A stretch of 45,602 nt of DNA. It comes from Bacteroides sp. GTDB taxonomy: Bacteria; Bacteroidota; Bacteroidia; Bacteroidales; Bacteroidaceae. The notes beneath the pieces were generated by a model. The model saw only the letters and a list, made by a program, of their open reading frames with translations. It did not search any database and was not told the DNA's origin. Positions 1 to 45,602 of the stretch are shown in pieces. The translations under genes were made by a program, and so were the position numbers. Every line of letters starts with the position of its first letter. Position 1 is the first letter of the stretch. The stretch spans positions 1-45,602 of the forward strand of contig JAGATY010000007.1 in assembly GCA_017621035.1 (NCBI GenBank). Reading direction: 5' to 3'.

Positions 1-181
1 CAATCGTCACACACTACACTGGCAGCCGAATGTAGTCATAAGCCAAGACGGGAAAGCTGATTTTAACTTCTACACGGGAGATAAAACAGGTAACTATACG
101 GTTGTTGTGCAAGGTGTAACAACCGATGGTGAAATTATCCACGCGAAGAAGCAGTTTAAGGTGGTGGAGAATGAGGAATAG
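1..181 (+). CDS. C-terminal end of a large secreted protein (alpha-2-macroglobulin/MG2-like), partial
   Basis: Reading from base 2 there is an open frame of 59 codons to a TAG at 179-181; the start lies outside the window. The end contains a WQPNVV-x-QDGKADFNFYTGD stretch followed by YTVVVQGVTTDGEI. This resembles the last beta-sandwich of long Bacteroides secreted proteins of the macroglobulin/carboxypeptidase-regulatory type, in which a conversion of the form 'WNPN...D..G.A...FY..D' recurs. Only the tail is visible, so the family assignment rests on this motif alone and could be wrong; that it is a real coding tail is fairly sure. It converges on the rpsF operon. Confidence 0.55.
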   Translation, partial: NRHTLHWQPNVVISQDGKADFNFYTGDKTGNYTVVVQGVTTDGEIIHAKKQFKVVENEE

Positions 182-380
182 CCCCCTCTAACTCTCCTCC
201 GAAGGGGGAACTTAGGCATTGGTGGACTAGAAAGTTATTGTACTATTTACTTCTTGACGGTGACTGTGGCAGGAGAATGAATGGAGATTGAGAAGAGTCC
301 TGAGCCTGAAAGAAAGAAAAAAGGCGTGTGTCAAAATCATCTTTGACACACGCCTTTAAAAATATAATAAGGATATTCGA
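182..380. other. Intergenic region between convergent genes
   Basis: No gene is visible. It starts with a pyrimidine/purine hairpin-forming stretch (CCCCCTCTAACT... GGGGGAA, 182-209) directly after the stop codon. It ends with the strong terminator of the ribosomal-protein operon. Confidence 0.5.
320..357 (-). terminator. Intrinsic terminator of the rpsF-rpsR-rplI operon
   Basis: A perfect 16-bp stem (AAAGGCGTGTGTCAAA, 320-335, paired with 342-357) has a 6-nt loop. The A-rich run before 320 gives a U-tract on the minus strand. A-rich bases also follow on the plus side, so it may work in both directions for the convergent gene. Confidence 0.85.
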
Positions 381-830
381 TTAAGCTTCTTCTGCAACTA
401 CTTCGAAAGGAATCTCTACAGAAACTTCCTTGTGCAGCTTAACAACAGCTTTGTATTGACCAACTTCTTTCACAGCATCTTTCACAACGATAATCTTGCG
501 GTCGATTTCGTGACCCAACTTAGCCAACTCTTCTGCAATCTGAATATTGCCTACTGAACCGAAGATAGTACCTGTTGCGCTAACCTTAGTAGCGATAGTC
601 AGAGATACACCTTCCAACTTAGCAGCCAATTCTTCTGCATCTTTCTTAATCTTTTCCAACTTGTGAGCGCGTTGCTTCAACTCTTCAGCCAACATTTTCT
701 TAGCAGCCGGAGAAGCGATAACGGCCTTACCGGTAGGGATGAGGTAGTTACGACCATAACCAGACTTAACTGTTACGATGTCGTTCTTATAACCCAAGTT
801 AATTACGTCTTCTTTCAAAATAATTTCCAT
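381..830 (-). CDS. rplI: 50S ribosomal protein L9
   Basis: 149 residues, the normal bacterial length. The protein begins [19 protein letters not shown] and carries the GYGRNYLIP signature at about residues 24-32, where L9 contacts 23S rRNA. A long connecting helix rich in Lys and Glu (about 41-74) and a C-terminal globular domain follow. It is the last gene of the operon, 14 nt downstream of rpsR. L9 binds the base of the L1 stalk on the large subunit. The start is fixed by the family N-terminus. Confidence 0.97.
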
Positions 831-844
831 ACTATCTCCTCCTA

Positions 845-1117
845 TTATTTCATCATGTCAGTTACATAAGGCAGCAATGCCAAGTGGCGTGCTCTCTTCA
901 CAGCTTGAGCTACACGACGCTGGAACTTCAGTGAAGTACCTGTGATGCGGCGGGGAAGAATCTTACCCTGCTCATTCAAGAATTTCTTCAAGAATTCGGG
1001 ATCTTTGTAATCGATGTACTTAATACCACTCTTTTTGAAACGGCAGTATTTCTTCTTCTTAACGTCTACAGTGGGGGGAGTTAAGTATCTGATTTCTGAT
1101 TGAACTTGTTGTGCCAT
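845..1117 (-). CDS. rpsR: 30S ribosomal protein S18
   Basis: 90 residues. The basic central segment [25 protein letters not shown] and the [29 protein letters not shown] tail (in separate stretches) are typical of S18. S18 pairs with S6 on the small-subunit platform. It sits 2 nt downstream of the rpsF stop, so the two are probably translationally coupled, and upstream of rplI. The order S6-S18-L9 is the common bacterial one. Confidence 0.97.
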
Positions 1118-1119
1118 GA

Positions 1120-1464
1120 TTAGTCCTCCTTCTTAGTTGATTTAACACTTCTTCTCTTAGCAGCGTATTCAGCAGCATACTTGTCTTGTTTGAAAGTCAA
1201 GAAGCGGATAACACGCTCGTCACGACGATAGTTGATTTCCAACTTTTCAATTACAGTAGGTTCTGCATTGAACTCAATCAGCTGATAGAAACCGGTAGAC
1301 TTCTTTTGGATGGGATAAGCCAACTTCTTCAGTCCCCAGTTTTCTTCATTCACAATCTCAGCACCTGCGTTAGTCAAGATGCCTTTGAATTTTTCTACCG
1401 CTTCCTTCATCTGAGCATCAGACAAAACGGGAGTCAAAATGAAAACGGTTTCGTATTGATTCAT
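1120..1464 (-). CDS. rpsF: 30S ribosomal protein S6
   Basis: 114 residues beginning [16 protein letters not shown], the usual S6 start. A ferredoxin-like fold is implied by length and by the central [18 protein letters not shown] stretch, and the positively charged tail (about 98-114) is common. It is the first gene of the minus-strand rpsF-rpsR-rplI operon. A strong Bacteroides-type promoter lies 50-80 bp upstream (1512-1542). Confidence 0.97.
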
Positions 1465-1511
1465 ACTTGTTTAATTAGTTAAATAAATAATGCGTTTATT
1501 AAATGCGGGTG

Positions 1512-1542
1512 CAAAGGTAGGTATTTTATTTAGTTCCACAAA
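1512..1542 (-). promoter_or_regulatory. Promoter of the rpsF operon
   Basis: On the minus strand TTTG (1542-1539), 19 bp, then TACCTTTG (1519-1512) match the Bacteroides -33/-7 consensus (TTTG, 19-21 bp, TAnnTTTG) exactly. The leader to the rpsF ATG is about 40 nt. Confidence 0.85.
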
Positions 1543-1627
1543 TTATTCATCTTTTTTTGTGCTTCTACATGCCTATTCTTCAAGAAAGAAGCTATCTTTG
1601 CACGGTTGTTTAAGCAATCAATCACAC

Positions 1628-2074
1628 ATGGTAGAACAATTCAAATTTGACATAAGACTAATCTTCGCAATCTTAAACGGAAAGGTTTCGGCAGCTATCA
1701 ACAGAAAGTTGTATCGCAACTTCCGCATGCACAACATTGAAATCACCCCGGAACAATGGACTGTACTAATTTTCCTCTGGAAGAAAGACGGGGTTACGCA
1801 ACAAGAACTGTGCAATGCCACCTTTAAAGATAAACCCAGCATGACCCGCCTCATCAACAACATGGAACGTCAGCACCTGGTTGTACGCATCTCCGACAAG
1901 AAAGACCGCCGTACCAATCTTATCTATCTGACCAAAGATGGGAAGGAACTGGAGGAGAAGGCTTTCGTCATAGCCAACCAAACCCTGCAAGAGGGGTTGC
2001 AGGGCATCACACTGGAGGAGATAAAGATTGCTCAAGATGTGTTGCGGAAGATTTTCCAAAACACCAAAGATTAG
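1628..2074 (+). CDS. MarR-family winged-helix transcriptional regulator
   Basis: 148 residues from the ATG at 1628. The frame is open further upstream, but the -7 box TATCTTTG at 1593-1600 and the family N-terminus favour this start. Residues about 40-110 form the winged helix: EQWTVLIFLWKKDGVTQQEL, then DKPSMTRLINNMERQHLVVR as the recognition helix, then the wing SDKKDRRTNLIYLTKDG. Long helices at both ends would make the dimer. Members bind palindromic operators and are usually released by small phenolic or oxidising ligands; no ligand can be inferred here. It is divergent from rpsF and followed by a short membrane protein. Confidence 0.88.
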   Translation: MVEQFKFDIRLIFAILNGKVSAAINRKLYRNFRMHNIEITPEQWTVLIFLWKKDGVTQQELCNATFKDKPSMTRLINNMERQHLVVRISDKKDRRTNLIYLTKDGKELEEKAFVIANQTLQEGLQGITLEEIKIAQDVLRKIFQNTKD

Positions 2075-2244
2075 CCTTGATTCCTACACCTGCAAAACAG
2101 AAAAGCCTCCTAAAAAGAATGCAAAACCAACTATTTACATCGAATAATAGTTTTTTTGCAAAAATAATTTCGCTCGTTAAAGAATTATGCTTTTCTTTGT
2201 GCAAGATTACGTGAAGAATATAATAACTATTAAAATACACACAC

Positions 2245-2421
2245 ATGAAAGGCTTATTGAAAAATCTGGGATTGATATTGGTCTTGGTTGGCGCTGTAAT
2301 TCTGATTGCTTGCGCTTTCACCGGCAACGTAAACAACAACGGCATTTTGGGCACTGCCCTTGTATTGGTTGTTTTAGGTCTTATTACTTATATTGCTATC
2401 AATAAAAGAATAACCGACTAA
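2245..2421 (+). CDS. Small two-helix membrane protein (58 aa)
   Basis: An ATG at 2245 opens 58 codons to TAA at 2419-2421. The product has a short basic N-terminus (MKGLLKN), a hydrophobic helix at about 8-26, an NNN-containing turn and a second hydrophobic helix at about 33-51, ending in a basic tail (NKRITD). It is in an inner-membrane hairpin style. Function is unknown. It lies 170 bp after the MarR gene and directly before a terminator, so it may be co-transcribed with marR or independent. Confidence 0.75.
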   Translation: MKGLLKNLGLILVLVGAVILIACAFTGNVNNNGILGTALVLVVLGLITYIAINKRITD

Positions 2422-2440
2422 TATCAGTAGACAAAGACAT

Positions 2441-2475
2441 AAGAAGGGCGGATGCTAGTAGCATCCGCCCTTCTT
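2441..2475. terminator. Strong hairpin after the 58-aa protein gene
   Basis: AAGAAGGGCGGATGC (2441-2455) pairs perfectly with 2461-2475 around a 5-nt loop. It lies between convergent genes. No long U-tract follows, so termination is inferred from the stem strength and position. Confidence 0.7.
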
Positions 2476-2512
2476 ATGTATATATAGGTGCGAGATAGGA
2501 TAGTCCATAAAA

Positions 2513-2547
2513 AAGCAGGAAGGGAACTATCTGTTCCTTTCCTGCTT
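2513..2547 (-). terminator. Intrinsic terminator of rprXY
   Basis: A 15-bp stem with one G-U pair (2513-2527 with 2533-2547) is followed on the minus strand by a U-run complementary to the A-tract at 2508-2514. Confidence 0.85.
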
Positions 2548-2584
2548 AATGTTCATCTCATTCAAAAGAAGTATTTACCTGCTA

Positions 2585-3292
2585 TCAATCCTGGTCGGGA
2601 GTAATCAGTTTATAACCCTTTCCGTGGATGTTGATAATTTCGATGGAGTCATCCTCTTTCAAATGTTTACGAAGCTTGGTGATATACACATCCATGCTGC
2701 GGGCATTGAAGTAGTTATCGTCAATCCAGATAGTCTTCAAAGCAAAGTCACGCTGCAGAATCTCGTTGGCATGAGCGCAAAGCAGGCCTAAGAGTTCAGA
2801 CTCTTTGGTTGTCAGCTTTGTCTGCTTCTCATCGGTAGCCAGGATTTGCTTCTGGGTATCGAAAGTAAACTTACCGATTTTGTAGATGTTGCTTTCCTTG
2901 TTCTTCTTACCACGTACCCGACGCAGGATTGCTTCAATTCTGAATGTCAACTCTTCCATGCTGAAGGGTTTGGTAATATAGTCGTCTGCACCAATCTTAA
3001 AACCTTCTAAGATATCTTCCTTCAGAGTTTTTGCCGTCAAGAAGATAATGGGGATTTCAGAATTGGCAGCACGCACCTCTTGTGCCAATGTAAAGCCATC
3101 TTTCTTAGGCATCATCACATCGAACACACAGATGTCATACTTGTTTTTCAGGAAAGCCTTATAACCGGCTTCTCCATCAGGATACAACTCGGCAACATAA
3201 CCTTTTGCCTGCAAGTATTCTCTTAAAAGCATGCCAAGATTCTCATCGTCTTCGCACAGTAAAATACGCAATTTTTCGTCCATATCTATCAA
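2585..3292 (-). CDS. rprY: Response regulator RprY (OmpR/PhoB family)
   Basis: 235 residues. The receiver domain (about 8-120) has the acidic pair in CEDDENLG, the phospho-acceptor Asp58 in CVFDVMMPKKDG, and the Thr and Lys of FLTAKTLKED and DDYITKPFS. An OmpR-type winged helix follows (about 137-230: TTKESELLGLLCAHAN, then RSMDVYITKLRKHLKED, then IHGKGYKL). The sequence closely matches what I remember of Bacteroides fragilis RprY. The ATG at 3292 overlaps the rprX stop by 4 nt (ATGA); an ATG at 3283 would give the family start MDEKLRILL and is equally likely. Confidence 0.93.
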   Translation of the reverse strand: MIDMDEKLRILLCEDDENLGMLLREYLQAKGYVAELYPDGEAGYKAFLKNKYDICVFDVMMPKKDGFTLAQEVRAANSEIPIIFLTAKTLKEDILEGFKIGADDYITKPFSMEELTFRIEAILRRVRGKKNKESNIYKIGKFTFDTQKQILATDEKQTKLTTKESELLGLLCAHANEILQRDFALKTIWIDDNYFNARSMDVYITKLRKHLKEDDSIEIINIHGKGYKLITPDQD

Positions 3293-4812
3293 TTTTTAAG
3301 TAAAGGTAATGCTATTATAAATTTAGTTCCTACGTTGGGTTCACTCTCTGCCCGAATGGTACCTTTGTGGTCTTGAATAATCTTTCTCACATAGGCCAAT
3401 CCCAAGCCAAACCCTTTCACATCGTGCAGATTACCTGTATGCACGCGGTAGAACTTATCAAATATCTTCTTTAAATTCTCTTTCTTTATTCCGATTCCGT
3501 TGTCTTGCACGGAAATCATCAGTCTGCCCTGCTCGTTCCATGTCTTTACCAACAACTCCAGGTCAACATCCGGACGCTTATACTTCACGGCATTGTCCAT
3601 CAAGTTGAAGATTACGTTGGTTATGTGCATCTCGTCGGCAGAGATAAACGGATTGGTTGCATCCAGTTCCGTATCAATCTTTCCGTTGTAGCGTTCCACT
3701 TTCAGAGCAAAGGTGTTAACCACTCCTTTTATCAGTTCATTGCAATCCAGTTCTTTCATCTTCAGTGTTGCCTTCTGACGGTCGAACATGGACATCTGCA
3801 GTACCTTCTCAACCTGGAAGCGCAAGCGTTTGGTCTCGTCGTTAATCACTCCCGATATGTGTTGGAACATAGTGGGCGACTTGCCAACCGCAGGGTCTTG
3901 CAACATCTGTGCTGCCAGCGAGATGGTAGATATCGGTGTCTTGAACTCGTGCGTCATGTTGTTGATAAAGTCATTCTTCATTTCTGTCAGCTTCTTTTGC
4001 CGGAAGATGATGTAGATGGTAAAGATAAACGTTATCAGCAACACAAAGGTGAAGATAACCGAAGGTATCATAAAGCTCACCGAGTCGGATATGTAATCCT
4101 TCTTTCCCGGGAAGTGCACCACCACTACACTCATTCTTGCCGGCGGGTCGTTCAAGAACAAGGGTTGTGAATAGGAGTTCTCACTTCCTTCATCCACATA
4201 ATCCGAGCAACGGTAGGCCTCTTTGCCATCGCGGTCTATCACCCTGAAGTGATACTCCATGTCAATGCCATTGTCAATCAGGTTGGAGTTCAAGTACTGA
4301 TCCAGATGCTTGAAGTTTACCCGTTTCTCAATAGGCAAGTCCTTGGCTCGATAGATCATCTGCCACACCACCTCATCCACCAATGCCCGCTGATAGATAT
4401 AACGATTTTTAATCAATTCTGTTTGCGAGCGCGAAGTTTGAGGTATTGTTTTCTCTCCGTGCTTACGCGAGATGGCAGCCTTTGGCAACTCTTGCGGTTG
4501 AGTGCTGAAGACCTGAAATTCCATAGAACTATGCGGCAAAGTCATCCTAAAGTGCCTTGTTCGCACCACTCCGCCTTGCGACTGTTCATAAGCAATCTTT
4601 TCTGCCTCTGACATGTCTTCCTGAAGCCAACGTGTCACCTCAGCGGTCTCAACATTCTTCGATACCGCCAACAGCGCGCGTTTCACGGCCTCATCAAACT
4701 GTTCGTTACGCATCTTCACCATCTCCTCAATGTAGCTTATCTGCAGATAGAGCAGACTGAGGAAGGAGAGCCCCATAACGACACCTAATAACCATATTGT
4801 TGACTTTTTCAT
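3289..4812 (-). CDS. rprX: Sensor histidine kinase RprX
   Basis: 507 residues. TM1 is at about 6-26, a large periplasmic sensor at about 27-246, TM2 at about 247-270. Then come the dimerisation/phosphoacceptor box with His288 (NNMTHEFKTPIS) and an HATPase domain with the N box (NLMDNAVK, Asn407), G1 (DNGIGI, 437-442) and G2 (GFGLGLA). No HAMP domain is evident between TM2 and the H box. It is transcribed before rprY and partners with it. A possible -7 box TAAATTTG is at 4957-4950, leaving a leader of about 130 nt. The RprX/RprY pair has been studied in B. fragilis and P. gingivalis; the signal is not visible here. Confidence 0.92.
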   Translation of the reverse strand: MKKSTIWLLGVVMGLSFLSLLYLQISYIEEMVKMRNEQFDEAVKRALLAVSKNVETAEVTRWLQEDMSEAEKIAYEQSQGGVVRTRHFRMTLPHSSMEFQVFSTQPQELPKAAISRKHGEKTIPQTSRSQTELIKNRYIYQRALVDEVVWQMIYRAKDLPIEKRVNFKHLDQYLNSNLIDNGIDMEYHFRVIDRDGKEAYRCSDYVDEGSENSYSQPLFLNDPPARMSVVVVHFPGKKDYISDSVSFMIPSVIFTFVLLITFIFTIYIIFRQKKLTEMKNDFINNMTHEFKTPISTISLAAQMLQDPAVGKSPTMFQHISGVINDETKRLRFQVEKVLQMSMFDRQKATLKMKELDCNELIKGVVNTFALKVERYNGKIDTELDATNPFISADEMHITNVIFNLMDNAVKYKRPDVDLELLVKTWNEQGRLMISVQDNGIGIKKENLKKIFDKFYRVHTGNLHDVKGFGLGLAYVRKIIQDHKGTIRAESEPNVGTKFIIALPLLKN

Positions 4813-5020
4813 GTCACAAAATTAACACTCCCTAATTAACAGTCCTAGCGCATTAACCTGATTTAACCGCCCATTCTCGTAAATTAACCGTAGCATGTAA
4901 ATTAAGTTGCGTTACGGACATTATAACAAAACGGAGCACCTTTGGTTTGCAAATTTAATAAAAAATTAAATCTTCACCTCCTTTTCCCGCTTATTTCCTA
5001 AGCAGTGTTAATAAAAAAAT

Positions 5021-5054
5021 CCGCCACTCCCCTCTTGCGGAGAGGTCGTGGCGG
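5021..5054 (-). terminator. Intrinsic terminator of the EF-G paralogue gene
   Basis: A stem CCGCCAC...GTGGCGG with an inner CCTCT/AGAGG pairing spans 5021-5054. The A7 run at 5012-5019 gives the U-tract on the minus strand. Confidence 0.85.
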
Positions 5055-5088
5055 ACTCACAGATATCACGATAAAGACGAATGAATGT

Positions 5089-7245
5089 TTACTCTTCTGT
5101 TTGTTTTGCTTCAAACTCCTTAATCAACTTATCCTGTACATCACCCGGAACAAGTTCATAGCTGGCAAACTTCATGATGAATGAAGCACGACCACCGGTC
5201 AGTGAACTCAAGGCGGTTGAGTAAGAGGACATCTCTTTCAGAGGAACTTTAGCAACCAGCTTTTCATAGCCGGCCTCACTGCTCATACCCATAATCATGG
5301 CACGGCGTCCCTGCAAGTCACTCATCACGTCACCCATCTTATCCGACGGAACAAATACTTCCACGTCATAAATCGGTTCCAGAATCTTCGGGCCGGCATT
5401 CTTGAAGGCTTCGCTAAAGGCGTTACGTCCTGCCAACATGAAGGAGATTTCGTTAGAGTCAACCGGGTGCATCTTGCCATCATAAACAATGACACGTACA
5501 TCGCGGGCATAAGAGCCTGTCAGCGGGCCTTGTTCCATGCGTGACATTACGCCCTTCAGAATGGCGGGCATAAAGCGAGCATCAATAGCACCACCTACCA
5601 CACAGTTTACAAATACCAGTTTACCGCCCCATTCCAGAGGAATCTCTTCTGTGCCTTTCACGTTCATCTTGAACTCTTGGCCATTGAAGCGATAAGTATC
5701 GGGAGCAGGCATACCTTCGTAGTAAGGTTCTACAATCAGGTGAACTTCACCAAACTGACCGGCACCACCGGATTGTTTCTTATGACGATAGTCTGCACGG
5801 GCAGCCTTTGTAATGGTTTCACGATAGGGGATGCGCGGTTCTTCAAACTTAATCTGCATCTTTTCGTTGTTTTCAAAGCGCCACTTCAAAGTACGCAAGT
5901 GGAATTCTCCCTGACCGTGAACAATGGTCTGGCGAAGTTCCTTAGATTGGTCAACTACCCAAGTGGGGTCTTCTTCGCGCATACGGTTCAAAATAGACAT
6001 CATCTTTTCAGTGTCTGCCTCATTTACCGGTTTGATGGCGCGTGAGTACTTGGAGTTAGGATACTTGATGAAGTTGAAACGGTTTTCAGAACCCTTACCG
6101 TTCAGCGTATTGCCTGTATGAACATCTTTCAACTTAACGGTACAGCCGATATCACCGGCAACCATCTCTTCCACCTTGATACGGTTGGCACCTGCGCAAG
6201 CATAGATTTGCGCGATGCGTTCCTTGGAACCACGGTCGGCATTAGAGAAATCATCACCTTCGTGAACCTTACCGCTCATCACCTTGAAGTATTGCACGTC
6301 ACCGATGTGAGGCTCAACAGCAGTCTTGAAGAAGTAGAGTGAAGTCGGACCGTTAGAATCGGGTTTCACTACTTCGCCACGTGTATTGTGTACATTCGGC
6401 ATTTCGTCAACAAACGGAACAACGTTGCCCAAGAATTCCATCAAGCGGCGAACGCCCATATCCTTACCTGCACAAACACAGAACACCGGGAACATGCCAC
6501 GGCATGCCAAGCCCTTGCGGATACCTTCGCGCATTTCGTCTTCGGTAAGCGACTCTTGCTCAAAGAATTTCTCCATCAGTGTTTCGTCGTTTTCGGCAGC
6601 AGCTTCCACCAATGCCTTGTGCCACTCGGTAGCTTTCTCCATCTCTTCTGCCGGAATCTCTTCAATGGTAGGAGCACCACCTTCAGGACCCCATGAGTAT
6701 TTCTTCATCAGCAATACGTCAATCAGCGAGTTGAAGTTCGGGCCGGTTGCCAACGGGTACTGTACGGGAACCACCTTAGAACCATAGTTGCTCTTCAGTT
6801 GCTCCAGCACCATGTCATAGTCACACTTCTCACTATCCAGCTGGTTAACCAGGAAGATGACGGGCTTGCCCAACTTCTCTGTATAACGGAAGTGGTTCTG
6901 AGTTCCCACTTCGGGACCATACTGACCATTCAGAAGGAGGATAGCTGTGTCGGTAACGTTCAGCGCTGTCATGGCTGCACCAACAAAGTCGTCACTACCC
7001 GGGCAGTCGATAATGTTCAACTTCTTGCCGTTCCACTCTACATGGAATACGGTGGAGAATACAGAATATCCGTACTCTTGTTCTACCGGGAAGTAGTCGC
7101 TGACGGTATTCTTTGCAGTAATTCTACCGCGACGTTTTATGATACCACTCTCATAGAGCAACGCTTCAGTGAGAGTGGTTTTACCTGAGCCATCGTTACC
7201 AAGAAGTGCAATGTTCTTAATTTCATTCGTCTGATATACTTTCAT
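5089..7245 (-). CDS. Elongation factor G paralogue (EF-G2 type) lacking the catalytic histidine
   Basis: 718 residues with full EF-G domain order. The G domain has a P-loop GNDGSGKT (16-23), an altered switch I (EQEYGYSV, 56-62, where canonical EF-G has RGITI), a switch II DCPGSDDF (80-87) and NQLD (134-137). Domains II-V end in HPVDSNEISFMLAGRNAF and LTGGRASFIMKFASYE. Canonical EF-G has DTPGHVDF; here the GTPase-activating His is Ser84. This fits the Bacteroides thetaiotaomicron second EF-G, which I recall as supporting translocation without GTP hydrolysis, being needed for gut fitness and sitting beside rprXY under control of the regulator Cur. That functional statement is from memory and applied by inference. 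The leader upstream of 7245 shows only an imperfect -7 match near 7314. Confidence 0.9.
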   Translation of the reverse strand: MKVYQTNEIKNIALLGNDGSGKTTLTEALLYESGIIKRRGRITAKNTVSDYFPVEQEYGYSVFSTVFHVEWNGKKLNIIDCPGSDDFVGAAMTALNVTDTAILLLNGQYGPEVGTQNHFRYTEKLGKPVIFLVNQLDSEKCDYDMVLEQLKSNYGSKVVPVQYPLATGPNFNSLIDVLLMKKYSWGPEGGAPTIEEIPAEEMEKATEWHKALVEAAAENDETLMEKFFEQESLTEDEMREGIRKGLACRGMFPVFCVCAGKDMGVRRLMEFLGNVVPFVDEMPNVHNTRGEVVKPDSNGPTSLYFFKTAVEPHIGDVQYFKVMSGKVHEGDDFSNADRGSKERIAQIYACAGANRIKVEEMVAGDIGCTVKLKDVHTGNTLNGKGSENRFNFIKYPNSKYSRAIKPVNEADTEKMMSILNRMREEDPTWVVDQSKELRQTIVHGQGEFHLRTLKWRFENNEKMQIKFEEPRIPYRETITKAARADYRHKKQSGGAGQFGEVHLIVEPYYEGMPAPDTYRFNGQEFKMNVKGTEEIPLEWGGKLVFVNCVVGGAIDARFMPAILKGVMSRMEQGPLTGSYARDVRVIVYDGKMHPVDSNEISFMLAGRNAFSEAFKNAGPKILEPIYDVEVFVPSDKMGDVMSDLQGRRAMIMGMSSEAGYEKLVAKVPLKEMSSYSTALSSLTGGRASFIMKFASYELVPGDVQDKLIKEFEAKQTEE

Positions 7246-7741
7246 GATTTACAAAGATTTAAAGTGAATAATTCAGGTTCCGAAGAACCCCTTTAACTTT
7301 AACGAGGCGCAAATTAGGAATTTATCGGGGAACAGCCAACAAAAAACATGATGTTACTAAACTGTGTTTTAAAACATATTATCTTCTCAAGCTGAAATCA
7401 GCCGGACAGATGCTTGATGCGCGTTTGTTCCACACTTGTGTCGAGTTTACTCCACACAAGTGTGGAGCGTGCTCCGCACTTGTGTCCAGCATGCTCCACA
7501 CTTGTGCGGAGCATGCCCTCATTATCAACGAGTTACAAAGGCGTTTTTAAGTCTCCTCTGTCCACCCCTGCATCAATCCTTTTCCCCGCCCGTTTACAGT
7601 TCCGGAGGAGTCTTTCATGCTATCTTCTCCCCTATATAATATATATAAGGTGTAGGTAGTACCGTTTTTCCCCTCACTTCATTAGGGGCTTCCAAAAGAA
7701 ATTCTTACTTTTGCGCCATAAATAACAAAAATTCCAACACC
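7246..7741. other. Divergent intergenic region with palindrome array
   Basis: About 500 bp between the minus-strand EF-G2 gene and the plus-strand peptidase fusion. It contains the four-unit palindrome array (7429-7516), an AT-rich TATA-like run (7635-7652) and a -7 box TACTTTTG (7706-7713) for the downstream gene. Open frames crossing the array look like chance. Confidence 0.6.
7429..7516. repeat. Array of four 16-bp palindromes at 22-bp period (copy 1)
   Basis: Units of form TCCRCACWWGTGYSGA occupy 7429-7444, 7451-7466, 7473-7488 and 7495-7510. They are separated by 6-bp spacers GTTTAC, GCGTGC and GCATGC, with a trailing GCATGC. Copy 2 lies in opposite orientation at 43628-43709. In its own orientation each copy begins with GCGTTTGT before unit 1. 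Confidence 0.9.
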
Positions 7742-9511
7742 ATGATTAAACTTTTATTAGCTGCCTTGCTGGCAGTAAGCCCTTGCTTCGTGTTTGGTCA
7801 GACCGCACAAAAGAAAGCAAGCGAAAAGCCCCTGATTGGTATCTCGTGCCAACGCCCGGGCAACAATTCACAAAGTAGACTGACTTATACTCAGTCTGTC
7901 ATCAAAGCCGGAGGCGTTCCCGTACTTATACCGATTACCGAAGACAGCCTAGTCTTGCGTAACATCATTCAACGTTTGGACGGTATTGTAATGATTGGCG
8001 GCGAGGACATTCACCCCTCTTACTATGGCGAAGAGCCTATCCCGGAGATGGGAAGTGTTGACCCCGTGCGCGACGTGTATGACATTGCCCTCATCAAAAT
8101 GGCTCACGACCATAACATCCCCATGCTGGGAATCTGCCGTGGCGAGCAACTCATCAACGTGGCTTTTGGCGGTACGCTCTATCAAGACATACCGGCTCAG
8201 CATCCGGACACTACGGTAAACCACAGCCAATCTGAGCCGAGCAGCACCCCCACCCACTTGGTGAACATTGTTCCCGGTTCGCAAATTGCCAACATCTTCG
8301 GTGAGACACAGATGATGACAAACACTCATCACCACCAAGCTGTTAAGAAAGTGGCTCCGGGCTTCAAGATTACCGCCTGGGCAACCGACAGCATCCCCGA
8401 AGCTATTGAAAACGTAGAGGGCTATCCCATCTGGGCTACTCAGTTCCATCCCGAAACCCGCACCGTGGCAGGCGATGACACCTCTTTGCGCATCTTCCAA
8501 TTCTTGGTAGGCAAGGCAGACACCTTCCGCCGTGCCAAAGAGATTCATAAGAAGTACCTGACCGTAGATACTCACACCGACACTCCGCTCGACTTCCACG
8601 GCGACTATAACGTTGGCCGACGCGAGTGGACACAGGTTTGCATCCCCAAGATGGAAGAGGGTTACCTAGACGGACAGTATCTGGCTTGCTGGATTGCCCA
8701 AGGTCCGCGCGACGAGAAACACAGTGCTGAGGCAGTTCAACTCATCGACTCACTCATCGACTGCATCTACAAGCAGGTTGAAATGAATCAAGACGTTTGT
8801 GCCATTGCACGCACGGCTGACGATTTGGCTCGCATCAAGGCAGAAGGTAAGAAGGCTTTCTACATCGGCATCGAGAACGGTTACGGTTTGGGTAAGGACT
8901 TGAACAACATCAAACGCTTCCAAGAACGTGGCGTGAGCTACATCACCCTGTGTCACACCAAGCACAACGACCTCTGTGATAGCTCTTCAGACTTCACCCC
9001 GGGTGCAGGCGGTCTGACACCGATGGGTAAGAAGGCGGTTAAGATGATGGATAAACTGGGCATCTTGATTGACCTCTCTCACGCACACGAAGACACCTTC
9101 TGGGACGTAGCCAAGGTTTCCAAGCACCCGCTCTTTGCATCACACTCTTCAGCAAGAGCCTTGCTCGACCACGACCGTAACCTTACCGACGAGCAGTTGC
9201 GTGCCATTGCCAAGAGTAATGGTGTAGCCCAGGCTTGTTTCGTTGACCTCTTCATCAACAAGAATCCTAAGGAAGCAACCCTGGAAGACTTCATGAATCA
9301 CCTCGACCATATGATTAAAGTGGCAGGCATCGACCACGTGGGAATCGGTTCCGATAGCGATGGTGGCGCAGGCGTGAAAGGTTGCCAAGGCGACAATGAC
9401 CTTATCAACATCACCGTCCGACTGCTGGAAAGAGGTTACTCGGAAGAGGACATTGCCAAGATTTGGGGTGGCAACTTCCTCCGCGTAATGAGAGAAGTGC
9501 AAGGTAAATAA
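7742..9511 (+). CDS. Secreted fusion: class I glutamine amidotransferase-like (C26) plus membrane dipeptidase (M19)
   Basis: 589 residues with a signal peptide (about 1-20, cleavage after FVFGQ or just before). Residues about 28-255 form a C26 gamma-glutamyl hydrolase domain with the nucleophile Cys132 in GICRGEQL and the catalytic His236 of FHPE. Residues about 271-589 form an M19 renal-dipeptidase barrel with the metal pair H278-x-D280 (VDTHTDTP), LCHTKHND, DLSHAH and GSDSDGG. The first half should cut gamma-glutamyl bonds and the second L-x dipeptides. Together they could degrade gamma-glutamyl peptides such as glutathione (yielding Cys-Gly) in the periplasm; this pathway is inferred. A -7 box is at 7706-7713 and a terminator follows. 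Confidence 0.88.
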   Translation: MIKLLLAALLAVSPCFVFGQTAQKKASEKPLIGISCQRPGNNSQSRLTYTQSVIKAGGVPVLIPITEDSLVLRNIIQRLDGIVMIGGEDIHPSYYGEEPIPEMGSVDPVRDVYDIALIKMAHDHNIPMLGICRGEQLINVAFGGTLYQDIPAQHPDTTVNHSQSEPSSTPTHLVNIVPGSQIANIFGETQMMTNTHHHQAVKKVAPGFKITAWATDSIPEAIENVEGYPIWATQFHPETRTVAGDDTSLRIFQFLVGKADTFRRAKEIHKKYLTVDTHTDTPLDFHGDYNVGRREWTQVCIPKMEEGYLDGQYLACWIAQGPRDEKHSAEAVQLIDSLIDCIYKQVEMNQDVCAIARTADDLARIKAEGKKAFYIGIENGYGLGKDLNNIKRFQERGVSYITLCHTKHNDLCDSSSDFTPGAGGLTPMGKKAVKMMDKLGILIDLSHAHEDTFWDVAKVSKHPLFASHSSARALLDHDRNLTDEQLRAIAKSNGVAQACFVDLFINKNPKEATLEDFMNHLDHMIKVAGIDHVGIGSDSDGGAGVKGCQGDNDLINITVRLLERGYSEEDIAKIWGGNFLRVMREVQGK

Positions 9512-9538
9512 GAGATACACCTTATTTATATATATAAT

Positions 9539-9576
9539 AGCATCTGCATCCGACAGAAGGATGTAGATGCTTTTTT
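9539..9576 (+). terminator. Intrinsic terminator after the C26-M19 gene
   Basis: AGCATCTGCATCC pairs with GGATGTAGATGCT (9559-9571) around a 7-nt loop and runs into TTTTTT. Confidence 0.9.
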
Positions 9577-9678
9577 GTTTTCAACCGACAAAAAAATTTT
9601 GTTCCTTTGCAACTTTACATAGTAAGCTTTACGTCTAATAAACAAAACAAGAAGATAAAACAAAAAACATATACGCTT

Positions 9679-10377
9679 ATGAAAAGACTGACTTATGTAC
9701 TTTTAGCCGCTTTGATGCTCTGCACCGGTTACGCAGAAGCCAAAGTTAGAACCATTGTTGAACGCGATGCACAAGGTAACAAGAAACGGGTGATTGAAGT
9801 AGTGGACACCATGCTCAATGGGAAAGCCTGCACCGATACCCTCTCCATCATGACCTATGAGAAGAGTGTGCCCGACAGTGAGACGACCGATAGTGAGGAG
9901 CTTGAGGGCAAGAGTAGTGAGGAAAGTAACGCTTTCCAGCTTGACTTCGACATTTCAGACAAGAACACGGCCGCCGTCATCATCAGCGTCACGGCTATTG
10001 TTTTCGTCTTCGGCTTGCCGGCTTTGCTGCTCTTCATCATCTTCTACTTCCGTCACAAGAGCCGTAAAGCCAAGTATCGCTTAGCCGAACAAGCCATAGC
10101 AGCCGGTCAGCCGTTGCCTGCAGAGTTCTTCAAAGGGCAGGGCATGGAGGAGAAAAGTACCCTCAACAAAGGCATCAGCAACATCTGCCTAGGCATCGGA
10201 CTCTTCATCTTTCTGTGGGCCATCACCGAGGAGTTTGGACTGGGTTGCATCGGTCTCTTAATCATGTTCACCGGATTTGGGCAGGTTATTATTCACTACG
10301 TCAACCAACCACACAAGAAGCAAGCTGAGATGAACAGTGAAGATAACGATGAAATTGTTCGCAACTCCAACCTCTAA
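9679..10377 (+). CDS. Membrane protein of unknown function (DUF6249-like), first gene of a sigma-factor operon
   Basis: 232 residues from the ATG at 9679, which starts a clear signal sequence (MKRLTYVLLAALMLCTGYAEA). The open frame reaches further upstream but without a signal. An acidic, Ser-rich exported segment (about 75-100) leads to TM1 (about 112-137). A cytosolic linker (HKSRKAKYRLAEQAIAAGQP) precedes two more hydrophobic helices (about 165-205). The arrangement matches small Bacteroides proteins that accompany an ECF sigma factor (DUF6249, named from memory). A -7-like TTCCTTTG is at 9602-9609. The next gene begins 33 bp downstream. Confidence 0.75.
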   Translation: MKRLTYVLLAALMLCTGYAEAKVRTIVERDAQGNKKRVIEVVDTMLNGKACTDTLSIMTYEKSVPDSETTDSEELEGKSSEESNAFQLDFDISDKNTAAVIISVTAIVFVFGLPALLLFIIFYFRHKSRKAKYRLAEQAIAAGQPLPAEFFKGQGMEEKSTLNKGISNICLGIGLFIFLWAITEEFGLGCIGLLIMFTGFGQVIIHYVNQPHKKQAEMNSEDNDEIVRNSNL

Positions 10378-10410
10378 CTGCATAACTCTACAGGGAAACA
10401 ACGCAAAGGT

Positions 10411-10959
10411 ATGAGTCAACTCAACGACATAACACTGGTTGCGCAGGTCGTGGTGTTACACAACACCAGGGCCTTCGACCAGTTGGTCAAGAAATATCAG
10501 TCGCCCGTCAGACGTTTCTTCCTGAACCTGACCTGTGGCGACAGTGAGTTGAGCGACGACTTGGCGCAAGAGACCTTCATCAAAGCCTACACCCACATTG
10601 CCTCCTTCCGAAACCTCTCCAGCTTCTCAACCTGGCTGTTTCGTATTGCGTACAACATATTTTATGACTATCTTCGCAGCCGTAAGGAGACCAGTGAGCT
10701 AGATACACGCAGTGTGGATGCCCAATGCAGCACACAACAAACCGACATCGGGCAGCAGATGGACGTATATCGCGCCCTCGCCCAACTGAAAGAGACGGAA
10801 CGAACCTGCATCACCCTCTTCTTCATGGAAGACCTCAGCATAGAAAAGATTGCAGGCATCACCGGACTTCCCGCAAACACGGTCAAGAGCCATCTTGCGC
10901 GGGGCAAACAGAAAATGGCTACTTACTTAAAAGAAAATGGTTATGATGGTAAACGATGA
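10411..10959 (+). CDS. RNA polymerase sigma factor, ECF family
   Basis: 182 residues. Sigma-2 region (about 20-90): FDQLVKKYQSPVRRFF, DDLAQETFIKAYTHIASFR and STWLFRIAYNIFYDYLRSRK, the -10 recognition region. Sigma-4 region (about 118-172): ALAQLKETERTCITLFFMED and IAGITGLPANTVKSHLARGK, the -35 helix-turn-helix. Middle gene of a three-gene operon, overlapped at its 3' end by the next gene, which is probably its anti-sigma partner. The regulon cannot be read from this window. Confidence 0.93.
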   Translation: MSQLNDITLVAQVVVLHNTRAFDQLVKKYQSPVRRFFLNLTCGDSELSDDLAQETFIKAYTHIASFRNLSSFSTWLFRIAYNIFYDYLRSRKETSELDTRSVDAQCSTQQTDIGQQMDVYRALAQLKETERTCITLFFMEDLSIEKIAGITGLPANTVKSHLARGKQKMATYLKENGYDGKR

Positions 10960-11275
10960 CGATAAACTACTGAAGCAATTCTTCACTGAAAACAAGCAAG
11001 AGATTGCCGATGACGGATTCAGCCGCCGCGTGATGCGACATCTCCCCGGGCGAGCAAACCGTCTGGCCAAGCTGTGGACGCTCTGCACTTTTGCACTGGC
11101 AGCCCTGCTCTTTGTGCTGCTGGATGGCGTTGAGTTGCTGTGGAACTTCTTACGAGAGACCTTCATCGGCATGCTGGAAAGTGGAGCTTCGGCACAAGTG
11201 GAGCCAAGTTCGCTGCTGATTGCCGCACTCGTCCTCCTCTTCCTGGGCTATCGGAAGATTGCCTCCATGGCATAA
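10937..11275 (+). CDS. Small membrane protein, probable anti-sigma partner (DUF5056-like)
   Basis: 112 residues from 10937; in-frame ATGs also occur at 10943 and 10946. The start lies 23 bp inside the sigma gene, so translation is probably coupled. A charged N-terminus (DDDKLLKQFFTENKQEIADDGFSRRVM) is followed by one TM helix (about 44-66), a loop and a second hydrophobic helix (about 90-108). The acidic N-terminal helix plus TM layout is what small anti-sigma factors of Bacteroides ECF pairs look like; there is no ZAS zinc motif. The role is inferred mainly from position. Confidence 0.75.
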   Translation: MVMMVNDDDKLLKQFFTENKQEIADDGFSRRVMRHLPGRANRLAKLWTLCTFALAALLFVLLDGVELLWNFLRETFIGMLESGASAQVEPSSLLIAALVLLFLGYRKIASMA

Positions 11276-11299
11276 AAGGTTGTTTCGATTTTATTTCCT

Positions 11300-11380
11300 A
11301 TAAACACAGAGACACAAAGATGCAGAGTTATTGAGTTAAAGATTAAATTATCCTCTGTGCCTTTGTGTCTCTGTGTTTAT
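11300..11380. repeat. CACAGAGACAC-type inverted repeat (copy 1)
   Basis: An 81-bp imperfect palindrome: both ends read ATAAACACAGAGACACAAAG inward, with an AT-rich centre. It lies 25 bp after the stop of the small membrane protein. It is nearly identical, in reverse orientation, to copy 2 at 14126-14204. Confidence 0.85.
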
Positions 11381-11486
11381 AAAAATAGAACCAAACGACT
11401 TCTAAAACAAGATTGTTCTTCAAGTCCGCAATTCTATCCCACAAGGAGCTATATCGGCTCACTTCTAGTGAGTTAATCTGGATTTA

Positions 11487-11518
11487 TTTGCTTTTGCACA
11501 GCCTTTATGCTACCTTTG
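11487..11518 (+). promoter_or_regulatory. Promoter of the phospholipase D-like gene
   Basis: TTTG (11487-11490), 20 bp, TACCTTTG (11511-11518) is a perfect Bacteroides promoter. The -33 box is part of a 15-bp sequence (11481-11495) repeated in inverted orientation at 11551-11565, right before the start codon. Confidence 0.85.
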
Positions 11519-11565
11519 CACCCTCATCTAGCACAACTAACGTAACTTATAAAAGCAAATAAATC

Positions 11566-12795
11566 TTGAAAAAGCACTTACTTCTTACACTATTCATATT
11601 CTGTTCCGGCTGCTTACAGGCACAAACCATCAGCAGCTCACTCATGGAGGCTTACCTGCGAGCAAAGGAGATTCCCATTACAAAGAATAATAAGGTGGAT
11701 TTGTTGCTTTCCGGCGAAGAGAAGTTTGAAGACCTCTTCAGCCTCATCCGCAATGCCCGCCACCATATCCACCTGGAATACTTCAACTTCCGCAACGACT
11801 CCATTGCCAACGCACTGTTTGACCTGCTGGCCGTAAAAGCCGCCGAGGGCGTGGAAGTACGTGCCATGTTCGACGCCTTTGGCAACAGTTCCAACAACCA
11901 GCCACTGAAAAAGCATCACCTGGAACGCATCCGAAAGCAAGGCATTGAGATAGTGAAGTTCGACCCCGTTACTTTTCCCTGGATCAATCACGTATTCTCG
12001 CGCGACCACCGAAAGATTGTGATCATCGACGGCAAATGGGGATACACGGGCGGAATGAATATCGCAGACTACTACATACACGGACTTCCCGAGCTGGGCG
12101 ATTGGAGAGACATCCACATGCGTCTGGAGGGAGATGCCGTCCGTTACCTGCAAGGCATCTTCCTGGATATGTGGAACAAGGAGACCGGTCAACACATCGG
12201 CGGGCCTGCATACTTTCCCGAACCGGCCGTCATACCCGACACGCTGCAACAACCCATAGGCATTGTGGATCGCGTACCGCGTGAAACACCCCGTTCCATC
12301 AACCGTGCCTACGTGGCAGCCATCGACGCAGCCGAGGAAAATATTCAAATCATCAACCCCTACTTTGCACCCACCAAGTCCATCCGTAAGGCCATCAAGC
12401 GGGCTTTAAAGCGTGGCGTGGAGGTGGAGATTATGATTCCCGCCAAGTCCGACATCCCCTTTACGCCGGAAGCATCCTATTACATCGGCAACCGCCTGCG
12501 GAAAAAAGGTGCCAAAGTCTATCTCTTCAACGGAGGTTTCCACCATTCTAAAATCATGATGGTAGACAGTTGTTTCTGCACCGTTGGTACGGCCAACCTC
12601 AACAGTCGTAGTCTTCGGTACGATTACGAAACCAACGCCTTCATCATCTCTCCTCTCGCAACCCGCGAACTTAACGCTCTTTTTGCCCGCGACAAGCAGG
12701 ACAGCACCCCGCTCACCCAAGAGTTCTGGCGAAAACGTTCCGGCTGGAAAAAGTTTGTCGGCTGGTTCGGCAACCTGCTCACACCGTTCATCTGA
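11566..12795 (+). CDS. Secreted phospholipase D/cardiolipin synthase-like protein
   Basis: 409 residues. The start is TTG at 11566; no ATG precedes the signal peptide (MKKHLLLTLFIFCSGCLQAQ). Two HKD motifs are intact: H148-x-K150-x4-D155 followed by GYTGGMN, and H327-x-K329-x4-D334 followed by GTANLNSRS. The catalytic core matches cardiolipin synthase, which transfers or hydrolyses phosphatidyl groups, but the usual N-terminal TM helices are replaced by a signal peptide, so it probably acts in the periplasm or outer envelope. FCSGC could alternatively be a lipobox. Single-gene unit with its own promoter. Confidence 0.88.
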   Translation: MKKHLLLTLFIFCSGCLQAQTISSSLMEAYLRAKEIPITKNNKVDLLLSGEEKFEDLFSLIRNARHHIHLEYFNFRNDSIANALFDLLAVKAAEGVEVRAMFDAFGNSSNNQPLKKHHLERIRKQGIEIVKFDPVTFPWINHVFSRDHRKIVIIDGKWGYTGGMNIADYYIHGLPELGDWRDIHMRLEGDAVRYLQGIFLDMWNKETGQHIGGPAYFPEPAVIPDTLQQPIGIVDRVPRETPRSINRAYVAAIDAAEENIQIINPYFAPTKSIRKAIKRALKRGVEVEIMIPAKSDIPFTPEASYYIGNRLRKKGAKVYLFNGGFHHSKIMMVDSCFCTVGTANLNSRSLRYDYETNAFIISPLATRELNALFARDKQDSTPLTQEFWRKRSGWKKFVGWFGNLLTPFI

Positions 12796-13454
12796 TTCTA
12801 TCAAAGTGTCAGCAGCTGACATTTTGTATTTCAAACCGCCTGAGAATCGCTTATTTCGGGGCGAGGGAGGAGTGAGTGGAGAATTTTAAAGTAAAAAGGG
12901 CTTATTTCGCTGACTGATAGATACATCGCGAAATGTTTACAGAAATTCTAGCGAAGAATAAGGGAGGGAAAGGGGAAGATTCAGACCTTTTTCCCGCCCC
13001 AATAAGACTTCCGAGGCGGAAGATTTAAACCTTTGGGTCGAAAGTCTTAGACTTTTGGGGCAAAACTCTTATTCTTTTCGGTCAAAAGAAGGAGAGTTTT
13101 GGTCGAAAGAGTGAGTGTTACTTCTCGGAAGTCAGTAAGGCACCCCCTCCAGAATACCTTCTCGCGGGGGTGGTCACATAGACCTTCAACGGACAAGGCT
13201 TAGTTCTCTCGCTAGAATGTCGGTTTTGAATTTGGTACGAGTTAGCAAAATTAGTGTTTTCCTACCGTTTTTCTTCCCAAACGAGTTTATTGCTTACACT
13301 TCGCCTCACAGCGTTTTCTTCAGGCATTCCCTATTCCCTCTCCCACTCTTCCCGCCGACAGCAAAACATTTGCATTCAGTGGGAAAGCTCGTTTTTTTGC
13401 ACTACCTTTGCCCCCTCAAAAGAGAAAACAATAACAGATATTAAAGGAAAAAGC
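12796..13454 (+). other. Long intergenic region upstream of slyD
   Basis: 659 bp without a convincing gene. It holds a purine-rich stretch (12850-12985) and a group of TTTTGG/CAAAA elements. One of these forms a hairpin with arms AAAACTCTTATTCTTTT (13063-13079) and its near complement just after a 5-nt loop. The -7 box TACCTTTG (13403-13410) probably serves the FKBP gene. Confidence 0.5.
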
Positions 13455-14027
13455 ATGGAAAATAAGTACATCACCGTGGCCTATAAGCTTTACACCGTGG
13501 AGAACGGCGAGAAAGACTTTACCGAAGAGGCTACCAAAGAGCATCCCTTTCAGTTTATTTCAGGCCTGGGCTTGACACTTGATGCGTTTGAAGAACAAGT
13601 GAAGAACCTGCAAAAGGGCGATAAGTTTGATTTCATCATCAAGGCAGAGGATGCCTACGGCGAATACGACGACGAGCACGTACTTGACCTGCCGAAGCAC
13701 ATCTTTGAAGTGGAAGGCAAGTTCGACAGCGAGCGCATTGTGGCAGGTGCCATTGTTCCGCTGATGACGGCCGAGGGACAACGCATCAATGGTAGTGTGG
13801 TTGAGGTGAAAAGTGACGTAGTGGTAATGGATATGAATCACCCCTTGGCAGGTTGCGACCTGAACTTTGTGGGCGAAGTAACCGAAAGTCGTCCGGCTAC
13901 CAGCGAGGAATTGGCAGAAGTGGCTCGTATGATGAGCGGCGGATGTGGCTGTGGTTGCGACAGTTGCGGAGGTGGTTGTGGTGACCACGATTGCAACGAC
14001 GACTGCGGTTGCGGGCATTGCCACTAA
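13455..14027 (+). CDS. slyD: SlyD-like FKBP peptidyl-prolyl isomerase with Cys/His-rich tail
   Basis: 190 residues from the ATG at 13455; the open frame runs further up but the FKBP N-terminus (MENKYITVAYKLYT) starts here. An FKBP core is interrupted by the insert-in-flap domain typical of SlyD (GAYGEYDDEHVLDLPK-like region, about 66-130). The last 30 residues are almost only Gly, Cys, His and Asp (SGGCGCGCDSCGGGCG, then CGHCH), a metal-binding tail like the one that carries nickel in E. coli SlyD. Cytosolic foldase/metallochaperone. A -7 box is at 13403-13410. Confidence 0.9.
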   Translation: MENKYITVAYKLYTVENGEKDFTEEATKEHPFQFISGLGLTLDAFEEQVKNLQKGDKFDFIIKAEDAYGEYDDEHVLDLPKHIFEVEGKFDSERIVAGAIVPLMTAEGQRINGSVVEVKSDVVVMDMNHPLAGCDLNFVGEVTESRPATSEELAEVARMMSGGCGCGCDSCGGGCGDHDCNDDCGCGHCH

Positions 14028-14125
14028 GCAAGGTAACAGTGCAGGCAGGCATGGCTATCATGTTTTAGGCACGGATTACACGGAATAACACTGATAGGCT
14101 TAGAATCTGCTTGGATTTTATTTCT

Positions 14126-14204
14126 ATAAACACAGAGACACAAAGGCACAGAGGATATTTAATCTTTAATTCAATAACTCTGTATCTCTGTGTCTCTGTG
14201 TTTT
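14126..14204. repeat. CACAGAGACAC-type inverted repeat (copy 2)
   Basis: 79 bp, inverted relative to copy 1 and about 90 percent identical by eye. It fills the gap between convergent slyD and the desulfidase gene and ends three bases before the latter's stop codon. It could serve as a bidirectional terminator. Confidence 0.85.
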
Positions 14205-14206
14205 AA

Positions 14207-15490
14207 TCATTTGCTCGTCATGATGTCCAGCACCAGTCGGTCGGTCTCGTTCATACCGGAAGCGCCGATGCGGGTAAGGTTGCGGATGGAGCAATCAACG
14301 TCTTCGTCGATGATTCCCTCAACGGCAGTAACGCATCTGTGTTCCATGGCCATGATGGCAGAGAGCAGTGCGGTGGAGACTCCGGTAGTTACCTTCAGTG
14401 CGCAAGAGGGTTTGGCACCGTCGCAAATCATACCGGTAAGGTTGGCAATCATATTCTTCACAGCATAGGTTACTTGCTCATATCCGCCTCCCATCAACCA
14501 GGTAATGCCGCACGAAGAACCGGTGGCAGCAACCACACATCCGCATAAGGCGGAGAGTTTGCCCAGGCTTTGTTTGATGTAGATAACGGTGAGGTGGCTG
14601 AGCATAAGAGCACGAGTGAGCTGTTCGTCGGTACAACCGTTCTCTTCGGCAAAGATGGTGACGGGCAAAGTAGCAGAGATGCCTTGGTTGCCACTGCCTG
14701 AATTGCTCATGACGGGTATCATCGCACCGGCCATACGTGCATCGCAAGCACCGGAAGTATAGGCAAGCATATGGGCAAAGGTACCGTCGCCCAGCAGTTT
14801 CTTCTCATAGTTTCCACGCATCATTCTGCCCAACCCGTGTCCGTAGTCACCTTTGAAGGAGGCTTCGGCAGCAGCTTTGTTGAGGCGTGCTGTCTCCCGA
14901 ATGAACTCAATCTCAGCAAGGGGAGCGGTGGTGGCAAAGTCGAAGACACGGCGAAGTGTCAGTTCCACCTCTTCTTCCTCCGCAGAGAGTTCTCCGCCGG
15001 TCTGATTGTCAAGCAAGACTTCTTCGTTTCTCTTTATAAATACAAAGGAGGTGTGTCCGCCGGCAATAACTGCGGTTGCAGCATCGGTACCGGTTTCTGC
15101 CACCACTTCGATATAGAGTTTCTCTGTGATTCCCTCTTTCAGCGCAATGCTGATACGCTTTTCGTCGATGTACTGCTTACCTTGCTCCACGGCTTGGGGA
15201 GTACAGTCGCGCAACACTTCAAGCAGGTATTCCGACTTTCCGATTAAAGCACCTAGGGCAATGGCAATAGGCAGACCTATCATTCCTGTGCCGGGAATAC
15301 CCACGCCCATGGCATTTTTCAGCACGTTGGCGGAAAGGAGTACGGTGATATGTTCAGGTCGGCAACCAAGTACCTCGGTAGCTTTGGCCACACAGAGTGC
15401 CACGGCAATGGGTTCGGTACACCCGATGGCGGGCAGAACCTCACGCTTCACCAGGGAAATTATCTGTTCTCTTTCTGTCTGAGTAATCAT
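14207..15490 (-). CDS. L-cysteine desulfidase-like protein (UPF0597/CyuA family)
   Basis: 427 residues. The serine dehydratase alpha-chain-like fold is shown by GCTEPIAVAL (Cys24), SNSGSGNQG (about 262-270), and the Cys-rich motifs LCGCVVAATGSSCG and CDGAKPSCALKV. These cysteines would hold the [4Fe-4S] cluster that activates cysteine for release of H2S, ammonia and pyruvate. Bacterial members (YhaM/CyuA) degrade cysteine anaerobically; a serine-acting variant cannot be excluded. Monocistronic, with a -7 box TACTTTTG at 15517-15510. Confidence 0.88.
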   Translation of the reverse strand: MITQTEREQIISLVKREVLPAIGCTEPIAVALCVAKATEVLGCRPEHITVLLSANVLKNAMGVGIPGTGMIGLPIAIALGALIGKSEYLLEVLRDCTPQAVEQGKQYIDEKRISIALKEGITEKLYIEVVAETGTDAATAVIAGGHTSFVFIKRNEEVLLDNQTGGELSAEEEEVELTLRRVFDFATTAPLAEIEFIRETARLNKAAAEASFKGDYGHGLGRMMRGNYEKKLLGDGTFAHMLAYTSGACDARMAGAMIPVMSNSGSGNQGISATLPVTIFAEENGCTDEQLTRALMLSHLTVIYIKQSLGKLSALCGCVVAATGSSCGITWLMGGGYEQVTYAVKNMIANLTGMICDGAKPSCALKVTTGVSTALLSAIMAMEHRCVTAVEGIIDEDVDCSIRNLTRIGASGMNETDRLVLDIMTSK

Positions 15491-15588
15491 ATAATGTCAC
15501 ATTTTGTCACAAAAGTAGGCATTGTTTTTTAAAAACGTGGCACATGGCTGACTATTTCTTCCCTAACGGTTAACTTTTTCCCACAATG

Positions 15589-15620
15589 TTTGTTTCCTAA
15601 ACGGAAATGCGCTACTTTAG
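15589..15620 (+). promoter_or_regulatory. Probable aroC promoter
   Basis: TTTG (15589-15592), 20 bp, TACTTTAG (15613-15620): one mismatch from the -7 consensus. The leader is about 55 nt. Confidence 0.6.
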
Positions 15621-15680
15621 CCATCCAAAAGCGGTGCCACCGCACCCTTTCATACTGTAATCAGTTAAAGATTAAGGACT

Positions 15681-16757
15681 ATGTTCAATACATTCGGTAA
15701 CATTGTACGCCTGACCTCCTTCGGCGAGAGTCACGGCAAAGGCATCGGGGGCGTAGTAGACGGATTTCCCGCAGGTATCAAGATAGATATGAACTTCATC
15801 CAGGCAGAGCTGGATAGGCGTAAGCCCGGCCAGAGCCATATCACCACCGACCGCAAAGAGGGTGACAAGGTGGAGTTTCTCTCCGGTATCTTTGAAGGCA
15901 AATCGACAGGCTGCCCCATCGCTTTCATTGTATGGAACGAGAACCAGCACTCATCCGACTACGACAATCTGCGTGAGGTCTATCGTCCCTCACACGCCGA
16001 TTTCACCTATCTTACTAAGTACGGCATCCGTGACCACCGTGGTGGCGGACGTTCATCGGCTCGCGAAACCATCTCCCGTGTGGTAGCCGGAGCCTTGGCC
16101 AAACTGGCTCTGCGCCAACTGGGCATACGCATCACGGCTTACACATCGCAAGTGGGCCCCATCCGGTTAGAGGAAGACTACTCGAAGTACGACCTCGACC
16201 AGGTGGAAAGTAACATTGTACGCTGCCCCGACTCGGAGAAAGCCAAGGAGATGGAGAAGCTCATCGCCGAGGTAAAAGCAGAAGGCGACACCATCGGTGG
16301 CGTAATTACCTGCGTCATCAAGGGGTGCCCCATCGGATTGGGTGAACCGGTCTTCGGCAAACTACACGCTGCTCTGGGCAATGCCATGCTTAGCATCAAT
16401 GCCGCCAAAGCTTTTGAGTATGGCGACGGTTTTAAAGGATTGAAGCAGAAAGGCTCGGAACAGAACGACGTATTCTATAACAACCACGGCCACATCGAGA
16501 CACGCACCAACCACTCGGGAGGCATCCAGGGAGGCATCAGTAACGGTCAGGACATCTATTTCCGTGTAGCCTTCAAGCCGGTAGCCACTCTGCTGATGGA
16601 GCAACATACGGTAAACATCGATGGCGTGGATACGACCCTCAAGGCTCGCGGCCGCCACGACCCCTGTGTACTTCCCCGTGCCGTGCCCATCGTGGAGGCT
16701 ATGGCCGCCCTCACCATCTTAGACTATTACCTCATAGATAGAACTACTCAACTGTAG
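15681..16757 (+). CDS. aroC: Chorismate synthase
   Basis: 358 residues starting [19 protein letters not shown], the family N-terminus with the first signature. The second signature lies around [20 protein letters not shown], then [10 protein letters not shown] (about 131-140), which binds the flavin and phosphate, and [19 protein letters not shown] near the C-terminus. It converts EPSP to chorismate using reduced FMN, the last common step for aromatic amino acids and quinones. A spacer rich in short repeats separates it from the M20 peptidase. Confidence 0.97.
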
Positions 16758-16876
16758 TTAACAAGGGACAAGTTGACAAGTTAACAAGGAACTTACTCCT
16801 CGTCAACTTGTCAACCCGTCAACTCGTCAACTAATAACCAATAAATCATAAATCATAAATCATAATTCATAAATCC
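16756..16876. repeat. Short repeats between aroC and the dipeptidase
   Basis: GTTGACAAGTTAAC-type repeats (16756-16792) face GTCAACTTGTCAAC repeats (16802-16831), able to form a stem with 10 perfect pairs (ACAAGTTGAC/GTCAACTTGT). Next comes a run of AATCATA units (about 16841-16876). Similar hepta- and octamer runs recur around the four-helix-bundle gene near 32.3-32.7 kb. Confidence 0.7.
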
Positions 16877-16890
16877 CTAAGTCTCTCCCC

Positions 16891-18246
16891 ATGGAAATCA
16901 AGAACTACATTCAAGCAAACGAGTCACGGATGCTCGACGAACTATTCTCCCTCATCCGTATACCCAGCATCAGTGCCAAACCCGAGCATAAGGACGATAT
17001 GACGGCCTGTGCGCAACGTTGGGTGCAACTACTGCTGGCAGCCGGTGCCGACGAGGCTCACGTGATGCCGTCGAAAGGCAACCCCATCGTCTTTGCACAG
17101 AAGACGGTCAACCCCGAGGCTAAGACGGTACTGGTCTATGCCCACTACGACGTGATGCCTGCCGAGCCACTGGAGCTGTGGAAGAGTCAACCCTTTGAAC
17201 CGGAAGTACGCGACGGACGCATCTGGGCACGCGGTGCCGACGATGACAAAGGACAGTCGTTTATCCAGGTCAAGGCATTCGAGTACCTCGTGAAGAACAA
17301 TCTGCTGACCTCTAACGTCAAGTTCATCTTCGAGGGCGAGGAAGAGATTGGTTCCCCCAGTCTTGAAGCGTTCTGCGAGGAGCACAAAGAGATGCTGAAG
17401 GCCGACGTTATCTTGGTAAGTGATACCAGTATGCTGGGTGCTGACCTGCCGTCACTTACCACCGGTCTGCGCGGATTGGCCTACTGGGAGGTAGAAGTAA
17501 CAGGTCCTAACCGCGACCTACACTCGGGACACTTCGGTGGAGCGGTAGCCAACCCCATCAATACCCTTTGCAAGATGTTGGCGCAAGTGGTGGATGAGAA
17601 GGGACGCATCACCATTCCCCACTTCTACGACGATGTGGAAGAGGTTCCGCAAGCCGAGCGGGAGATGATTGCCAGCATTCCGTTCGACGAAGAGAAGTAC
17701 AAGGCAGCCATCGGCGTAAAGGAGCTGTTCGGCGAGCAGGGATACAGCACCCTGGAACGCAACAGTTGCCGACCCTCATTTGACATCTGCGGTATCTGGG
17801 GCGGTTACACGGGCGAAGGTTCTAAGACTGTACTCCCGTCTAAAGCATACGCCAAGGTATCGTGCCGACTGGTGGCACATCAGGATCACCATAAGATATC
17901 GCAACTCTTCGCAGACTACATCCAAAGCATTGCACCGCAGACTGTACAGGTAAAGGTGACACCGATGCACGGTGGGCAAGGTTACGTCTGCCCCATCAGC
18001 ATGCCCGCCTATCAGGCAGCAGAGAAGGGATTCGAAAAAGCGTTTGGCAAGAAGCCTTTGGCCGTACGTCGCGGAGGCAGCATCCCCATCATCTCCACCT
18101 TCGAGCAGGTACTAGGCATCAAGACAGTACTGATGGGCTTCGGCCTGGAAAGTAACGCCATCCACTCGCCCAACGAGAACATTCCGCTCGACATTATCCG
18201 GAAAGGCATTGAAGCCGTGGTAGAGTTCTACCGCAACTTCCAATAA
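16891..18246 (+). CDS. M20-family dipeptidase
   Basis: 451 residues. Zinc-site motifs of the M20 fold are complete: YAHYDVMP (His85, Asp87), WARGADDDKGQ (Asp117 or neighbour as the bridging ligand), and FEGEEEIGSP (Glu150-152 as catalytic base and ligand). A lid domain begins near residue 190 (LHSGHFGGAVANP) and GGSIPI with the final His (NAIHSPNENI) completes the second metal site. No signal peptide, so cytosolic; probably cleaves dipeptides taken up from the gut. The start is supported by the family N-terminus. A strong terminator follows. Confidence 0.93.
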   Translation: MEIKNYIQANESRMLDELFSLIRIPSISAKPEHKDDMTACAQRWVQLLLAAGADEAHVMPSKGNPIVFAQKTVNPEAKTVLVYAHYDVMPAEPLELWKSQPFEPEVRDGRIWARGADDDKGQSFIQVKAFEYLVKNNLLTSNVKFIFEGEEEIGSPSLEAFCEEHKEMLKADVILVSDTSMLGADLPSLTTGLRGLAYWEVEVTGPNRDLHSGHFGGAVANPINTLCKMLAQVVDEKGRITIPHFYDDVEEVPQAEREMIASIPFDEEKYKAAIGVKELFGEQGYSTLERNSCRPSFDICGIWGGYTGEGSKTVLPSKAYAKVSCRLVAHQDHHKISQLFADYIQSIAPQTVQVKVTPMHGGQGYVCPISMPAYQAAEKGFEKAFGKKPLAVRRGGSIPIISTFEQVLGIKTVLMGFGLESNAIHSPNENIPLDIIRKGIEAVVEFYRNFQ

Positions 18247-18250
18247 GTAA

Positions 18251-18289
18251 AAAGAAAGCCGCCACAGATTATCTGCGACGGCTTTCTTT
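18251..18289. terminator. Bidirectional terminator between the dipeptidase and the small membrane genes
   Basis: AAAGAAAGCCGCC... pairs with ...GACGGCTTTCTTT and is followed by a T-rich run on each side. It serves both converging units. Confidence 0.85.
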
Positions 18290-18296
18290 TATTCCT

Positions 18297-18401
18297 TTAA
18301 AGGTCAGCAAGCCACTTCTTGCCGGGCTTGGTAAACGTCCAAAGATAGATACCTCCCACTATCAGGGTACCCAATGTAAATACTAAAGCCAATCCATCCA
18401 T
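18297..18401 (-). CDS. 34-aa single-span membrane protein
   Basis: An ATG at 18401 opens 34 codons to TAA at 18297-18299: MDGLALVFTLGTLIVGG starts a hydrophobic helix (about 3-22), followed by a basic tail (TKPGKKWLADL). It starts one base after the stop of the 80-aa gene (TAG-T-ATG), which argues for translational coupling. Function unknown; the small size and partner suggest an accessory subunit of a membrane complex, by inference only. Confidence 0.6.
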   Translation of the reverse strand: MDGLALVFTLGTLIVGGIYLWTFTKPGKKWLADL

Positions 18402-18402
18402 A

Positions 18403-18645
18403 CTATTTCAATATTTTATTTGCCAGCAACGCTGACAATGTTGTTAACACTACACCTATAACAACAGCATACCAATTATTCTCATCACTTGCATCTGAGA
18501 AGATGGGTAGTACCACACCAATAACAAGACCCGCAAAAGATAGTTTGGACAGGTCGAAAAAATAGCTAGCAAGCTTCTCTTTCCTAACTTTATCGCGTTC
18601 TTTAATCTCTTTCCGCGCCTCTTGTTGTTTCTCCCAATTACCCAT
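18403..18645 (-). CDS. 80-aa membrane protein (DUF6722-like)
   Basis: Start taken at the ATG at 18645 rather than the longest frame, because a good promoter (-33 TTG at 18705-18703, 20 bp, -7 TATGTTTG at 18682-18675) would place transcription start just upstream. A very charged helix (KQQEARKEIKERDKVRKEK, about 6-24) precedes two TM helices (about 35-49 and 59-78) separated by an acidic loop (SDASDENN). The family name is from memory. First gene of a two-gene unit with the 34-aa protein. Confidence 0.75.
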   Translation of the reverse strand: MGNWEKQQEARKEIKERDKVRKEKLASYFFDLSKLSFAGLVIGVVLPIFSDASDENNWYAVVIGVVLTTLSALLANKILK

Positions 18646-18674
18646 GATAACAGATACATTGCAATTAGATGCTG

Positions 18675-18705
18675 CAAACATAGCAGTTTTTTCCCGGTAA
18701 CGCAA
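18675..18705 (-). promoter_or_regulatory. Promoter of the two small membrane protein genes
   Basis: TTG, 20 bp, TATGTTTG on the minus strand. The -7 box matches TAnnTTTG exactly. It lies just downstream of the OmpA-family gene's stop codon. Confidence 0.7.
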
Positions 18706-18728
18706 GCAACGGAGGTATTTTTTATTCC

Positions 18729-20885
18729 CTACAAACCGTAGGTTGTGCGGGTTACGCGGAACTCTGTGCGGCGGTTCAGACGATTGCACACCTCTTGCTG
18801 TTCCTTCGGGAGATTGCGGATGAACTCCTCGGTCAGCACATCGCCCTCGCGCAGGAAGGGAGCCTGCTGCAAGGCATACTTGTCCACCACCTTGGGCGAC
18901 TGCTTACCGTAACCCTTGGCCGTCAGACGGTCGGGTGCGATACCTTTCTTCACCAGATAGCTTACCACACTCTCGGCACGACGTTGGGAGAGTTCCTGAT
19001 TGTAGGCATCCGAACCTTTATAGTCGCAATGGGCCGCCAGCTCGATAGCCACGGTAGGATTGTCATTCAGCATCTGCACCAGTTCATCCAGAGCGGTGGC
19101 AGAGGCCGAAGTAAGCTCGGCACGGGCAAAACGGTAGAAGATGTTCTCTATCAGCACCGGACGGGTGATGGAGGCCAAAGCAAACTCCACCTCATACGTC
19201 CGGTTCGCCTCCACCGCCTCGGTTGCCTGCTCCTGCCGGCCATTCAGATAGCCACGACACGAAGCCAGCAGTGCATAGCGCACCCCCGGGGAGAGTTCTT
19301 GCGCGAAGGTGCCGTCCCGACGGGTATTCACCTTCAGATAGGTACCGTCGTCACCTGCCACCGTCACCCATGCACCAGAGAGAGGGAAGCCCTGTGCATC
19401 GGTCACCACCCCCTTTAAGATATGATGCACATCGGGCAGTTCAAAGCTATAGATGTGGTCGTAGCCCCGCGCATCGCCTCGGTTGCTGGCAAAGAAGCCT
19501 CTGTGAGGTGCGCCAGGCTCAAACGTCATGCCGAAGTCGTCGGCCTGCGAGTTGACGGGAGAGCGCAGGTTCTCCACCTGCCACCTGCCACTCATGCTGT
19601 CCAGTCGGGCAGAGAAGATGTCCAACCCGCCCATGCCCAAGTGGCCGGTGCTGGAGAAGTAGAGGGTGCCATCGGGGGCAAAGGTGGGAAACATCTCATC
19701 GCCCGGAGTGTTGATGGGCGGCCCCGGATTGTCCACATAGCCAAAACCGGAGGCCGTAAAGTTGATGCGCCAGATGTCCAGACCACCCTCTCCACCGGGC
19801 ATGTCGGACACAAAGTAGAGATAATCGCCTGCGGGCGACACTGCCGGATGGGCCACCGAGGAGAGCGTATCGTTCACAATGAGACACTTCTGCGGAGCAC
19901 TCCAGGTTGCCCCACTGCGTTGCGAAGTGTAGATTTCGGCATAGACCGGAGCCTCAGACGAGGTGCGGCAGCGGGTGAAGTACATCGTCTTCCCATCCGC
20001 CGTGAAGGCACAGGCACCCTCCTCAAAGTCACTGTTCACCTCACCGGCCAGCGGCTCCGGCTTTTGCCACTGTCCGCGGGCACTGCGCTTGGAGAGAAAG
20101 AGGTCGGCACTCTTCATACCCGTGATGGCATTATCGTCCTCCCCCTTAGCCTCCTTGCGGGTAGAGGTAAAGTAGAGCTGGTCGGCATCCGTGCCGGCAA
20201 ACATGGGGGCATACTCACTGCGACGGGAGAAGAAGATGGAGGGGCGACGGACGGTGTAGCGCGAGGGCTGTTTCTTCCACTGTTGCGCCAGTCGGCAGGC
20301 CTCCAACCCCAGGCGAGCGGCGGTGCTATCGTTGTGAGTGAGAAAGAGTTCGTACTGTTTGGCGGCAGCGGCATATTCTCCATTCTTGCGCAACGCCTCG
20401 GCCAGGTGGAAGTGGGCGACAGAGTCGGGATAGCGGTAGCGGATGGCATTCATGTAGGCCGCCTTGGCCTTCAGCGTCTGATTGATGCGGCGGTAGCACT
20501 CGCCCTGTTTGTAGGCCAGCACACCACGCTCGGCACGCAGCTTGGGTGAGGTGCGGGTGTAGGCAGCCTTGTAGTGGCGGGCGGCCTCAAAATATTCTCC
20601 ACGGGCATAACACTGCTCGGCTCGGCGAAGATGCTTACCGGTACCGCAGGAGCAGAAAAGGAGGGAAATGTAAAATATTATCACTACCGGACGCCACAGC
20701 AAGCCTCCCCACGGGTTGAAGGTCGCCGAGGGTCGGGCCGAAGGTCGCCGAGGGTCGGGGCTTAGGTCGCCGACCTTCGGGGGCAAGGATGCCCGGGTAA
20801 GCATCTGTAGAAAAACAGTTCTCATATTCAACATCTTACGTTTCCGCTTTCTGATTCGGGTGTTTGTAATGATTTCGCACCGCAT
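18729..20885 (-). CDS. OmpA-family lipoprotein with TPR and PD40 repeats
   Basis: Up to 718 residues. A hydrophobic segment ending in LLFCSCG (about 70-83) looks like a lipoprotein signal. TPR-like helices follow (about 85-200), then PD40/WD40-like beta-propeller repeats (YFTSTRKE, MYFTRC, YLYFVSDMPGGEGGLDIW, LYFSSTGHLGMGGLDIF), a carboxypeptidase-regulatory-like domain (about 510-585), and a C-terminal OmpA peptidoglycan-binding domain (AAHCDYKG, SQRRAESVVSYL). Such proteins tether the outer membrane or gliding/secretion-like machinery to the wall. The true start is uncertain: residues about 32-65 are encoded by a GC-rich repeat (20703-20790), so translation may start at the inner Met near 20834, at Met21 or just before the lipobox. 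Confidence 0.8.
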   Translation of the reverse strand: MRCEIITNTRIRKRKRKMLNMRTVFLQMLTRASLPPKVGDLSPDPRRPSARPSATFNPWGGLLWRPVVIIFYISLLFCSCGTGKHLRRAEQCYARGEYFEAARHYKAAYTRTSPKLRAERGVLAYKQGECYRRINQTLKAKAAYMNAIRYRYPDSVAHFHLAEALRKNGEYAAAAKQYELFLTHNDSTAARLGLEACRLAQQWKKQPSRYTVRRPSIFFSRRSEYAPMFAGTDADQLYFTSTRKEAKGEDDNAITGMKSADLFLSKRSARGQWQKPEPLAGEVNSDFEEGACAFTADGKTMYFTRCRTSSEAPVYAEIYTSQRSGATWSAPQKCLIVNDTLSSVAHPAVSPAGDYLYFVSDMPGGEGGLDIWRINFTASGFGYVDNPGPPINTPGDEMFPTFAPDGTLYFSSTGHLGMGGLDIFSARLDSMSGRWQVENLRSPVNSQADDFGMTFEPGAPHRGFFASNRGDARGYDHIYSFELPDVHHILKGVVTDAQGFPLSGAWVTVAGDDGTYLKVNTRRDGTFAQELSPGVRYALLASCRGYLNGRQEQATEAVEANRTYEVEFALASITRPVLIENIFYRFARAELTSASATALDELVQMLNDNPTVAIELAAHCDYKGSDAYNQELSQRRAESVVSYLVKKGIAPDRLTAKGYGKQSPKVVDKYALQQAPFLREGDVLTEEFIRNLPKEQQEVCNRLNRRTEFRVTRTTYGL
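20703..20790. repeat. GC-rich GGTCGCCGAGGGTCGG repeat in the 5' end of the OmpA-family frame
   Basis: Three related units of AAGGTCGCCGAGGGTCGG type, the last followed by an inverted GGTCGCCGACCTTCGGGG, lie where the lipoprotein signal should begin. Composition is far more GC-rich than the flanks. It encodes a Pro/Arg/Ser-rich stretch without family likeness. Confidence 0.75.
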
Positions 20886-20893
20886 TACATTGG

Positions 20894-21078
20894 CACGCTG
20901 ATGACGCAGATGGGGCAGATGACCGCAGACTTTTCATCAAATCAAGTAGCGTGTTTCCCGTACCCAAGCAGTGCGTTATTGCTAATCCGAGGCTTCTTTC
21001 AAACTCATGTCAATGATTAGTCAGCAACCATAATTTAAAGAATCTGCGGTCATCTGCCCCATCTGCGTCATCAGCGTG
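20894..21078. repeat. 36-bp perfect inverted repeat flanking a 113-bp segment
   Basis: Arm 1 (20894-20929) begins CACGCTGATGACGCAG. Arm 2 (21043-21078) is its exact reverse complement, ending TGCGTCATCAGCGTG. The 113-bp centre (20930-21042) has no ORF. The element fills the space between the divergent OmpA-family gene and anmK. Confidence 0.9.
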
Positions 21079-21123
21079 TAACTCACATTACTTTAACGTA
21101 ATAACTGAAAAAGCGGGTATTTA

Positions 21124-21154
21124 TTGCCTGTCTCACCGATTTCTCCTACATTTG
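21124..21154 (+). promoter_or_regulatory. Promoter of anmK
   Basis: TTG (21124-21126), 20 bp, TACATTTG (21147-21154). It lies just outside the right arm of the 36-bp inverted repeat, so it would not move if that segment inverted. Confidence 0.75.
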
Positions 21155-21189
21155 CGGGAAAAGAAAACCTTATTAAACTTATTATCTAT

Positions 21190-22269
21190 ATGAAAGACCT
21201 GAAGATACAAGCCATCGGCCTGATGTCGGGCACATCGCTCGACGGGCTGGACGTGTGTTGTTGCACATTTCACCGCACCGGCGGGAAGTGGAGTTTCCAA
21301 ATGGATGCCGCCAAGGGGTACAGCTATCCCGACGACCTGAAACAGAAGTTGGGTACCGGTGCCCAGCAGATGTCGGCCCTGGAGTTCATCACCTTCCACA
21401 GTGCTTACGGCAAGTTCCTGGGCGAGCGGGTGAATGATTTTATGCAGGAGTTCGGCATCCGCCCCGACATCATTGCCAGCCACGGACACACCATTTTCCA
21501 CGAACCGCAAAAGAAGGTGATGTATCAGATTGGCGACGGTGCTGCCATTGCTGCCGAAACACGCATCCCCGTGGTGTCCGACTTCCGTCGCCTCGACATT
21601 ATGTTGGGCGGACAAGGCGCTCCACTGGTGCCGATTGGCGACCGACGCCTGTTTGCCGACTACGACTACTGCCTGAACATTGGCGGTTTCAGCAACATCT
21701 CCTTCGAGCAGGAGGGACGACGCATTGCCTTCGACATCAGCCCCGTGAACTACGTCATCAATCACTACTGCCGACAGATTGGGCTGGAGTTTGACCGCGA
21801 CGGTGAGATTGCCCGCCGAGGAACCATCCACCAGCCGTTGCTGGACGAACTGAACGGCATGGAGTTCTACCACATGGAGGGACCGAAGTCCCTGGGACGC
21901 GAATGGGTGGAAACCCTCGTCTACCCGATGCTGGAGAAATATCAGCTGACGCTGGAAGACATGCTCCGCACCTTCTATGAGCATGCCGCCTACCAGGTGA
22001 GCCGCGTCATCCTCGCCCACCCCATGCCTCAAGGCAACGGCAAGTTGCTGATAACCGGCGGAGGAGCCTTCAACAAGTTCCTCATCGAGCGCATCGGTGC
22101 CCTCTGTCCCTGCGAGATTGTCATCCCCGACCGGAAAATCATTGAGTACAAGGAAGCCCTCATCTTCGCCTTCCTCGGGGCACTCTACATGGCCGACGAG
22201 CCCAGCTGCCTCAGCTCCGTAACCGGTGCACCGATAGACAACATCGGAGGCATGCTGTTCAAGATTTGA
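21190..22269 (+). CDS. anmK: Anhydro-N-acetylmuramic acid kinase
   Basis: 359 residues from the ATG at 21190, which gives MKDLKIQAIGLMSGTSLDGLD with the ATP-binding GTSLDG loop. The longer frame upstream overlaps the promoter. Further family marks are SHGHTIFHEP, VVSDFRRLD, GGQGAPLVP, NIGGFSN and ITGGGAFN. The enzyme opens and phosphorylates 1,6-anhydro-MurNAc to MurNAc-6-phosphate in wall recycling. It is followed after 83 bp by the YtxH-like gene. Confidence 0.95.
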   Translation: MKDLKIQAIGLMSGTSLDGLDVCCCTFHRTGGKWSFQMDAAKGYSYPDDLKQKLGTGAQQMSALEFITFHSAYGKFLGERVNDFMQEFGIRPDIIASHGHTIFHEPQKKVMYQIGDGAAIAAETRIPVVSDFRRLDIMLGGQGAPLVPIGDRRLFADYDYCLNIGGFSNISFEQEGRRIAFDISPVNYVINHYCRQIGLEFDRDGEIARRGTIHQPLLDELNGMEFYHMEGPKSLGREWVETLVYPMLEKYQLTLEDMLRTFYEHAAYQVSRVILAHPMPQGNGKLLITGGGAFNKFLIERIGALCPCEIVIPDRKIIEYKEALIFAFLGALYMADEPSCLSSVTGAPIDNIGGMLFKI

Positions 22270-22352
22270 AGCAGAGGCACACCGTCTTCCTGAACCTTTC
22301 CTTGGCCTCGGGTGTTCTAACAGCATCCAATAACCATCAAAAACTAAACTTT

Positions 22353-22574
22353 ATGGAAGCTAGAACTTGTAAATTCCTCATCGGACTGGGCATCGGCTCA
22401 GCCCTGGGTGCACTGAGTTATCATTTCGCCCGTACCCGTCAGGCCAAAGAACTGAAGAACCGCGTCTGCGATGCCATCAATCGTATGGGCAATAAAGCCA
22501 ACGAGGTGATGGAAGAGATGAAAGAAACCCTGGCCGAGGCCGAAGCCAAAGCCCGGAAAGCCGGCAAGGAGTAG
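22353..22574 (+). CDS. YtxH-like small membrane-anchored protein
   Basis: 73 residues from the ATG at 22353. One Gly/Ala-rich helix (FLIGLGIGSALGALSYHFA, about 8-26) is followed by a long charged helix (NRVCDAINRMGNKANEVMEEMKETLAEAEAKARKA, given in parts) that looks like coiled coil. This is the usual layout of YtxH-domain general-stress proteins. Function is not known in detail. No separate promoter is obvious; read-through from anmK is likely. Confidence 0.75.
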   Translation: MEARTCKFLIGLGIGSALGALSYHFARTRQAKELKNRVCDAINRMGNKANEVMEEMKETLAEAEAKARKAGKE

Positions 22575-22620
22575 AGGCATCCCCTACCTCGGCTACCCAA
22601 CAACCCGCCCTGCACAGGCA

Positions 22621-24256
22621 ATGTCCCGTCCTGAGCAGAGGCAGAAACGCAACGGCGGCACCTACACCGCCACCGTCGCCTCCGACGGCACGGCCACCTG
22701 GGCACCGGCCACCGGACTGGTGCTCTACGCTTCGGATACCGATGAGAAGAACCAGTTCACCGCCTACTATCCCGCCGCATTGGATGCCGACTACACCCTG
22801 CCCGCCGACCAGAGCGAGATAGCAAACCTCCGCAAGGCCGACCGCATGAAGGCTACCGCCCCGGACGTGGCGAAAAGCTCCACCGTCAGCCTGAACTTCG
22901 AGCGGCATCACGCCCTATAAGAGCGGCGACAGCTACATCGCCATCCTGCCGCCCACCGAAGGCACCGACGCCCTCGAGATACGCCTCACCGTCACGGTCG
23001 ATGGAGTGGAAACACCGCTCACCGCCTCCGCGCCGGGTGCCTTGCAGAAGGGCAAGCACTACTCCTACAGCCTCAAGGTGGGCAAGGACGTGGCCACCTT
23101 CAGCGGCGTAGAGGTAGAGCCGTGGGGAACGGGTACGGCTCCCGAAATCGATAAGAGCGAAGAAATCATTTACACCGTAGCCGTCAGCGGCACCGCCGCT
23201 ACCGTGGAAATCCTCCCCGCTGCCACCGCTACACATATCAGCGAGGCCATCGGTAAGGTGTATGAGACCTCCGGCATTACCGACATCGTAGTGACCACCG
23301 CCCTGACTGCCGACCAGCAGGCCGCACTTGCCACCGCATTGACTGACAAAACCGTCACCCTCTATTTGCCGCAGGTGACGACCGCCAGCCTTGCCGCCGC
23401 ATTGCAGAGCGAGACGGACAATATCACCGTGGTTTGTGGCGTGGCTCCGGCCGATGCCGTAAAGGGCGATGTGGCCATGCTCGACGGTACTTTCATTCCT
23501 GTGGCAGAACTCGACAAGATGAGCAATTACTTGAAGTCACAGGCATCCGGCATCGTCTTCTGGACAACGGCCGAAACGACTACGGAAGGAAGAACTACTC
23601 CTGCCAAGCTGACGGATGACGTGATAATGGCTACCGATTTCCCCAACTGCACCCACGGCCTTATCGTTTCGTTGACCGATGCCTCTGCAAGTTGTGCATG
23701 GCAGGGAGTCCTTGAAAACAATAAGACGAAGAATAGCGAAGCGGTATATGAAAACTTCCAAAACACCGACTTCTTCACCCTTGCCAATAAAGACAAATAT
23801 GAAACCATCAAAGCGGATGAAGAAGCCACCGGTAACGTCAACAAAATTCTCGGCTATCAAAGTACGCAAGTGTTGCGGGCTTACAACAAGTATTGCACCG
23901 AAACCGACGGGAAAGCTGAATACATTGTGAAAGCAGTTACCGCCATCGACCAATGGGCTTTGAGTAACCCAGCTCCCGCCAACACCACCGGCTGGTTCCT
24001 GCCCTCGCTCAAGGAACTCCACATGCTCTGCTACAAGGATGTGGATAATATTTGGGGTGTGGAGGGTACAGAAACCAAGACCTTTGTAAACGGTTTGTTG
24101 GAAAAAGTAGGGGGCAATCAGTTTGGTAACGAATATTACTGGCCTTCTTTGGAGTATGGCACCAGCCAGTGCATCTCCCAAGACTTCCAGGATGGCAACC
24201 ATGCCTGGCAGGCTAAAGGGATTCTGAACAAAGTCAGAGCAGTCTGTGCCTTCTAA
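22621..24256 (+). pseudogene. Decayed fimbrillin-like gene with C-terminal Lcl/DUF1566-type domain
   Basis: Two frames give one family. Frame 1 (to a TAA at 22918) reads TYTATVASDGTATWAPATG and VSLNFERHHAL. Frame 2 takes over near 22904 with GITPYKSGDSYIAILPPT and runs to 24256. Fimbrillin lipoproteins normally have about 20 more residues between LNFEHR and ITPYKSGD, so there is probably a deletion plus frameshift. The 5' end is missing too: no signal peptide or lipobox, and homology starts 46 bp after the YtxH stop. The C-terminus (GWFLPSLKELHMLC, YWPSLEYG, NKVRAVCAF) is a C-type-lectin-like Lcl domain, as seen in Bacteroides pilin tips. Frame 2 alone (GTG at 23006) could make a truncated cytosolic product. 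Confidence 0.75.
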
Positions 24257-24266
24257 TCCTCAAAAG

Positions 24267-24410
24267 ACTTCCGGCAACACCAAAAAGTGCTTGACGGCAC
24301 TATCGGAACTTCCGGCAACACCAAAAAGTGCTTGACGGCGCTTTCGGAACTTCCGACGACATCAAAAAGTGCTTGACGGCACTTTCGGAACTTCCGGCAA
24401 CATCAAAATA
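24267..24410. repeat. 41-bp tandem repeat, three and a half units
   Basis: Units start at 24267, 24308, 24349 and 24390 (partial, 21 bp), each beginning ACTTCCG and ending TCGGA. Each holds an inner palindrome (GTGCTTGACGGCAC or close) and outer TCCG/CGGA ends, so each could fold into a small hairpin in RNA. It lies between the fimbrillin-like pseudogene and the DUF6261-like gene. Confidence 0.92.
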
Positions 24411-24440
24411 CAATTATTCATCTTAAAAACCATAGAATAT

Positions 24441-25178
24441 ATGAAGCAGATTAACAATTTCGACAACTCCCGCCTCCACAACCAGGAGGATTTCAACTTC
24501 TTGACCCGCGTGCGCGACCTCGCTGTCGCCCTCCTCACGCTGGAGACCGACAAGGCGATGGTGGACAGCTTCACCGCCGCCGTCAGCGCCTACGATGCCG
24601 CGCTGAAGCAGAGCGACAAGAACTCGTACACCGCCGCCCTCAACGAAGCCGATGCCAAAGCCGACAAGCGTTGGAGCGCCGCCTACGCCTACTGCAAGGC
24701 CATGATGGAACACCCCGTGGGCAGCGTCAGCGCGGTGGCCGTCAAGGTGGTGGGCATCTTCCAGAAATACGGTGTGCTCACCACCCTGGGCCTGGACGAG
24801 GAATACGGCCGCTACTCCAACCTGATGCAGGACCTCACCGCCTTGACCGACGAGGAAGTGACCGCCCTCTCGCTGGCCGAGTGGATAGAAGCGATGGACA
24901 GTGCCGTGGCCCAGGTGAGCGTACTCCGTGCCGACAAGACGAAGGAAGACTCCACCCGTCAGGTGGGCATCGTGAAGGACACCCGCACCGCCGCCGATGC
25001 CGCCTACAAGTCGCTGGTGCAGCGCGTCAATGCCCTCGTCATCGTGAACGGCGAAGCCCCCTACGCCGACTTCATCGACCAACTGAACGTGATGATTGCC
25101 GACGCCCAGGCCCTGCTCGCCAGCCGCGAAACAAAGGCAGCGAAGAAGCGGGAGAAGGAAACGGATGCTGCGGAGTGA
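24441..25178 (+). CDS. Cytosolic helical protein of unknown function (DUF6261-like)
   Basis: 245 residues from the ATG at 24441. It is predicted almost fully alpha-helical and Ala-rich, with no signal peptide or TM span. Landmarks are FNFLTRVRDLA near the N-terminus, KRWSAAYAYCKAMMEHP (about 74-90) and YKSLVQRVNALVIVNGEAPYADFIDQLN (in parts, about 190-217), which resemble DUF6261 proteins common and multi-copy in Bacteroides. Function unknown. The GC content is higher than in the genes that follow. Ends just before CACAGAG repeat copy 3. Confidence 0.7.
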   Translation: MKQINNFDNSRLHNQEDFNFLTRVRDLAVALLTLETDKAMVDSFTAAVSAYDAALKQSDKNSYTAALNEADAKADKRWSAAYAYCKAMMEHPVGSVSAVAVKVVGIFQKYGVLTTLGLDEEYGRYSNLMQDLTALTDEEVTALSLAEWIEAMDSAVAQVSVLRADKTKEDSTRQVGIVKDTRTAADAAYKSLVQRVNALVIVNGEAPYADFIDQLNVMIADAQALLASRETKAAKKREKETDAAE

Positions 25179-25189
25179 TTTCTTTCGGT

Positions 25190-25272
25190 GGAACACGGAG
25201 ACACGGAGACACAGAGGATTATTCAAGTTTCAGTTTGAAAACTCTGTGTCTCCGTGTCTCTGTGTTTTTAAA
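25190..25272. repeat. CACGGAGACAC-type inverted repeat (copy 3)
   Basis: An imperfect palindrome GAACACGGAGACACGGAGAC ... GTCTCCGTGTCTCTGTGTTT, a diverged relative of copies 1 and 2. It lies 12 bp after a stop codon and ends in a T-run, so it is a plausible terminator. Confidence 0.85.
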
Positions 25273-25451
25273 AATAAAAGGCTACCCAATGCAGGATAGC
25301 CTTTTAGCTTCATATAACCAGAACAGCTGCCTTGATGCTTTTATGCCCATTCCTTGCCTCCGTCTGATAAAATCATTCCCAATCCTTCTGTTTCTGAATA
25401 AAAACTCCTATCTTTGACACATTGATTGTTATAGCATAAAAGAATAGACAG

Positions 25452-27011
25452 ATGAAAACATCCGGACGCAAACTTCCCATTGGGATACAGACTTTTTCAG
25501 ATATTCGCGAACAGGGGTATCTATATGTAGATAAAACAGCATGGGTATGGACGATAGCCAATGAAGGAAAACCCTATTTCCTCAGTCGTCCTCGCCGCTT
25601 TGGAAAGAGCCTGTTGCTTTCTACCTTCGAAGCCTATTTCGAGGGGAGGAAGGAATTGTTCAAGGGACTGGCCATCGAACAGTTGGAAGAGAAGTGGGAG
25701 AAGTATCCGGTGTTGCATCTGGACTTGAATGCCAGAAAATACGAGCGGCCGGAAGACTTGATAGCGATGCTGAATCAATATCTGGAAAAATGGGAGGCTG
25801 TCTATGGAAACGAAAAACAGAACCGGGCGGCAGAAGAACGCTTTGAATACATCATACAACGTGCTTGTGAACAAACCGGCAAGGGTGTGGTGGTCTTGGT
25901 GGACGAATACGACAAGCCACTCCTGCAAGCCCTTCAAAACAAAGAACTCCTGGAAGCCTATCGGAACACCTTGAAAGCATTCTATGGGGTATTGAAGAGC
26001 TGTGACCGCTACCTTCGTTTTGCCTTCTTGACCGGAGTGACCAAGTTCTCGCAAGTGAGCGTGTTCAGCGATTTGAACCAACTGAATGACATCAGCATGA
26101 GCCGGAAGTATGCGTCTGTCTGCGGTATCACCAAGGAAGAATTGCTCGCCAACTTTGCGCCGGAGCTGGAAGAACTGGCCGAGGAGAACGACCTTACGGT
26201 GGAAGAGGCCATCGATACCATGACGGCACGATACGACGGCTATCGTTTCCACCCGAAAGGGGAGGGTGTTTTCAATCCGTTCAGCGTGCTGAATGCTTTT
26301 GATAAGAATGAATTTGGTAGTTATTGGTTTCAAACGGGTACGCCTACCTTCCTTATCAAGTTGTTGAAAGACAGTGATTACGACCTCCGTACCTTGATGG
26401 ATGGCGTTGAGACCTCTGCATCCGCTTTCACGGAATATCGGGCGGAGGCGAGCAATCCGATTCCGTTGATTTATCAGAGTGGCTATCTCACGATAAAGGA
26501 CTTCGACAAGCGTTTCTCGATGTACATATTAGGCTTTCCGAATGATGAAGTCCGCTATGGTTTCTTGAACTTCCTCGTTCCGTTTTATACCAAAGTGACG
26601 GACGATGAACGTAATTTCTATATCGGCAAGTTTATCAATGAATTGGAAAGTGGAAAAACGGATGCCTTCATGCAGCGCTTTGAAGCGTTCTTTGCCGATT
26701 TCCCCTACGAACTGAACGACAAGACCGAACGCCATTATCAGGTCATCATCTATTTGGTATTCAAACTGATGGGACAGTTCACGCAAGCGGAGGTTCATAG
26801 TGCCAAAGGCCGTGCCGATGCCATTGTCCATACACCCGATTATGTCTACATCTTCGAATTTAAATTGAATGGTACCGCCGAGGAAGCCTTGCAGCAAATT
26901 GAAGAAAAGGGTTATGCAGAGCCGTTCAAGACCGATGGTCGTACGCTTGTTAAGGTCGGTGTGGAATTTAGTGCCGAGGAACGGAACATTAAGCGGTGGC
27001 TGGTTGGGTAG
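25452..27011 (+). CDS. AAA-ATPase-like/PD-(D/E)XK nuclease family protein
   Basis: 519 residues. The N-terminal ATPase-like domain (about 5-210) begins with LPIGIQTFSDIREQGYLYVDKT and has a Walker A-like SRPRRFGKSLLLST and a Walker B VVVLVDEYDKPL. The C-terminal part (about 420-500) carries a PD-(D/E)XK fold with GRADAIVHTPDYVYIFEFKL: the D and E-x-K are present. These proteins are numerous in gut Bacteroidales genomes and of unclear role, possibly nucleic-acid cleavage or defence. A -7 box TATCTTTG is at 25409-25416. Monocistronic. Confidence 0.9.
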   Translation: MKTSGRKLPIGIQTFSDIREQGYLYVDKTAWVWTIANEGKPYFLSRPRRFGKSLLLSTFEAYFEGRKELFKGLAIEQLEEKWEKYPVLHLDLNARKYERPEDLIAMLNQYLEKWEAVYGNEKQNRAAEERFEYIIQRACEQTGKGVVVLVDEYDKPLLQALQNKELLEAYRNTLKAFYGVLKSCDRYLRFAFLTGVTKFSQVSVFSDLNQLNDISMSRKYASVCGITKEELLANFAPELEELAEENDLTVEEAIDTMTARYDGYRFHPKGEGVFNPFSVLNAFDKNEFGSYWFQTGTPTFLIKLLKDSDYDLRTLMDGVETSASAFTEYRAEASNPIPLIYQSGYLTIKDFDKRFSMYILGFPNDEVRYGFLNFLVPFYTKVTDDERNFYIGKFINELESGKTDAFMQRFEAFFADFPYELNDKTERHYQVIIYLVFKLMGQFTQAEVHSAKGRADAIVHTPDYVYIFEFKLNGTAEEALQQIEEKGYAEPFKTDGRTLVKVGVEFSAEERNIKRWLVG

Positions 27012-27096
27012 TAAAATGTAAGAATGATAAATGAAAAACAAACATGTCATTTTATATTGAATAATATGACATTACGGGAAAACTGTTTGAAGGGAA

Positions 27097-28506
27097 ATGA
27101 GTATGAAGACGAAAAAAGTAAATGATATAGACTTGTTGTTGTCAAAGCTCGACAAGAAGCAACTCTGTGAGTTCATAAAGAAGGAATGTGCTTATGATGT
27201 AAGATTTCTGAATCGCTTTCTGGCACTTGGCACAGGGATTGTATTTAAGGCAAATCCTGATGATTACACGACTCGTGTTTTAGATTTGATTGAAGATTAT
27301 GAAGGAAGATATGGATATGTAGAATATCGTGATACGTTTGATTTCAATCGTGCTGTGTGTCGGATTTTGGATGAGGCTGATGATGCTATGAAAAATCATC
27401 AATGGTCGGTTGCAATGACAGTTTTGCAGGGAGTGGCAGCTGCTGGAGAGGATATTATCAACTGTGGTGATGATAGCGCAGGAAACCTTGGTGCTATTGT
27501 TTGGAGTTGTTTTGAAAAATGGCATAATTTGTGTCATGAGGAGGCATTACCGGAAGAATTGAAAACCGAAATATTCGAACTCTCAATCACTCGTTTCTCT
27601 GAAAAGGATCTCGAAGGATGGGACTGGTGGTGGGATTGGATTAAGATGGCAATCTCGTTGGCAGATACCCACGAAAAACAAGAACGTGTAATTGCGGCTC
27701 TTGATGATGTCATCCATACGAAAGGGGATGAGTGGAGTGTAAGATACAATGTTCAAACTGCTCAGAAATATAAGCTCGAAATCATGTCGAAAGTCGGTAC
27801 GCCGGAAGACCAACGTGAGTTTATGTATGAAAACGTGGCCAATCCCACTTTCCGGGAGAAACTGTTGCAGATGGCATGGGATGAAGGCAACTATGATGAG
27901 GTCTTACGTCTGGCCAAAGAGGGGGTATCTCATGATTCAGAGCGGAGTGGGCTTGTAAACGATTGGCATCAGTGGGAACTCAAAACTTATCTTCACCGCA
28001 ATGATAAGGAGAATACTTTGCAACTTGCCCGCTATTTCTTTTTTGCCCCATGTAGATTCGGTAAAGAGGAATATACGATGGAGAAAATGTATGCTTTGAT
28101 GAAATCCATCGTTCCAAGTGAGGATTGGAATAGTTATGTGAATACCTTGATAGATGAAGCGTACGGAAAGAAGGATAGTATAAAATTATTGTACATCTAT
28201 ACGAAAGAAAAGATGTGGGACAGATACATGGACTTTCTGCGTAAGAATCCTTCTGTTTACACACTGGATGATACACCACAGGAAGTTTGGACATTGTACA
28301 AGGAGGAACTTATACGGCTTTACGATTCCTGTGTAAGACACTTCTTTCAACAAGCTTCAAACCGGGACTCATATCGTGAAGGAGTCGGTTTGCTTCGGAA
28401 ACTTATCAAATACGGAGGCAAGACTGAAGCAGACAACATTATTGCCGAACAGAAAGCGCGCACACCCCGTCGTCCGGCATTGATAAACGAGTTGTCCAAA
28501 TTGTAG
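27097..28506 (+). CDS. Helical-repeat protein of unknown function (resembles the C-terminal part of SWIM zinc-finger proteins)
   Basis: 469 residues; starts possible at 27097 or 27103. The N-terminal stretch LSKLDKKQLCEFIKKECAYDVRFLNRF is like the helical region that follows SWIM zinc fingers, but no zinc-finger Cys/His set is present. The remainder is TPR-like helical pairs (WSVAMTVLQGVAAAGED, EGNYDEVLRLAKEG, REGVGLLRKLIKYGGKTEAD). Probably a cytosolic scaffold. The codon and base usage is AT-richer than in the neighbours to either side. The family assignment is tentative. Confidence 0.6.
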   Translation: MSMKTKKVNDIDLLLSKLDKKQLCEFIKKECAYDVRFLNRFLALGTGIVFKANPDDYTTRVLDLIEDYEGRYGYVEYRDTFDFNRAVCRILDEADDAMKNHQWSVAMTVLQGVAAAGEDIINCGDDSAGNLGAIVWSCFEKWHNLCHEEALPEELKTEIFELSITRFSEKDLEGWDWWWDWIKMAISLADTHEKQERVIAALDDVIHTKGDEWSVRYNVQTAQKYKLEIMSKVGTPEDQREFMYENVANPTFREKLLQMAWDEGNYDEVLRLAKEGVSHDSERSGLVNDWHQWELKTYLHRNDKENTLQLARYFFFAPCRFGKEEYTMEKMYALMKSIVPSEDWNSYVNTLIDEAYGKKDSIKLLYIYTKEKMWDRYMDFLRKNPSVYTLDDTPQEVWTLYKEELIRLYDSCVRHFFQQASNRDSYREGVGLLRKLIKYGGKTEADNIIAEQKARTPRRPALINELSKL

Positions 28507-28603
28507 GTTTCTTAGGTGGAGAACTTTCATTCAGAATACCGGGGTGAAAGACTACGATAAACCTTAATCCTTCATCTTTCGTGGGATAAATGATGCTCGT
28601 TCT

Positions 28604-28777
28604 CTATTGCAAATTTTCGGAGGACATTGATTTGGACTCCCTTGCAAGCCGTTGTTCCCGCAACCGCTTGAATTGATTCAAACGTCCGGAGAGAGACATC
28701 GGATGCTTCTGCCAAAAAGCTACAGAACTTTTTTCTGTTCCGTCACTTGACGGATGATATTCTGTTATTTTTGCCAT
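28604..28777 (-). CDS. Possible 57-aa basic protein
   Basis: An ATG at 28777 opens 57 codons to TAG at 28604-28606. The product starts MAKITEYHPSSDGTEK, has a central SVAFWQKHPMSLSGRLNQFK and an Arg-rich segment (RLREQRLARESK). The amino-acid make-up is protein-like (charged, no low complexity), but there is no recognisable family and no clear promoter. It may be a remnant. Low confidence. Confidence 0.35.
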   Translation of the reverse strand: MAKITEYHPSSDGTEKSSVAFWQKHPMSLSGRLNQFKRLREQRLARESKSMSSENLQ

Positions 28778-28981
28778 AATCGTTCATATATGTTGCAATG
28801 TTGCACATTTCCTTTACATGTCAAAAACGTATATGGGAAATCTTTGTTTGCTGGCTTGTATGATTTTTCTAATTTGGTGAGGTTGGTTTTCAAGTGATTT
28901 CCAATAATCCCCTCACATTTTAGGAGTTTAAAAATAGGATGTCAATTCTCGTTCAGACTTTCGTCCACTGCGAAAATACGA

Positions 28982-29190
28982 TATTTTTCTGAGATTTGGC
29001 TTCCCATGTGCATGAAAATGAAATTTCAACTTGAAATTCGCCTTTTATGGTGCTTGAAAGTGGAATTTCAACTTGAAATCGGATTTTTGGGGTATAGGAG
29101 AATGGTTTTTCAAATTGAGATTCGGGTTTGGAAGTGGCGGAAGGTCAGATTTCGGTTTGAGATTGTGGGTTTGGGGTGGATGAAGGGGGT
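28982..29190. repeat. Degenerate 42-bp tandem array around TTTCAAnTTGAAAT palindromes
   Basis: The core TTTCAA... recurs at 29024, 29066, 29108 and 29150, exactly 42 bp apart, with a weaker unit near 28982. The first two copies carry the near-palindrome ATTTCAACTTGAAAT. The plus-strand frame 29006-29194 (62 codons) reads as four 14-residue repeats of the type (K/R)x(V/M)xFQ(L/I)EI. Confidence 0.8.
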
Positions 29191-29224
29191 GTAGAGGAGT
29201 GAAATCTATGTGTTTTCATAAAAA

Positions 29225-29261
29225 AATGGCGACTGCTTCATTTATAAAACAAGTCGCCATT
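29225..29261 (-). terminator. Intrinsic terminator of the CPBP protease gene
   Basis: AATGGCGACT (29225-29234) pairs with 29252-29261, and the A-run before it gives a U-tract on the minus strand. Confidence 0.85.
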
Positions 29262-29288
29262 AATGCAATAAGTCATATTGGTGGGCTG

Positions 29289-30005
29289 TTAAAGCATTGC
29301 AACTAAATTCGGTAAGAAATTAACGAGGTTGTGTGTCAGCATGGCGAGCAATATACTTCTGGTTTTTAGGGTGATGTATGTCAATACATAACCGACAAGT
29401 CCCGCCGATATAAAGGGTGACAAATTAAAAGACAGCTCACCGTTCTGATAATCCCAGGCATGTACTAAGCCGAACAGGATAGCGTTTATTATAATGGAGG
29501 GATTCCATGCCGTAGAGCGTCCGCTACGAAGCGAACAGCACATGAGTCCCAGCAGGATTCCCCGGAAGATAATTTCCTCATCTATGCCGGGCATTGATAT
29601 TTGGAACAATAAGGTTTCTAAGTCAAATTCCTTACTTCTCAAAACTCCACCGAGAGTTCTGAGGCCGATGATGATAATCGCAGCCCATATTGCGGACTTC
29701 AATCCTGCTTTATTCTGTTTGAAGGTAAAGAAATTGTTTTCGCTGAATTGTTTGCGGGAAATAAAGTACATTGCTATCCCAAAGGCTATTCCATATATTT
29801 TCCCATCCCAATTCCAGCTGCCATCAATGAAATTAAAAATAGGAATATTAGGCAGAATGAGGGCCAAATTAGAAATAAAGTAGCATAATACAATACTCAA
29901 AATGCGGATATAATTTGCCCGTGTTCTTTCCTTCATAAACAGAAGCAATAAAGGAAGTATGATTGCTATATTCAATAACGACTGTGTAATTAGTTGACTT
30001 ACCAT
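29289..30005 (-). CDS. CPBP-family intramembrane metalloprotease
   Basis: 238 residues with about seven hydrophobic helices. The three CPBP/Abi motifs are present: EExxxR as E143 E144-IIF-R148 (DEEIIFRG), FxxxH as FGLVH (His182), and HxxxN as H225-NLVN. Members (Rce1-like) cut within the membrane or act as bacteriocin self-immunity proteins; the substrate cannot be inferred. No bacteriocin gene is visible nearby. The start at 30005 gives MVSQLITQSLLN. A weak -7-like AACCTTTG is at about 30041-30034. Confidence 0.88.
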   Translation of the reverse strand: MVSQLITQSLLNIAIILPLLLLFMKERTRANYIRILSIVLCYFISNLALILPNIPIFNFIDGSWNWDGKIYGIAFGIAMYFISRKQFSENNFFTFKQNKAGLKSAIWAAIIIIGLRTLGGVLRSKEFDLETLLFQISMPGIDEEIIFRGILLGLMCCSLRSGRSTAWNPSIIINAILFGLVHAWDYQNGELSFNLSPFISAGLVGYVLTYITLKTRSILLAMLTHNLVNFLPNLVAML

Positions 30006-30050
30006 AATCTTTCTCGCTTTAAAGTTCTTAATGCAAAGGTTAATAAAAAT

Positions 30051-30076
30051 CCCCGAAAAGTGGAATACTTCTCGGG
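30051..30076 (-). terminator. Terminator of the methylmalonyl-CoA mutase operon
   Basis: CCCCGAAAAGT (30051-30061) pairs with ACTTCTCGGGG (30066-30076), one mismatch, followed by a U-tract on the minus strand (A-run 30044-30049). Confidence 0.8.
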
Positions 30077-30104
30077 GATAAGTTATGTTTGCTTCAGATT
30101 GTCA

Positions 30105-32249
30105 TCAATCCTCCAACAAAATCTCCAGAATCTGGCAAGCGGACTTGGCGACGGGGGAACCGGGGCCGAAGATGGCGGCTACACCGGCTTGGTAGAGGAA
30201 GTCGTAGTCTTGGGCGGGGATAACACCACCGGCGATGACTACGATGTCTTCACGACCCAGCTTCTTCAGCTCGTCGATAATCTGCGGAACCAAGGTCTTG
30301 TGACCGGCAGCCAGTGAGGATACGCCCACCACGTGAACGTCGTTCTCAACGGCTTCGCGGGCAGCCTCGGCAGGTGTCTGGAACAACGGTCCCATATCCA
30401 CGTCGAAACCACAGTCGGCATAACCTGTAGCTACAACTTTTGCACCACGGTCGTGTCCGTCCTGACCCATCTTGGCAATCATGATACGGGGCTGACGACC
30501 TTCTTTCTTCGCAAACTTCTCGGCCAATTCACAAGCCTTCTGGAAGTAATTATCGTTCTTTGTCTCTGATGAATACACGCCTGAAATAGTTCTGATTACA
30601 GCTTTATAACGTCCTACAACTTTCTCGCAAGCGTAAGAGATTTCGCCCAGGGTAGCGCGAACGCGGGCAGCCTCTACGGCCAGCTCCAACAGGTTGCCTT
30701 CCTTGGTCTCCACACACTTGGTGATGGCTTCGAGTGCCTTCTGTACGGCAGCCTCGTCGCGACCTTCCTTCAGCACGCGCAGGTTCTCGATTTGTTCCTG
30801 ACGAACGGCGGTGTTGTCGATTTCGAGGATGTCGATGGGAGCTTCCTTCTCCAAGCGATACTTGTTCACGCCGACAATCGTCTGAGAACCGCTGTCGATG
30901 CGAGCCTGCGTACGGGCAGCAGCCTCTTCGATACGCATCTTGGGGATACCGGTCTCGATAGCCTTGGCCATACCACCCAGTTTCTCGATTTCCTGAATGT
31001 GTTCCCAAGCCTTGTGAGCGATTTCGTTGGTCAGCGACTCTACATAGTAAGAACCGCCCCATGGGTCTACGTTCTTGCAAATGTAAGTCTCTTCCTGGAT
31101 GTAAATCTGAGTGTTACGGGCAATACGGGCAGAGAAGTCTGTCGGCAGAGCGATAGCTTCATCCAACGCATTGGTGTGCAGAGACTGAGTGTGTCCCAGA
31201 GCTGCGGCCATAGCCTCGATACAAGTACGGCCTACGTTGTTGAACGGATCCTGTTCTGTCAATGACCAACCGGAAGTCTGTGAGTGGGTACGCAGAGCCA
31301 ATGACTTCGGATTCTTCGGATTGAACTGCTTCACAATCTTGGCCCACAACATACGGGCTGCACGCATCTTAGCGATTTCCATGAAGTGGTTGGTACCGAT
31401 AGCCCAGAAGAATGACAGACGGGGAGCGAAAGCATCGATGTCGATACCTGCTGCCACACCGGCGCGGAGGTATTCCAAACCGTCGGCCAAGGTGTATGCC
31501 AACTCGATGTCAGCTGTAGCACCGGCTTCCTGCATGTGATAACCCGAGATAGAGATGCTATTGAACTTCGGCATCTTCTGTGAAGTATATTCAAAGATGT
31601 CGGAGATAATCTTCATGGAGAATGCAGGCGGATAAATATAGGTGTTACGCACCATGAACTCTTTCAGGATATCGTTCTGAATAGTACCTGCCATTTCTTC
31701 CAACTTCGCACCCTGTTCCAGACCGGCGTTGATGTAGAATGCCATAACGGGCAACACGGCACCGTTCATAGTCATGGAGACAGACATCTTGTTCAAGGGA
31801 ATACCGTCGAACAACACCTTCATGTTCTCCAGCGAGCAGATAGATACACCAGCCTTACCTACGTCGCCCACTACACGTTCGTGGTCGGGGTCGTAACCAC
31901 GGTGAGTGGCAAGGTCGAATGCTACAGACAGACCTTTCTGACCGCTGGCCAGGTTGCGGCGATAGAATGCGTTACTTTCCTCGGCGGTAGAGAAACCGGC
32001 ATACTGGCGGATAGTCCAAGGACGCAGGGTGTACATCACAGAGTACGGGCCACGCAGATAGGGCGGAATACCGGCAGCATAGTCCAGATGCTCCATGCCT
32101 TCGAGGTCTTCTTTTGTATAAACAGGCTTCACTTCGATGTGTTCCGGCGTCTTCCAGTCAGCGGTGATGCCGTTAGCCTTTTGCCACTCAGCACCATTGG
32201 CGGGCTGGAAAGCGGCATATATGTCTAAATTTTTAAAATTCGGTTTCAT
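30105..32249 (-). CDS. mutB: Methylmalonyl-CoA mutase, large (catalytic) subunit
   Basis: 714 residues. An N-terminal TIM barrel (about 40-550) with [32 protein letters not shown] and [19 protein letters not shown], and a C-terminal B12-binding domain (about 585-714) with the base-off motif [18 protein letters not shown] and GGVIP. It interconverts succinyl-CoA and (R)-methylmalonyl-CoA on the way to propionate, a main Bacteroides fermentation product. It is transcribed after mutA on the same strand, but a four-helix-bundle gene lies between. Confidence 0.97.
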
Positions 32250-32253
32250 CTTT

Positions 32254-32291
32254 GTAATTTACTGTTTAGTGATTTACTATTTACTATTTAT
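32254..32291. repeat. GTAAATC/ATTTACTA short repeats, downstream flank of the four-helix-bundle gene
   Basis: Runs of ATTTACT and related octamers (TTTAGTGATTTACTATTTAC in part) fill the 38 bp between mutB and the inserted gene. Related units in opposite sense lie at 32690-32735. Confidence 0.7.
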
Positions 32292-32677
32292 TTTCGATTG
32301 GACGATTTGGCAATTTCTTCCGCATTCATCCTTTTACGTGCCGTAATGATCGATTTTGCTATAATATTCAGCAATTCTGAAGATTCCTGATGCAGAGGTT
32401 TAAGGCGGGATGCCGGCATTATCTCACTTCGCATGATGATTTCGAGCCAGTGGCATGTTTCGTCCAACTCTTCCTCTACCATCTTCATCTTGTTGATGAA
32501 GTCCTTGTCAGATTTGGCAAGGCAGGCAGCACGGTAGTTGGCTGAAGGAGAGGTTCCTGAACGCACAATTTGTCGTGCGATAGCAAGTCCTGCCACTGTA
32601 GAAGGCATAGAATCGACCATCTTTACGATGCGTACCGCAAAAGCAGTCATCCGTTCCTGTAACTCCGCTTTGTTCAT
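32288..32677 (-). CDS. Four-helix bundle protein (23S rRNA intervening-sequence protein family)
   Basis: 129 residues forming four amphipathic helices. Family marks are FAVRIVKMVDSMPSTVAG, ARQIVRSGTSPSANYRAACLA (given in parts, about 47-70), DFINKMKMVEEELDETCHWLE and a basic C-terminal helix. The fold is that of the S23/IVP family and of Avd, the accessory protein of diversity-generating retroelements. Members are scattered in Bacteroidales as stand-alone genes of unknown role. Here it sits in the mutA-mutB gap, same strand, bordered by GTAAATC repeats, so it probably inserted there and is co-transcribed. Confidence 0.88.
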   Translation of the reverse strand: MNKAELQERMTAFAVRIVKMVDSMPSTVAGLAIARQIVRSGTSPSANYRAACLAKSDKDFINKMKMVEEELDETCHWLEIIMRSEIMPASRLKPLHQESSELLNIIAKSIITARKRMNAEEIAKSSNRK

Positions 32678-32689
32678 AAATCGCTAAAT

Positions 32690-32735
32690 AATCAAATCAC
32701 AAAATAAATCGTAATTCGTAAATAGTAAATCGTAA
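32690..32735. repeat. GTAAATC short repeats, upstream flank of the four-helix-bundle gene
   Basis: Units AAATCAC, AAATCGTAATTCGTAAATAG and TAAATCGTAAATTA lie between mutA and the inserted gene. Their reverse complement resembles the downstream flank at 32254-32291. Confidence 0.7.
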
Positions 32736-32740
32736 ATTAA

Positions 32741-34600
32741 TTATATGTTCAAAAGCGCATTAAAATGCTTGAGGGTTTCCAATACGTTGACGCGAACGTG
32801 GATGAAGTTCTCGATACCGGCAGCTTTCAGCTCGTCCATGCAGGCGGGAGCACCGGCTACGATGAACATGGCCTTGTCGCCCACAGCCTTGAAGGCGGGG
32901 ATGGCGTATTCAGCATATTCGTCGTCGCTTGAGCAGAGTACCACGATGTCGGCACCGGCCTTCATGGCAGCTTCAACACCTTCTTCCACAGTGGGGAAAC
33001 CGAGGTTGTCAATCACTTCATATCCGGCACAAGCCAAGAAGTTGCAAGAGAACTGGGCACGAGCCTGACGCATAGCCAAGTTACCGATGGTCAGCATGAA
33101 TGCCTTCGGACGTTTGCCGCTTGCTTCAGTCTCCAGACGGAGTGCCTCAAACTCGCTGGCAGCCCGGTCGAAGTTCAGCGTGTCGCAATCTTTCTCGCAA
33201 GCATCCTTGTCGCCACAGCAGCACTTGCCGGCCAACGGAGTCTTGCCATCAGCCTTCTCGGTGAAGTTGGGGAACTGGTTGGTACCCAGCAATACCTCCT
33301 TGCGCTTAGCCACAGCGGCATGACGGGCAACGTTGCTTTCGTTTACAGCAGCCTGAACCTTACCGGCCTTCACGGCAGCATAGAAACCGCCCTCTTCTTC
33401 TACTGCGAGGAACAAGTCCCAAGCCTGTTTGGCGATAGATACGGTCAGGTTTTCGATGTAGTAAGAACCGGCAGCCGGGTCGATTACCTTGTCGAAGTGA
33501 GATTCTTCCTTCAACAGCAACTGTTGGTTGCGTGCCAGGCGTTCTGAGAAATCGTTGGGAGCCTCGTAAGCCTTGTCGAAAGGAACCACTGTCATAGAAT
33601 CTACACCAGCCAACGCAGCACTCATAGCCTCAGTCTGTGTGCGGAGCAAGTTTACATGAGCATCAAACAGTGTCAGGTTGAATGAAGAAGTTTCTGCATG
33701 CACCTTCATCTTGGCCGAGCAAGGGCACTCGGGTTGATACTGAGCCACGATGTTTGCCCACAGCATACGGGCAGCACGGAACTTGGCAATTTCCAGGAAG
33801 TAGTTAGAGCTGATACCGAAGTTGAACTTGATGTTCTTGGCCACAGCGTCAACGGGAACACCGGCCTCAGTCAGTTGAGAGAGATATTCGTTACCCCAAG
33901 CCAACGCATAACCCAACTCTTGATAGATGTAAGAACCAGCATTGTTCAGTGCCAGTGCATTGACGTTCAGTACACGATATTTAGGCAGAACGGCTGTTGC
34001 AGCAATCAGTGCCTTGGCAGTTTCCACCAAGTTGCCTTTCTCCTTGCCGCGTGTCAGCATCTTGCCCAGGAAGTCGTAGTTGATAGAGCCTTGCAGCTTG
34101 CTCAGGTCGTAGCCCTTCTTGGTGAAGTATTCCACCAGCAGATTGGCCAGTTCCACCACATGGCCTTGGCAAGTAGTGAAGTTCAGTTCCACACACTCGG
34201 CGCAAATGCCTTCAAGCAGCGTCTCCAGATATTCGGCGTTCAACTCCGGCGCTTTCATGCTGAATGAAAGAGAGTCTATGCCCTTGTTCAGGATGTCGAG
34301 GGCTTTGGCGTTAGCCTCTTTCGGACACTCTACCTTGATGTCCTGGCGCACCAGCCACTCATTGTTGTTTTTCTTGGTACCTCTCAGGTAGGGGAACTCA
34401 CCGGGCAGGGCATCTGTAGTTTTCAGCCCTTCGAGGTCTTCCATACGGTAGAAAGGTTTCACCTTAAATCCTTCGTTTGTCTTCCAAACGAGTTTCTTCT
34501 CAAAGTCGGCACCTTTCAGGTCAGCCGTCACTTTCTCCATCCACTGTTCGGTGGAGGTAGGAGCAAAGTCCGAGAAGAGTTTTTCTTTACTGTCTGCCAT
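32741..34600 (-). CDS. mutA: Methylmalonyl-CoA mutase, small subunit
   Basis: 619 residues, homologous to MutB but non-catalytic. The barrel (about 60-440) keeps the fold ([32 protein letters not shown]), and the C-terminal B12-like domain (about 500-619) lacks the DxHxxG cobalt-ligand motif, as in known small subunits. Between the two lies an unusual Cys-rich loop, GKCCCGDKDACEKDC (about 457-471). It forms the heterodimer with MutB. A -7 box TATATTTG at 34672-34665 places the transcript start about 55 nt before the ATG. Confidence 0.95.
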   Translation of the reverse strand: MADSKEKLFSDFAPTSTEQWMEKVTADLKGADFEKKLVWKTNEGFKVKPFYRMEDLEGLKTTDALPGEFPYLRGTKKNNNEWLVRQDIKVECPKEANAKALDILNKGIDSLSFSMKAPELNAEYLETLLEGICAECVELNFTTCQGHVVELANLLVEYFTKKGYDLSKLQGSINYDFLGKMLTRGKEKGNLVETAKALIAATAVLPKYRVLNVNALALNNAGSYIYQELGYALAWGNEYLSQLTEAGVPVDAVAKNIKFNFGISSNYFLEIAKFRAARMLWANIVAQYQPECPCSAKMKVHAETSSFNLTLFDAHVNLLRTQTEAMSAALAGVDSMTVVPFDKAYEAPNDFSERLARNQQLLLKEESHFDKVIDPAAGSYYIENLTVSIAKQAWDLFLAVEEEGGFYAAVKAGKVQAAVNESNVARHAAVAKRKEVLLGTNQFPNFTEKADGKTPLAGKCCCGDKDACEKDCDTLNFDRAASEFEALRLETEASGKRPKAFMLTIGNLAMRQARAQFSCNFLACAGYEVIDNLGFPTVEEGVEAAMKAGADIVVLCSSDDEYAEYAIPAFKAVGDKAMFIVAGAPACMDELKAAGIENFIHVRVNVLETLKHFNALLNI

Positions 34601-34720
34601 AGTTTAATATTTAAATTAGAAAAGTTGTTAACATTATCTGTCACTTATACACCAAATGACCTGCAAATATAGGTATTAAGTTGGAAGATGAGTAGTTTTC
34701 CACCGAAAAAGTGCCTCTAA

Positions 34721-35695
34721 TCAGAGGATAAGTTCTATCTCTGTTACACTGATGGTAGCTTCTTTGCCTTGCCTGCTTTCTATCTCCTGATAGTAATAGA
34801 GTGGCCAACCAGCTCCTACATGAATACTCCATCCGGTATATTCGTTGAGGAAGATGTAGGGAGAATCCGGAGAGTTTGCATACTGCTCGGCTTCCGGAAT
34901 GGCCTCTTTACAGATGGAAAGATAAGCCTTCAGCACTTGGTCGGAATCATAGACTACATTATTTGCAAACACAGCACTATTCTCTTCCGGGTAAACATTC
35001 TTCACCCAAAAGGTAGAAGTAAAATCTATCGGTTGCCCCGGAGCAAAAGCCGTTTCCGCTTGGTCAGTTGCTTCGTATTCCTTATTCATTTCATACTGCT
35101 TGCCGAAAACAGCAAATAAGCGCATATAGGGAGCGACTGCAGCCGTCAGCATTTGCGGAGATCTCAACTTGTCGGAGACGGTTTTTATCGTAAAGAGCAT
35201 AGCCTGACGGCCTTCTGCCGTAAGGGTGGAGTCAGCCATAAACTTTTTCTGCATATATTCCACCGTCAAGTCGGCCATCTTGTTAAGGACTTCCATACAC
35301 TCACTCGCGTTTTCTACATCTTCCACTGCACCGAGGCTGCTCATCTTGAGAAGCAGAGGATGCCCTTTTGAAACTTCCGTTACGCCGGATTCAATGGTCA
35401 TTTGGGTATCCTCATCCATTACGTCGTATTGGGTTTCACCTTCCATTATCTTTATGACGTAGTTGTTGGCCGTCGAGTCCACCACCTCTATCGAAAAGGG
35501 CATCGAACTCTTGAAGACGACGGTAGTGTCTGTCCCTACAATCTTATATTTCGTTATGTTACTTTTAAACTCGTACTTATCGCCGACCGACCAATAGGAT
35601 ACAACCTGTACAATAGAATCGTTCAAGTTAATCTGTGCCTTTACTACACCGCCCAAAGCAGATAATACAAAGAAGAAGATGACTAAGCGTTTCAT
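34721..35695 (-). CDS. Secreted protein of unknown function
   Basis: 324 residues with a signal peptide (MKRLVIFFFVLSALGGVVKA, about 1-20). The mature part begins with a beta-rich region repeating 'SYWSVGDKYEFKSNITKYKI' and VFKSSMPFSIEVVDSTANNYVIK (in parts), then helices (about 135-200) and a final beta segment. No catalytic motif or lipobox is seen. It is probably periplasmic. A -7 box TACCTTTG is at 35757-35750. It ends 120 bp before mutA without a clear terminator, so it may be transcribed into the mutA operon. Confidence 0.7.
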   Translation of the reverse strand: MKRLVIFFFVLSALGGVVKAQINLNDSIVQVVSYWSVGDKYEFKSNITKYKIVGTDTTVVFKSSMPFSIEVVDSTANNYVIKIMEGETQYDVMDEDTQMTIESGVTEVSKGHPLLLKMSSLGAVEDVENASECMEVLNKMADLTVEYMQKKFMADSTLTAEGRQAMLFTIKTVSDKLRSPQMLTAAVAPYMRLFAVFGKQYEMNKEYEATDQAETAFAPGQPIDFTSTFWVKNVYPEENSAVFANNVVYDSDQVLKAYLSICKEAIPEAEQYANSPDSPYIFLNEYTGWSIHVGAGWPLYYYQEIESRQGKEATISVTEIELIL

Positions 35696-35890
35696 AAAGA
35701 TGGTATTAGTATTATATATGTTTTAGTGTCACTAAAAACAACTTCGAAGCAAAGGTAGAGAAATATTTCATACAAAGAAGCTTTTAGCAGAGGGAAATTA
35801 AAGAGAAAGTGGAAATATGAACAGTTAGAGTACTAACTTATCACTACACAACACTTTTTCCCTATCTTTGCACCCTAAAAAGAAGAAAAA

Positions 35891-37021
35891 ATGGCCGGCA
35901 TTTACCTCCACATTCCCTTTTGTAAGACACGTTGCATCTACTGTGACTTCTACTCCACCACTCGTAGCGACCTAAAAAGCCGCTACATCCAAGCTCTTTG
36001 CCGTGAGTTGGAAATGCGGAAAGAGTATCTAAAGGGGGAGCCAATACGCACCGTTTACTTCGGTGGAGGCACTCCATCGCAACTGGAAGAGCAAGACTTT
36101 CTGGCTGTGTTTGACACGCTGAACACTGTTTACGGCCTTGAACAAGCAGAAGAGATTACGCTCGAGGCCAATCCCGACGACATCACCCCGGCCTATTGCA
36201 ACCTACTCAGCCGTCTGCCATTCAACCGCGTAAGCATGGGAATCCAGACCTTTAATGAGTCTACCTTGCGTCTGCTCAACCGTCGGCACACGGCTCAACA
36301 GGCCAAAGAGGCCGTCCGACTGCTCCGAGAGGCCGACTTCCACAACCTCAGCATTGACCTCATCTACGGACTGCCCGGTGAAACCGATGAGCAATGGCTC
36401 AGCGACCTGCAGCAAGCAGTGGTACTCGGAGTGGAGCACATCTCTGCCTACCACCTTACGTATGAGGAGGGAACACGCCTTCATCAGTTGCTTCAGGCTG
36501 AAGAGATTCATGAGGTAGACGAAGAGAGCAGCCGCCGGTTCTTCACCCAACTGACCGACACCCTGCAGCAGGCCGGCTATGAGCAGTACGAAATCTCCAA
36601 CTTCTGCCGCCCCGGGTTCCATTCACGCCACAACACCTCCTACTGGCAAGGCACTCCTTACCTGGGCTGTGGTCCTTCGGCACACTCATTCAATGGGGCC
36701 GAGCGCGAGTGGAATGTAGCCTCCCTCACCCGCTACCTGCATGCACTGGAACAAAACAAACGTCTCTTCGAGTGCGAACAGCTCACGCCCGACACTCGCT
36801 ACAACGAGTACATCATGACGGCTCTGCGCACCCGAAGAGGCCTTTCCCTCTCCCATCTTCGTCACACCTTCGGCTCCGAAAAAGAGGCTTACTGCTTGAA
36901 AACCGCTGCTCCCTACCTAAGAAACCGGCTGTTGGAAACCGACGGAGAGCAGCTCTGCCTCACCCGCGAAGGTATTTTTATTTCTGACGCTATCATCTGC
37001 GACCTGATGTGGGTGGAATGA
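35891..37021 (+). CDS. hemW: HemW-like radical SAM protein
   Basis: 376 residues. The 4Fe-4S/SAM motif is C11-x3-C15-x2-C18 (HIPFCKTRCIYCDFYS); then GGGTPSQL, EANPDD, RVSMGIQTF, NLSIDLIYGLPGET, and a C-terminal HemN-like region. HemW members bind haem and were long annotated as oxygen-independent coproporphyrinogen oxidase; they lack the extra N-terminal motif of true HemN, as here. Predicted cytosolic haem chaperone. A -7 box TATCTTTG is at 35863-35870; divergent from the secreted-protein gene. Confidence 0.93.
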   Translation: MAGIYLHIPFCKTRCIYCDFYSTTRSDLKSRYIQALCRELEMRKEYLKGEPIRTVYFGGGTPSQLEEQDFLAVFDTLNTVYGLEQAEEITLEANPDDITPAYCNLLSRLPFNRVSMGIQTFNESTLRLLNRRHTAQQAKEAVRLLREADFHNLSIDLIYGLPGETDEQWLSDLQQAVVLGVEHISAYHLTYEEGTRLHQLLQAEEIHEVDEESSRRFFTQLTDTLQQAGYEQYEISNFCRPGFHSRHNTSYWQGTPYLGCGPSAHSFNGAEREWNVASLTRYLHALEQNKRLFECEQLTPDTRYNEYIMTALRTRRGLSLSHLRHTFGSEKEAYCLKTAAPYLRNRLLETDGEQLCLTREGIFISDAIICDLMWVE

Positions 37022-37128
37022 TAAGAGAAAGTGTAACTCACATAGCCCACATAGGAAACGAGTGACCTGTATTCCGAGGTTACACATTTTCCATCCGAAC
37101 TTTACACTACACTACTATAAAAATTCGT

Positions 37129-39228
37129 CTAAAGTTTCAGTAAAGAGATTGCCGTAGTTTTTTGATTATATATCATCACATGGGAACCTACTGTGTTGAT
37201 AAACAATTTGTAATACAAGTCCCGTAACGAAACTGTAGGGTCATCGGTTATTGTTTCAAGCAGTGTAGAAGTAAAGCGATTGCTCATCCATACACCTAGC
37301 CCACCGTTGAAGATGTCAGCCTTTGAGGTTTCCCACGGACTGGCTGCCGTAATGCCTAACAATCCCGGAACACCTTCACATACCTGCAGCATACTCCCGG
37401 AATAACAGGTCTCTACCAGACAAAGCAATTTACGAAATTGTTCTTTACCACTCAACAGTTGTACAAATTGCTGTAACTGAGAGGCAGACAAACTCATATC
37501 TGTATCGCCCCAACAGAACTCCTGATAGTTCCCATGCCCACTCCAAAAGAACAGAACATTGTCTGTTGATGTGCTTTGAATAACTTCCGGTAAACGTTCT
37601 GAAACTTCTCCTGACAAGATTGTTCCTATGTCTTCTGGTTTCAGGTCAGACAGATGATAGTCTATGAGCAAATCGTGATACAGATTCTCACCGCCTACAG
37701 CAACCTGTACTACCCCACCGTTGGGATTCGCACTGTTCCAAGCAATATCATCTTCCATTATTAGAACAATATGATCATCGGTATATCCGGATTGCTTCAG
37801 CAACTGATACATGGCTAGTACATCCGCCTGATGACGATAGTTCTGCCAACCGCAAGAACCGGCCACAAGCAAAGCCCATTTCTCTTGTAAGTCGGGATAA
37901 GTCTTGCCCTCTACCGTTTCGTCGAACTCTTGCATCTGCTCCACTTTCCAATTCCATCCGGCCAACGTGGCATCGGTGCGTTTACTTCCGTCGCTGCTGT
38001 TGTAATCCAGCGTGATGTAGTGGCCGTTGTAAATTTTGAAGTGACTGTAAGTGGTGTGCAGCACATTGGTGTAGACTTTCGAGTCAAAGTTGAGCGAGCC
38101 GGATGCTCCCCGCACATCAGGGGCGATTCCGGTCGCCAACGCATCAATAACCTTGCACATATCCTCAACCAACCAGCCGCCATAAGGTTCCTCACGACCG
38201 TCTACCACCTTGCGGAGTGCTTCGTTCAGTCCCAGCTCCGGTTGCAGGTACTGCATCCACGCTGCATATCCCACCAGCATGGCGGCATCGTACATCTGCG
38301 ATTCTCCCAACGTCTCCTCTTCTTCAAAGTAGACCTTGTAGGAGACACCGAAACCCGATTCGGGGTCAGAGCTGAAAGCCACGCCTTCCAGTCCCTCTAT
38401 GTCGCCCGCATCCAGTAGAAGGACATCGGATCCATACGCCGTGTCCGAATAGAGCGTGCGCGGTGCCGTACCGGTGCGGACTGCCTGTTGGTGAAACATC
38501 TGCTGCATGACTGCCACGTCCCTTACTTCCGAAGGGATGCAAACCACGAAGTCTGCTTCCGAAGCCGCCACTTTCTGTACCGTCTCGATAAGGTTAGTGC
38601 TGGAATAGGGATAGATGCCTTTCACTTGCAGGCCCAACTCATCTGCCTGAAAAGCGAACCAATCGATGAAGGTCTTTCCGTAACTATCTTCTCCGTTGGC
38701 GAGCAGTGCTACGCTTTCCGCTCCATAGTAGAGTGCCTTGGCAAGCAACACTTCGCATTGGGTAATGTCCGTTTCCGTCATCGCCCATAGATAACCGTCG
38801 GAATAGGCACGCACCAGTTCGGCAGTGGTGGCCGGGGTAAGGAATGGCTTTCTGTACTTGGTGAATATCGGTGCCATGATTTCGGCATTCGAGGAGTAAA
38901 GTCCGCCAATCACTGCCACCACTTCTTCGCGTTCGGACAGTGTACGAGCCAGTGCCTTTACTTCTTCTGTACTCTCATCGTACCATTCATATTTCAGCCG
39001 GATGCCTTCGCTTTGGTTGCGGAAAGCCGCCTCCAGGTTTCGGGCAACCCATTCCAGTGTACGTTTCCAATGGGCATCCAGCCCGTTTTGCATGGGAAGC
39101 ACGACGGCAACCGTACGCTCGTGCCAAGTGATGTTCCCGCTGTTCGTAGGAGCATCGTCGCTGCTACAGCCTGTTGCCATCCAAAGGAGGAAAAGCAGCG
39201 GCAGGATTAGGGGATTAGTTCTCTTCAT
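37129..39228 (-). CDS. Surface lipoprotein: type I periplasmic-binding domain fused to legumain-like (C13) endopeptidase
   Basis: 699 residues. The lipobox ends MATGC (Cys21), followed by SSDDA, an acidic start that in Bacteroides favours surface display. Residues about 37-410 form a Leu/Ile/Val-type binding fold (AVVLPMQNGLDAHW, AVIGGLYSSNAEIMAPIF, SVALLANGEDSYGKTF). Residues about 449-699 match legumain: WALLVAGSCGWQNYRHQAD, IVLIMEDDIAWNSANPNGG, catalytic His565 in SGHGN, catalytic Cys608 in VETCYSGS, then SHVMIYN. Arg465 and Glu606 of the Asn-binding S1 pocket are kept; the third pocket residue seems replaced (Val where legumain has Asp). Its start overlaps the upstream binding-protein gene by 14 bp. 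I do not know of this fusion being described. Confidence 0.88.
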   Translation of the reverse strand: MKRTNPLILPLLFLLWMATGCSSDDAPTNSGNITWHERTVAVVLPMQNGLDAHWKRTLEWVARNLEAAFRNQSEGIRLKYEWYDESTEEVKALARTLSEREEVVAVIGGLYSSNAEIMAPIFTKYRKPFLTPATTAELVRAYSDGYLWAMTETDITQCEVLLAKALYYGAESVALLANGEDSYGKTFIDWFAFQADELGLQVKGIYPYSSTNLIETVQKVAASEADFVVCIPSEVRDVAVMQQMFHQQAVRTGTAPRTLYSDTAYGSDVLLLDAGDIEGLEGVAFSSDPESGFGVSYKVYFEEEETLGESQMYDAAMLVGYAAWMQYLQPELGLNEALRKVVDGREEPYGGWLVEDMCKVIDALATGIAPDVRGASGSLNFDSKVYTNVLHTTYSHFKIYNGHYITLDYNSSDGSKRTDATLAGWNWKVEQMQEFDETVEGKTYPDLQEKWALLVAGSCGWQNYRHQADVLAMYQLLKQSGYTDDHIVLIMEDDIAWNSANPNGGVVQVAVGGENLYHDLLIDYHLSDLKPEDIGTILSGEVSERLPEVIQSTSTDNVLFFWSGHGNYQEFCWGDTDMSLSASQLQQFVQLLSGKEQFRKLLCLVETCYSGSMLQVCEGVPGLLGITAASPWETSKADIFNGGLGVWMSNRFTSTLLETITDDPTVSLRDLYYKLFINTVGSHVMIYNQKTTAISLLKL

Positions 39229-40216
39229 ATTCCTTTTCCTTTAAGATGGCAATTCCTAAATATTCTTTCATTGCTGTCCCCAGTGCCTCCTCGTAATCGG
39301 GTGACAAAAGCCACTCCACACAACCGCTTTCTAAACCATACAAATGGGCTGAAGGGAAAGCTCCCGTTTCTATCCACTGCGTCAGTTGCTCCTCCAGCAG
39401 GCGGTCGATGTGTTTTACCACCGAACCTGTGATTTGCGTACAGAGGGGCGACTGGTCAACATCCATGCCTGCCGTATAAATTCCTTTGGGGTATTCGCGC
39501 AGATAGCGGTAGATGCCCATATTGGAACCGCCGGCTATGGGAAAGATGAAGCCGTACAGCTGTGCCCATTCAAACATATTGCGGTAAGCTGTTTCTGCCG
39601 AAGAATAGCCCGTCCAGTCGTCGGCCAGTGCCAGTGTCGCCACTTCCGTCGCTTCTGCAAAAAAACGATAACCGTCGGTAAAACCATCCACGCCCTCTTG
39701 CACGGAAGCATCTTCCGAGTTGCCCAACAGCACCAAAGGGGGTAACGGTGTACAGCATACTGCCGCAACGCCTGCTAGGAAAGAGGCTCCATACATGGAT
39801 ATGTCAAAGCTGTGCAAGGGAAGACCATCGGGGTTCTTGCTTTCAAAGAGTAGAATTTCCTTGTTCCCGATGGGCGGGTGGTTGGGAAGCAGTCTCTTCG
39901 CCATTGCCTCGTAGTCGGAGGCTGCCAGTACAAACAGCGAAGATACCTCGCTTTCTTTTTCCAACCAAGTGCGAAAAACTTCCTCCGCCTCGGCTTCCGA
40001 AGCGGGATTGTAGAAGTAGAAGTCAGCTTCCGCATGGGCTTTGCGCACTCGCTGAATCCCTGTCAATAGGCAGTCGTTGTAGCCCATATCGCCCAGTCCG
40101 TTTACCGAAAAGAGAATATGGAGTTGTTTGCGTACCTCAGCGGGTGTATCGCTGTCGCCGCAAGCTGTCAGAAGGCAAGCAAACGCCAGAATGTAGAAGC
40201 AGTGGAGGTGTTTCAT
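39215..40216 (-). CDS. BMP/PnrA-like substrate-binding lipoprotein
   Basis: 333 residues from the ATG at 40216 (MKHLHCFYILAFACLLTACG; the longer frame upstream lacks a signal). The lipobox LLTAC gives Cys19, followed by GDSDTP. The fold is of the Bmp/PnrA type: LHILFSVNGLGDMGYNDCLLTGI, SSLFVLAASDYEAMA, PIAGGSNMGIYRYL and AGMDVDQSP. Family members bind nucleosides or similar solutes for ABC uptake, but no permease or ATPase gene is near. The stop overlaps the start of the legumain fusion gene (translational coupling), and it lies 23 bp after the preceding lipoprotein gene. Confidence 0.82.
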   Translation of the reverse strand: MKHLHCFYILAFACLLTACGDSDTPAEVRKQLHILFSVNGLGDMGYNDCLLTGIQRVRKAHAEADFYFYNPASEAEAEEVFRTWLEKESEVSSLFVLAASDYEAMAKRLLPNHPPIGNKEILLFESKNPDGLPLHSFDISMYGASFLAGVAAVCCTPLPPLVLLGNSEDASVQEGVDGFTDGYRFFAEATEVATLALADDWTGYSSAETAYRNMFEWAQLYGFIFPIAGGSNMGIYRYLREYPKGIYTAGMDVDQSPLCTQITGSVVKHIDRLLEEQLTQWIETGAFPSAHLYGLESGCVEWLLSPDYEEALGTAMKEYLGIAILKEKEYEEN

Positions 40217-40239
40217 ACGGCAAGTATTTCCGGAATGTG

Positions 40240-41681
40240 TTAATTGTAGGGTATGCTGGCTTTTTCGTCCCAAAGGTCTTTCTCCCAAATGGTGTACTTC
40301 TTGCTCCAGGAGGCCAGTGCCCATTTCCATATTTTGATTTCCGCACTCAACTTGCCGCCCACCGTAACAGCTCCTGACGTAGTGAAGTCGAACGTCTGTT
40401 CCTTGGCGTTGACCGCCATACCAAACTCTGTCCCGATGGATGGGCCGAATGTGACTTTCGGACCGGCAATGTCATACAGTTTCAGACCGGCATATATTTT
40501 CAGCCCTACTTCGGCACTTGCAGTCGCTTCAAAGGGGTTGACCACAGAGAAGTCGGCCGTAACGCTTCCGTCCGAAGTTTTCCTTTCGCTCCAACCGCCT
40601 GAATAGTAAACACCTGCATCGTAGCTGGCCTTGAAACTGAAGTCTGTCTCAAAATGGCACTTTCCTGTAAGGCTCAGTTCGGCATAGCTTTGCAAACCGG
40701 CGTCGCACTTGATAGCAACAGGAATGGGACCTACCCAGAACACGGCACTAAAACTGCTGAACTGGGCGAGTTTCTCCTCCTTGCTTGTGGAGAGGCTCTT
40801 CTCTATCTCCAGCCCGGTGGTCAAGTCCAGTCCGAAGTCGCCATAAACGGCACATTCAAAACTCTTCAGCTTGAACCATTTGGTCTTGATGTTTACCCGC
40901 ACGCCGGCCTTTGCCTTCAGTTGGGTGTCCTTGATGTAGAGGCGTGCCTTGAGTTCGCTCTCCACTCCGTCTTTGTTTTGGCTATTTTTGTCATCATCGT
41001 CTTTCTTGTCGGAGAAGTTCAGTGAGAAGGTTCCCAGTTTCTTGTTCACATTGATGATGTTGAAGCTGGCGTTGCTTCGGGCTATGTCTTCGGCGGTGTA
41101 GTACACCTTTCCTCCGGGGCTGCGTGTTTCGGCATCACTTCCTTCGTACTCTACGCCGGCTTCTTCCAAAATAATGACAGCCGGATGGATAACGCCCTCA
41201 TCATCTATATAGCGGTTGTAGTTGTCCACTGTCACACCGCTGCGGGTCATTCGGGTAGGCTGATTGAAGTCCACATAGATGTCGGTGTCCAGGTCAAGGT
41301 CGTTGTCGGGAAGCACGTCGCCCAGGTCACCGCTGACGGTAGTCAGCAGCAGACGGTCTCCCTGTTCCTTAAATTCAATTACGTTGCGCACAAAAGTGTC
41401 GTATCGATGCTTTTCCAAATGGTTATAGGAATGGTGTCGGCATTGGCAGCCTCAAAGTCGGCCCCGATGCTCTCCAAGTAAGTGCAACTGACGCTGATTT
41501 GCGTCGTGTCGGAAGAAATTATCTGCACATCGTCTTCGTCATAGAAAGTGTCGTAGGCCAAGACGATGGGGTTGGAAGCAAAGTCCTCGCGTTCGGTAGC
41601 AATCGGTTCATCGTCGTCGGAACAAGAAGTGAATAACAGTGGGAGCAGTGTCAGCACCCACAAATGAAATGTCTTTTTCAT
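40240..41681 (-). pseudogene. Large beta-rich surface lipoprotein, interrupted by a -1 frameshift
   Basis: The first frame starts at the ATG at 41681 (MKKTFHLWVLTLLPLLFTSC, Cys20, then SDDDEP, a strong Bacteroides surface-export signal) and runs to a TAA near 41379. The second frame continues without gap from about 41418 to 40240 and has no signal of its own (EKHRYDTFVRNVIEF ...). Adding one T to the T4 run at about 41392-41395, or one A to the A4 run at about 41412-41415, restores a single protein of about 480 residues. The C-terminal 250 residues are repeats of beta strands (KARLYIKDTQLKAKAGVRVN). It could be a sequencing error, a true inactivation or a phase switch. Function unknown; first gene of the operon. 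Confidence 0.75.
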
Positions 41682-41724
41682 ATTTTGGGTCAATGTAATT
41701 TGTTTGCTTTGGTGAGTTTCAGCG

Positions 41725-41754
41725 CAAAAGTATGAATTATATTTTATAAACAAA
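41725..41754 (-). promoter_or_regulatory. Promoter of the three-lipoprotein operon
   Basis: TTTG (41754-41751), 18 bp, TACTTTTG (41732-41725) on the minus strand. Spacing is one base below the usual range. Confidence 0.7.
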
Positions 41755-41844
41755 CCATTTGCGCTAAAATGAAGTGCTATAACTGCAGAAATTTTGAGCC
41801 TTCTTCTTTTCTGCTATCATTTTACAGTTTGTGACATTACACAC

Positions 41845-41878
41845 AAGGAGGGCGTGCAGAAATCGGCACGCCCTCCTT
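41845..41878 (-). terminator. Hairpin after the phosphoesterase gene
   Basis: AAGGAGGGCGTGC (41845-41857) pairs with 41866-41878 perfectly. The U-tract is poor, so the call rests on the stem and its position between two minus-strand units. Confidence 0.7.
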
Positions 41879-41933
41879 GTTAACAAAACGAGTTTTCACC
41901 CCTTAGAGTACTTACAACAGATCTTCAAGGAAA

Positions 41934-43379
41934 TCAGAGTTTCACCATCTGAGTGTGCTGTTCACCAAAGCGATTGGTGAATACCACCTTCACCTCTTTG
42001 GCACCATCGGCCGGCATTGCGCGGAACAGGTGTGGGGTAGGAACAGCCTGTGAACGATTCTTTTTCTGTGCTGCCACTGTTTCGTCGGCATCGGTAAATT
42101 GCTGCATATCGCCCATCAGTTTACCATCCTGATACCAAACCACCCGACACGCACTGTCCCAATCCCAGATGTTGGCAACCACACAGCTGCTCTGCGTGAG
42201 GAACTCACCTTTGCCATACAGGCGGAACTGATAACTGAAATCTCTGCGAGTACCTTTATAATGCCACTTCAGATTAGAGCCTTGTACATCCACCACCATG
42301 TAGCCATTGGGTGCTCCACACTGATTGACCCATCCGCTCCACCAAGTGCCACAAGCAGCACCAATGTTGTGTTCATACAGACTTTCAGACACTTCGTTGT
42401 TCTGTGCAAAGTGAGTGTGACCGCAGAACACGTGTACATTGTACCCCTTCAGCACCTCTTCCAATGCCTTGGCATTGCGAATGTTACCCCCGTTTGCAAC
42501 CTTATTCCAGCCGGCTGCGTGCATGTTGACGATGACTAGCGAGCCTTTGGGCACATAGCGCAAGTCGTTCTTCAGCCACTCCAGCTGCTGACCGGTAAGT
42601 GACTCCATATACTTTTTGCCTCCAACATAATTCAAATTCTTCAGCGTGATAAAGTGCACCTTACCTATATTAAAGGAGTAATCGGTAGGACCAAAGTAGC
42701 GATGGTAGTACATTTCCCCATAAACCGGCGTACCCAAAGCCATGTTATGCAGATCCTGATACTGTTTCTCAAAATCGTGGTTACCAATGCACTGGAAGAA
42801 AGTAGCACCGGTGTTCTTCAGCGACTCTTTGTATTCTTCAAAAAGTGGCATATTGTCGAACACCAAGTCTCCCAGAGTCACGCCCACTACCTCACGCGCC
42901 TGCTTCAGCGAGTCCACCGTCTCCACCATGTCAGGCACAGTCTCCTGACGCCAGCGTTTCATATCTGCTGCAGTACGCACCTGGGGGTCAGAGACGGCAA
43001 TAAAATAGAAGTCCTCCGGTTGCTGCTTACGCTTCTCCAACACAAAATCATGTTTGTTACCTTGGCCGGCCAACTTGCCTACCGGAATATAGAAGCCATC
43101 GGCCAGCCCCTCTTGCTGAGGCAACCGGTAAGCCGCCGGTGTAGAGATGGCCACAAACTTAGAGACGGCAGTATCTGTGGCAAGCGTCCAGTTACCCTTT
43201 CCGTTGGTCTTGGTAAAATGAATACCATCATTCACCACCACCCCGGAAACGCCCTTGCCCGAGTTATCAACCACACGACCGCTAAAGTTCAACACACTGC
43301 TCTGTGCCCATGCACCCATACAGGAGCAGCACAGCAACCAACTACACACAGTAAAGAATCTACTTTTCATTGTATTCAA
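41934..43379 (-). CDS. Secreted calcineurin-like metallophosphoesterase
   Basis: 481 residues with a signal peptide (MNTMKSRFFTVCSWLLCCSCMGAWA; a second ATG at 43370 gives MKSRFF). An N-terminal beta-sandwich (about 28-115, LNFSGRVVDNSGKGVSGVVV) precedes the phosphoesterase core with FIAVSDPQ, GDLVFDN, GNHDFE and CGHTHFA, the di-metal site set. A C-terminal beta domain ends FTNRFGEQHTQMVKL. This three-part layout is common in Bacteroides; the substrate is unknown. A -7-like TTTCTTTG is at 43421-43414 with TTG 19 bp upstream. Confidence 0.9.
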   Translation of the reverse strand: MNTMKSRFFTVCSWLLCCSCMGAWAQSSVLNFSGRVVDNSGKGVSGVVVNDGIHFTKTNGKGNWTLATDTAVSKFVAISTPAAYRLPQQEGLADGFYIPVGKLAGQGNKHDFVLEKRKQQPEDFYFIAVSDPQVRTAADMKRWRQETVPDMVETVDSLKQAREVVGVTLGDLVFDNMPLFEEYKESLKNTGATFFQCIGNHDFEKQYQDLHNMALGTPVYGEMYYHRYFGPTDYSFNIGKVHFITLKNLNYVGGKKYMESLTGQQLEWLKNDLRYVPKGSLVIVNMHAAGWNKVANGGNIRNAKALEEVLKGYNVHVFCGHTHFAQNNEVSESLYEHNIGAACGTWWSGWVNQCGAPNGYMVVDVQGSNLKWHYKGTRRDFSYQFRLYGKGEFLTQSSCVVANIWDWDSACRVVWYQDGKLMGDMQQFTDADETVAAQKKNRSQAVPTPHLFRAMPADGAKEVKVVFTNRFGEQHTQMVKL

Positions 43380-43627
43380 GAATTAGATGTTTTTTAGAAC
43401 TTGTTTTCGGGTACAAAGAAAAGAAAAATCTGTTTCATGTCAACTACAGAGATGTTACAATTCTGCAACAGAGAAGTTGAAAGAGGGTGACAGATGTAAA
43501 CATTTATCCTCCAAACAGAGAAACCGGCCGAAACCAGAAACCAGCAATTTTTCTCCTTTTCTCATCTTTTTAGATAACGTAGCACGCTGTATTAAAGGGA
43601 TGTAGAGAACACAAAAATTCCATTTCT

Positions 43628-43709
43628 TCCACACTTGTGCGGAGCACGCTGGACACAAGTGCGGAGTAAACGGGACACAAGTGTGGAGCACGCTCCGCAC
43701 TTGTGTGGA
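43628..43709. repeat. Array of four 16-bp palindromes at 22-bp period (copy 2)
   Basis: Units at 43628-43643, 43650-43665, 43672-43687 and 43694-43709, spacers GCACGC, GTAAAC and GCACGC. It runs in the opposite orientation to copy 1: read on the minus strand it begins GGCGTTTGT then TCCACACAAG. Confidence 0.9.
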
Positions 43710-43934
43710 ACAAACGCCTTACAAGTGACAAAGAAAGGGATGATACGTCTGTAAAGAAAGCGGAAAAAAGAAGTCTTCTCAGCTATCCCCCAAAAGTCCC
43801 CTCAACTTCTCCCGAGGGGGAGTTTTGTAGTTACAATCATACCGGCCTTAACTTATAGCCAACGTCAACTTTAACTTATGAGCAGCGTTAGCCTAACTTA
43901 TGACAAGATTTTCCTTGTCAAAAGATGATAGGAA

Positions 43935-43995
43935 TTACCTCGCGATGGTAGAAGTATTACCGGCAGGCGGTAAGGTTTCTACCATCGCGAGGTAA
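43935..43995. repeat. Nested 19-bp perfect inverted repeat
   Basis: TTACCTCGCGATGGTAGAA (43935-43953) and its exact complement (43977-43995) enclose 23 nt that hold a second palindrome TTACCG...CGGTAA. The element is just downstream of the DUF4249 gene but has no U-tract in the needed direction. Confidence 0.85.
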
Positions 43996-44025
43996 AAAAC
44001 AGCATGGTTAAGAGTGTGCAGTCTG

Positions 44026-45104
44026 CTATTCTTTACAAAGTATAACATGCTTCTCCCCATTTAATGAGCCAAAGATGCCCCAGCCATTTTCTACATTGGA
44101 ATGAATGTATGAGCTTTCTGCAAAATCGTTATCTGAAGTAATGCGATAAATCATCATGCTTTTGTAATAAAGGTAGAAGTCCTTAGGCATTGACTGTAAC
44201 TCTATAATCAAGTAACGCTTTTTCATGTCGCCGGCATTTACAACCGTATATGGAAGCCAAGACTTTACATCAAGCGTGTATTCTCCCCCATTAAACAGAT
44301 GGTCATCAAACACATTGGAAAAATAAGCACTCCATCCTCCCCATCCACGAGCAATGCAAGTGTCTTTAAAAATCTCATCCTCAGACTTATATACATCTTG
44401 ATAGTAATAATAATCATACTTTTCAACATACCCGGCATTTCTAACTTTCAGACGATAATAATTCTCCTCATCACCGGGATCTTTCAAACGTAGTTTAATA
44501 TGGGCTACAGAATCAGATGCTGCTGTTATCGTCATAGGATTATTGGTTGACTCCACAGAAACAGGTTCATATCTTACTTCACAATTCAGTACCTCCAGTT
44601 GCTGGGCTTTCAACACTGTTGTTTCCGTCTTGATTCCTTCTCCATCATCCGAATCGGCTATTGATACCTGAATATGGTCTCCTTCTGCAGGTCGGTAATT
44701 ACTATGATACATGTAAGTATTACTATTATATTATATTTCATTTCATACTGCTCACTTCCGTTTACCAATATGCTCACCTTAGCATATCTATAACTATACT
44801 CTTTCACCATTTCGTCATAGCTCCAGTCCTTCTCATCAGGATAGCTCCCACCAACTTGATGGTTCGGAATCCAGCAACCCAAGCCTTCACTATAGTAGTC
44901 ACGTGGTATGATAACAGGAGCCTCCGAGGAGAGATATGACTTTGAAACATAAAGAGTAAGCAATGAGTCCGGGGTTGCTATGCCATTGATAACCAGTGTT
45001 CGTTTATCATCACCATTCAGCCCATCTAAATCAATAACCTTCTCACAAGAAAGGGTCATAAGAAGGGTTACTACTAAGACTACTATCCATTTTACTCGCT
45101 TCAT
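44026..45104 (-). pseudogene. DUF4249 lipoprotein gene, frameshifted
   Basis: The first frame starts at 45104 (MKRVKWIVVLVVTLLMTLSC, lipobox Cys20, then EKVIDLD, typical of DUF4249). It reads VINGIATPDSLLTLYVSKS and loses the frame after EQYEMKYN. The second frame resumes with SNTYMYHSNYRPAEGDHIQVS and runs to 44026 (ILCKE). The break lies in the AT-rich run at about 44715-44740, which holds the short repeat TATAATATAATAG. DUF4249 proteins are outer-membrane partners of TonB-dependent receptors; the receptor end is directly upstream. Inactive unless the shift is a sequencing or phase event. Confidence 0.8.
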
Positions 45105-45109
45105 ACTCT

Positions 45110-45475
45110 TTAAAATTTAAGTGAATAACTGACTGAAGGCATGAAAGGAAGCAGGCAAACGCCTTTTAGCACTACTTTGTTTTTGTCATACCCCCAATAA
45201 ACATTAGAAACATTCAAGCGATTGTACAGATTATAAATAGAAAAACTGAGCGTACTCTCTATACTCTTTCCAAACAGTTTGCCATTCATGTGGCAATTCA
45301 TACTAACATCTAACCGATGTATGGCAGGCAATACATAGCCATTACGTTCTTTATAAGAACTCATAGGAAAGAATTTATAAATATGGTCGGGGAGATCCGG
45401 GGAAGGTGATTTTTCAAAGTTACCATGAATAAAGCTCACTCCACATAAATGACTACTATTATAACGTGAGTTCGG
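45110..45475 (-). pseudogene. C-terminal remnant of a TonB-dependent receptor
   Basis: About 120 codons in frame: LIPNSRYNSSHLCGVSFIHG at the 5' side, then GYVLPAIHRLDVSMN, SFSIYNLYNRLNV and the final aromatic strand FMPSVSYSLKF, the ending of an outer-membrane beta-barrel. Upstream the frame meets a TGA close to 45490, where the sequence becomes that of an insertion sequence. The 5' part of the gene is therefore cut off, at least within this window. It lies 5 bp before the DUF4249 gene, so both were one transport unit. Confidence 0.8.
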
Positions 45476-45487
45476 TATAAGAAAGTA

Positions 45488-45602
45488 TCATAAAAAGTAG
45501 TGGGAGTGAAAATTTATTTGTATCTTTATAGTGTCAAAATCAAAGTGTTACAAATAAAAATCACTCCCATGACTGACGCAAATTTAATAGAAATATTCTG
45601 TA
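45488..45602 (+). mobile_element. Left end of an insertion sequence, with the start of a transposase
   Basis: From about 45488 the sequence no longer fits the receptor. An ATG at 45569 opens a frame MTDANLIEIFC that runs off the window; the wording resembles Bacteroides IS transposases of the IS982/IS4-like kind, so the family is uncertain. Just upstream TGGGAGTGA (45501-45509) and TCACTCCCA (45561-45569) form an inverted repeat whose last base is the A of the start codon, and a TATCTTTA box (45521-45528) lies in the loop. The exact left boundary and target duplication cannot be fixed. Confidence 0.65.

Follow-up and report, generated by a model that had tools for sequence, protein, structure and literature searches.

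Human legumain (MEROPS family C13) carries a C-terminal prodomain, and family C13 belongs to the same caspase-like clan as the C11 peptidases. Caspase-like proteases are also paired with pore-formers in the bacterial gasdermin system, which is cytoplasmic. The BSAPs of Bacteroidales have been described as single toxins, and we know of no ligand-binding domain or BMP partner in the C11 lipoproteases. The MACPF protein perforin-2 is processed by legumain/AEP (PMC7614779), the BSAPs are MACPF-domain antibacterial proteins of Bacteroidales (PMC12853789), and Fab1, BcpT and the two-component CDCLs are activated by C11 surface lipoproteases, which act on secreted antibacterial proteins, in the case of the CDCLs on pore-formers (PMC8406203, PMC9308784, PMC11169675). 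These papers also mention that the C11 protease fragipain occurs in strains without these toxins, that the RFab1 immunity gene is placed after fab1 (both PMC8406203), and that the CDCL operon encodes a surface lipoprotein for immunity (PMC11169675). Searches of the open-licence PMC literature listed no paper that appears to describe the fusion architecture, the BMP pairing or the MACPF link reported below, and no such description is apparent in passages of the papers cited above and of PMC8264420.

The window, positions 1-45,602 of contig JAGATY010000007.1 from a gut bacterium, Bacteroides sp., carries a lipoprotein gene in which a ligand-binding domain is fused to a legumain-like protease domain, preceded by a BMP/PnrA-type lipoprotein gene and by two pieces of a further lipoprotein gene, gene 1 (Table 1). 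The preliminary description had proposed such a fusion from the letters of the sequence, and the Pfam search of the predicted protein returned both domains, together with PF02608 in the BMP ORF.

Table 1. Features of the fusion locus, in window coordinates
Feature	Position	Strand	Basis
Peripla_BP_6 - Peptidase_C13 fusion lipoprotein, 699 aa	37129..39228	-	ORF listing, Pfam and solved-structure matches
Fusion ligand-binding domain (Peripla_BP_6), residues 40-319	38272..39111	-	Pfam, E 1.2e-19
Fusion C13 legumain-like protease domain, residues 450-692	37153..37881	-	Pfam Peptidase_C13, E 3.6e-46
Fusion His565	37534-37536	-	Alignment with human legumain and family
Fusion Cys608	37405-37407	-	Alignment with human legumain and family
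Fusion Arg465	37834-37836	-	Alignment with human legumain and family
Fusion Glu606	37411-37413	-	Alignment with human legumain and family
Fusion C-terminal tail departing from family frame; conserved tail motif in overlapping frame	37129..37190	-	Alignment of 59 and coordinates
Overlap of BMP stop region and fusion start, 14 bp	39215..39228	-	Coordinates
BMP/PnrA-type lipoprotein (PF02608), lipid Cys then GDSD	39215..40216	-	Pfam, E 3.4e-16 (longer ORF)
Gene 1, 3' piece, other frame, 392-aa ORF, rest of gene-1 family	40240..41418	-	ORF listing and alignment
5' piece of gene 1, encoding the N-terminal 100 aa with lipoprotein signal (Cys-SDDDE), then frame ends	41379..41681	-	ORF listing; matches intact relatives L022, L024
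Bacteroides-type promoter-like element, TTTG-N18-TAnnTTTG; sequence TTTG-N18-TACTTTTG	41725..41754	-	Exact pattern match

The protease domain covers positions 1-247 of the 258 in the C13 profile (PF01650), the only Pfam peptidase family matched by the fusion. No C11 (clostripain) domain was found in it by Pfam, which sets it apart from fragipain and doripain B, lipid-anchored cysteine proteases of Bacteroidales like itself. The four active-site residues named in the preliminary description all align with human legumain, and among 59 aligned fusion members (window included) the catalytic His565 and Cys608 are each kept in 58 and the pocket Arg465 in all, while the Glu606 column holds E in 50 and D in 9; Ser635, also common to legumain, is invariant in the 59. 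The single member without both His and Cys, L122, is also without BMP. We take the S1 pocket of human legumain to consist of Arg44, Glu187 and Asp231 (human numbering); the Asp231 column is occupied by Asn650 in the window and by N in 48, D in 10 and T in 1 of the members, so that the preference for Asn which the likeness to legumain would suggest is uncertain. Compared with legumain, the fusion adds an N-terminal binding domain and a lipid anchor, and it lacks the C-terminal prodomain, all 59 proteins stopping 19-48 residues past the GSH motif. While human legumain is the top solved-structure match (5e-32), a GPI transamidase subunit (7w72, 3.5e-23) and a peptide asparaginyl ligase (6idv, 3.1e-24) were matched as well, and the C13 domain might accordingly be imagined as a transpeptidase of the GPI transamidase or plant asparaginyl ligase kind, joining the operon lipoproteins to one another or to a surface group, with the multi-subunit MACPF sets considered below as its natural substrates; since legumain itself is the best match, we regard this as highly improbable. 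Among known phage-defence systems, just a weak PADLOC caspase match (E 0.001) was obtained for the fusion, and its likeness to the bacterial gasdermin system would lie in the pairing of a pore-former with a protease of caspase fold.

Neighborhoods were taken from part of the family-genome matches (60 places and 8 more), yielding 86 fusions above 400 bits in 84 loci (L011-L026, L059-L126), which reduce to 70 distinct fusion genes when each 90% cluster is counted once, the window's own not being among them; neighbors within six genes were grouped by single-linkage BLAST clustering. The fusion is present across many genera of one Bacteroidales family, in a patchy fashion (in 70 of 399 family genomes). 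A tblastn search gave no match in either the plasmid or the phage collection, and the reading as mobile cargo was rejected. The BMP-fusion pair is a conserved module: BMP is the directly upstream neighbor of 66 of the 70 distinct fusion genes, in Bacteroidales plus Fibrobacter, with 63 cases recognized by clustering, two (L019 and L068) from hits cut at contig ends, and one (L076) counted through the 90%-alike copy L017, its own BMP being masked by an over-long ORF; the fusion genes still lacking BMP are L083, L100, L118 and L122. The window copy is the only Bmp match in its genome. The gene overlap noted earlier was confirmed from the coordinates, and the BMP-fusion gap is zero or negative in 50 of the 65 homologous pairs measured, with starts picked by a simple rule; from this arrangement, the two genes are likely to be translationally coupled. 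The expectation that three genes always occur together was nearly borne out for BMP and the fusion but failed for gene 1, the family of which is located near only 4 of the 70 fusion genes, lies on the same strand and beside BMP in 2 of those 4, and is found without the fusion in genome G584.

Both binding-protein families are classic solute receptors, and the presumed pocket residues of BMP (G41, D42, D47, G249 and D251) are retained in 60-63 of 65 rows, as would suit nutrient scavenging by an envelope peptidase with amino-acid- and nucleoside-type binding proteins capturing the released products. However, while the proteins share their domain families and conserved residues with type I solute-binding proteins (Liv-type Peripla_BP_6 and BMP/PnrA), one of them is fused to a protease and no cognate permease was found: BPD_transp_2 permeases are absent from the window's own genome and from 30 of the 31 other fusion-bearing genomes (31 of 32 altogether), which argues against uptake. 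A motif search for ABC-ATPase-like proteins gave three among 693 neighbor rows, all of them on the opposite strand and none on the same strand as the fusion. On these grounds an ordinary uptake system was rejected, and the lack of a transporter, on which the preliminary description had staked its reading beforehand, held. The same two observations, the patchy occurrence of the fusion and its linkage with MACPF genes make scavenging very unlikely.

Cluster c3, which consists of MACPF-type lipoprotein genes, lies upstream near 20 of the 70 fusion genes, corresponding to 19 regions because L095 and L109 each hold two fusion genes. Among the 45 c3 proteins scanned (of 50 distinct proteins in 51 rows), 40 match MACPF, 25 contain BACON and 2 match NCBIfam BSAP5a. 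These proteins thus have MACPF in common with BSAPs, and differ from them in forming tandem paralogue sets, often of three, accompanied by a dedicated protease module; they sort into supported clades of paralogues, in each of which a locus is represented once, apart from L120. We searched 32 fusion genomes picked by hand, 19 with c3 at the locus and 13 without: in the 19 genomes so chosen, 42 of the 44 MACPF matches are located no more than about 8 kb from the fusion, and no MACPF match was obtained in 13 of the 32. Of 30 hand-picked fusion-free genomes, 7 also have MACPF genes, which stand alone or in pairs there and therefore do not need the module. In many loci a lipoprotein gene of cluster c2 (which contains one opposite-strand ORF, in L013) is situated between the MACPF genes and BMP, and at other fusion loci c5, c7 or RND genes appear as alternative neighbors. 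None of MACPF, c5, c7 and gene 1 is in the operon for 37 of 71 tree rows, where L074, L076 and L096 were labelled as MACPF by hand, their MACPF genes being outside the operon as called. The window's own genome gave no MACPF match, and its fusion falls outside the MACPF-linked clade in a quick tree with long-branch warnings, so that the link reaches the window by kinship only.

A protective role, in which the protease would destroy pore-formers that are misplaced or arrive from outside, or other attackers, at the surface of the producer, the binding domains serving as recognition parts of an immunity or damage response, would agree with the hand-picked fusion genomes that lack any MACPF match, with the RND efflux genes beside the module at L018, L019, L023 and L107, and with the immunity genes that Bacteroidales toxin operons can include (PMC11169675, PMC8406203). 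Linkage to conserved MACPF paralogue sets, however, suits co-assembly or activation at least equally, and c2 is by its position the better immunity candidate; we consider protection unlikely.

The reading that we prefer, and to which we give somewhat less than an even chance, is that BMP and the fusion constitute a ligand-responsive envelope protease processing the lipoproteins of its own operon. Once the binding domains have sensed either a small molecule or one another, the C13 domain would cleave one or more same-operon lipoproteins in the outer envelope. The cargo would be sets of MACPF proteins in one clade and the gene-1 family in the window, while at the remaining loci it would be further large lipoproteins such as c5, c7 and the gene-1 family. 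Processing of this kind would resemble that of the C11-activated Bacteroidales toxins and of perforin-2 by legumain, which serve as precedents. It is possible, if doubtful, that a small molecule bound by BMP and the binding domain licenses the envelope legumain to act on a multi-component MACPF pore, as a “sensor-protease-perforin” analogous to complement or legumain-primed perforin-2 in self-contained form, window-type loci combining this switch with another lipoprotein payload. A protease equipped with a ligand-binding domain of its own would have the build of a receptor-enzyme, placed outside the cytoplasm, and transporter-less binding proteins would gain a function to test. The MACPF linkage in one clade is new, and lies in the relatives, where it is not visible from the window. 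Should the fusion process MACPF proteins, it would form with them a bacterial legumain-perforin pair, offer an explanation of how activity is turned on in some MACPF proteins, and provide a testable tie of a chemical signal to antagonism among gut bacteria.

Gene 1 had been described as one intact gene, which it is not: it is split into two ORFs in different frames, while in seven relatives the family forms a single ORF of 455-663 aa. Since, in addition, the fusion tail is off-frame, the window copy may be decayed or mis-assembled, and is perhaps no longer fully functional. A decaying remnant with nothing functional there now would account for both frame breaks, and a nearby DUF4249 match begins only at profile position 75, close to its ORF start; but the fusion has kept its catalytic residues and BMP an unbroken frame, and in a draft of 93 contigs the breaks may equally well stem from assembly errors at the level of bases, which renders a remnant distinctly unlikely. 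The 3' piece of gene 1 contains no Pfam family above the cut-off, and neither piece matches MACPF in Pfam. Gene 1 was rejected as a BSAP, since its BSAP5b match (E 0.005) spans residues 1-56 only and such models also hit the signal regions of other lipoproteins. It was rejected as a hidden MACPF protein by a profile comparison that aligned the signal peptide only (five sequences in a shallow alignment, a weak test), as was c5, for which a shallow alignment matched only an N-terminal stretch, probably BACON-like. Solved-structure searches with gene 1 and c5 returned nothing useful.

The promoter proposed upstream of gene 1 is present exactly there, as an element of the type that we take to be the Bacteroides promoter consensus, and is weak evidence if taken alone, because the pattern has 4 matches in the window against 1.07 expected. 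Acidic residues just past the lipid Cys form the surface-export consensus of lipoproteins, and they do follow each lipid Cys here, as had been pointed out (SDDDE in gene 1, GDSD in BMP, SSDD in the fusion). In a simple lipobox search, which has false calls, the mean number of D/E in the five residues after the lipid Cys was 1.93 for the fusion (lipobox in 54 of 70), 1.80 for BMP (49 of 64) and 2.16 for c3 (44 of 50), with 1.18 for other neighbors (133 of 448); these lipoproteins may be located at the cell surface. The lipobox Cys21 of the fusion is invariant in all 59 aligned members.

The fusion, a 699-aa Peripla_BP_6/Peptidase_C13 lipoprotein, and the product of the BMP gene, a PF02608 lipoprotein, form a module. 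Among 70 distinct fusion genes (one per 90% cluster, with the window copy outside these 70), clustering placed a BMP gene immediately upstream of 63, three further fusion genes have one that is cut or masked, and four had no BMP. Of 65 pairs measured, 50 have no gap between the two genes (overlap or contact) and 59 have one of at most 30 bp, with start codons picked by a simple rule. At loci L095 and L109, the pair is duplicated in tandem within one operon. One of the four fusion genes without BMP, a paralogue at L122:8844-11057 (genome G255), is the sole member among 59 aligned in which both the catalytic His and Cys are replaced, and it probably encodes a pseudoprotease; it lies downstream of a TonB-type receptor gene, scanned as a partial copy (L008:2-1300).

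In family-alignment searches, the fusion turned up in 70 of 399 genomes from the window genome's own family, representing 14 of 30 genera, and in 2 of 395 genomes of a phylum sample, where the second match extends over the binding domain only; the window genome is counted in both. With the window protein alone as query, 6 of 295 genomes in an order sample were matched, its own included, and a scan of named genomes yielded 16 fusion loci, three of them in Fibrobacter. C13 domains occur beyond the fusion architecture, since 13 of the 38 C13-positive genomes (out of 201 from the family) have weaker matches only and no fusion match. In the window genome C13 and Bmp each match once, at the window locus.

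The solved structures closest to the fusion are legumains (5e-32), followed by plant asparaginyl endopeptidases and ligases and by GPI transamidase subunits, and its N-terminal half matches the branched-chain amino-acid binding protein 3td9 (7e-11). The catalytic and pocket residues listed as kept in the preliminary description (His565, Cys608, Arg465 and Glu606) indeed align with those of legumain. Asn specificity of the fusion is not to be assumed, because Asn650 stands at the position of legumain Asp231. All 59 aligned members stop 19-48 residues past the GSH motif and are without a C-terminal prodomain; the N-terminal binding domain would be the obvious candidate regulator. The fusion, the BMP protein and the pieces of gene 1 (the first lipoprotein gene of the window operon) all fell below the cut-off of every NCBIfam model; the sole PADLOC match of the fusion was to a caspase, and it was weak.

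BPD_transp_2 permeases are common to Liv-type and BMP-type transporters. A genome-wide search found none in the window genome, and none in 30 of 31 other fusion-bearing genomes; in the sole positive genome the permease is on a different contig from the fusion, and 12 of 14 control genomes were positive. A motif search revealed three ABC-ATPase-like neighbours among 693 neighbour rows, all three on the opposite strand. The proposed absence of transporter subunits is thus borne out, and an ordinary uptake system is rejected on the missing permease and the lack of any same-strand ATPase-like neighbour among those rows. It is likely that BMP binds a ligand, since G41, D42, D47, G249 and D251 (counted from the residue after Met), which lie in the region of the binding cleft, are each kept by 60-63 of the 65 rows.

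Among families of large neighbours, c3 is the most frequent, occurring in 19 regions close to 20 of the 70 fusion genes; its members share the strand of the fusion and usually come as tandems of two or three genes. The c3 proteins scanned (45 of 50) match MACPF in 40 cases, BACON in 25 and BSAP5a in 2. Of 32 hand-picked fusion genomes, the 19 with c3 genes yielded 44 MACPF matches, 42 of them no further than some 8 kb from the fusion and the other two both in G510, a figure which, these genomes being selected by c3 presence, tells the location of MACPF genes there and not their frequency; the 13 picked for being without c3 had none. One or two MACPF matches apiece were present in 7 of 30 hand-picked fusion-free genomes. 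In the tree of MACPF-type proteins, supported clades group sequences of about 485, 785 and 580 residues, each clade being represented once in eight regions. All three members of a second set (about 420, 710-800 and 430 residues) are present at L067, L077 and L119, and L074 has two of its members among called genes plus a third MACPF match by genome search; L095 and L120 deviate from the one-of-each pattern.

Further lipoprotein neighbours of the 70 fusion genes are c2 (near 31), c5 (8), c7 (6) and the gene-1 family, relatives of gene 1 (4). The loose c2 family (alignment A3, e.g. L079:11122-12300) comprises lipoproteins of 160-560 aa without clear Pfam match, most often directly upstream of BMP; many c2-bearing loci are MACPF loci, and the position between MACPF genes and BMP makes c2 a candidate immunity or accessory protein. 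A Peptidase_C10 and BspA-type LRR protein is encoded upstream of c2-BMP-fusion genes at L069:203-2851. RND efflux genes are neighbours at some fusion loci: at L018, L019, L023 and L107 the module adjoins or sits inside such genes, assigned with the help of sequence clustering as AcrA/AcrB-like and TolC-like, in some cases with c7 lipoproteins. Alignment A4, noted with the RND/c7 loci, has a secretory lipase match in 4 of 22 proteins.

On the fusion tree, 19 of the 20 MACPF-linked rows fall into a single, supported clade that comprises 25 rows, and the MACPF label requires 7 changes versus 17.7 in shuffles. The c5 label is scattered (6 changes versus 6.8 in shuffles), which suggests that payload is exchanged. 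The window fusion is outside the MACPF-linked clade, its nearest relatives being L025 (B. cellulosilyticus) and L012, where no MACPF gene was found near the fusion, and its own genome has no MACPF match; the MACPF link therefore bears on the module, not directly on the window copy.

In the most economical reading, the C13 lipoprotein would cleave partner lipoproteins from its own operon, with its binding domain and the BMP partner as a sensor whose ligand would gate the protease; the module would be located at the cell surface, and killing may be the outcome. Sequence comparison shows the domains, residues, pairing, lack of a cognate permease and MACPF linkage in one clade. Bacteroidales have lipid-anchored C11 cysteine proteases that activate antibacterial proteins: fragipain activates Fab1 (PMC8406203), doripains activate BcpT (PMC9308784), and DpnB activates two-component CDCL pore-formers on target cells (PMC11169675). 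In dendritic cells perforin-2 is cut by AEP/legumain (C13), with pore formation in vitro not needing this cut (PMC7614779). Known parts are joined here in an arrangement akin to surface-protease-processed proteins of Bacteroidales; searches of the open-access literature found no paper that appeared to describe the binding-domain/C13 fusion, the BMP pairing or the MACPF link.

Features of the window operon and of the fusion protein
Feature	Position	Strand	Evidence
Promoter-like element TTTG-N18-TACTTTTG, upstream of three genes	41725-41754	-	pattern match
Gene 1, 100-aa piece	41379-41681	-	ORF call
Gene 1, 392-aa ORF, different frame from 100-aa piece	40240-41418	-	ORF call
BMP gene	39215-40216	-	
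Fusion gene	37129-39228	-	
Lipobox Cys21	fusion residue 21	-	sequence
Peripla_BP_6 domain	fusion residues 40-319	-	Pfam, E 1.2e-19
Peptidase_C13 domain	fusion residues 450-692	-	Pfam, E 3.6e-46

In the window, gene 1, the BMP gene and the fusion follow the promoter-like element in this order; the element is weak as sole evidence, because its pattern has 4 matches in the window versus 1.07 expected. Gene 1, initially described as one gene, is broken into two pieces, both matching single-ORF relatives (e.g. 531 aa in L022, 523 aa in L024, 455 aa in L129). The C-terminal end of the fusion departs from the family, with the conserved tail motif encoded in an overlapping frame. Intact versions of both genes are present in other genomes, and the breaks may represent error or decay, either being compatible with a 93-contig draft. 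The gene-1 family was matched in 13 of 301 family genomes, mostly partially and within longer proteins, and a shallow profile comparison showed no relation to MACPF. A complete member at L129:856-2223 (G584, a genome without fusion match) has near-identical transposase-like ORFs on either side.

A second frame-broken gene is possible at 44026-45439, since the DUF4249 match there begins at profile position 75, near the ORF start, and neither of the adjacent ORFs (44658-45104, 45110-45439) matches a Pfam family. Elsewhere in the window, a single ORF at 7742-9511 combines Peptidase_C26 (glutamine amidotransferase type) with membrane dipeptidase M19.
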